From Myxococcaceae bacterium (lineage in GTDB: Bacteria > Myxococcota > Myxococcia > Myxococcales > Myxococcaceae), in NCBI GenBank assembly GCA_019694575.1, contig JAIBBR010000043.1, positions 1 to 36,203 on the forward strand: a stretch of 36,203 nucleotides of DNA, read 5' to 3'. The notes beneath the pieces were generated by a model. That model was not told the DNA's origin. It searched no databases and saw only the letters and a list, made by a program, of their open reading frames with translations. A program made the translations under genes and the position numbers. Below, one piece after another: positions 1 to 36,203 of this stretch. The first letter of the stretch is position 1. The number at the start of each line of letters is the position of its first letter.

Positions 1-9
1 CGTACAAAC

Positions 10-1404
10 TTAAGGAGGCGCCAACAACCGTACTGCCTGCTCTCTCACCTCTCCTCCCTCCGTGGGCTCGAACCGCAGCACCAACTGCGCCCCTTGCCCC
101 CAATCTTTTCTCGCGAACACCACCCCCACGGGAACCGTGGCCAACGACATCGGCGCGATGATCACCGGCTCGGTCGTCACCCGAACGTCGGCGCGAATCG
201 AGGTCTGGGAGCGCACCCGCAACACCAGTGTCTGCGCTGTCTTGTTCGCCAGGTGAACTTGCAGCTGATTGACGACGCTGTCTCCGCTCAACAAATAGGG
301 CAGGCCCGCGGGGCGCACGATGTTCGCTTCGTACGCACTTCGCTGCCACAAGCTGGCCGCCAATGTGGTGGTTGCCGTAAAAAACAACAGACCATAGATG
401 ACCAGCCGTGGCCGCAACACTTTGCGAGGAGCTCCGTCGAGCTCGCGCAACGAGGCATAACGAATCAACCCTTGAGGCTTGCCGATCTTGTCCATCACCT
501 CGTCGCAGGCGTCGATGCATTGCGCGCAAGCCAAACATTCCATTTGTAAGCCATTGCGAATGTCGATCGCCGTCGGGCAGGCATAAACGCATTTCTTGCA
601 GTCAACACAGTCGCCCGTCTGTGCAGCTGCCGCTGCCTGCTTGCGCAGCGGCCCGCGCGGTTCACCCCGCTTCGCATCGTACGCAATCAGCACCGAGTCG
701 CGATCGTGCATCACCGACTGCATGCGGCCATATGGGCAAAGCACCACGCAGAACTGCTCTCGAAACCAACCGAAGTTGAAATAAAAAAGCGCCGACAGCG
801 CCATCGCCCACGCGAAGGGCACAGGGTGTGCCGTCGGACCTTCGAGCACCATGCCGCGCAACTGCGCTGCCGAGAGGAACAGCGCCAGGCTCACGTGGGC
901 GATGCCGATGGAGATCGCCACGTACAACACATGCTTCACCGCTTTGCGCCCTGCTCTGCCAGGCGTGAGCGGCTCGTTCTGCGCCCGAAGCCTGCGTTCA
1001 CGGGACCCTTCGAGCAACCGTTCAATCGGCCGGTACAACGCTTCGAGAAACACTGTCTGCGGGCAGGCCCAGCCGCACCACACCCGCCCTCTCCATGCGG
1101 TGACGAAGAGCAGCCCAAAAGTAAACGACAACATCGCCGGCACCACGAGCCAAAAGTCTTGCGCGTTGAAGGTGCGGCCAAACAAATAAAAATGCCGGGC
1201 CGCGACGTCCAAATGAATCGCCGGGTGCTCGGCCACCGACAGCAGCGGCGCGGCGACATAAAATGCAATCAGCAGCACAAAAACGATGCGGCGAGCGCGA
1301 ATAAAACGCCCGCGCACGTCGGCCGGGTGAATGGCCAGGCGCGAACCGTCGGCGCGAATCGAAGAAAGCTGCGCAGCAGGCGCGTTCGATCTCGTAGCGT
1401 CCAT
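10..1404 (-). CDS. ccoG: CcoG (FixG/RdxA) cbb3 oxidase accessory iron-sulfur protein
   Basis: Membrane ferredoxin-like protein of 464 residues that assists cbb3 oxidase assembly; in studied family members it acts in copper handling (family knowledge). Membrane segments are visible near residues 40-55, 85-103, 158-180 and 198-212. Two four-cysteine clusters follow, C266/C269/C272/C276 and C290/C293/C296/C300, the usual layout for two 4Fe-4S centres. Extra cysteine motifs CGWACP (from residue 110) and CVVLCP (from residue 219) sit at membrane-segment edges, as in other CcoG proteins. The C-terminal ~110 residues form the Ig-like FixG domain. The ATG lies 6 bases after the ccoP stop, so it is probably co-transcribed as the last visible gene of the cco operon. 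Length is normal for the family. No ccoH follows inside the window, because the stop is only 9 bases from the edge. Confidence 0.95.
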   Translation of the reverse strand: MDATRSNAPAAQLSSIRADGSRLAIHPADVRGRFIRARRIVFVLLIAFYVAAPLLSVAEHPAIHLDVAARHFYLFGRTFNAQDFWLVVPAMLSFTFGLLFVTAWRGRVWCGWACPQTVFLEALYRPIERLLEGSRERRLRAQNEPLTPGRAGRKAVKHVLYVAISIGIAHVSLALFLSAAQLRGMVLEGPTAHPVPFAWAMALSALFYFNFGWFREQFCVVLCPYGRMQSVMHDRDSVLIAYDAKRGEPRGPLRKQAAAAAQTGDCVDCKKCVYACPTAIDIRNGLQMECLACAQCIDACDEVMDKIGKPQGLIRYASLRELDGAPRKVLRPRLVIYGLLFFTATTTLAASLWQRSAYEANIVRPAGLPYLLSGDSVVNQLQVHLANKTAQTLVLRVRSQTSIRADVRVTTEPVIIAPMSLATVPVGVVFARKDWGQGAQLVLRFEPTEGGEVREQAVRLLAPP

Positions 1405-1410
1405 AGGCGG

Positions 1411-1959
1411 TTACGGCAACTGCTCGCCTTGCGGAGCCTTACCGGCCACGTTCTGCCCCCTGATGGTCATCAAGTAGGCCACCACTGCCCGCACTTTCTT
1501 TTCGCCCAACGCCGGCCCCCAACTGGGCATGCCCTTGTCGACGTAGCCCGACGATACGCCGCGATAAAGCTCGGTGGGCTTATTGCCGTGCAACCAGTAG
1601 CCGTCGGTCAAATTGGGGCCGACCAAGCCTTCTCCCTTTTGGCCATGGCAGGTGGCGCAGACCGTCGAGAAAACTTGTTTGCCTTCTGCGCGCACCTCGG
1701 TGTCGTCTACGAGAGCAAGCAGCACGCTGTCGGTCGCCACCGGAGCGTTTCGCTGCGCTTCTGCCCACGCGGCGGCTTCGGCTTCGTACACTTGGCCCGG
1801 CAGGGGCAACAGCTTCGCCGAGTGGTACACAAACCAATAGCCTGCTGCGAAAACAATGCTGCCAAACAGAATCGTCAGCCACCAGTTGGGCAGGTAGTTG
1901 TCTTGCTCTTCGATGCCGTCGTACACGTGGTGCACGGGCGAGTTGGGCTCGGTCTTCAT
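1411..1959 (-). CDS. ccoP: CcoP-like subunit III of cbb3 oxidase, single haem c
   Basis: Membrane-anchored cytochrome c of 182 residues that should pass electrons to the catalytic cbb3 subunit. The N-terminus has the typical CcoP start (HHVYDGIEEQDNYLPNWW, residues 10-27), followed by one membrane segment (about 27-46). A single cytochrome c domain follows, with C101-A-T-C104-H105 and a probable axial Met144 in GMPSWG. Most proteobacterial CcoP proteins have about 300 residues and two CXXCH sites, so this one lacks a haem domain. Its ATG overlaps the ccoQ stop by 4 bases (ATGA), implying translational coupling. The odd point is the monohaem form; the ends look intact, so I read it as a natural short version rather than a truncation. 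Confidence 0.9.
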   Translation of the reverse strand: MKTEPNSPVHHVYDGIEEQDNYLPNWWLTILFGSIVFAAGYWFVYHSAKLLPLPGQVYEAEAAAWAEAQRNAPVATDSVLLALVDDTEVRAEGKQVFSTVCATCHGQKGEGLVGPNLTDGYWLHGNKPTELYRGVSSGYVDKGMPSWGPALGEKKVRAVVAYLMTIRGQNVAGKAPQGEQLP

Positions 1960-2150
1960 GGAGTCTCCGAAGGTTGGGTAGACAAGGGGGCAGCGTCATC
2001 TTGCAGAGGGAGCGCAGCTTCGGCCTGCCACGCCGCCGATCGCCGCCACAGCACCCGGGCCAGGGCGCAGAAAAACAGCAAGCCGCAAATCAGCATCGCC
2101 GCCAACGCCCAGTCGGTGTACGGCATGCCCTGGTAAAAGGCCTGTTTCAT
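1956..2150 (-). CDS. ccoQ: CcoQ-like small subunit of cbb3 oxidase
   Basis: A 64-residue protein with one membrane helix (about residues 14-34, TDWALAAMLICGLLFFCALA) and a short hydrophilic tail. Small single-helix proteins between ccoO and ccoP are called CcoQ and stabilise the complex (family knowledge). The assignment rests on size, topology and exact position, since the family is weakly conserved. The ATG at 2150 overlaps the ccoNO stop by 4 bases and its own stop overlaps the ccoP start by 4 bases, so it is embedded in a coupled operon. Confidence 0.8.
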   Translation of the reverse strand: MKQAFYQGMPYTDWALAAMLICGLLFFCALARVLWRRSAAWQAEAALPLQDDAAPLSTQPSETP

Positions 2151-4483
2151 GGCTGGGCTTCTCCTGCTGGTACCGGGCCCGCGACCTTGGTTTTGCTACC
2201 GTCAAACGGTACTCCCTGGGCGCGCCCTAACCGCTGCAGGTAAGAAATCAGCGCGACCATTTCAGAATCAGGTGCCAGCGAGATGCTCTGCCCGGCCAAA
2301 TCAGTGACGACTGCTTCAGCCTGTGCGCGCTGTACCTGTTCGGCCGTGTCGATGTCTCCGTTGCTGTAGGGCACTCCCAACTTCTGCATCACCATGAGCT
2401 TGGGGCGGGCGCTGTCTTTGGGCAGCTTGCTCTCTTTAAGCCACGCGAAAGACGGCATGTTCGACCCGGGGCTGGTGGCTCGCGGGTCAACCAAGTGTGT
2501 GTAGTGCCACGCATTGGGGTAACGGCCGCCAACCCGGTGCAAGTCAGGCCCGGTTCGCTTGCTGCCCCACTGAAACGGAAAGTCGTAGATGAACTCTTCA
2601 GCGCGTGACACCGCACCGTACCGGCGGGTTTCGGCTGTCAACGGCCGCACCATTTGCGAGTGGCACGTGTAGCAGCCTTCGCGCACGTAGATGTCGCGGC
2701 CTTGCAGCTCGAGCGGCGTGTACGGTGTCTGCGCCACCCCCGCGTGCGGCACCGCTTGCTTGACGAGCAACGTCGGCAACAGCTCGGCCAAGCCTCCCAC
2801 CAACACCGCGATCAGGGTCAGCACCGTGAAAGCGAACGGGCGCTGCTCGATGATCGCGAACCACGACGGTTTGCCGCCACGCTTGTCGGCCCTCGAGAGC
2901 AGATAAGCGGCTTCACCCAGCACGAAGAGCGCGATCATCAACACCACCGCCACTGCTGCGCTCGCGAAGGCGATCGCCAGCAAAACGGCCAGCGCCACCA
3001 GCGAGAACCACAAAGGGCGGCCTTTGAGCACGTCCCACGCGGTGAAAGTGCCTGCCGCTTTAGCTTCGATGATCACTTCGGCTTCACCGTTGACGGCCTT
3101 GCCGCTGGCCGCTGTCTTCCGCAAGTTCCACACCATGAGGCCGAAACCCACCAGGTACATGCCGCCACCCAGCGCTCGGGCGATGTACATTGGCCGAATG
3201 GCCAGCAGCGTCTCGACAAAGCTGGGGTACTGCAGTGTGCCGTCAGGGTTGGTCGCGAGCAGCATCAACCCCTGGTTGATGCCCGAAGCCCACATGGCCA
3301 CCATGTAAGTGACGATGCCTAGCGTCGCGAGCCAGAAGTGCGCGTCGGCCGCCTTGGTCGAATGCAGCTTGGTACCGTAGAGCCGGGGCACCAGCCAATA
3401 AAACATGCCGGCCGCCATCAAGCCGTTCCACCCCAGGGCGCCGCCGTGAACGTGCCCGATGATCCAGTCGGTGTAATGCGCGAGCGCGCTGACCGACTTG
3501 ATCGACAGCAGCGGGCCTTCGAAGGTGGCCATGCCGTAAAAAGTCACTCCCGCGACGAAGAACTTGAGCACCGGGTCTTCGCGAACCTTGTTCCACGCGC
3601 CGCGCAACGTGAGCAAACCGTTGAGCATGCCGCCCCACGAAGGCGCCCACAGCATTAGACTGAACACCATGCCCACTGACTGCGCCCAGTCAGGCAACGC
3701 GGTGTAGAGCAGGTGGTGGGGCCCGGCCCAGATGTACATGAACACCAACGCCCAGAAATGCACGATCGACAGGCGATACGAGTACACCGGCCGCCCCGCC
3801 GCTTTCGGCAAGAAGTAGTACATGATGCCCAAAATGGGCGTGGTGAGAAAAAATGCCACCGCGTTGTGGCCGTACCACCACTGCACCAAGGCATCTTGCA
3901 CGCCTGAATAAGCCGAGTAGCTTTTGGTGAACGACAGCGGCAGCGCCATGCTGTTGACGATGTGCAGCACAGCGACGGTGACGATGGTGGCAATGTAAAA
4001 CCAGATCGCGACGTACAGGTTCTTCTCGTTGCGTTTGGCCAAGGTCCAAAAGAAATTGATCGCGAAGATCACCCACACGGCGGCAATGGCGAGGTCGATG
4101 GGCCATTCGAGCTCGGCATATTCTTTCGACGTGGTGTACCCCAGCGGCAAACTGATCGCCGCGGCCACGATGATCGCCTGCCAACCCCAAAAGTGAATCT
4201 TCGACAACAGGTCTGAGGCCATGCGGGCCTTCACCAGCCGCTGCGTCGAGTAATAAACGCCGGCGAACATCATGTTGCCGACGAAGGCAAAAATGACGGC
4301 ATTGGTGTGCAACGGCCGCAACCGTGAAAACGACAGGTAAGGCACTTCGAAGTTGAGCTGCCACCACACCAATTGGCAAGCGATGAGCAAGCCAACCGCC
4401 ATGCCCACGACGCCAAAGACGATCGAGGCGGCAATGAACGCCCGGGTTGTCGAGTCGTCATATTCAATACGCTGCGTACGCAT
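2147..4483 (-). CDS. ccoNO: CcoNO: fused cbb3 oxidase subunits I and II
   Basis: Catalytic core of the high-affinity terminal oxidase that reduces O2 to water at low oxygen, here one 778-residue chain. Residues 1 to about 480 are the CcoN haem-copper subunit, with candidate haem/CuB ligands H59 (RPLHTN), H206 (WYGHN), H256/H257 (GPHH) and H344/H346 (GHVHGG). Two extra hydrophobic stretches (about 491-530) link to a CcoO part that begins with its membrane anchor (about 550-574) and carries a haem c site C604-Y-T-C607-H608 followed by SQMVRP. CcoN and CcoO are normally separate genes; fused forms are known in some phyla. The ATG has an AAGGA ribosome site 6 bases upstream. Upstream lie ccoI and ccoS; the stop overlaps ccoQ. 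Confidence 0.96.
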   Translation of the reverse strand: MRTQRIEYDDSTTRAFIAASIVFGVVGMAVGLLIACQLVWWQLNFEVPYLSFSRLRPLHTNAVIFAFVGNMMFAGVYYSTQRLVKARMASDLLSKIHFWGWQAIIVAAAISLPLGYTTSKEYAELEWPIDLAIAAVWVIFAINFFWTLAKRNEKNLYVAIWFYIATIVTVAVLHIVNSMALPLSFTKSYSAYSGVQDALVQWWYGHNAVAFFLTTPILGIMYYFLPKAAGRPVYSYRLSIVHFWALVFMYIWAGPHHLLYTALPDWAQSVGMVFSLMLWAPSWGGMLNGLLTLRGAWNKVREDPVLKFFVAGVTFYGMATFEGPLLSIKSVSALAHYTDWIIGHVHGGALGWNGLMAAGMFYWLVPRLYGTKLHSTKAADAHFWLATLGIVTYMVAMWASGINQGLMLLATNPDGTLQYPSFVETLLAIRPMYIARALGGGMYLVGFGLMVWNLRKTAASGKAVNGEAEVIIEAKAAGTFTAWDVLKGRPLWFSLVALAVLLAIAFASAAVAVVLMIALFVLGEAAYLLSRADKRGGKPSWFAIIEQRPFAFTVLTLIAVLVGGLAELLPTLLVKQAVPHAGVAQTPYTPLELQGRDIYVREGCYTCHSQMVRPLTAETRRYGAVSRAEEFIYDFPFQWGSKRTGPDLHRVGGRYPNAWHYTHLVDPRATSPGSNMPSFAWLKESKLPKDSARPKLMVMQKLGVPYSNGDIDTAEQVQRAQAEAVVTDLAGQSISLAPDSEMVALISYLQRLGRAQGVPFDGSKTKVAGPVPAGEAQP

Positions 4484-4501
4484 TCGGGTTCCTTCTTGGG
4501 G

Positions 4502-4684
4502 TTAGGGTGTTTTCACCCGCCGCACCGCCTCGGAGCGTGGCGCGGGAGTGTCGTCTTCGAGGGGTATCAGCGAGAGCCGGTCGGCGTGCTCGTGGTCTTT
4601 TTGCCGAACGCTGTAGATGAAGAGCACCACTCCGCCTGTCACCAGCAGCAAGCTGACGAAAACCTGCAGCACGATGATGCTCAC
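4502..4684 (-). CDS. ccoS: CcoS-type cbb3 oxidase assembly protein
   Basis: A 60-residue protein with one N-terminal membrane helix (about residues 3-25) and a charged tail, matching the CcoS family, which is needed to insert cofactors into CcoN (family knowledge). It starts with GTG at 4684 in a GTGA overlap with the stop of ccoI, so its translation is probably coupled to the copper pump. The stop lies 18 bases before the ccoNO start. The tail beyond residue 30 is longer and more variable than the helix part, as usual in CcoS. Confidence 0.85.
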   Translation of the reverse strand: MSIIVLQVFVSLLLVTGGVVLFIYSVRQKDHEHADRLSLIPLEDDTPAPRSEAVRRVKTP

Positions 4685-7092
4685 GGCGTCACCTCGGCCA
4701 GCTGCATGGAGGAGCGGCGCAATGCTTGCGGTTGGCGATCGATGCTCGAGAGCGTCATCAGCACCAAGGTGATCGAACTGAGCGGCATGGCCACCGCGGC
4801 GCGCAGCGGCGAAAGCAACCCGGCCAGGCCAAGCATGATTACCAGTGTGTTGTAAGAAACAGAGGCAGCCACCAGTCGGCGCACCGCCCGCCGTAGCGCG
4901 CTTGACTGTTCAATCGCTGCTTCAAGCCCCCAAAGCCCAGCGCCCAACAAGAAGAAGTCGGCCTTGCCTGGCATCACCGGGCGATCGACCGCCGGCGTGC
5001 CCGCGCAAAACGCCGCTTGAAAGGCGAGCGCGTCATTGACGCCGTCTCCCAAGTACAGCGTATCGGCGCGATCGAGCGCTCGTACCTGCGCCGCTTTGGC
5101 TTCGGGCGACAGGGCTCCCTGTGCATGCGTGGGGGCAACGCTCAGCCGCGCCGCCACCTCGCTGACCGCTTCAGAACGATCGCCCGAGAGCAGGTGAATG
5201 TCGAAACCTTGGGCTTGCAGCCGGCCGAGCACAGCGGGGGCTTCAGCCCGCATCACTTCGCGCATGGCGAATGCCGCCAACAGCCGCCCATCGCAAGTCA
5301 GCACGGGCCCTCGCGCGTCGGCAGGCGGCGTCTCTGACACCGCCCAGGCCCATTTGCCCAGCCGATAGCGACGACCGCGCACTGTTGCTTCGAGCCCTTT
5401 GCCCGCGTGCTCTTCGCAAGACAACGATGCGTCAAACACCGCTCCCGCCTTCTCGAGCGCTCGTGCCAAGCACACGCTCTGAGGGTGGCTGGAACGCGCG
5501 GCGAGGTTGTACGCCACGTCGCGTACTTCAGACGAAAGGCTGGGCAAGGCCGCGGCATCGACGAGCTCGAGAGAACCCAACGTCAAGGTGCCTGTCTTGT
5601 CGAAGATCAACCGGCGAATACGCGGCAGCCGATCGAGCAGATCATCGCGGCGTGCGTAGAAACCTGCCTTGCGCAGCCGCGCATGGGTGAGCTGGTAGGC
5701 AAGCGGCACGGCAATGCCGATGGCACACGGGCAGGTCACCACCAAAAGACCCACCGCCACGTTGATGGCACGGTCGACGCCATGCGGTAACCAGATCGCA
5801 AAGCCGAGCGCAGCCACAGCGAGCACGCCAGCGACCCACCCTTTCGCCAGCACCGTGAAAAAATGCAGGTGTGGCTGCCGCCCGTCTTCGGCGGGTGCCA
5901 CTTGCCGCAGCAGCCCCACCAGCGGCGATTGGGCAAAATCGGTTTGCGCGGTGGCTTCGAAGAGCCGGCGGCCGGCATTGAAGCTGCCGGCGGGCACCGT
6001 TTCACCGAGCATGCTCTGCCGCGGCGCCGCTTCACCGGTCACCCAGTCGGTCGAAATATGTGCCTTGGCTGTGTCGAGCGTGGCGTCGACCGGCACCACG
6101 TCGCCCGGAGCGATCAACAGGCGATCACCGCGACGAATGCGCGCCGCGGGCACCACTTCAAGCTGCTGGCCCAAATGGCGGCGGGTGAGCAGGCCTTCTG
6201 CTCCGTCGTCTTCGAGCAAGCGGTTGCGGTTGCGCGTCAAAACCCGGCTGGTGAGAAAGCGCCCCGTCAACATCAAGGTGATGAAGACGTTGAGCGTGTC
6301 GAGATAGGCCTCGTCGCCCCGCCCCTGCGCCGCCTGCGCCAACGACATCGCGTAGACGAGCACGATGCCCAGGGCGATCGGCAAATCGAGGTGAAGCACC
6401 CCCGACTTCAGACTCGACAGGGCTGACTTGAAAAACGGCCAACCTCCCACCAGCACCACCACCGTCGAGAGCGCCAAATTCAAGCCGCCGAAGAGGTGAA
6501 AGAGCTCGGGTTCAGTGGGGCCCAAGCCAAAGTAAAAAGAAGCTGAAAAAAGCATCACGTTCATCGTCAAGGCGACGCAAATACCCAAGCGCCAGGTCAA
6601 CCCGTCGCTGCCAGGCTGCGACACTTTTCGGCTCGGCCCGAACTGATAGCCAAAGGCTTCTACCGCTTCGAGGTAACTCACCACGTCGAAGCCGCCGCGC
6701 TTCCAGTACAGCGTCACTTTGCCGAGCGCGGCGTTGACAGTGATACGCGTGCCACCACGGCGGCGGTAAAGCTCTTCAAAGAGCCAGACGCACGCGGCGC
6801 AGTGCACTCCCTGCACATCGAGCTCGAGCGCGCACACGTCAGAGGGTGACTGAAGCGCCTTGTCGAGCAATGGCTCGAGCCAGGCGTGACTGCGCGGCGT
6901 CGCCGGTATGCTCGCGGGGGCGACCCGATCACCCGCAAGCAAGTAGTAGCGATCGAGCCCCTGCTCGTTGAGAAGCGCGAAGACTGTCTCGCAACCTGCG
7001 CAGCAGAAGAAGCGCGCAAATTCTGCGCCGACGGGTACGTCAGACTGGCAATGAAGACATTTTTGCGCGTCGGCGGTCGAAGGGTGACCCAT
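4681..7092 (-). CDS. ccoI: CcoI (FixI) copper-transporting P-type ATPase
   Basis: P1B-type ATPase of 803 residues that exports copper to supply the cbb3 oxidase active site. The N-terminus has a cysteine-rich region (C12-L-H-C15, then C30/C31/C34) typical of the CcoI/FixI group, then a heavy-metal domain with G-V-H-C98-A-A-C101. Eight predicted helices include the CPC metal site (454-456). The soluble domain shows TGEA (352-355), the phosphorylated Asp in DKTGTLT (498-504), an SHP motif and GDGVND near residue 698, so all catalytic motifs are intact. It is the first gene of the cco operon and its stop overlaps ccoS. The ATG at 7092 has only a weak ribosome site. A 24-base dyad lies upstream, between this gene and the divergent TauE/SafE-like gene. 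Confidence 0.95.
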   Translation of the reverse strand: MGHPSTADAQKCLHCQSDVPVGAEFARFFCCAGCETVFALLNEQGLDRYYLLAGDRVAPASIPATPRSHAWLEPLLDKALQSPSDVCALELDVQGVHCAACVWLFEELYRRRGGTRITVNAALGKVTLYWKRGGFDVVSYLEAVEAFGYQFGPSRKVSQPGSDGLTWRLGICVALTMNVMLFSASFYFGLGPTEPELFHLFGGLNLALSTVVVLVGGWPFFKSALSSLKSGVLHLDLPIALGIVLVYAMSLAQAAQGRGDEAYLDTLNVFITLMLTGRFLTSRVLTRNRNRLLEDDGAEGLLTRRHLGQQLEVVPAARIRRGDRLLIAPGDVVPVDATLDTAKAHISTDWVTGEAAPRQSMLGETVPAGSFNAGRRLFEATAQTDFAQSPLVGLLRQVAPAEDGRQPHLHFFTVLAKGWVAGVLAVAALGFAIWLPHGVDRAINVAVGLLVVTCPCAIGIAVPLAYQLTHARLRKAGFYARRDDLLDRLPRIRRLIFDKTGTLTLGSLELVDAAALPSLSSEVRDVAYNLAARSSHPQSVCLARALEKAGAVFDASLSCEEHAGKGLEATVRGRRYRLGKWAWAVSETPPADARGPVLTCDGRLLAAFAMREVMRAEAPAVLGRLQAQGFDIHLLSGDRSEAVSEVAARLSVAPTHAQGALSPEAKAAQVRALDRADTLYLGDGVNDALAFQAAFCAGTPAVDRPVMPGKADFFLLGAGLWGLEAAIEQSSALRRAVRRLVAASVSYNTLVIMLGLAGLLSPLRAAVAMPLSSITLVLMTLSSIDRQPQALRRSSMQLAEVTP

Positions 7093-7100
7093 CGAGCCGC

Positions 7101-7135
7101 GACAATGCGAACGGCATGCCTATCGCATGAATGTC
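7101..7135. promoter_or_regulatory. Dyad symmetry between ccoI and the TauE/SafE-like gene
   Basis: Inverted repeat centred at 7116.5: ATGCGA (7105-7110) pairs with TCGCAT (7123-7128) and encloses the 8-base palindrome GGCATGCC (7113-7120). All share one centre, with mismatches only at the ac/ta positions, so 20 of 24 bases are symmetric. GACA (7101-7104) can also pair with TGTC (7132-7135) across a 3-base bulge. It lies in the short divergent spacer, so it could be an operator for both genes or an RNA hairpin. The bound factor is unknown; it does not match the FNR box TTGAT-N4-ATCAA. Confidence 0.5.
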
Positions 7136-7168
7136 GCCCCAAACGGCAACACCCGAGGGAGCCCCAAG

Positions 7169-7843
7169 ATGGAAAGCAGTGCCACCTGGACAGTCGGCGT
7201 ATTCGCAGCACTGGCGGCAGGGGCTGCGGGCAGCCTGCACTGCTTGGCAATGTGCGGGCTGTGGGCGTGCGCGCCGTTGGCGAATGCGTCGTCTAACCGT
7301 TGGCAGATTGCCGGCAGTTGGCAGCTCGGCCGTCTGGCTGGCTACGGGTTGGTCGGCGCCGCGTGGGGCACGCTCGGAGCCGGCGTTGCCGCGCTGGTTC
7401 CACAGCTGCGCGCCGTATTTCCATGGTTGATGGTGATCGGCCTGTTGCTCACGGCGGTCGACTTAAGCCGGTGGATAAAACCGCTGCCTGCATTGAGCAG
7501 ACTCACGCGGCGCTTCACGCAGCAAGCCGCTACTTGGGTGCCACCGGTGCGCGCGCTGGCGATGGGAGCGATGACTCCGCTTTTGCCGTGCGGTTTGTTG
7601 TACGGCATGGCGCTGTCAGCGGGGGCGGCGGGCACTGCTTACGGCGGCGCAGCGGTGATGGCTGCCTTCGCGGTGGGCTCGATGCCGGCGCTGTTGCTCG
7701 CGCAGTCACAACAGCGTTGGCTGCAGGCGTTTCCACGTCTTAAACGGTACGGCCGCCCGGTGCTATTCGTGGCGACAGCCATGGTGCTCGCGTTTCGTAT
7801 TTACGCCCAGCAGGCAGCGCCTGAAGCGCCTCACTGCCACTAA
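7169..7843 (+). CDS. TauE/SafE-like (COG2836) membrane protein
   Basis: Integral membrane protein of 224 residues with about six hydrophobic segments. The signature GSLHCLAMCG (residues 21-30, with H24, C25 and C29) is typical of the COG2836 'sulfite exporter TauE/SafE' group that often sits beside cbb3 oxidase genes. A second conserved feature, MTPLLPCGLLYGM, appears in the middle. I chose the ATG at 7169 because GAGGGA lies 8 bases upstream and the hydrophobic region begins soon after; an in-frame ATG at 7127 would add 14 polar residues and overlap the dyad. The real substrate is unknown; the conserved His/Cys and the divergent ccoI suggest a role in copper or oxidase maturation (inference). 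Its stop is only 2 bases from the stop of the convergent hipA-like gene. Confidence 0.85.
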   Translation: MESSATWTVGVFAALAAGAAGSLHCLAMCGLWACAPLANASSNRWQIAGSWQLGRLAGYGLVGAAWGTLGAGVAALVPQLRAVFPWLMVIGLLLTAVDLSRWIKPLPALSRLTRRFTQQAATWVPPVRALAMGAMTPLLPCGLLYGMALSAGAAGTAYGGAAVMAAFAVGSMPALLLAQSQQRWLQAFPRLKRYGRPVLFVATAMVLAFRIYAQQAAPEAPHCH

Positions 7844-7845
7844 AG

Positions 7846-9069
7846 TCAACGTCGACGATCGCGAAGGTCGGCCATGCGTTTGTTGACGAGAACCGTCAAC
7901 TGCTTCGTCGTGCGCGCTTCAAAGCCGATTTCCGCCAGGCGCGGAATGAACGGTTCAACCCCTGCGACAATGCGATCGACCCGGCTTTCAACGGCTTGTG
8001 GAGCGACGCCATGGCGCTTGCCGAAAGCGATGAAGTCGCGCCGCTTCAGGTTGTCGTCTCGGCCTTCGAGCTTCAGCGCAAGTTTCAAGTCTTTGTACGG
8101 GCGTGTCGACAGCAGATCGTACGGCTGGCTCAGCTGAAGAATGCCGCGCGTGCCGCTGATGCTCACGTTTTTGGCGTGCAAGTCGCCATTGCCAATCAAG
8201 TAGCTGAAGGCGGTGAGCTCAATCAGCCGGGCGCATTCGACAGCGGGAGCACCGCACCACCGTTGAAGCCCCTCGGCGATCGCGCTGGTGCTCAGTCGGT
8301 ATTTATCAGCCGGGTACTTGTCGAGAAATTGGCAAGCGTCTTCTTGTGGCATGCCCCGCCACAGTCGGTTGATTCGCTGGCGATCGAAGCGTTCTACCAG
8401 CAGGCCGGCCTGGCCCGTTCGATCGCGAACCAAATGTGTCTTCGCGGCATCGAGCCCGCAGGCTTTCGCGGCCTTCATGAAGAAGTGCTCGTTCTCGACG
8501 AGCAGCGCTTTGTCGGGCGGGTTGAGCTTGAGAATCCACTTTCGGCCACGCGTGGCGAAGGGCAGCGAAATCATCGAGGGCGACAGTTTCTCTTGAACGC
8601 CAGCAATGGAGGGCTCATGCGCAGAAACCAAACTTCGCTCGAGCACGTCAGCGAAAGAGATCTGATCAATCGGCGTCGTTTCTTCGGGAACGGCTTCGAG
8701 CGGCGCGATGTTCGTTCCCGGAAGAACGGGAAAGAGATCGCCCACGCAGTCAGCACCAGCGGCCACCAGCAAGGTGAACAAGTCGTCTTCCGACGTTTTC
8801 GCCCGGCGCACCAGGGCCCGTAGCCGCAGGCCTTCGGGGAGCAGCCCTGCGAAGTACGTAGGCAGGTTGACGCCGCGCGACTCGATGGAGGGCTTCGCAT
8901 ACGGCAGGTGCGTCGCGATACCTCCCGGCAAGTGCCGGTGCGCAGCGAAGAAAGCAGCGTCGTACTCGAAAACGCTGCCGCCCTCGGCATTTCGGCGCAG
9001 CGAGCCCACCCGCTCATCGTTGCGGTAAATGTCGAGCCGCTCGACACTGCGCGCGTCTGCGGTGCTCAT
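7846..9069 (-). CDS. hipA: HipA-like Ser/Thr kinase toxin
   Basis: Toxin kinase of a HipBA-type toxin-antitoxin module, 407 residues, close to the usual family length. The N-terminal subdomain spans about residues 8-120. The kinase core shows S154-IAGVQEK, matching the autophosphorylated-serine loop of E. coli HipA, an ATP-binding lysine in WILKLN (K181), the catalytic NGDLHAKN (294-301), and the metal-binding aspartate in PYDLLST (317-322). All catalytic residues appear present, so the kinase is probably active. E. coli HipA phosphorylates glutamyl-tRNA synthetase and causes growth arrest; the target here is unknown. The ATG overlaps the antitoxin stop by 4 bases (ATGA), the usual order of antitoxin then toxin. 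Confidence 0.92.
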   Translation of the reverse strand: MSTADARSVERLDIYRNDERVGSLRRNAEGGSVFEYDAAFFAAHRHLPGGIATHLPYAKPSIESRGVNLPTYFAGLLPEGLRLRALVRRAKTSEDDLFTLLVAAGADCVGDLFPVLPGTNIAPLEAVPEETTPIDQISFADVLERSLVSAHEPSIAGVQEKLSPSMISLPFATRGRKWILKLNPPDKALLVENEHFFMKAAKACGLDAAKTHLVRDRTGQAGLLVERFDRQRINRLWRGMPQEDACQFLDKYPADKYRLSTSAIAEGLQRWCGAPAVECARLIELTAFSYLIGNGDLHAKNVSISGTRGILQLSQPYDLLSTRPYKDLKLALKLEGRDDNLKRRDFIAFGKRHGVAPQAVESRVDRIVAGVEPFIPRLAEIGFEARTTKQLTVLVNKRMADLRDRRR

Positions 9070-9323
9070 GGGGCACTCGCGCTTCGCGGTACGAGCTCGA
9101 ATGTGAGGCCCAACGTCTCGAGTACCGGCACCAGCTTGTCGAGCCGAATCGTCGGCTTGCCCCGCTCGAGATCGTAAAGAAAGTCAGGGCCGCACTTCGC
9201 CAATTCAGCGAGCGCTTGCTGCGTCAGCCGGAGCGCCTTGCGCCGTTGCCGCACTTCGCCCCCCAGACGCACCGCCCAGTCAGGCGTGCCATTTCCCGTC
9301 GATCGCCTTGATTTTGCTGACAT
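9066..9323 (-). CDS. hipB: HipB-like XRE-family antitoxin
   Basis: An 85-residue DNA-binding protein with an XRE helix-turn-helix (about residues 22-78; LGGEVRQRRKALRLTQQALAELAKCG then the LERGKPTIRLDKLVPVLETLGL recognition/dimer region). HipB antitoxins bind HipA and repress their own operon. The gene is followed by hipA with an ATGA overlap. The N-terminal ~20 residues before the helix-turn-helix are charged and may be flexible. No ribosome site is visible, and a promoter-like pair ends only 6 bases before the ATG, so a leaderless transcript is possible. A long palindrome upstream is the likely operator. Confidence 0.9.
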   Translation of the reverse strand: MSAKSRRSTGNGTPDWAVRLGGEVRQRRKALRLTQQALAELAKCGPDFLYDLERGKPTIRLDKLVPVLETLGLTFELVPRSASAP

Positions 9324-9329
9324 GGTTTA

Positions 9330-9358
9330 ACCATAAGGCCATTTATTGCCATAATCAA
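9330..9358 (-). promoter_or_regulatory. Putative hipBA promoter, possibly leaderless
   Basis: On the minus strand TTGATT (9358-9353) and TATGGT (9335-9330) are separated by 17 bases, resembling sigma70 -35 and -10 elements. The -10-like element ends 6 bases before the hipB ATG, so transcription would start at or next to the start codon. The local AT-richness in an otherwise GC-rich region supports a promoter. This is by pattern only. Confidence 0.4.
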
Positions 9359-9374
9359 TGCTATCGCATTGATT
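9353..9374. promoter_or_regulatory. Perfect 9-bp palindrome, candidate HipB operator
   Basis: AATCAATGC (9353-9361) and GCATTGATT (9366-9374) are exact inverted repeats around the 4-base centre TATC. One arm covers the -35-like element of the putative hipBA promoter, the expected place for an autorepressor site; E. coli HipB also binds palindromic operators. A second, imperfect dyad TGGTT-T-AACCA (9323-9333) touches the hipB start codon. There is no T-run after the hairpin, so a terminator is less likely. Confidence 0.55.
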
Positions 9375-9446
9375 TGAATCTCGTCAGCGCCCGGGAGCTC
9401 GTTTTGAGACTGTTTTCCCGCCGTTCGCATGGACTTGCTCCAAGCA

Positions 9447-10484
9447 TCAGCGCAGCAAGCTGCGGCCCTGCACATTGAAAGTGCTCAAAAACGGCAACCG
9501 TCTGGCGGCGAGCCGCAGCATCTCGAGATCACCCTCGTCGAGCGTCACTTCGGCGGGCAGCACCACTTCGATCTCCGACAGCCCTGACAGCAGCCACTGA
9601 CTGACGACTGACGCCACCACACCGAGCCGCGCCTTGATCGAAAAAGACCCCTCTACCGAACCCAACCCGACCTCCAACCCCCAACGCCCTTCTGCCGAGC
9701 GGTAACGTGTGAAGCTCACATCGGCATACTTGAGGCCCCAACTTGGGCCCCACCGAGAAGGGAGCTCTGCATTCAGCCACACCGTCGCTGTCTCTAACGT
9801 ACCGAAGCGCAGCTCCAATTCGACCCGCTCCGCGTGCACCAAGCCCTTCTGCCGGACGCACTGAAACGCGAACTCGTCAGCCGCGGGAGGTTGCACGAAT
9901 TGCGCCGCGACAAACCGAATTTCTCGCATGTCGCGAAGCAGCGGTTGCGCCAACACATTCACCACGCCGTCTTCGAGCGACTCCAAGATCACACCGACCG
10001 ACGAAGGTTTGAATACGAGCTGGGCCATCGCCGGCTCTGCGAACAATTCAGGCCGGCCCGCCAACCGTTTCACATGGGCCAACACCGGCTGCGAGAGAAA
10101 CCGCGCTGCCGATGCTACCCGCGCCGTCTCGAGCGTGAGATCGCTCACCGTGAGCAACCGCGGCTCCACCGCCAACGTGGCCCAGGCCGAGTCGGGCACG
10201 TCGTCGCGAAACACCACTTTTTTTATAAAACCACGCTCCCACGAGCACAGGCCCACATGCACGAAAGGCGCGAGCGGCCCGAGCCACTGCGCGCCTTGCT
10301 TGGTGATCCACCCGCTGAGTTTCTTCGCCGAGGGCACCACGCCATGATTCAACGTGGCGATCCACTCTCCGCGCGCGTCGCCGTGCTCGGTCAACCAGTC
10401 GGCGTACACCAAAGCCAGCGCCCCGTCATTCGGAGCGCCGGCAATTCGGCGTAAAAACTCAGCCTCTTGTTGCGTGGCGTGCAC
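9447..10484 (-). CDS. TIGR02996 domain protein of unknown function
   Basis: A 345-residue protein whose first ~45 residues hold the TIGR02996 signature: a short helix, then ALVYADWLTEHGDARGEWI (residues 24-42). This 'repeat-companion' domain is common in Myxococcota and Planctomycetota and often precedes leucine-rich or similar repeats. Here the rest is not an obvious repeat, though the segments around 'LxVSDLTLETARV' and 'LSEIEVVLPAEVTL' recall degenerate solenoid repeats. There is no signal peptide, so it is probably cytoplasmic. It starts with GTG at 10484, 15 bases after the mdh stop, and may be the third gene of an icd-mdh operon. Function is unknown. Confidence 0.75.
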   Translation of the reverse strand: MHATQQEAEFLRRIAGAPNDGALALVYADWLTEHGDARGEWIATLNHGVVPSAKKLSGWITKQGAQWLGPLAPFVHVGLCSWERGFIKKVVFRDDVPDSAWATLAVEPRLLTVSDLTLETARVASAARFLSQPVLAHVKRLAGRPELFAEPAMAQLVFKPSSVGVILESLEDGVVNVLAQPLLRDMREIRFVAAQFVQPPAADEFAFQCVRQKGLVHAERVELELRFGTLETATVWLNAELPSRWGPSWGLKYADVSFTRYRSAEGRWGLEVGLGSVEGSFSIKARLGVVASVVSQWLLSGLSEIEVVLPAEVTLDEGDLEMLRLAARRLPFLSTFNVQGRSLLR

Positions 10485-10499
10485 TGCCCTGCCCTACGA

Positions 10500-11441
10500 C
10501 TACAGTTTGACGCTGTCGACGGTCTTCTTCACTGACTCGAACGACTTCGCCAACTCGGCTTTCTCAGCCGCGTCGAGCTCGAGCTCGAATACCTTCTCAA
10601 CGCCACCCGCGCCGATTTGGCAGGGAACGCCGATGAAGTAGCCCTTCGGCAGGCCGTACTCACCGTCCAACATCGCCGCGGCCGGCAAAATGCGCTTGCG
10701 ATCGAACAGGTACGCTTCAGCCATCGCGATCGACGACGCCGCGGGGCCGAAATACGCCGAACCCGTTTGATACAGCTTCACCAGTTCAGCGCCGCCTTCG
10801 CGGGTGCGCTTCACGATCGCGTCGAGCTTTTCTTTGGCGATCAACTTGGTGATGGGAATACCACCGACCGTGGTGTGACGGAGCAGGGGCACCATGTCGT
10901 CGCCGTGGCCCCCCAACACCAACGCTTCGATGTCGCGAATGGAGCAGTCGAGCTCGGCCGCCACGAAGCACTTGAAGCGCGACGTATCGAGCACGCCGGC
11001 CATGCCGGCCACCATGTTCTTCTTGAAGCCGGTGATCTTATGCAGCGCGTACACCATTGCGTCTAACGGGTTGGCCACGTTGATCACGAACGCGTCAGGG
11101 CAGTGCGCCTTGATGTTGGCCGCCACGTCTTTGATGATTTTCAAATTGATGTCGAGCAAGTCTTCACGCGACATGCCCGGCTTGCGCGGCACACCCGCGG
11201 TGATGATGATCACGTCGCAACCCGCCAGCCCCTTCGGGTCAGTCGTGGCCGTCACGCGGCAATCGTAACCATCGACCGCTGACAACTGGTTGATGTCGAG
11301 CGCCTTGCCTTTGATCATGCCTTCGGCTGGAGCAATGTCGTACAGCACCACGTCGCCCAACTGCTTTTGCACTGAGAGCAGCGCCAAGTTGCCGCCGATT
11401 TGACCACCGCCGATGAGGCCGATTTTTCGCTTTTTGATCAT
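10500..11441 (-). CDS. mdh: Malate dehydrogenase (LDH-like, NAD-dependent)
   Basis: TCA-cycle enzyme that oxidises malate to oxaloacetate with NAD, 313 residues. The Rossmann loop GGGQIGG begins at residue 9 and ends in LYD, whose acidic residue favours NAD over NADP. The active-site loop VPRKPGMSR carries the two arginines that bind the dicarboxylate, NPLDAMVYAL holds the conserved Asn, and GGHGDDMVPL holds the catalytic His. I chose the ATG at 11441 because GAGGA lies just upstream; the reading frame stays open 36 bases further but those residues do not resemble the family. It follows icd by 36 bases on the same strand, so the two TCA genes are probably one operon. Cytoplasmic. Confidence 0.96.
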   Translation of the reverse strand: MIKKRKIGLIGGGQIGGNLALLSVQKQLGDVVLYDIAPAEGMIKGKALDINQLSAVDGYDCRVTATTDPKGLAGCDVIIITAGVPRKPGMSREDLLDINLKIIKDVAANIKAHCPDAFVINVANPLDAMVYALHKITGFKKNMVAGMAGVLDTSRFKCFVAAELDCSIRDIEALVLGGHGDDMVPLLRHTTVGGIPITKLIAKEKLDAIVKRTREGGAELVKLYQTGSAYFGPAASSIAMAEAYLFDRKRILPAAAMLDGEYGLPKGYFIGVPCQIGAGGVEKVFELELDAAEKAELAKSFESVKKTVDSVKL

Positions 11442-11477
11442 TTGTTTTGTCCTCGCTGTGGAAACCCAAACCCTCAA

Positions 11478-12776
11478 CTACATGTTCTTGATGATCGCTT
11501 GACCGAACTCGCTGCACTTCACCTCGGTCACTCCAGGCACGTTCTCTTGCTTCATCAACCGCGCGAAGTCGTAGGTCACGGTCTTGTTCGCAATCGATGC
11601 GTCCATGCCTTTGATGATCAGATCGGCGGCTTCATGCCAACCCATGTGCCGCAACATCATGTCGCCAGAGAGAATCACCGACCCCGGGTTCACCTTGTCT
11701 TGGTCGGCGTACTTCGGCGCCGTGCCGTGCGTGGCCTCGAAAATCGCGTGGCCCGTCACGTAATTGATGTTGCCGCCCGGAGCGATGCCGATGCCGCCCA
11801 CCTGGGCCGCCAACGCGTCTGACAAGTAGTCTCCGTTCAAGTTCAACGTCGCCACCACGTCGAACTCGTCAGGGCGCGTCAGCACTTGCTGCAAAGTGAT
11901 GTCGGCGATCGCGTCTTTGATGAGCAGCTTGCCCATCTTCAACGCCTCTTTCTGCTCGGCGTTCGCGGCGTCTTCACCTGACTTGGCCTTGGTCGCCTCC
12001 CATTGGTTCCAGGTGTAGACCTTGTCGCCGAACTCAGCCTGGGCGAGCTCGTAGCCCCACTTCATGAAGGCCCCTTCGGTGTACTTCATGATGTTGCCCT
12101 TGTGCACCAGGCACACATTGCGGCGCTTGTGCAACAGCGCATATTCAATGGCCGCGCGAATCAGCCGCTTCGACCCTTCAAGCGACACCGGCTTGATGCC
12201 GATACCGAGGTTCTCTTTGTAGCGAATTTTCTCGTAGTCCTTGGGGAACTCCTGCTTCAAGAACCCCAGCAGCTTCGCCGCGCCCGCCGAGCCAGCTTCG
12301 TATTCAACGCCCGCGTAGATGTCTTCGGTATTCTCACGAAAGATCACCATGTCGACTTTTTCGGGGTGCTTCACCGGAGAAGGAACGCCTTTGAAGTAGC
12401 GCACCGGCCGCAAGCACACATACAGATCGAGCAGTTGGCGCAGCGCCACGTTGAGCGACCGAATGCCTCCGCCGATCGGCGTCGTCAGTGGCCCTTTGAT
12501 GCCCACCAGGTACTCACGAAACGCTTCGATCGTCTCGTCGGGCAGCCAGTTGTTCTTCTGCTTGAACGCTTTTTCGCCCGCGAGCACTTCGAACCACGAA
12601 ATCTTGCGCTGGCCGCCGTATGCCTTTTGGACCGCCGCGTCAAAAACTGCTTGCGAGGCTTTCCAGATATCTCGACCCGTGCCATCACCCTCGATAAATG
12701 GGACGACAGGGTGGTTCGAAACCTGAAGCTTGCCGTTCTTCAACGTAATTTTGTCACCAGCGGGCGCTGCCATCAT
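11478..12776 (-). CDS. icd: Isocitrate dehydrogenase, NADP-dependent
   Basis: TCA-cycle enzyme converting isocitrate to 2-oxoglutarate and CO2, 432 residues, about the usual bacterial length. It shows [13 protein letters not shown] near the N-terminus, the substrate loop RSLNVALRQ (whose serine is the phosphorylated one in E. coli), the ENTEDIYAG segment, the catalytic-lysine region [10 protein letters not shown], and [15 protein letters not shown] followed later by YDFAR. The Lys-Tyr and Tyr/Arg pairs in these last motifs match NADP-specific enzymes. Two adjacent ATG codons (12776 and 12773) follow AGGAG; the second has the better spacing (6 bases). It is the first gene of the icd-mdh group and diverges from the FHA-sigma54 activator. 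Confidence 0.97.
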
Positions 12777-12819
12777 TAACTCCTGGAAAATTCAGTAAAA
12801 GGGTGCCGCATCGTCTAGA

Positions 12820-12851
12820 GTTGTAGGTACCACGTCAACGGTATAGTCAAC
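12820..12851. promoter_or_regulatory. Divergent promoter region with 12-base spaced direct repeats
   Basis: The icd/activator spacer contains GTCAAC twice (12834-12839 and 12846-12851), exactly 12 bases apart, flanking a -10-like TATAGT (12842-12847) for the plus-strand activator. On the minus strand the repeats read GTTGAC, and TTGACT (12850-12845) with TACAAC (12825-12820, 19-base gap) could serve icd. By pattern only; no sigma54 -24/-12 element was seen. Confidence 0.3.
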
Positions 12852-12861
12852 ACACTCCCAA

Positions 12862-14199
12862 ATGGTTCAGGCCACCGAACGTATACAGACCTCTGGCGCA
12901 CTGCTCCGGCTCGACCCAACGTCCGGCACGCTCAAGCAACGTAAATTCAAGGTCAGCGTCATCAATGGCCCTGACAGCGGTAAAACGCTCGAGCTTTCCG
13001 GCTCTACTACCGTCGGAAGCCACCCGGGCGCCACATTCTCGCTCACCGATACCACGGTTTCTCGCTACCACGTCGAATTGGTAGCGCGACCTGACGGTGT
13101 GAGGGTGAAAGACCTCGAGTCGACTAATGGCACGTATTTGTCGAACACACGCGTTAGCGAGGTGATCGTCGAAGACCAAGCCGTGGTGCTGATTGGCAAG
13201 ACCAGCTTGCGCATTTCGATGATCGAAGAAGACCTCGGTAAGCCTGCTGAACAGGGCTCTTTCGGTCGGGTGATCGGCGCCTCACCCGCCATGCGCTCGC
13301 TGTTCGGTATTCTTGAACGCGTCGCGCCGACCGATTCGACCATTTTGCTGCTGGGTGAAACGGGCACCGGCAAAGAAGTGCTCGCCGAAGCGCTCCATCA
13401 AAAGAGCAAACGGGCCAACAAGCCTTTCGTGGTGGTCGACTGCGGCGCGGTGGCGCCTACGTTGATTGAAAGCGAGCTGTTTGGCCACGTGCGCGGTGCA
13501 TTCACCGGCGCAGTCGGCGATCGCAATGGCGCGTTTCTCGAAGCTGACGGCGGCACCATTTTCTTAGATGAGTTGGGCGAGTTGCCTCTCGACTTGCAAC
13601 CCAAGCTGTTGCGCGTGCTCGAGGGCGGCTCAGTTCGGCGCGTCGGTGAAGACAAGCCGCGCCGGGTCGATGTTCGGGTCATTGCAGCCACGCATCGCGA
13701 CCTCGACAAAGAAATTGAGGCGGGCCGTTTCAGGCAAGACCTCTATTACCGGCTGGCGGTGGTGCTGGTCAGCGTGCCTCCGCTGCGCGACCGTTTAGAC
13801 GACATTCCCCTGCTGACCAGCCACTTCGTGCAGACCATGGGGCGTGGTGATTTCGACGTGGGGCGCGGGCTGATGGCGCGGTTCGCCGCGTACCACTGGC
13901 CGGGCAACGTGCGTGAGCTACGCAATTTGATTGAACGCGCGCTGGCAGGTGCCGACGTCGACCCACTGCCCAATGAGACCGTGAGCGCACGCAGCCTGCA
14001 GTCGCATGACGGCATTACCGATTTGCCTTTCAAAGAAGCGAAAGAGCGGTTGGTCGAGTCATTCACCAAAGAATATTTGGTGGCCCTGCTCGACAAATGC
14101 GGGGGCAACATTTCGCAGATGGCCCGCGAAGCCGGCATCGCCCGCAACTACGTTCACCGCTTGGTCTCGAAGTACGGGCTCAAGGCGACTGATCAGTAG
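12862..14199 (+). CDS. FHA-domain sigma54-dependent transcription activator
   Basis: Enhancer-binding protein of 445 residues. An FHA domain (about residues 30-118) has S68-R-Y-H70 and STNGTYL (87-93), which read phosphothreonine signals, but the usual arginine after the glycine in the first loop is serine (VGSHPG). The AAA+ domain (about 135-360) has Walker A GETGTGKE (165-172), an intact GAFTGA sigma54 contact (212-217) and a Walker B segment [11 protein letters not shown] Fis-type helix-turn-helix ends the protein (about 405-440). Such FHA activators are typical of myxobacteria and respond to Ser/Thr kinases. It diverges from icd, and its last 20 bases overlap the convergent end of the pigment operon. 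The ATG lacks a clear ribosome site. The target genes are unknown. Confidence 0.93.
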
Positions 14200-15433
14200 C
14201 GCCTGCGCCCTGCCACTTGCGAAAAATGAGCGACGTGTTGATGCCACCGAACGCGAAGTTGTTGCTCATCACCGTGTCGCACAACAGCTCGCGCCCGCTG
14301 CCTTTGATGTAGTCGAGCGCGCCGCAGCGCGGGTCAACGTCGGCCAACTGCGCCGTGGGCGGGTACCAGCGGCGGTGCAACATGCCAATGGCAAGCCACG
14401 CTTCAATCGCTCCACATGCGCCCAAGGTGTGGCCCAAATGCCCTTTGACGGTGCTCACGGGAACATGCGGCCCGAAGACGCGGCTCGTCGCTTGCGTTTC
14501 GGCGATGTCGCCTTGCTCAGTCGCTGTGCCGTGCGCATTCACATAGCCAATGTCAGACGGCTGCAACTGCGCGTCTGCTAACGCCAGCCGCATCGCCACC
14601 TCCATTGTTTCGTGCATTGGCTTGGTAACGTGCGCCCCGTCGGTGTTGGTGCCAAAGCCGAGCACCTCGGCGTAAATGCGTGCTCGGCGGGCCAACGCGC
14701 TTTCGAGCTCTTCGAGTATCAAGGTGCCCGCGCCTTCGCCTACCACCAGGCCGTCACGGCCCGCGTCGAATGGCCGCGGCGTCAGTTGTGGGGTGTCGTT
14801 TTTCAGGCTCGCGGCATAGAGCGTGTCGAAGATTAAAGCGTCGCTCGCACAAAGCTCTTCAGCCCCACCTGCCACCATGCCGCGCTGCTTGCCCCATTTA
14901 ATCGCTTCATACGCGTAGCCGATGCCCTGGCTGCCCGAAGTGCACGCGCTCGACGTGGGTATGATGCGCCCGCGCAGCCCGAGATACACGCCAATGTTCA
15001 CCGCCGTGGTGTGCGGCATCAACCGTAAGAACGTGTTGGCGTCGGTTGGCGCGTCAGCCGGCTTGGCCAGCGAGCGGGCGAAGAGCCCCAAGTCGTCGCA
15101 CGAGCCGACTGAAGAGCCGTAGGCCACTCCGAAGCCACCCTCTTTGAGCAACGGATCGCCCTTCAGCCCCGCGTCTTCAATGGCGTTCTCGGCACTGGTG
15201 ACGGCCAGCAACGCCACCCGCCCCATTGAGCGCGTTACTTTGCGGCTGAAGTGCGCGGGTTTTTCGAAGTCGGTGATCGGCGCCGCCATTTTGGGCCGCA
15301 GCTCGGGGTACCCTTCCCATTCGGGCATGTGGCGCGTCGCGGTTTCGCCGGCCCGCATGCGCGCAAACACACTGTCCCACGTGTTACCCAGCGCGGTGAT
15401 GCTCGACAGCCCTGTAACCACGACTCGCTTCAT
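14180..15433 (-). CDS. Beta-ketoacyl-ACP synthase, FabF-like (aryl polyene cluster)
   Basis: Chain-extending ketosynthase of 417 residues that condenses malonyl units on the growing polyene. The complete triad is visible: C164 (SSACTSG), H301 (NAHGTATEQGD) and H335 (KGHLGHTLGA, with K330). The reading frame is open 150 bases upstream, but those residues are unlike any ketosynthase, so I chose the ATG at 15433 where the family start MKRVVVTG begins, 10 bases after the ketoreductase stop. It is the last gene of the operon. In aryl polyene systems a FabF-like enzyme (ApeO type) works as a dimer with a chain-length factor; the ApeC-like protein at 25801-26463 is a candidate partner (inference). 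Its end overlaps the convergent activator gene by 20 bases. Confidence 0.92.
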   Translation of the reverse strand: MKRVVVTGLSSITALGNTWDSVFARMRAGETATRHMPEWEGYPELRPKMAAPITDFEKPAHFSRKVTRSMGRVALLAVTSAENAIEDAGLKGDPLLKEGGFGVAYGSSVGSCDDLGLFARSLAKPADAPTDANTFLRLMPHTTAVNIGVYLGLRGRIIPTSSACTSGSQGIGYAYEAIKWGKQRGMVAGGAEELCASDALIFDTLYAASLKNDTPQLTPRPFDAGRDGLVVGEGAGTLILEELESALARRARIYAEVLGFGTNTDGAHVTKPMHETMEVAMRLALADAQLQPSDIGYVNAHGTATEQGDIAETQATSRVFGPHVPVSTVKGHLGHTLGACGAIEAWLAIGMLHRRWYPPTAQLADVDPRCGALDYIKGSGRELLCDTVMSNNFAFGGINTSLIFRKWQGAGATDQSP

Positions 15434-15443
15434 CGGTCTCGCC

Positions 15444-16169
15444 CTACACCAAACCGCCGTTGACTGACAGCACCTGACGCGTGACATATGCCGCGCCTGG
15501 CGACAGCAAATAGACCACCGCGGCCGCCACCTCTTCAGGCTTACCCAACCGTTGCATGGGTATCGCCGGCAACAGTTCGTCAAGCCGTGCTTGCTCTGCC
15601 ATGTCTGATTCGATGAGCCCCGGGGCCACGCAGTTCACCGTAATGTGGCGACTCGCCAATTCGACCGCCAAGGCTTTCGCCGCTCCGATCAACCCTGCCT
15701 TCGAAGCGCTGTAGTTCACCTGCCCTCGGTTACCCATCAACCCTGAAACCGAAGCAATCGCCACGATGCGGCCACCTTTGCGCCGGCGAATCATCGGCAT
15801 GACCAGAGGCTGTACCACGTTGAAGAAACCGTCGAGGTTGGTGGTGAGCACCAGGTCCCAGTCGTCGGGCGTCAACGCGGGAAAAGCGTTGTCACGGGTC
15901 AGCCCTGCATTCACCACCACGCCGTAGTACGCGCCATGGGCGTCGACGTCAGCTTCGAGCGCCTTTCGCGTCGCGGCGCGATCAGTGACATCGAACTGCA
16001 ACAACCTCGTGGCGCGGCCCAGCTGGGTGATTTCATCGGCCACCGCCGCCGCTTTGCCGGGTTGGTTGCGGTAATGGAGCACCACGTCAAAGCCCGCTTG
16101 CGCCAAAGCAACCGCCATCGCGCGGCCCAGCACCCCACTGGCCCCGGTGACCAGCACCGTTTCACTCAT
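15444..16169 (-). CDS. 3-ketoacyl-ACP reductase, FabG-like (ApeQ type)
   Basis: Short-chain dehydrogenase of 241 residues that reduces the beta-keto group of each extended intermediate using NADPH. It has the cofactor loop TGASGVLG (residues 8-15), NAG at 87-89 and the catalytic set S140, Y153 and K157 (YSASK). Length matches FabG. Its ATG overlaps the dehydratase stop by 4 bases. Position between a dehydratase and two ketosynthases matches aryl polyene clusters, where the reductase is called ApeQ. A role in general fatty acid synthesis is possible but less likely given the context. Confidence 0.93.
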   Translation of the reverse strand: MSETVLVTGASGVLGRAMAVALAQAGFDVVLHYRNQPGKAAAVADEITQLGRATRLLQFDVTDRAATRKALEADVDAHGAYYGVVVNAGLTRDNAFPALTPDDWDLVLTTNLDGFFNVVQPLVMPMIRRRKGGRIVAIASVSGLMGNRGQVNYSASKAGLIGAAKALAVELASRHITVNCVAPGLIESDMAEQARLDELLPAIPMQRLGKPEEVAAAVVYLLSPGAAYVTRQVLSVNGGLV

Positions 16170-16636
16170 GGCCGCTGCCCCTTCGCAATGGCGTCGGCCG
16201 CTTCGTCAGTCAGCGGCAACAAGCAATTCACCTGGCTCGTCGCCACCACGCCCGCGCCTTCAATGCGCGCCTCGTACGCCGCCAACCCTTCATGGCTCAG
16301 CGCCACCCGCTCGACTGAAACCGTCAAGACGGTGCCGGGCGTGAACACCGGTACGTTGCAACGGTAACGGCGGGTGCCCAACAGAAAGCCAACCCTCGGA
16401 GCGCTACCCGCCAAACGTTGCTCGACGCCCACATGCGCCGCCGCGGTTTGCGCCATGTATTCGAGCCCGACCCACGCCGGTACTCCACCGCCTGACACCG
16501 CGTCGAAAAAAAAACCGTCGTCGCGCACGGTAAGCTGCGCCCGCAGGCGTGGCCCGTGCGATTCGATGACCCCGTCGAGCAGGCACAGCGCCCCCCGGTG
16601 CGGTATCAACTCGGCGATTGTCCACTGAAAGGCCAT
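16166..16636 (-). CDS. ApeP-like 3-hydroxyacyl-ACP dehydratase
   Basis: Hotdog-fold dehydratase of 156 residues that removes water from 3-hydroxyacyl intermediates to create the conjugated double bonds. The LIPHRGALCLLD motif (residues 10-21) contains the likely catalytic His, and GVPAWVGLEYMAQT (residues 51-64) contains the second active-site region with Glu. These match the ApeP-like dehydratase family rather than FabZ. Its ATG shares one base with the stop of the upstream ketosynthase (TAATG), and its stop overlaps the ketoreductase start, so the three enzymes are tightly coupled. A second dehydratase domain occurs in the ligase fusion at 22297-23982. Confidence 0.9.
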   Translation of the reverse strand: MAFQWTIAELIPHRGALCLLDGVIESHGPRLRAQLTVRDDGFFFDAVSGGGVPAWVGLEYMAQTAAAHVGVEQRLAGSAPRVGFLLGTRRYRCNVPVFTPGTVLTVSVERVALSHEGLAAYEARIEGAGVVATSQVNCLLPLTDEAADAIAKGQRP

Positions 16637-17820
16637 TACGCGCGCCCCAGAATCAACGAGACATTGGTGCCACCAAAACCAAAGGAGTTGCTCATCACCA
16701 CTTTGACTTGGGCACGGTCGTCAGGCGTTGCGAGCCGCAGCGGAGGCAACGACGCATCGATCTCACCGTCCCACACGTGGGGAGGCAATTGCCCTTTCAC
16801 ATTGAGGGGCGACAACGTCAGGTAGGCCACGGCCGCTTCGATGGCGCCGGCGGCGCCGAGCGTGTGCCCAAGCATCGGCTTGGTGGAGCTCGACAAGGGC
16901 ATCGCCTGCTCGAAGACACCGGCCATCGCGCGTGCCTCCATGGCGTCGTTGAGCACCGTCGCCGTGCCATGCAGGTTGACATAGTCGACTGCTTTCGCCG
17001 AGACCTCGGCGTCGGCCAGGGCCGAACGCATCGCGGCGATGGCACCGCGGCCGTCAGGGTGCGGCGCCGACATGTGGTGCGCGTCTGAGCTGGTACCCAC
17101 ACCGAGAAAACGAATGGGCCCCTTTTCGCGGCTCATCACAAACAGCGCCGCGCCTTCGCCAATGTTGAGCCCGGCGCGATGCCGCGAAAAAGGGTTACAG
17201 ACTTTGTCGCTGAGCAATTCGAGCGAGCCAAAACCCGCCAGCGTCAAGCCCGCCAGCGTATCAACACCGCCGACCACCACGGCGTCGACGAGCCCCTGCA
17301 CAATCAACCGTCGCGCCGACGCCATGGCCCGCGCACTCGAGCTGCACGCGGTCGACACCACATAGGCGGGCCCGTCGAGCTGAAGATAGTCAGCCAGAAA
17401 GACAGCCGGAGCTCCCACTTCTTGCTGCCGGTAGCTGAACCCCGTGGTGCGTGGAGGCTGCTCGAGCGCCGCTTGCAACGCCGAAACCGTTTCTGAAACC
17501 CCGCTGGTGCTGGTGCCGATGACCACCCCCACCCGGTGCTTGCCGTAGCGCGACACCGCGCCGTCAATCGAGGCACGCAATTGCTGCGCCGTCGCCAACA
17601 GCAGCCGGTTGTTGCGCGAGTTGTGTTGGGCCCACTGGGCAGACAACGGCATGCCGTCGCCGTCGACCCGCATCACTTTGTATGCACGGCCAGCGATCAG
17701 CTCGTCACCGTCGGCGAGCCCTGACTGCGTGCCGGCCACCAGCGCAGGCCACACCACGGCCGAAGTCGCTCCCAGCGCACAGGTAATGCCCAAGTCATTC
17801 AAGTACACCGACGTCTTCAA
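16636..17820 (-). CDS. Second beta-ketoacyl-ACP synthase (ApeR-like)
   Basis: Ketosynthase of 394 residues with an intact triad: C159 (STACSSSA), H284 (NLHGTAT) and H319 (KPMLGHTLGA, K314). The N-terminus VYLNDLGITCALG is characteristic of the second ketosynthase found in aryl polyene clusters, which may start chain assembly (inference). The start is TTG at 17820, preceded by GGAG; a GTG four codons later is an alternative. It lies 12 bases after the halogenase-like gene and its stop shares one base with the dehydratase start. Confidence 0.9.
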   Translation of the reverse strand: MKTSVYLNDLGITCALGATSAVVWPALVAGTQSGLADGDELIAGRAYKVMRVDGDGMPLSAQWAQHNSRNNRLLLATAQQLRASIDGAVSRYGKHRVGVVIGTSTSGVSETVSALQAALEQPPRTTGFSYRQQEVGAPAVFLADYLQLDGPAYVVSTACSSSARAMASARRLIVQGLVDAVVVGGVDTLAGLTLAGFGSLELLSDKVCNPFSRHRAGLNIGEGAALFVMSREKGPIRFLGVGTSSDAHHMSAPHPDGRGAIAAMRSALADAEVSAKAVDYVNLHGTATVLNDAMEARAMAGVFEQAMPLSSSTKPMLGHTLGAAGAIEAAVAYLTLSPLNVKGQLPPHVWDGEIDASLPPLRLATPDDRAQVKVVMSNSFGFGGTNVSLILGRA

Positions 17821-17832
17821 GAGGCTCCAATG

Positions 17833-19098
17833 CTAAGTTGGTAGGGCGGCGTGAGAGCGCGGTGTGGCGAGGGCGGCACAATACTCGTACAGCGACTGCA
17901 ACCGCCGCTCACTTTGCGACACGAAGGGGTTTTGCTCGTCCCACGCGTAGCCTGCCAACACCGAACACAACATCGCTTTGATCTTCGGGTCGGGTTTGGG
18001 GTGAAAAATGACCGTCTGAAAACGCCCGTCGTACCAGCTGCTGACATAGGTGCGAAAAGCGTCGACCCCCTTCTTTAACGGCACTGCAAAATCGGCTTCC
18101 CAATTCACGGGTTCTCCACCCAACTGCCGGTGCAGCACTTTCGCCGCCATGCTCGCCGACTTCATCGCAATGGTGACGCCTGACGAGAACACCGGGTCAA
18201 GAAATTCAGCCGCGTTGCCGAGCAGCGCCCAGCCTTGGCCATGCATCGTCTTCACATTCGCCGAATAGCCGCGCAGCTCATTTACCGGCGTATCGAAGAC
18301 CGCGTCAGTCAGCAGCCGGGCCAGACTGGGTGTCTCGGCCACCAACCCCCGTAGCCGCGACACGGGGTCAGTGGCGAAACGCGCGAAGTGCTCGTCACGC
18401 GCCACCACCCCCAACGACGAGCGGCCGTTCGAAAACGGAATCAACCAGAACCAAATGTCGTGCAGCGTCGGGTGAACCGTGATCACGATTTTCTGCCGAT
18501 CGAAGGCATTCGACAGCATGCGATCTTCGACATGGGTGAAATAAGCACGCCGCACCGGAAAGGCCGACGGCACTTCTAAGTTCAACATCTTTGGCAGGGT
18601 TCGGCCGAAGCCACTGGCGTCGAGCACGAAACGCGACGTGATGTCGTACGTCTCGCCCGCTTTGTTGCGCACGGTGACGACTTGCTTCTCGGCACCAAAC
18701 TTCGCATTCACAATTTCTTCTTCGTAACGCACCACCGCGCCTTGCGCTTCGGCCTGCTCTGCCAGCACCTGGTCAAACGGAGCCCGCTGCACCTGAAACG
18801 TGTACGGCGACCCCTGGGTAAACTGCTGCGCAAAATTGAAGTCGGTCACCTCGTCGCCACGAACGAAGGTGGCGCCGTTTTTGTACTGAAAGCCCGCCGA
18901 ATGCACCGCTTCGCTCATGCCTGCTTCGGCAATGAAGTCGAGCGCGTGCGCGAGCAGGCTTTCGCCGATCGAAAAACGCGGAAACTTTTGTCGTTCAATC
19001 ACGGTGACCGAGTGGCCCTGGCGACGAAGCAACGCCGCGGCAATCGAACCCGAGGGTCCGGCGCCAATAATCAATACGTCTGAAGAAAGTGGGTTCAT
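17833..19098 (-). CDS. Flavin-dependent halogenase-like oxidoreductase
   Basis: FAD protein of 421 residues. The N-terminal dinucleotide site GAGPSG (12-17) is followed by FPRFSIGESLL (38-48), a signature of flavin halogenases acting on carrier-bound or phenolic substrates. W215-F-W217-L-I219-P220 fits the WxWxIP halogenase motif exactly, and K72 in GFQYKNGATF lies where such enzymes keep a catalytic lysine (inference). GNAAEFLDPVFSSG (about residues 291-304) is the second FAD-binding region. Halogenase-like genes occur in xanthomonadin and other aryl polyene clusters, where the aryl head may carry bromine or chlorine. It could instead be a monooxygenase or reductase. The ATG overlaps the ammonia-lyase stop by 4 bases. 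Confidence 0.82.
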   Translation of the reverse strand: MNPLSSDVLIIGAGPSGSIAAALLRRQGHSVTVIERQKFPRFSIGESLLAHALDFIAEAGMSEAVHSAGFQYKNGATFVRGDEVTDFNFAQQFTQGSPYTFQVQRAPFDQVLAEQAEAQGAVVRYEEEIVNAKFGAEKQVVTVRNKAGETYDITSRFVLDASGFGRTLPKMLNLEVPSAFPVRRAYFTHVEDRMLSNAFDRQKIVITVHPTLHDIWFWLIPFSNGRSSLGVVARDEHFARFATDPVSRLRGLVAETPSLARLLTDAVFDTPVNELRGYSANVKTMHGQGWALLGNAAEFLDPVFSSGVTIAMKSASMAAKVLHRQLGGEPVNWEADFAVPLKKGVDAFRTYVSSWYDGRFQTVIFHPKPDPKIKAMLCSVLAGYAWDEQNPFVSQSERRLQSLYEYCAALATPRSHAALPT

Positions 19099-20648
19099 GG
19101 GGTTGCGGCTCCTATTTCGCGCTGTCGCAGGCGCACCAACAGCGCCCGTAAATCGTTTTCGAGCGGCCGGTCTTCTTCAACGAAGGCCGAGGTCACCCGC
19201 ACCTGCTTCATGATCGCCGAGAGCACCGGCCCGAGCACGAGGTCACTGCCCGAGCCGCCGGCGCCGCGCAGCCGCAGCTCAATGCCTTGCACCGCGGCCA
19301 ACAGCCCCGCCGCCGCCACCTGCTCAGTCAGCTCCAACACGCGCAGCGCGTCACGCGCGGCGATGGTGCCCATGCTCACTTTGTCTTGGTTGTGACATTC
19401 GGTTGACCGCGAAAACGACGCCGCCGGCATGGTGAGCCGCAAGGCCTCAGCCGCCCACGCCGACGCGCCGATTTGCACGGCTTTGAAGCCGTGGTTCAAG
19501 GCCTGGCGTTCACCCACCACACCGGTGAGGTTCATGGGCAAGCCGTGGTTGCTCTTCACGTCGACCAACAGCGCGAGCTGGCGATCGAGCAGGTCGGCCA
19601 CGCTGGCCACCGCGGCTTTGAGCGAGTCCATCGCGAAGGCCATGTGCCCGCCGTAAAAATGACCGCCGTGCATCAGCTGGCCCGCTTCGCCATCAATCAA
19701 AGGATTGTCGTTCGCGCTGTTGAGCTCTGTCTCGACCCATTGCGTGAAGAACGGCAGCGCGTCGGCGAGCACGCCAATGACGTGTGGTGCACACCGCAAC
19801 GAATAGCGATCTTGCAGTCGCACCCCTTCGCGTTTCGCCGTCGCGGTCGGCAGATCAGCACGAATCAACGCCGCCACCCTGCGTTGACCCGGGTGCGGCT
19901 TGAGCGCGAACAAGGCGTCGTCGAAATGCTCGCTGTTGCCTCGGGTGGCGAGGCTCACCAAAGCGGTCATGTGCGCAGACAGATCGACCAAATATGCCGC
20001 GCGGCTCAGCGCCAGGCACGAAAGCCCAGTCATCACCGCGGTGCCGTTCATCACCGCCAAGCCTTCTTTCGGCGTCAGCGCCAGGGGAGCCAGCCCCAGC
20101 TCGCCGTACACCTTCGACGTCGGTAAACGAGCACCCTTGAAAAACACCTCGCGCTGCCCCGTGAGCACCGCTGCCACGTATGAAAGCGGAGTCAGATCGC
20201 CACTGGCGCCCACCGAACCTTCTTCGGGTATTACCGGCATCGCGTCGTGCGCGAGCAACTGCGTCAACCGCTCTAACAACTCGAAGCGCACACCTGAATA
20301 GCCCTGCGACAACGACACCAACCGCGCCGTCACCACCGCGCGCGCAGCAGGAGGCGCGAGCACGTTGCCCAAGCCGCAGCCGTGGTACGCCATGATATGC
20401 GCCGACAGCTCGCCAACCAGCGCGGGAGGAATGGCCACGGTGACTGATTCACCAAAGCCCGTGGTGACACCGTAGATCACGCCATCTTCTTTAATCAGCC
20501 GCGCCAAGAAGGCGACGCTCGCATCGACCTTTTTACGAAAGGCGGGCCGCTCTGAAAGAAGCACCGAAGCCTTGCCCTCAGACACGCGCACCACGTCAGC
20601 CACGGTGAGGGGGCGATCGCCAACGACGATAGACGGCAACGAGCTCAT
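19095..20648 (-). CDS. Aromatic amino acid ammonia-lyase (tyrosine ammonia-lyase-like)
   Basis: MIO-type lyase of 517 residues that removes ammonia from an aromatic amino acid. The Ala-Ser-Gly that forms the MIO group is at 148-150 (VGASGDLTPL), and the catalytic tyrosine is Y59 in YGVTTGFG. In the selectivity loop (AYHGCGLG) H89 lies where tyrosine ammonia-lyases carry His, rather than the Ser-His of histidase. No hut genes are nearby. The likely product is therefore 4-coumarate, the starter unit of the polyene, as known for flexirubin; histidine remains possible. I chose the ATG at 20648 because it overlaps the upstream stop (ATGA); 11 more residues are open upstream but would lie inside the preceding gene. 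Confidence 0.88.
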   Translation of the reverse strand: MSSLPSIVVGDRPLTVADVVRVSEGKASVLLSERPAFRKKVDASVAFLARLIKEDGVIYGVTTGFGESVTVAIPPALVGELSAHIMAYHGCGLGNVLAPPAARAVVTARLVSLSQGYSGVRFELLERLTQLLAHDAMPVIPEEGSVGASGDLTPLSYVAAVLTGQREVFFKGARLPTSKVYGELGLAPLALTPKEGLAVMNGTAVMTGLSCLALSRAAYLVDLSAHMTALVSLATRGNSEHFDDALFALKPHPGQRRVAALIRADLPTATAKREGVRLQDRYSLRCAPHVIGVLADALPFFTQWVETELNSANDNPLIDGEAGQLMHGGHFYGGHMAFAMDSLKAAVASVADLLDRQLALLVDVKSNHGLPMNLTGVVGERQALNHGFKAVQIGASAWAAEALRLTMPAASFSRSTECHNQDKVSMGTIAARDALRVLELTEQVAAAGLLAAVQGIELRLRGAGGSGSDLVLGPVLSAIMKQVRVTSAFVEEDRPLENDLRALLVRLRQREIGAATP

Positions 20649-22300
20649 GAGGTGCGCCAAAAAGGGTAAAAGTTGAACCACTGCAAGGGGGCCTGGGCGC
20701 AGTGATACTCGAGCCGCTGCGCGAACGCTTGCGCAGACTGACGAATCACTTCGTCGCGGGTGCTACGGGTCCACCTCAAAGGGTCAGCGAATGACTCGTA
20801 AAAAATGTTGTGCCGACCGTTGAGCTTTACGCACATCACCAGAATCACCGGGCAACCGAGCAGACCGCCGAGCAAATGCGGCCCAATGGGAAAAGGCGCG
20901 CGCTTGCCCAGAAAGTCGACGTCGACCGTGCGCGGGCTGCTCACCGGCACGCGGTCGCCGGCGATGACCAGCCATTCTCCGCGAGCGACACGCGCCGACA
21001 ATTCGAGCGCCGTATCGGGCCCCAGCTCACCCACCTGCATCAAGCGCACTTTCGAGGGGCGCTTCACTTCGCTGATCAGCCGCTGAAAATTTTCGGCGTG
21101 CTGTGTGTACGTCAAAATATTCAAAGTCAGCTTCGGGTTTTGGTCGGCGAGCGCCTGCATCGCCTCCAAGTTGCCCAAATGCGCGGTCAGCACGATGCCG
21201 CCTTTGCCGCTGGCGATCACGTCGGTCATCAAATGCCGTTGGTGCACATCGACGTCTTGCAAGGTAATGCCACCCGCCATGGTGAGCACCTTGTCGATCA
21301 TCGCCGAGCCCATGGCGAAAAAATGCCGGCAGCTGTTGGCGTATGACGGCTTCAACCCCAGTTGCGGGTACGCGGCTGAAATTCGCTGCAAATATTCGAG
21401 CGACGCTTCACGCGCCGTCTTCGAGGTGAGAAAGAAGTAAAAAATCACCGGGTAGAGCAGGGCCTGCACCGCCCAGCGCCCCAGCAACCGGTGCACCCAG
21501 AGCAACGCCTTCAAGCCCAGCAGGGTGCCGCGCTCGCCCATCGCCGCCCAATGCGTCGGCTGCTTCGAGCGACGAGAGCCGATTAACCAGCCCGGCCAAC
21601 GCCACAACATGCCGAAGAAGAGCCGCATGTGGAGCAACGAGATGCGCACGTTGTCTTTCAACGGTTGAAAGTGCGAGACGCCGCCTTGGGGGTACGTCAC
21701 CTGCGTTGGCACGTGCCGCACTTCGACACCGGCCCAATGCAGGCGAACCATGATCTCGATGTCGAAGTCCATTCGGCGGCCGAGCGACTCGCGGTCGAGC
21801 AGCGCCACCGTGGCCCCCAGCGGATACACGCGAAAACCACACATTGAATCAGCAATGTCGAATGAGAGTGTGTTGACCCACACCCAAAAATGCGTGGCGT
21901 AGCGGCCGATCAGCCGCCCCTTCGGCACCGACGCATCGAAGACCGGCTTGCCTGAAATCAACGCTTCCGGGTGCGCCTCGGCTTCAGCCAAAAACCGCGG
22001 CACATCGGCTGAATCGTGTTGACCGTCGGCATCGATTTGCAGCGCGTGCGTAAAGCCAAGCCGCGCCGCCTCGCGCAACCCGGTCATCACCGCCCCACCC
22101 TTGCCCTGGTTTTCGACGTGCCGAACCAGCGTCACCGACGGAGCAAACTGTGCCACCCACCCGTCGATTTCTTTCGCGGCATCAACGTGCGAGCCGTCGT
22201 CAACCAGCACCACGGGCAGCGCCCGTGCCACCAATGCTTCAAGTACGACGCCAAGTCGCTCGACATGGTTGAACACCGGAATCACGGCGCACGGCTTCAC
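20645..22300 (-). CDS. Glycosyltransferase 2 - acyltransferase fusion (ApeJ-like)
   Basis: Two-domain protein of 551 residues. Residues 1 to about 215 are a family 2 glycosyltransferase with VIPVFNH at the start, VDDGS (33-37) and the metal-binding DADGQ (90-94). A membrane-associated stretch near 275-292 follows. Residues from about 300 form a lipid A-type lysophospholipid acyltransferase with H374-LGNL-E379 (HX4E). The same fusion is found in aryl polyene clusters, where it is thought to help attach the polyene to a sugar or lipid anchor. It starts with GTG at 22300 in a GTGA overlap with the ligase stop. Probably acts at the inner face of the cytoplasmic membrane. Confidence 0.9.
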   Translation of the reverse strand: MKPCAVIPVFNHVERLGVVLEALVARALPVVLVDDGSHVDAAKEIDGWVAQFAPSVTLVRHVENQGKGGAVMTGLREAARLGFTHALQIDADGQHDSADVPRFLAEAEAHPEALISGKPVFDASVPKGRLIGRYATHFWVWVNTLSFDIADSMCGFRVYPLGATVALLDRESLGRRMDFDIEIMVRLHWAGVEVRHVPTQVTYPQGGVSHFQPLKDNVRISLLHMRLFFGMLWRWPGWLIGSRRSKQPTHWAAMGERGTLLGLKALLWVHRLLGRWAVQALLYPVIFYFFLTSKTAREASLEYLQRISAAYPQLGLKPSYANSCRHFFAMGSAMIDKVLTMAGGITLQDVDVHQRHLMTDVIASGKGGIVLTAHLGNLEAMQALADQNPKLTLNILTYTQHAENFQRLISEVKRPSKVRLMQVGELGPDTALELSARVARGEWLVIAGDRVPVSSPRTVDVDFLGKRAPFPIGPHLLGGLLGCPVILVMCVKLNGRHNIFYESFADPLRWTRSTRDEVIRQSAQAFAQRLEYHCAQAPLQWFNFYPFWRTS

Positions 22301-23982
22301 GCGTCAGCTCCGAAAGCAATTCGGCCGGTAGAACACAGCGCTTCGCCTTGCCGGTAAACAAATGCCAAGCGGGCCTTCGCTGCGTCCCACGCCAACTCGA
22401 GCGACACCTGGCTGCCGGGGGTGATGACGCGGTGAAACTTCACCACGTCGAGCCCCTCAAAGCGCGTCGGCAGCGTGAAGTTCGCGCGGCCAAAACGCAC
22501 CGCGAAGTCGATTTGCGCCACCCCCGGTAGAATCGGCTGCTGGGGAAAGTGCCCCTCAAACGCCGGCAGCCCCGCGTCAATTGCCAGCTGCAACGTCACC
22601 ACCCCGGCTTGCGCGGTGCGGCGTTCTACCCGCGGCAAGGTGTTGCCCGCTTCTTCGGCGAACAACGCCTGCAATGCACCCAGCGCCACCTTGCCCTGCG
22701 CGTCGGCCGGCAGCGCATCGACAAAACGCCAACGACGAGGCACCGCCACGCCGGGCACCGAAGGGCCCAGCAAACCCTTGAGCGCCTCAACCACGCCGCG
22801 GCGGCCTCGCGCGGCCAACTGGGCACGCCCCTCGGCATTTAAAACAATCGCCACACCCAAGGCCTGCCGTTGTCCGAGTTGCAGCGGCAGCGCGCAGGCT
22901 TGAACCACCCACGACGAGCGCTCGAGCGCCATTTCAATGGCGGGCAGCGCCACGCGGTTTTCTTCGAGCTTGATGATGCGGTCCAACCGGCCCATGAGCT
23001 GAAAGCCGCCCTTGGTGAAGACGGCGGCGTCGTCGGTGCCTTGCCACTCGGGGTGGCCCAAATGCGGCGACTTCACCATCAACGCGCCGTCGTTCTCGCG
23101 TGCACGCACTTCAACACCCGGCAAGGGCTGCCACGGCGCGTTGGCGCTGCGAAAAGCAATGCCGCCCGTTTCGGAGCTGCCCAAAATGTCGAACACCGGT
23201 ACGCCCAGGCCGGCCGCTACGTCGGCCTCGGCTTCGAAAGGCAACACTCCGCCCGACGAAAACGCCGCCACCGCTTGCCCACGCGCGCCCAAAAGCTGCG
23301 AGGGGTTGCGCAGCCGCCGGTAGAAAGCGGGGCTAGACACCCACACCGAGCGCCCCGCGGCGCTGTGCGCCAACAATGCCGCGGGCGTCATCAACGGCTC
23401 ACTGACGAAGGGTCGCCCCATGGCCAACGGCCACAGCAGCCGAAACAACAGACCATATAAATGCTGCTGGCTCACGGTCGCCAACACTGTCGCGCCATCG
23501 ACGGCTGACCCAAATTGCGCTTCCAACGCGGTCACTTCAGCGTCGAGCTGCGCGAACATTTTGATGACGGGCTTGGGGGCTCCCGTCGAGCCTGAAGTGA
23601 AGACGGTGAGCGCGGGGGCAGACGGCGGGGCAGCGACGGGCGTTACCGTGGGCGATGGGTGGCCCAACGGTGAAATCACGCGCGCAACCCCTGGCAGCGG
23701 CTGGTCAGCCAACCACAACGCAACACCGAGCTCAGCGGCTGAGCCGGCGTTCCCCGGCAGCGCCACGCATTTGCCCACCTGCCACGCCGCGAAGAGCGCC
23801 ACGGCAAAAGGGTACGCGTCGAGGCAGCACACCCCCACCTGTTCGGCCGGCTCGCTGGCAAGCACCGTCTGCAGCGCTTGCACTTCGCGCCGAAAGTCAC
23901 CCCAGCGCTTGGGGGCCTGGCCATGCAGCGCCATCAGCGCGGCGTCTTCACGGGGCTCTGCCAACAGGCGCGCCAGCTTCAC
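22297..23982 (-). CDS. Aryl-CoA/ACP ligase fused to ApeI-like dehydratase
   Basis: Adenylating enzyme of 561 residues. Core motifs are FTSGSTGAPK (128-137), GSSETGG (268-274) and, near the end of the ligase part, a QGKVALGAL segment with the probable catalytic lysine. From about residue 455 a hotdog domain follows with GHFPQQPILPGVAQ (H478), a FabA/FabZ-like dehydratase as in ApeI. The ligase part (ApeH-like) probably activates the coumarate-type starter and loads it onto an acyl carrier protein. The start is GTG at 23982: AAGGAGG lies 7 bases upstream and the codon forms a GTGA overlap with the upstream stop. The longer open frame to 24486 runs antisense-free but out of phase inside the COG4648 gene and is not protein-like. 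Confidence 0.9.
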   Translation of the reverse strand: MKLARLLAEPREDAALMALHGQAPKRWGDFRREVQALQTVLASEPAEQVGVCCLDAYPFAVALFAAWQVGKCVALPGNAGSAAELGVALWLADQPLPGVARVISPLGHPSPTVTPVAAPPSAPALTVFTSGSTGAPKPVIKMFAQLDAEVTALEAQFGSAVDGATVLATVSQQHLYGLLFRLLWPLAMGRPFVSEPLMTPAALLAHSAAGRSVWVSSPAFYRRLRNPSQLLGARGQAVAAFSSGGVLPFEAEADVAAGLGVPVFDILGSSETGGIAFRSANAPWQPLPGVEVRARENDGALMVKSPHLGHPEWQGTDDAAVFTKGGFQLMGRLDRIIKLEENRVALPAIEMALERSSWVVQACALPLQLGQRQALGVAIVLNAEGRAQLAARGRRGVVEALKGLLGPSVPGVAVPRRWRFVDALPADAQGKVALGALQALFAEEAGNTLPRVERRTAQAGVVTLQLAIDAGLPAFEGHFPQQPILPGVAQIDFAVRFGRANFTLPTRFEGLDVVKFHRVITPGSQVSLELAWDAAKARLAFVYRQGEALCSTGRIAFGADA

Positions 23983-24542
23983 GTGGCTGCCTCCTTGCGC
24001 AAGTGCCGCTGCCGCACCATCAGCTCGACAGCAAAAATCAACCCCATGCCAAGGTACGCCAGCACGCCATTGTAGAGCGACCACACGTCGAAGCTGGCGC
24101 AGGCGGCGGTGATCAACGCCAACGTGCCATTCACCACGAAGAACGCGCACCACACCGCGGTGACATTGCGCGTGTAGCGAATTGCCGAGGGGCTCAGGCG
24201 GGGCCGCGTCAGCCGAGCCAGTCGCTCGACGACCGACGGAGGCTTCGCCAAGCTCGCTCCGAAAATGGCCAACAAGGTGGCGTTTACCAGCACCGGGTAC
24301 CAACGCACCCATTGCGCGTCGCCTTTGAGCATGACCGCCGCTCCGAGCAGCACCATGGCCAACCCCACGGCGAGCTGCGCAACCGCTTGCGGCCCGCGCG
24401 CCAACCCAGCCCGGGCGAGCCCCAAAGTCACCAAGCCCGCGCCAAGCCAAACCGCCGCCACGTGGCCCGACAAGAGCCACACCCACAGCGGGTAAGTGAA
24501 CGCCAGCACCGCGGTGCTCAGCGAAATAGCGCGACGAATCAT
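23979..24542 (-). CDS. COG4648 membrane protein of aryl polyene cluster (ApeG-like)
   Basis: Integral membrane protein of 187 residues with about six hydrophobic segments (roughly 5-25, 28-45, 53-72, 80-98, 127-150 and 155-177). WVRWYPVLVNATLLAIFG (about 78-95) and RYTRNVTAVWCAFFVVNG (about 122-139) are the recognisable family features of COG4648. It is found in most aryl polyene clusters next to the acyl carrier proteins and the ligase; its exact function is unknown. The ATG overlaps the acyl carrier protein stop by 4 bases, and its stop overlaps the ligase GTG. Confidence 0.87.
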   Translation of the reverse strand: MIRRAISLSTAVLAFTYPLWVWLLSGHVAAVWLGAGLVTLGLARAGLARGPQAVAQLAVGLAMVLLGAAVMLKGDAQWVRWYPVLVNATLLAIFGASLAKPPSVVERLARLTRPRLSPSAIRYTRNVTAVWCAFFVVNGTLALITAACASFDVWSLYNGVLAYLGMGLIFAVELMVRQRHLRKEAAT

Positions 24543-24790
24543 GGAGGCAACGGCGCGGTCGCCCTCACCGAGACGAGCACGTCGTCAATGGTGCGAATGC
24601 GTTTGAATTCTTCGGGGCTGAGCCGGCGGCCGGTCAACTTCTGCAGCGCACCCGCGAGATCGATGGCGTCGATGCTGTCGATTTCTAAGTCTTCATAAAG
24701 CGCGGCCTCGCGACGCACGTCTTCGAACGGCACCTCGAAGACATCGACCAAAATCGTTCGCAGCGAATTGAAGAGCTCTTCGTCAGTCAT
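24539..24790 (-). CDS. Acyl carrier protein 1 (ApeF/ApeE-like)
   Basis: An 83-residue acyl carrier protein. S39 in LEIDSIDAIDL is the attachment site for phosphopantetheine. It is acidic and helical, with the usual length. One of two carriers in the operon: in aryl polyene systems one carries the aryl starter and growing chain and the other serves a partly different step. The ATG at 24790 overlaps the stop of carrier 2 by 4 bases, and its stop overlaps the COG4648 gene. Confidence 0.93.
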   Translation of the reverse strand: MTDEELFNSLRTILVDVFEVPFEDVRREAALYEDLEIDSIDAIDLAGALQKLTGRRLSPEEFKRIRTIDDVLVSVRATAPLPP

Positions 24791-25041
24791 GGCTGCTTTC
24801 GATGGGTGCTGACGAAGTCGGCCAGGGCTCGCACCGAGCGAAAATGCTGCCGGGTGTCGCTCGAGCTGGCTTCGAGCACCACGCCGTACTTCTTTTGCAG
24901 CGCCATGGCGATTTCGAGCGCGTCGATCGAGTCGAGGCCCAGGCCCTCACGAAACAAGGGCGCATCGGGGTCGATGTCGTCGGCGGCGATGTCTTCGAGG
25001 TTAAGCGACTCGATTAACAATTGCTTCATTTCGAGAATCAT
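24787..25041 (-). CDS. Acyl carrier protein 2 (ApeE/ApeF-like)
   Basis: An 84-residue acyl carrier protein with S38 in GLGLDSIDALEIAMALQ as the phosphopantetheine site. The start is uncertain: GTG at 25050, ATG at 25041 and ATG at 25029 are in frame. I chose the ATG at 25041; all of them lie inside the 3' end of the acyltransferase gene, so the two genes overlap by 29-50 bases, longer than elsewhere in this operon. Together with carrier 1 it presents the polyene to the ketosynthases, reductase and dehydratases. Confidence 0.9.
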   Translation of the reverse strand: MILEMKQLLIESLNLEDIAADDIDPDAPLFREGLGLDSIDALEIAMALQKKYGVVLEASSSDTRQHFRSVRALADFVSTHRKQP

Positions 25042-25804
25042 GGGCGTCACGACGTTCTAACTCGCTTTCAAAATGTCGCTGCAGGTACTCGGTCAATCTT
25101 CGCGCGGCGATCGGTGAGTCGCCCTTGGCCCGAAAGGGCTCCAAGGCAATGTCGTCGCCCACGGTGATCTGAAAATGCCACTTGCGTTCGGGTACCTGGT
25201 ACCAAGGTTTGCCCTTGGTAAAGGTCAACGGCTCGCACGTCAAGACCACGGGGGTCAGCACCCTCGCAGCCTTGAGCGCCACGTGCGCCGCCCCGCGTTG
25301 AAAGGCAATTGGCTGCCCCGGCACGGTGCGGGTCCCCTCGGGGAACATCACCAGCGACTCGCCCGCCCCCAGCGCCGCCGCCGTCTTTTCGAGCATCGGC
25401 TCGGCCGCGTCGTTTTCGATGTAACCCGCGCCTAAAATGGGCAGCGTCAAAAACGGGTTTTTGCGCAGCGCCGATTTGATCACGCAGTTGCCGCCGTGCG
25501 CGAAGGCGAGCAAAAAAACGATATCGAGAAACATTGGGTGATTGGCGATGATCACCTGGCCCGGGCGGCCCAACCGGGCCTGGCCTTCAATGTTCCACGT
25601 GCACACCCCCAACATGCGAAGCACGTGTACGAAAGCGAGAAACCAGGTGCCAATGAGGGCGCGCGACCACCTTTGGCGCGTCGACACTGACAGAGGCAAA
25701 GCCAACAGCACGACGAACATCGGCAGCCAAACCAAACTCGACACCCCAAAGAAGACGAAGCCGAGCGCACTGGCGAAAAGCCGCCACAGGTTGTTCGGGC
25801 TCAT
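25001..25804 (-). CDS. Lysophospholipid acyltransferase (PlsC-like, ApeD-like)
   Basis: Acyltransferase of 267 residues with one or two N-terminal membrane segments (about 8-40). Motif NHPMFLD (88-94; H89 and D94) is the catalytic HX4D, and FPEGTR (154-159) binds the glycerophosphate-type acceptor. In aryl polyene clusters such a gene is thought to esterify the finished polyene to a lipid. The ATG overlaps the stop of the ketosynthase-like gene by 4 bases. The C-terminus overlaps the start region of carrier 2. Confidence 0.9.
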   Translation of the reverse strand: MSPNNLWRLFASALGFVFFGVSSLVWLPMFVVLLALPLSVSTRQRWSRALIGTWFLAFVHVLRMLGVCTWNIEGQARLGRPGQVIIANHPMFLDIVFLLAFAHGGNCVIKSALRKNPFLTLPILGAGYIENDAAEPMLEKTAAALGAGESLVMFPEGTRTVPGQPIAFQRGAAHVALKAARVLTPVVLTCEPLTFTKGKPWYQVPERKWHFQITVGDDIALEPFRAKGDSPIAARRLTEYLQRHFESELERRDAHDSRNEAIVNRVA

Positions 25805-26463
25805 GCCGACCTCTTCACGAGCCAGTCATGCCGTTCGCCCTTCAAGCGCGCCTCGCCTGCCATGCCCAACAACAAACGCGACAACGTGCGCGCCGCCTCG
25901 GTGCCCGCCGCCGAAGCCGCAGTCGAGTCTGCAGAATGAATTGAGAACCGGGTGCCCTCTGCACCGAGCAGCCAGGCCAGTGCGAACCCTCCGTCGTCAA
26001 CCGCGGTCGCTTGGTAAAAAACGGGGAGCGCTTCATCAGCGGCGATCAACAACACCTGCGGCGCGCCTTCTGCCAACAAGCCGGCTGCTTCGAACAGCGC
26101 GCTCGGTAACCCGTCATGACCGGCCGCCAACGCCACTGCCTCGCTCGCGTCTTGCCGCAACATCGACAGTTGGCCGACGACCCCGTTGTGAACGCTGTGA
26201 CTGAACGCGGTAGGCGACAACGGAGTGGCCGACGCCAAGTCGCGCAGCATGTTCAGCGAGCTGATGATTTCACCGTGGCGTGACACGTAAACGGTGGGCA
26301 CGCAGTCGGTCGGCCCGATGACGCGGCTCACCACGTCGACGACCGAGCGCGTCAGCGGCGACAAGCGGCGACGCTGCATGGGCGGCACCACGTCGATGCG
26401 TGGCGCACCTTGCTCGGGCAGCCATGTCGCCCACTTCGATACCGAGAACCGAACCTCTGCCAT
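25801..26463 (-). CDS. Ketosynthase-like chain length factor (ApeC-like)
   Basis: A 220-residue protein of the beta-ketoacyl synthase N-terminal-like family (PF13723 type). Family features are the start F-S-V-S-K-W-A-T-W-L-P, the VSRHGEI segment, SPTAFSHSVHNGVVG and the DEALPVFY segment. No cysteine occurs where ketosynthases keep the nucleophile, so it cannot condense by itself; in related aryl polyene systems such a protein pairs with the FabF-like enzyme and sets chain length. I chose the ATG at 26463; the open frame runs to a TTG at 26508, but the extra 15 residues are polar and not family-like. Either way a gap separates it from the first gene of the operon. Confidence 0.85.
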   Translation of the reverse strand: MAEVRFSVSKWATWLPEQGAPRIDVVPPMQRRRLSPLTRSVVDVVSRVIGPTDCVPTVYVSRHGEIISSLNMLRDLASATPLSPTAFSHSVHNGVVGQLSMLRQDASEAVALAAGHDGLPSALFEAAGLLAEGAPQVLLIAADEALPVFYQATAVDDGGFALAWLLGAEGTRFSIHSADSTAASAAGTEAARTLSRLLLGMAGEARLKGERHDWLVKRSA

Positions 26464-26523
26464 TTGCGTCTTGTCGCTTCTAGCGAACTTTTGAGCAGCC
26501 TGCCTCAAAGAGCGGCGTTCGTC

Positions 26524-27192
26524 TCAAAGGTTGTCAGCCGATGCTTTGCGCGCCCGGGCTGCCGCTACCAGCACCAAGAGCCCCGAAACAATGAGCGCCG
26601 CCAACGCCCAGGTGATTCCCTTCGCGCCGGCGGCTTTAGCGCCGCGTTCTGCACGGTAACTGTCGAGGCTGGCGGTCATCGCCGGGAGCAGCGTGTCCCA
26701 TTTTCCCGAGGGCACTGAAAAGGTCACCACCGTATGCCGCCCTTCACCTTCGAACGCCGTCACCCACAGCTGCCTCAATTGGCTGCCTTGGCGAATGTGC
26801 CCCAAGACCTCGACGCGCGACACCCGGCCCTCTTGCCACTTGGCGTGATCCAACGCGAAGGGCATGTTCAACGACTCGGTGAAATGCTTCACCACCGCCG
26901 TCGACAATTCGTCGCGCGCAGCCGCCGACGGCACGAAGTCACTGTCGACCACCGCCACCAGCATTGACGCCGCGTCTTCGCCGTCACCGTCGACCAACGC
27001 CGCCGACAAGAACCGCTCTCCATCGGCGCTGGGGCTCACCGCCCCTACCTGCGTGCCGGCGTAAAGGTCCATTCGGGTCATTCGAAATGCCGCCGGAGGG
27101 CGCACGGTGTACCCATCTTGCCGCAGCGGGGGACCCAGCCAGTCGCCGCTCGGCGGGGCCACCAGCAGCACCACAGTCAGAAACGCACGCAC
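26524..27192 (-). CDS. Exported, C-terminally membrane-anchored protein of unknown function
   Basis: A 222-residue protein starting with GTG at 27192. A short hydrophobic N-terminus (about residues 3-13) looks like a weak signal peptide, and a C-terminal helix (about 193-213, WALAALIVSGLLVLVAAAR) followed by basic residues looks like a membrane anchor, so the middle is probably periplasmic. The middle begins DGYTVRPPAAF and ends with TFSVPSGKWDTLLPAMTASLDSY, a pattern reminiscent of the PsbP/Mog1/DcrB-like fold (tentative). It is the first gene of the pigment operon, upstream of the chain length factor, and is not a standard aryl polyene gene. A role in pigment placement is a guess from context only. 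Confidence 0.7.
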   Translation of the reverse strand: MRAFLTVVLLVAPPSGDWLGPPLRQDGYTVRPPAAFRMTRMDLYAGTQVGAVSPSADGERFLSAALVDGDGEDAASMLVAVVDSDFVPSAAARDELSTAVVKHFTESLNMPFALDHAKWQEGRVSRVEVLGHIRQGSQLRQLWVTAFEGEGRHTVVTFSVPSGKWDTLLPAMTASLDSYRAERGAKAAGAKGITWALAALIVSGLLVLVAAARARKASADNL

Positions 27193-27344
27193 GTGGCCAG
27201 TTTCAACGAAGAGGGTTGAGACTCCAGAGAAAAAGCAACACTCTCAATAACTGACGGCGCTGTCACAAACCTAGTGGCAAACCAAGACGCCCATGTCATA
27301 CCGTCGAAGCTGCTCTGACTTTATTGCCGTATGGCGGAGGTGAC
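27193..27344. promoter_or_regulatory. Divergent spacer between the pigment operon and pfk
   Basis: This 152-base stretch must hold the promoters of the minus-strand pigment operon and the plus-strand pfk-kinase group. No convincing -35/-10 or sigma54 -24/-12 pair was found on either strand. CAAACC occurs twice 12 bases apart (27266-27271 and 27278-27283), a possible regulator site. GGAGGTGA (27336-27343) is the pfk ribosome site. Confidence 0.5.
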
Positions 27345-28430
27345 ATGCGACTTGGGATTTTGACGGGTGGCGGAGACTGCCCTGGACTCAACCCTTTGAT
27401 TCGTGGCGTCGTTAAGCGAGGCATTCTCGAATTCGGACATGAATTTGTAGGAATCGAGAACGGCTACCAAGGGCTGATGGAGCCCGACTTGGCCCGGCCA
27501 CTGACCATCAATGACACACGCGGGATCTTGCCGAAAGGCGGCACGATCTTGGGTACCTCAAACAAAGCAAACCCGTTTCAATATTCAGTTCGTGAAAACG
27601 GCAAGCTGGTCGAACGCGATCTGTCGCCGCAAGCGCTGGCAAAATTCAAAGAGCTCAAGCTCGATGGGCTGATCGCGGTGGGAGGCGACGGCACGCTTTC
27701 AATCGCTCACCGTCTCGCCGGCCTGGGCATCAAAGTGGTCGGCTGCCCAAAGACAATCGACAACGACTTGTCGGGTACAGATCAAACATTTGGTTTTGAC
27801 ACGGCGCGCGCGTTTTGCACCGAAGCGATTGACCGCTTGCACAGCACCGCCGAATCGCACGATCGCGTCATGGTGGTTGAAATCATGGGGCGGCACGCGG
27901 GCTTTCTCACGCTCGACTCGGGCATTGCCGGTGGCGCCGACGTCATTCTAATTCCCGAAATTCCGTACCGCATCGAGTCGATCGTCGAGAAGATCAAACG
28001 GCGCGGCACGCGCAAGCGCTCCTTTTCGATCATCGCCATTTCTGAAGGAGCGTTTCCCCAAGGGGGCACGGTGTCGGTGCTGCAAAAGGCCGAAGACATT
28101 CCCGGCCGGGGAGTGGTGCGCTTGGGGGGCTCGGGCAAAGTGCTCGCCGATGAACTGGCGCATCACATCGAAGCCGAAATTCGTGTCACGGTGCTGGGCC
28201 ACTTGCAGCGCGGTGGCGGGCCCACCGCGGCCGATCGCTTGCTCGCCACGATGTTCGGCTGCCGGGTGCTCGACTTGGTGCGCGACGGCCAGTGGAACCA
28301 CATGGTGGCGCTGCGTGACGGCAAGCTGACTTCGGTGTCGCTCGCCGAATCACGCAAAGAGCGCACCGTCGACCCGGCGGGTGACTCGGTGCGCTTTGCC
28401 AAGAGCATGGGCGTCAACTTCGGAGACTAA
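27345..28430 (+). CDS. pfkA: 6-phosphofructokinase, ATP-type by active-site residues
   Basis: Glycolytic enzyme of 361 residues that phosphorylates fructose 6-phosphate. It has GGGDCPGLN (8-16), GGDGT (113-117; D115, G116), PKTIDND (135-141; K136, catalytic D139) and MGRHAGF. A Gly after the Asp in GGDG points to ATP as donor, while Lys before TIDND is otherwise typical of pyrophosphate-dependent enzymes; this Gly/Lys combination is known from ATP enzymes of the mixed-substrate clade. I chose the ATG at 27345 because GGAGGTGA lies directly upstream and the family start is MRLGILTGGG. A kinase gene follows after 11 bases, as in the Myxococcus xanthus pfk-pkn4 operon, where Pkn4 phosphorylates and activates phosphofructokinase; regulation here is probably similar. 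Confidence 0.96.
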   Translation: MRLGILTGGGDCPGLNPLIRGVVKRGILEFGHEFVGIENGYQGLMEPDLARPLTINDTRGILPKGGTILGTSNKANPFQYSVRENGKLVERDLSPQALAKFKELKLDGLIAVGGDGTLSIAHRLAGLGIKVVGCPKTIDNDLSGTDQTFGFDTARAFCTEAIDRLHSTAESHDRVMVVEIMGRHAGFLTLDSGIAGGADVILIPEIPYRIESIVEKIKRRGTRKRSFSIIAISEGAFPQGGTVSVLQKAEDIPGRGVVRLGGSGKVLADELAHHIEAEIRVTVLGHLQRGGGPTAADRLLATMFGCRVLDLVRDGQWNHMVALRDGKLTSVSLAESRKERTVDPAGDSVRFAKSMGVNFGD

Positions 28431-28441
28431 AGCCGCACACT

Positions 28442-30235
28442 ATGTCGCTCGTGGGTCGCCACATAGGCCGTTACCGCATCTTGGAGCAGCTCGGCCAAGG
28501 CGGCATGAGCGTCGTCTACAAAGGCCTCGACACCACGCTCGATCGCGAAGTGGCGGTGAAGGTGCTGCACCCTCACCTCTCGGGCAAAGAAGAGTCGCGC
28601 AAACGCTTGGCCCGCGAAGCCAAAGCGGTGGCGCGGCTGCACCACCCCAACATTCTCGAGGTGTTCGATTTCTCGGGCATTGAATCGTCCGAGGCGTACA
28701 TCGTCACCGAATATATTCGCGGGCAAACGCTGCGGCAGTTCGTCACCGAGCAGCCGCTCAGCCCTCCCGAAGTGGCGGCGATGGTGGTGCATCAAATTGC
28801 CGCGGCGCTGACCCACGCCCACGAAGCCGGCGTCATTCACCGCGATCTCAAGCCCGAAAACGTGATGGTTCGCGACGACGGCTTGCTCAAGCTGATGGAC
28901 TTCGGCATCGCCAAAATTTTAGACCGCGATGAAAAAATGACCATGACCGGCGCGCTGGTGGGCTCGCCGGCGCACATGGCTCCCGAGATCATCGAGGGTG
29001 AAGAAGCCGGCGCTGAGGCCGACGTGTTTTCGCTCGGCACGATGCTCTATTTGTTCGCCACCGGGCAATTGCCCTTTACCGCGGCGAACACCACCGCCAC
29101 GCTGCGGCGCATTCTCGAGGGCATTTACACCGACCCAAGGCAGGTCACCCCCACTGTCTCTGACGACTTGGCCGAGATCATTTCGCTCTGTTTGCAGCGT
29201 CAGCCCACGGCGCGCTACGCCAATGCCGGCAAGCTGCGCGACGCGTTAGGCGCCTATCTGGCTGAGCTCGGGCTCGGCCGGGTCAACGAAGAGCTGGCGT
29301 CGTTCTTCGCTGACCCGCCCTCTTACCGAAAGGCATTGCAAGCGCGCATCACAGGCGCATTTTTCGATCGCGCCGAAAAAGCATTTACCGACAAGCGACA
29401 AGCGAAGGCCATTTCATCGCTCAACTTGGTGCTGGCCTACGACGCGCACCACGCCCGCGCCTTGGCACTGCTCGACGCCATGCGCCGGCTGAAAGTAACG
29501 CAAGCCCGCACCGCCAAGCTGCGCCAATGGGGCGCGGTAGCGCTGGGGTGTTCTGCTGCCGTGGTTGCCAGTTACGCGGCGGTGGCCAAGCTGAAGGCGC
29601 CGCCCGAGCTCACGCTACCCCTGGTGGCCGACCCCCTGCAGGTCGTGTTGCCCAAAGACACCTGGCCCGCAGCGCCGCCACCTGCTCCGACGCCGGTGAC
29701 CGTCGCCGCGCCGACAAACTGGGTGCCCCCGACGGCTGAAGCCCCTCGCCAACTGTTTCACAAGAACGCCGGCCTGGCGGCGCAAGTACCCGTTGAAGTG
29801 CTGGTGAAGCCGTACGGGTACCTCACTGTCGACGCACAACCGCGCCGCGACGCCAGCCCACGGCACATGTTGTCGCTCGGCCCCGGCAAGCACTCGCTCA
29901 CGGTGTCTTGCGAGTACTGCGTGAGCACAGGTCGCACGGTGGAGCTCGACATCAAACTCGGTGAAAAGCCGGGCCCAGTGCGCATGGTGGCGCCACTCAA
30001 GCCATCATCACTTTCTTTTCGTGGGCCCGCCGACGACGCGGTGGTTCGCATTGGCGCCGAGCAACGCACGGTGGCCGAGAGCCGCCGCACACCCTTCAAA
30101 ATCGAAATGCCGCCCGACGGGTACGCCACGCTGAAGCACCAAGTGACCGTTGAAGTGACTCAAGGCGGCAAGACGACGCGGCGTGAGCAGAGCGTGGTGC
30201 CGGGTGAAGCGGCGCTGATCACACTGGGAGAATAA
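28442..30235 (+). CDS. Transmembrane Ser/Thr protein kinase (Pkn4-like by position)
   Basis: Protein of 597 residues. The N-terminal kinase domain (about 11-275) is complete: glycine loop LGQGGMSVVYKG, VAVK (K40), HRDLKPEN (133-140), DFG (153-155) and the activation segment ending in SPAHMAPE. A linker with possible helical repeats leads to one membrane helix (about 363-382) after basic residues, then a proline/alanine-rich stretch and a C-terminal region (about 430-597) that should lie in the periplasm and contains PEGA-like beta-rich segments. It follows pfk by 11 bases, so phosphofructokinase is a likely substrate, by analogy to Myxococcus Pkn4. The downstream FHA activator could read its phosphothreonine signals (inference). 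Confidence 0.94.
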   Translation: MSLVGRHIGRYRILEQLGQGGMSVVYKGLDTTLDREVAVKVLHPHLSGKEESRKRLAREAKAVARLHHPNILEVFDFSGIESSEAYIVTEYIRGQTLRQFVTEQPLSPPEVAAMVVHQIAAALTHAHEAGVIHRDLKPENVMVRDDGLLKLMDFGIAKILDRDEKMTMTGALVGSPAHMAPEIIEGEEAGAEADVFSLGTMLYLFATGQLPFTAANTTATLRRILEGIYTDPRQVTPTVSDDLAEIISLCLQRQPTARYANAGKLRDALGAYLAELGLGRVNEELASFFADPPSYRKALQARITGAFFDRAEKAFTDKRQAKAISSLNLVLAYDAHHARALALLDAMRRLKVTQARTAKLRQWGAVALGCSAAVVASYAAVAKLKAPPELTLPLVADPLQVVLPKDTWPAAPPPAPTPVTVAAPTNWVPPTAEAPRQLFHKNAGLAAQVPVEVLVKPYGYLTVDAQPRRDASPRHMLSLGPGKHSLTVSCEYCVSTGRTVELDIKLGEKPGPVRMVAPLKPSSLSFRGPADDAVVRIGAEQRTVAESRRTPFKIEMPPDGYATLKHQVTVEVTQGGKTTRREQSVVPGEAALITLGE

Positions 30236-30240
30236 CGGGT

Positions 30241-31266
30241 TTGGTACCAGGTTTATTGCGCATGGCAGGGGTGATCGCGACGCTGCTTTGCAGCGCGCCG
30301 GTTCACGCCGAAGTGCTGTTACCCGAGCGCGAGGTCGAGACCGTGCGCGCCAACTACAACGCCAGCAACTACCCCGAGTGCTTGAAGCGGGCACAAGAAG
30401 CACTGCGCAGCAACAACTTGTCTGACGAACAGCGCGTCGAAATTGCCAAGTATGCCGGGTTGTCAGCGTCGAACCTGGGTGACAAGGCGCTGGCTGAAAA
30501 ATACTTTCTTCAGCTGCTGCAGTTGAACCCCGACTACGTGTTGGACCCATTCGCCGTGGCTCCGCCGGTGATCAAAGACTTCGAAGATCTTCGCAAAAAG
30601 AACGGCGACGCGTTGAGCCTGGTGCGCAAGCAGTTGGCCTTGAAAGCGGCCGAGGCCCAGCGTGAAGCCGAAAAGAAGAAGGCCGAAGAAAAAAAGCGCG
30701 CCGAAGAAGAGCTCAACCGTCTGCGTGTTGCGGCCACCGAGGTGACGGTGCGTACCGTCGAGCAGCGCTCGTTCTTGGTGAACTTCGTGCCCTTCGGCGC
30801 CGGGCAATTTCAACAGCGGCGTTACGGCTGGGGCGTGGCGTTCGCGTCGGCTGAAGGCGCGCTGGCGATCACCAGTATCGTGGCCTTTTTCGCCATCGAG
30901 AGCATGTTCGAGTCTCAGACGGTGACGCTCACCAACCGCTTTACTGCCGACGGCACCTTCGGGTTTGAGGTGCGGCGCATTCCCAAAGAGCGGCAGGCCG
31001 AAGCCAAAGCGTGGAACGTGGTGAAATGGAGTGCCGGCTTCGCAGCCCTGGCGGTGGGCGTGGCAGGCATTGTCGACGCGCTGGTGCACCACCAAGACGA
31101 GGTGATCACCGTCACCCGCGAAAAGCCTTCATTCTCTGCAGCCACTCCCGACTTGGCAAACCCAGGTCTCACTGGCCGCGCCACCCAAAGCAGCGCCCCC
31201 GCGGCGCAGCTGCTTCTTTTTCCCACCACCGGCGGCATAGGCGCTGGTGTCACGATCGACTTTTAA
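30241..31266 (+). CDS. Exported TPR/coiled-coil protein of unknown function
   Basis: A 341-residue protein. A TTG at 30241 gives a signal peptide MVPGLLRMAGVIATLLCS then APVHA|EV, with a basic residue before the hydrophobic core; the in-frame ATG at 30262 would lose that residue. GGGAG lies 10 bases before the TTG. Residues about 30-105 look like tetratricopeptide repeats (AKYAGLSASNLGDKALAEKYFLQLLQLNPDY is split across positions 68-98). A charged coiled coil follows (about 130-165), then hydrophobic segments near 195-220 and 262-285. Similar proteins accompany kinases and FHA proteins in Myxococcota. It starts 5 bases after the kinase stop. Function is unknown; it may be a periplasmic/inner-membrane partner of the kinase. 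Confidence 0.8.
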   Translation: MVPGLLRMAGVIATLLCSAPVHAEVLLPEREVETVRANYNASNYPECLKRAQEALRSNNLSDEQRVEIAKYAGLSASNLGDKALAEKYFLQLLQLNPDYVLDPFAVAPPVIKDFEDLRKKNGDALSLVRKQLALKAAEAQREAEKKKAEEKKRAEEELNRLRVAATEVTVRTVEQRSFLVNFVPFGAGQFQQRRYGWGVAFASAEGALAITSIVAFFAIESMFESQTVTLTNRFTADGTFGFEVRRIPKERQAEAKAWNVVKWSAGFAALAVGVAGIVDALVHHQDEVITVTREKPSFSAATPDLANPGLTGRATQSSAPAAQLLLFPTTGGIGAGVTIDF

Positions 31267-31288
31267 CCCCGAGAGCACGAGGTAAAGC

Positions 31289-33163
31289 ATGGCCAGTCTC
31301 ACAGTTCGCAACCCCGACGGCAGCACCCGAACGGTGAACCTGCTCAAGCGTTTGACCAGCATCGGCCGAAGCGCCGACAACGACATCGCGCTCAACGACA
31401 GCGCGGTACCCGACTCGGCGTTGCACATCATGTTCGACGGCAGCCGTTACCAGGTGGGCGGCACGGTGGAATTCACCGTCAATGGCAAAAAGCGTCTCGA
31501 GCACGTGCTCAACTCGAGCGACACCATTCGCATCGGAGCCAGCGAGCTGACGTTCGGCGCGGCGGCGGCTCCTACCGCGAGCCCGGCCTTGGCGCGAAGC
31601 GCGAGCGATTCGGCCAACCCCGACGAAGGCACGGTCGAAGTGGGCGGCGGGCCCAACCGCGACTTGACGCAGCTGCGCCGTCTCACCGCCTTCAGTGAGC
31701 GGTTGTTGCAGAGCTACGCGGTCGATCAGATTCTTGAAGCCTTGATGGACGAGGTGATCGAACTCACCCGCGCTGACAAAGGTTTTTTGATTCTGATGGA
31801 AAGCGACCTGCTCCGCGTGAAAGTGGCACGCAATCTCTCGCGCGAGAACATTGAAGACGCAATCGAACGGGTCAGCGACTCCATCGTCGCCAAGGTCGTG
31901 CGCACCCAAAAGCCGGTGATTATTTCTGACGCGCTCGATGACCCCGAGTTCAGCTCGTCAGAGTCAGTGGTGAACTTGAAGCTGCTCTCGGTGATGTGCG
32001 CGCCGCTGATGCACAAGGGCGAGCTGTTCGGTGTGATCTACGTCGGCAACGATCGCCTGGTGAACCGCTTCGAGCAGCGCAGCCTCGACACGCTCACCAT
32101 TTTCGCCGCGCAGGCTTCGTTGCTGTTGCAAAACGCGATGTTGGTGAACGATCTCAAGCTCGACAACACCGAGCTGCGCAAACGGCTCGAAGATCAACAG
32201 TACGGCGATATCGTCGGCGCCTGCGAGAGCATGAAAGAAGTTTACAAGCGCATCGACAAAATCGCGCCCACCGACATTTCGGTGTTGATTGCCGGCGAAA
32301 CCGGCACCGGCAAAGAGCTGATCGCCCGTGAAATTCACCGCCGCAGCCCGCGCAGCAAAGGCCCGTTCATCACCATCAATTGCGGCGCCATTCCCGAAAA
32401 TTTGCTCGAGAGCGAGCTGTTTGGTCACGCCAAGGGCGCGTTCACCGGTGCGGTGGCCACCAAGCAAGGCAAGTTTCAGGCAGCGATCGGCGGCACGCTG
32501 TTTCTCGACGAAATTGGAGAAATGCCGCTCCCGTTGCAGGTCAAGCTGCTGCGCGCACTGCAAGAGAAGGTCGTCTACAAGGTGGGCGAAAACCGCGGTG
32601 AAGCGGTCGACATTCGGGTACTCGCGGCGTCGAACCGGGTGCTCGATGAAGAGGTGAAAAAAGGTACGTTTCGAGAAGACCTTTTTTTTCGCATCAACGT
32701 TGTCACCCTGAAACTGCCGCCTCTGCGCGAGCGCGGTGACGACTTGGTGGTATTGGCCAAGTTTTTTCTCGCCAAATCAGCCAAGGAATTCAACGCCAAG
32801 GCCAAAGGTTTTACTCCCGCGGCCACCGTTTCGATGAAGAAGTACCACTGGCCCGGCAACATTCGAGAGCTCGAGAACCGGCTCAAAAAAGCCGTGGTGC
32901 TTGCCGACAAGCCTCTGCTCGGCCCTGAAGACTTGGACCTGCGGCCTGAAAACCTAGACCCCATTTTGCCGCTGGTGCAGGCACAAAAGGAGTTTCAAAA
33001 GCGGTACATCAACGAAGTGTTGGAACGAAACAACGGTAACCGAACCAAAACGGCAAAAGACTTGGGCGTCGACCCCCGCACGGTTTTTCGCCATTTGGAG
33101 CGCCTCGAAGCTGAGCGGCAAGGTCAGCCTCTGGCGCCAGAGACAGACTCCGACGAGGTGTAA
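31289..33163 (+). CDS. FHA-GAF sigma54-dependent transcription activator
   Basis: Enhancer-binding protein of 624 residues. An FHA domain (about 1-92) has IGRSADND with the phosphate-binding Arg, S43-x-x-H46 and a later N-G pair, so phosphothreonine binding looks intact. A GAF sensor domain follows (about 135-285), then a helix, then the AAA+ domain (about 308-540) with Walker A GETGTGKE (336-343), GAFTGA (383-388) and [11 protein letters not shown] (401-411). A Fis-type helix-turn-helix (about 585-615) ends with [18 protein letters not shown] lies upstream of the ATG, and the gene starts 22 bases after the TPR gene. The layout kinase-TPR-FHA activator suggests a Ser/Thr phosphorylation relay to sigma54 transcription (inference). 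Confidence 0.94.
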
Positions 33164-33189
33164 GGTTGCTCCAAGCGACTTAAGTGCCG

Positions 33190-33768
33190 ATGAAGACTCC
33201 CCGAGCACAGTTGGCAGGTCGATTGCTTCTTCTGCTGTGGGCAGCCACGGCCGGCACCGGCTGCCTATGGCCACAGGACGTCGACTTGCCTCCCATTCCT
33301 CCCCAGCGAAATTCGCCGCTGCGGCTGCTCAAGAACACCGCCACGCCGCCCCAGGTGCTGAGCGAGCTCAAGTTGGGCTCTGGCTGCGTGATGCCAGAGT
33401 TCAAGATCAACGTCGAAGACCCCGACACCGGCGACCCGATAACCAGCCAATGGTACGTCGACCCCGGCTTGCTTTACCCTGTGTCGTCGATGCAGTTTGG
33501 CCGGCGCATTGCGACCTCGCAGTCAGAAAAAACCATTCGCGACGAACCGGTGCAGCCGATCAGCTTGCCGGAGCTCAAGGTGCTGTTGCTGCAAAAGCTT
33601 AACAAGCCGGTGCAGGTTGAAGTCGTAGCGACCGACGGCATTTTCAGCGGCGATGGGCTGACGCTGGTGGTGCCCGACCGAGACGAATTGGGTAACCAAG
33701 ACCAGTATTATCTCGACAGCTACACCTGGTTCGTCACTCCCACCGACACCGCTTGTGCTTCGCCATGA
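33190..33768 (+). CDS. Lipoprotein of unknown function
   Basis: A 192-residue protein with a signal peptide MKTPRAQLAGRLLLLLWAAT ending in AGTG before C25, a slightly imperfect lipobox (Gly instead of Leu/Val at -3). After a proline-rich stretch (PPIPPQRNSP) comes a beta-rich domain without a motif I recognise; KLGSGCVMPEFKINVEDPDTGD starts it in two pieces. I chose the ATG at 33190; a GTG at 33184 is also in frame. Its stop overlaps the ATG of the next lipoprotein gene (ATGA), so the two are co-translated and perhaps a pair. It follows the FHA activator by 26 bases. Confidence 0.8.
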   Translation: MKTPRAQLAGRLLLLLWAATAGTGCLWPQDVDLPPIPPQRNSPLRLLKNTATPPQVLSELKLGSGCVMPEFKINVEDPDTGDPITSQWYVDPGLLYPVSSMQFGRRIATSQSEKTIRDEPVQPISLPELKVLLLQKLNKPVQVEVVATDGIFSGDGLTLVVPDRDELGNQDQYYLDSYTWFVTPTDTACASP

Positions 33769-35459
33769 GATGCCTTCTTGCCAGCGCGCTGTGGTGGGTT
33801 GCGCTCCTGGGCGGTTGCGGCCTTACCTCCAACGCACCCCAAGTTCAGCTGTGTTCCTCTGACGCCGAGTGCGCCGATGGCCAGGTGTGTTTCCCCGATG
33901 GCTGCGGAGACCCTTTTAAAAACATCGTGGTCGAAGTCACCGTGAACAACGGCATTGGGCACTACGCCCAAGACTTTCCCGTGCCGGCGCCGATGAACGC
34001 GGCCAGTGTCAACATCGAGGCTTTTCCTCCCGTGGTGTTGACGGGCGAAATGGTGCAGCGCGTGTCGAGCCCCAACGGTGTCGCAGAGCAGCTTTATCAG
34101 TTGCCGGTGGTGGTGCGAGCCCAAGGGGTGAGTGCGCTGATTCCCGGGGTGGCTCGTAACTATGAAGTCAGCATTGCTCAGCCGGAGCGCGGTGCCTACG
34201 CGCTGTACCTGGGCACCGGCCGCTATACGGTCTCGGTCTACCCGGCCGACAAGTCGATACCCCCCGCGATCGCGCGGCAGGTGGTGGTGAACGCCGACAC
34301 CGCCAACGCGCTGAACTTTTCATTCCCCGCGCTCGAAGAGTTGCTGATCATCGGGGGGCGGTTGATCAAAAACCGACAGCTGGGCAGCCCCGGGGGTGAC
34401 GAAGTGGCGATCACCCAAACCGCGATGGACATTCAAGCCTTCGACGCCGCGACGGGGTTGCCGCTGTCGCAGCGCGTGCCGGTGTCTTCGGGCTTCAGTG
34501 GCAGCCGGGGCGATTTCGTGATGGGCGTTGACCCCGCGGCCAATGCGCTCGACTCGTTGTCATTGGTGGCCACCCCTCGCGAACCTTCGCCGACGGTGAT
34601 GGTGCCCGAGAAGACCTTCACCTTACTCAAGCCCTACCCGGCGAACCCCATATTAGAGCTGGGTGATTTCGGCGACCCGCTGCTGGGCGTGACGGGCAAC
34701 GTGGTGAGCAGCAACGGTGCCCCCATTGTGGGTGCGATGGTCAAACTCGAAGGCACGGTGATGGGTGGCGGCCAGTTTCGCGCCACGCCGGTGATGACTG
34801 ACAGCAACGGCCAGTTCAGCGTCAACCTGCTGCCCAATGGGCCGAACCAGAGCTACACGGCCACCGCGATTCCGCCTGGAGACAGCCCGTCAGGTTTGTG
34901 GACACTGCCCGTTCGCGCCACGTCGAATATGGCCAACCAGCCCATGCTCACGCCCAGCCGTCTCAATTGCCCCGACAAAGTGCTGGTGATTGGCACTCTT
35001 TTGCGACCCACCCGTGAGCCTGCGAGCGCGGTGAAGGTCATGGCCTACCAGAAGAGCAATAACCAGGCACCGACGTCGATTACGTCGAGTACCGACCCGC
35101 TCGGCCGGTTCACGTTGGCGCTCGACCCAGGCGACTATGAGCTCGAGTTTCTTCCCGGAGCCGACTTGCCGCGCATGAGCCGGTTGATCACGGTGAAACG
35201 CGAAGCGCCGACTGACGGCGGGCTGACCAGCAAGACGCTCGACCTGAAAGAGTTCGTGCTTTCGCGCGGGCGCGTCGTGCGCGGGGTGATTACCGCCAAG
35301 CAGAGCCCAGGAGCGGCCGCGACGGTGGCTCCGAACGCGGTGTTGCGTTTCTTTCGTGTTGCCAAACTCAATGGCAAAGAGAGCGCCCTGTTGTTGAGTG
35401 AAACAGTGGCCAATGCGCGCGGCGAGTATTCGGTGGTGATACCCACCAACGAGAAGTAG
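33765..35459 (+). CDS. Cys-rich lipoprotein with carboxypeptidase-regulatory-like repeats
   Basis: A 564-residue protein with a lipoprotein signal: MRCLLASALWWVALLGGC, with LGGC as lipobox. The next ~25 residues hold CSSDAECADGQVCFPDGC, a disulfide-type segment often seen after the lipid anchor in Myxococcota surface proteins. Several beta-sandwich units of the carboxypeptidase-regulatory (transthyretin-like) type follow, recognisable from VTGNVVSSNGAPIVGAMV...DSNGQFSVNLLP, then GTLLRPTREPASAVKVMAY...DPLGRFTLALDPGDYELEF and a last one ending GEYSVVIP. Probably exposed on a membrane surface; ligand unknown. The ATG at 33765 overlaps the previous stop; a TTG 12 bases upstream is less likely. 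The frame one base back (-1) stays open past the stop for more than 100 codons; see the following region. Confidence 0.82.
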   Translation: MRCLLASALWWVALLGGCGLTSNAPQVQLCSSDAECADGQVCFPDGCGDPFKNIVVEVTVNNGIGHYAQDFPVPAPMNAASVNIEAFPPVVLTGEMVQRVSSPNGVAEQLYQLPVVVRAQGVSALIPGVARNYEVSIAQPERGAYALYLGTGRYTVSVYPADKSIPPAIARQVVVNADTANALNFSFPALEELLIIGGRLIKNRQLGSPGGDEVAITQTAMDIQAFDAATGLPLSQRVPVSSGFSGSRGDFVMGVDPAANALDSLSLVATPREPSPTVMVPEKTFTLLKPYPANPILELGDFGDPLLGVTGNVVSSNGAPIVGAMVKLEGTVMGGGQFRATPVMTDSNGQFSVNLLPNGPNQSYTATAIPPGDSPSGLWTLPVRATSNMANQPMLTPSRLNCPDKVLVIGTLLRPTREPASAVKVMAYQKSNNQAPTSITSSTDPLGRFTLALDPGDYELEFLPGADLPRMSRLITVKREAPTDGGLTSKTLDLKEFVLSRGRVVRGVITAKQSPGAAATVAPNAVLRFFRVAKLNGKESALLLSETVANARGEYSVVIPTNEK

Positions 35460-35836
35460 CGGCTTTTAATGCAGAGCTGGCGACCCACGAGCTCGTACAG
35501 CTGGTTGCCTCCGAGAAGAGCATCGCGAGCACAATGGCCGATGCCTACGGCTTTTCACTCCACGCCGACACCGCCGTGCACCGGCTCGCCGCGTTGGGCA
35601 TTACCGTGCCTTCGCGACGACTGCCCCCGCCACCGCGCCGCCACAGCGAAGCCTCGCTGTCTGACGGGTTACCCAGAAAGCAAACGACTTCGACTGTCTG
35701 GACACTACTGCGCCCAGGGCTTCACTTCACCCTCGCCTACCGCCTCTCGATGCGGCTTCTTCAGGGGTGCTTTCCGTCTACCTGCACCAGCTCTCACTGT
35801 TGCAGCGCCCGGCTTTTCAGTTTGTTTTTCCTTTAG
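35456..35836 (+). pseudogene. Out-of-frame coding remnant after the lipoprotein gene
   Basis: In the -1 frame relative to the lipoprotein gene, translation runs VAAFNAELATHELV-QLVASEKSIASTMADAYGF, then DTAVHRLAALGITVPSRR-LPPPP and on to a stop at 35834-35836. Up to about 35665 the codons look like those of real genes here, and the middle (ASEKSIASTMADAYG, then DTAVHRLAALGI) resembles two helices of a DNA-binding domain. The following part is rich in Cys, Ser and Leu and does not look like protein. No good start lies at the front: an ATG at 35534 is inside the good part. I read it as the worn 3' part of a gene, or a frameshifted extension of the lipoprotein gene. Confidence 0.4.
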
Positions 35837-35916
35837 CCAGCGAGAGACACTGATTCTTACCTGCGCACCCAACATGCCTTGACGGAATTCACAGCTCCCC
35901 CCAATAGGTAAGCACT
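35837..35916. other. Non-coding stretch, nothing recognised
   Basis: Short AT-richer spacer after the remnant reading frame. A T-rich run just upstream (35811-35835) is not preceded by a clear hairpin, so I do not call a terminator. AGGT at 35906-35909 could serve as ribosome site for the small open frame that follows. Confidence 0.4.
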
Positions 35917-36111
35917 ATGGAAAACGGAGCTAAGGTCACGCTGCTCTCGGTGCTGGCCGTCGTCGGCATCGGAATCAAGGTTCTTGTCAGAGCCTCCCGC
36001 GCGAATCGGTCACCAAGCTTAAGCAGCTCATCGTCGTACGGCGATTCGGCGAATGAGCGGCTGTCGGGCTTTGGCAATCTAAACAGCTTCTCGGTGATTG
36101 TGGATCATTGA
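35917..36111 (+). CDS. Possible small membrane protein
   Basis: A 64-residue open frame starting with ATG, preceded 7 bases upstream by TAGGT. Residues 6-24 (KVTLLSVLAVVGIGIKVLV) would form a membrane helix, followed by basic residues and a serine-rich tail. It is not similar to any family I know. It is short and stands in a region without other clear genes, so it may be chance; its last 7 bases overlap a possible minus-strand gene end. Confidence 0.35.
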   Translation: MENGAKVTLLSVLAVVGIGIKVLVRASRANRSPSLSSSSSYGDSANERLSGFGNLNSFSVIVDH

Positions 36112-36203
36112 AAGCGGGCGACATGATTGGCGATGAGGCGAGGGGAGCGCTGAAAACGAGTAAAGGTGGCGCGCAGCGCGGAGTCGCGTTCGTCGGTCGT
36201 TCT
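36105..36203 (-). CDS. Possible C-terminal end of a gene entering from beyond the window
   Basis: On the minus strand the frame is open from the window edge to a stop at 36107-36105, giving 32 residues that end ATFTRFQRSPRLIANHVARFQ when read without the first part. The codons are mostly of the local GC-rich type. No start can be seen because the gene would begin outside. The plus strand is also open here from an ATG at 36123, so the strand assignment is uncertain. Confidence 0.3.
   Translation of the reverse strand, partial: RTTDERDSALRATFTRFQRSPRLIANHVARFQ

Follow-up and report, generated by a model that had tools for sequence, protein, structure and literature searches.

Aryl polyenes (APEs) are yellow membrane pigments that rank with the most widespread ones in bacteria, and 4-hydroxybenzoate is usually given as their starter. 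In Escherichia coli, the APE starter is 4-hydroxybenzoate made by the chorismate lyase UbiC (PMC8253772), and the APE enzymes of Acinetobacter baumannii accept 4-hydroxybenzoate in vitro, both loading and extending it (PMC8041823). In flexirubin biosynthesis, the Chitinophaga ammonia-lyase FlxA has a histidase-like motif 1 and yet prefers tyrosine 1010-fold over phenylalanine; its authors held that substrate specificity is not predictable from sequence (PMC3992019). APE clusters were reported earlier from marine myxobacteria (PMC6226438). In this study, I analysed a stretch of 36,203 nucleotides from a Myxococcaceae bacterium (assembly GCA_019694575.1, contig JAIBBR010000043.1, positions 1 to 36,203), which is called the window below. 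It was found that the window carries an APE operon in which an ammonia-lyase gene is embedded.

Layout of the operon

Four genes occupy positions 17833-23982 on the minus strand, encoding a halogenase-like flavoprotein, an MIO ammonia-lyase, a GT2-ApeJ fusion and an ApeH-ApeI fusion. They are contained in a 13-gene APE operon, which runs on the minus strand from 26508 down to 14180. The genes are listed here in operon order.

25801-26508, minus strand: ApeC-like ketosynthase chain-length factor (PF13723; tblastn match to Pseudoalteromonas and Acinetobacter ApeC)
25001-25804, minus strand: ApeD-like lysophospholipid acyltransferase (PF01553)
24787-25050, minus strand: ACP1, ApeE-like, the putative starter carrier (PF00550)
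24539-24790, minus strand: ACP2, ApeF-like (PF00550)
23979-24542, minus strand: ApeG-like membrane protein, COG4648/IspZ-like (42% to E. coli ApeG)
22297-23982, minus strand: ApeH-ApeI fusion of an AMP ligase (TSGSTG motif) and the ApeI dehydratase (PF00501, PF22818)
20645-22300, minus strand: glycosyltransferase family 2 fused to an ApeJ (LpxL-like) acyltransferase (44% to E. coli APE GT2-ApeJ)
19095-20648, minus strand: aromatic amino-acid ammonia-lyase (PF00221, E 6.5e-154; MIO ASG; dyad Tyr88-His89)
17833-19098, minus strand: halogenase-like FAD protein (PF04820, E 7e-29; Lys in GFQYKNG, WxWxIP)
16636-17820, minus strand: ApeO ketosynthase
16166-16636, minus strand: ApeP dehydratase (PF22817)
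15444-16169, minus strand: ApeQ ketoreductase (57% to E. coli ApeQ)
14180-15433, minus strand: ApeR ketosynthase, with its start at MKRVVVTG (55% to E. coli ApeR)

The operon has the APE core, namely a ketosynthase/chain-length factor pair, a second ketosynthase, a ketoreductase, two dehydratases, two ACPs and a dedicated acyl-ACP ligase. The first-pass annotation of this DNA had noted a ligase fusion and a halogenase-like enzyme, and both were recovered, the former as ligase and dehydratase in one ORF and the latter as a PF04820 flavoprotein. The ligase-dehydratase fusion is shared by Acinetobacter. The lyase gene probably starts at the ATG at 20648 (MSS...), the ORF being open to a GTG at 20681. 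Stop and start codons overlap by 4 bp at 8 of the 12 gene junctions, including ApeJ/lyase and lyase/flavoprotein. Because the lyase gene has such an overlap on both sides, the lyase and the flavoprotein most likely belong to the operon as translationally coupled genes.

A gene at 26524-27192 (minus strand) lies directly upstream of the ApeC gene and encodes a 222-residue protein with a C-terminal hydrophobic segment and without a Pfam match; the operon may begin with this gene. Elsewhere in the window, a HipA-like kinase and an HTH protein are encoded by overlapping genes at 7846-9323 (minus strand), a toxin-antitoxin-like pair.

The genes for ApeK, ApeL, ApeM and ApeN (thioesterase, LolA, MMPL exporter and DUF3261 protein) are absent between 14180 and 26508, and no ApeM was found elsewhere in the source genome, where the best match reached 22 bits. 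In two relatives (G027 and G030), ApeK, ApeL and ApeM sit between the lyase and the flavoprotein, precisely where the two window genes overlap by 4 bp. The source assembly is a draft. Since the operon is situated well within a contig, real gene loss is likelier than an assembly gap.

Distribution of the lyase among APE clusters

The first-pass annotation had suggested that the cluster may be of a hybrid type. It was revealed, however, that APE clusters annotated in Pseudoalteromonas and Acinetobacter are colinear with it gene by gene and carry the same lyase (53-58% identical) and flavoprotein. In those clusters, the lyase gene lies between ApeJ and the ApeK thioesterase, and the flavoprotein gene lies between the MMPL exporter and the DUF3261 gene. 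In the window operon, too, the lyase gene directly follows ApeJ. The same genes in the same order in these genera remove the hybrid reading; the operon is a member of a recurring lyase-bearing APE subtype, a known arrangement that is little discussed and no one-off.

The lyase was found in 15 of the 60 genomes searched (the source genome and its relatives). Seven of the eight genomes with an above-cut-off ApeI also hold the lyase (p = 1.2e-4 over the 60 genomes, uncorrected for kinship). Burkholderia multivorans and Caballeronia insecticola have the lyase, with the flavoprotein at the cluster end. Neither gene is present in the clusters of E. coli CFT073, Enterobacter, Moellerella, Cedecea and Klebsiella; the Enterobacter cluster is broken by IS26. 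Near-identical clusters with the flavoprotein and without the lyase occur in three Cupriavidus and one Caballeronia, while in two relatives (G038 and G041) the stretch that was read holds the lyase and no flavoprotein. An obligate lyase-flavoprotein pair was therefore rejected. The lyase behaves as a cassette with a fixed slot, present in some clusters and missing from others.

In four other genomes, an APE-type lyase stands alone, with no APE genes nearby (L028 in G025, L035 in G053, L024 in G013 and L026 in G031). An ApeI gene lies on another contig in G013 and G053, and none was found in G025 and G031.

Phylogeny and active site of the lyase

A maximum-likelihood tree was built from 34 lyases, 19 of them APE-type. 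FjTAL was represented by the sequence from a Flavobacterium johnsoniae contig (L055), and the comparison was made with the Streptomyces BagA sequences left outside. All 19 APE-type lyases fall into a single clade (100/99), which is split (100/98) from the HutH, SgTAM, RsTAL and FlxA types. In AU tests, joining this clade with HutH was rejected (p = 1e-8), as was joining it with the FlxA-type lyases (p = 2e-5) or with RsTAL (p = 9e-5). The lyase scored below the cut-off on the hutH model TIGR01225 (389 bits vs 539) and on the FlxA model NF053541 (315 bits vs 700). Its highest NCBIfam score, 404 bits, was given by the BagA/FevW tyrosine lyase model, whose strict cut-off is 1000. A true HutH is encoded elsewhere in the same genome (contig C84; 684 bits vs the cut-off of 539). 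The first-pass annotation had read the gene as a probable tyrosine lyase, a reading that a grouping with true histidases would have refuted; in the tree, the lyase does not group with them. It lies outside all the characterised tyrosine-lyase clades tested, and its status as a tyrosine lyase is unsupported by kinship. I know of no characterised member of the APE-lyase clade. A different type was seen in a relative with a genome of 2.7 Mb (L019 in G020), whose lyase is of the FlxA type (GGVGASGDLVQLAH, with a Ser-His dyad), unlike the APE type.

The MIO triad ASG of the lyase, already spotted in the first pass, sits in GSVGASGDLTPLS. In the alignment with PpHAL and PcPAL, all the catalytic columns checked are intact (Tyr53, Asn195, Tyr280, Arg283 and Phe329 in PpHAL numbering). 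The first-pass annotation had also argued from a His (H89) at the position that favours tyrosine. Counted from the ATG at 20648, residue 89 is His; it aligns with RsTAL Leu90, PpHAL His83 and SgTAM His93, and the column of RsTAL His89 holds Tyr88 in the lyase. The argument was one column off and was discarded as an alignment error; the shared number is coincidental, and the lyase does not have the RsTAL-type selectivity residue. A His at the PpHAL His83 column is nevertheless compatible with tyrosine as a putative substrate, because FjTAL, a tyrosine lyase of the FlxA family (FlxA-model score of 901 bits against a cut-off of 700), has His there as well.

PpHAL Glu414 is replaced by Gln in the lyase, in the motif ECHNQDKVSMG, like in the tyrosine and phenylalanine enzymes. 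The Lys and Glu at the PcPAL 456 and 484 columns are phenylalanine-lyase-like. Taking together the AU rejection, the Gln in place of Glu414, the sub-cut-off hutH score and the separate true HutH, the lyase is, judged from its sequence, not a histidase, and the histidase reading was discarded.

Source of the starter

The search for UbiC came back empty in all 60 genomes, the source genome included, while the E. coli positive control was detected. The chorismate-lyase route therefore appears to be unavailable in the source genome. A search with PF21168 (XanB2-type chorismatase) gave no match in the source genome, and the control genomes gave none either, so that a chorismatase of this type may still be present. 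The ligase was also tried as an indicator of the starter. Its top NCBIfam model is TIGR02372 (bacterial 4-coumarate-CoA ligase), with 96 bits, far under the cut-off; this model was the best but a weak one for all the lyase-cluster ligases scored (the E. coli ligase being outside this set), and the indicator was rejected as non-discriminating.

With no UbiC in the 60 genomes, the best explanation would be that the lyase makes the pigment starter from tyrosine as 4-coumarate, to which I assign a probability of roughly 0.65. This would be the simplest way to a hydroxylated aryl starter, and it has a precedent in the flexirubin pathway of Chitinophaga, in which FlxA acts on tyrosine. The in-cluster route to an aryl starter, proposed in the first pass, is likely. 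Against tyrosine, the lyase falls outside the characterised tyrosine lyases in the tree, it has the PAL-like Lys/Glu pair, and the FlxA authors cautioned against reading specificity from sequence. It might instead be a phenylalanine lyase, in which case cinnamate would be loaded and the phenyl head would stay unhydroxylated or be hydroxylated later, with the flavoprotein as the hydroxylase. The tree puts the APE clade on its PAL side (100/98), and this clade shows PAL-like Lys456/Glu484/Gln488 columns as well as Tyr or Phe in the column of PcPAL Phe137. However, the plant PAL sits on a very long branch of unsure placement, the His beside the dyad position is missing from PcPAL and RsTAL and present in the tyrosine-acting FjTAL and SgTAM, and described APE heads are 4-hydroxylated or come from hydroxybenzoate (PMC8253772, PMC3992019). 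I regard a phenylalanine lyase as unlikely. It is almost out of the question that histidine is the substrate of the lyase, or that a catabolic enzyme came into the cluster by accident: although about 390 bits to the hutH models is high in absolute terms, it is opposed by the AU test, the lost Glu414 and the true HutH elsewhere, as well as by translational coupling and by the same slot in three bacterial groups.

The strongest counter-evidence to a 4-coumarate starter is the use of 4-hydroxybenzoate by the A. baumannii enzymes in vitro. One A. baumannii APE cluster examined carries the lyase; neither 'coumar' nor 'lyase' appears in the text of PMC8041823, and 'lyase' is absent from that of PMC8358021 too. 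Further counter-evidence comes from the Cupriavidus clusters and the one of Caballeronia, otherwise similar operons without the lyase. These observations would fit a route in which the 4-coumarate made by the lyase is first shortened to 4-hydroxybenzoate, or is a mere supplement, and 4-hydroxybenzoate is loaded as in E. coli and Xenorhabdus. The absence of UbiC from the source genome and its relatives and the absence of side-chain-shortening genes from the operon make this distinctly improbable. That a true flexirubin/xanthomonadin hybrid arose in this lineage is far less credible. The adjoining tyrosine-lyase-like and halogenase-like genes would suit it, as would the related flavoprotein beside the tyrosine lyase of F. 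johnsoniae, but the same gene set and order recur in Pseudoalteromonas, Acinetobacter and relatives, the lyase is outside the FlxA clade, and all the core genes match APE genes. In accord with the first-pass remark on missing DarA genes, a homology search of the whole source genome, run without a separate positive control, gave no DarA homologue.

A 4-coumaroyl unit equals a 4-hydroxybenzoyl unit after one finished cycle; therefore, both starters can give the same chromophore, and the product structure alone cannot decide the starter. The Cupriavidus and Caballeronia M1242 clusters (L134, L135, L136 and L143) are natural comparison strains for the starter question.

The flavoprotein and the proposed pathway

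The nearest solved structure to the flavoprotein is 3nix (386 bits), followed by true halogenases including 8zop, ChlB4 and CndH. It has GxGxxG, the halogenase-aligned Lys and WxWxIP. Every APE member examined keeps the latter two, as does the F. johnsoniae protein beside FjTAL. All the aligned APE and flexirubin flavoproteins have GN where the halogenases CndH and ChlB4 have GD. The flavoprotein probably modifies the aryl ring, perhaps by halogenation, a plausible reaction.

The pathway probably runs as follows. The lyase would deaminate L-tyrosine to 4-coumarate, which the ApeH half of the fused ligase would adenylate and load onto ACP1. ApeO/ApeC and ApeR would add malonyl units, ApeQ would reduce, and ApeI and ApeP would dehydrate. 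The product would be a 4-hydroxyphenyl polyene acid, which ApeD and GT2-ApeJ would attach to a lipid; the flavoprotein would probably modify, perhaps halogenate, the aryl ring.

The conserved lyase slot in part of the APE clusters points to a second priming route, which may be the sole route in genomes without UbiC. Tentatively, and at somewhat short of even odds, I suggest that the whole subtype, A. baumannii included, is primed by tyrosine-derived 4-coumarate through a separate lyase clade with a Tyr/Phe-His dyad, the first elongation cycle being skipped. The 4-hydroxybenzoate starter borrowed from E. coli and Xenorhabdus would then be wrong for the subtype, with the product alike. The APE-lyase clade may yield new tyrosine lyases. 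This cluster type recurs widely, and its interest lies in an uncharacterised lyase clade in a very common pathway whose starter has been assumed.

Comparison with known systems

The BagA/FevW tyrosine ammonia-lyases, which gave the top-scoring model, belong to an unrelated pathway. The xanthomonadin and arcuflavin systems resemble the window operon in having a type II aryl polyene synthase, and the arcuflavin cluster has a halogenase gene; there, a XanB2-type chorismatase gives 3-hydroxybenzoate (PMC3949708), whose gene was not recognised among those of the window operon. As in the flexirubin system (FlxA/FjTAL), a type II polyene synthase would receive its aryl starter from an ammonia-lyase and a ligase, and in F. 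johnsoniae a related flavoprotein adjoins the tyrosine lyase, like the window pair. Unlike in that system, the window lyase belongs to another clade and DarA was not found. The E. coli CFT073 apeA-R cluster has a core colinear with the window operon (ApeC-D-E-F-G-H-I-J-O-P-Q-R); it has the methyltransferase ApeB and lacks the lyase and the flavoprotein. The APE clusters of Pseudoalteromonas sp. CF6-2 and A. baumannii differ from the window locus in having the ApeK thioesterase, LolA, the MMPL exporter and DUF3261, and share with it a lyase about 54-58% identical and the same gene order, with the lyase after ApeJ and the flavoprotein before ApeO.
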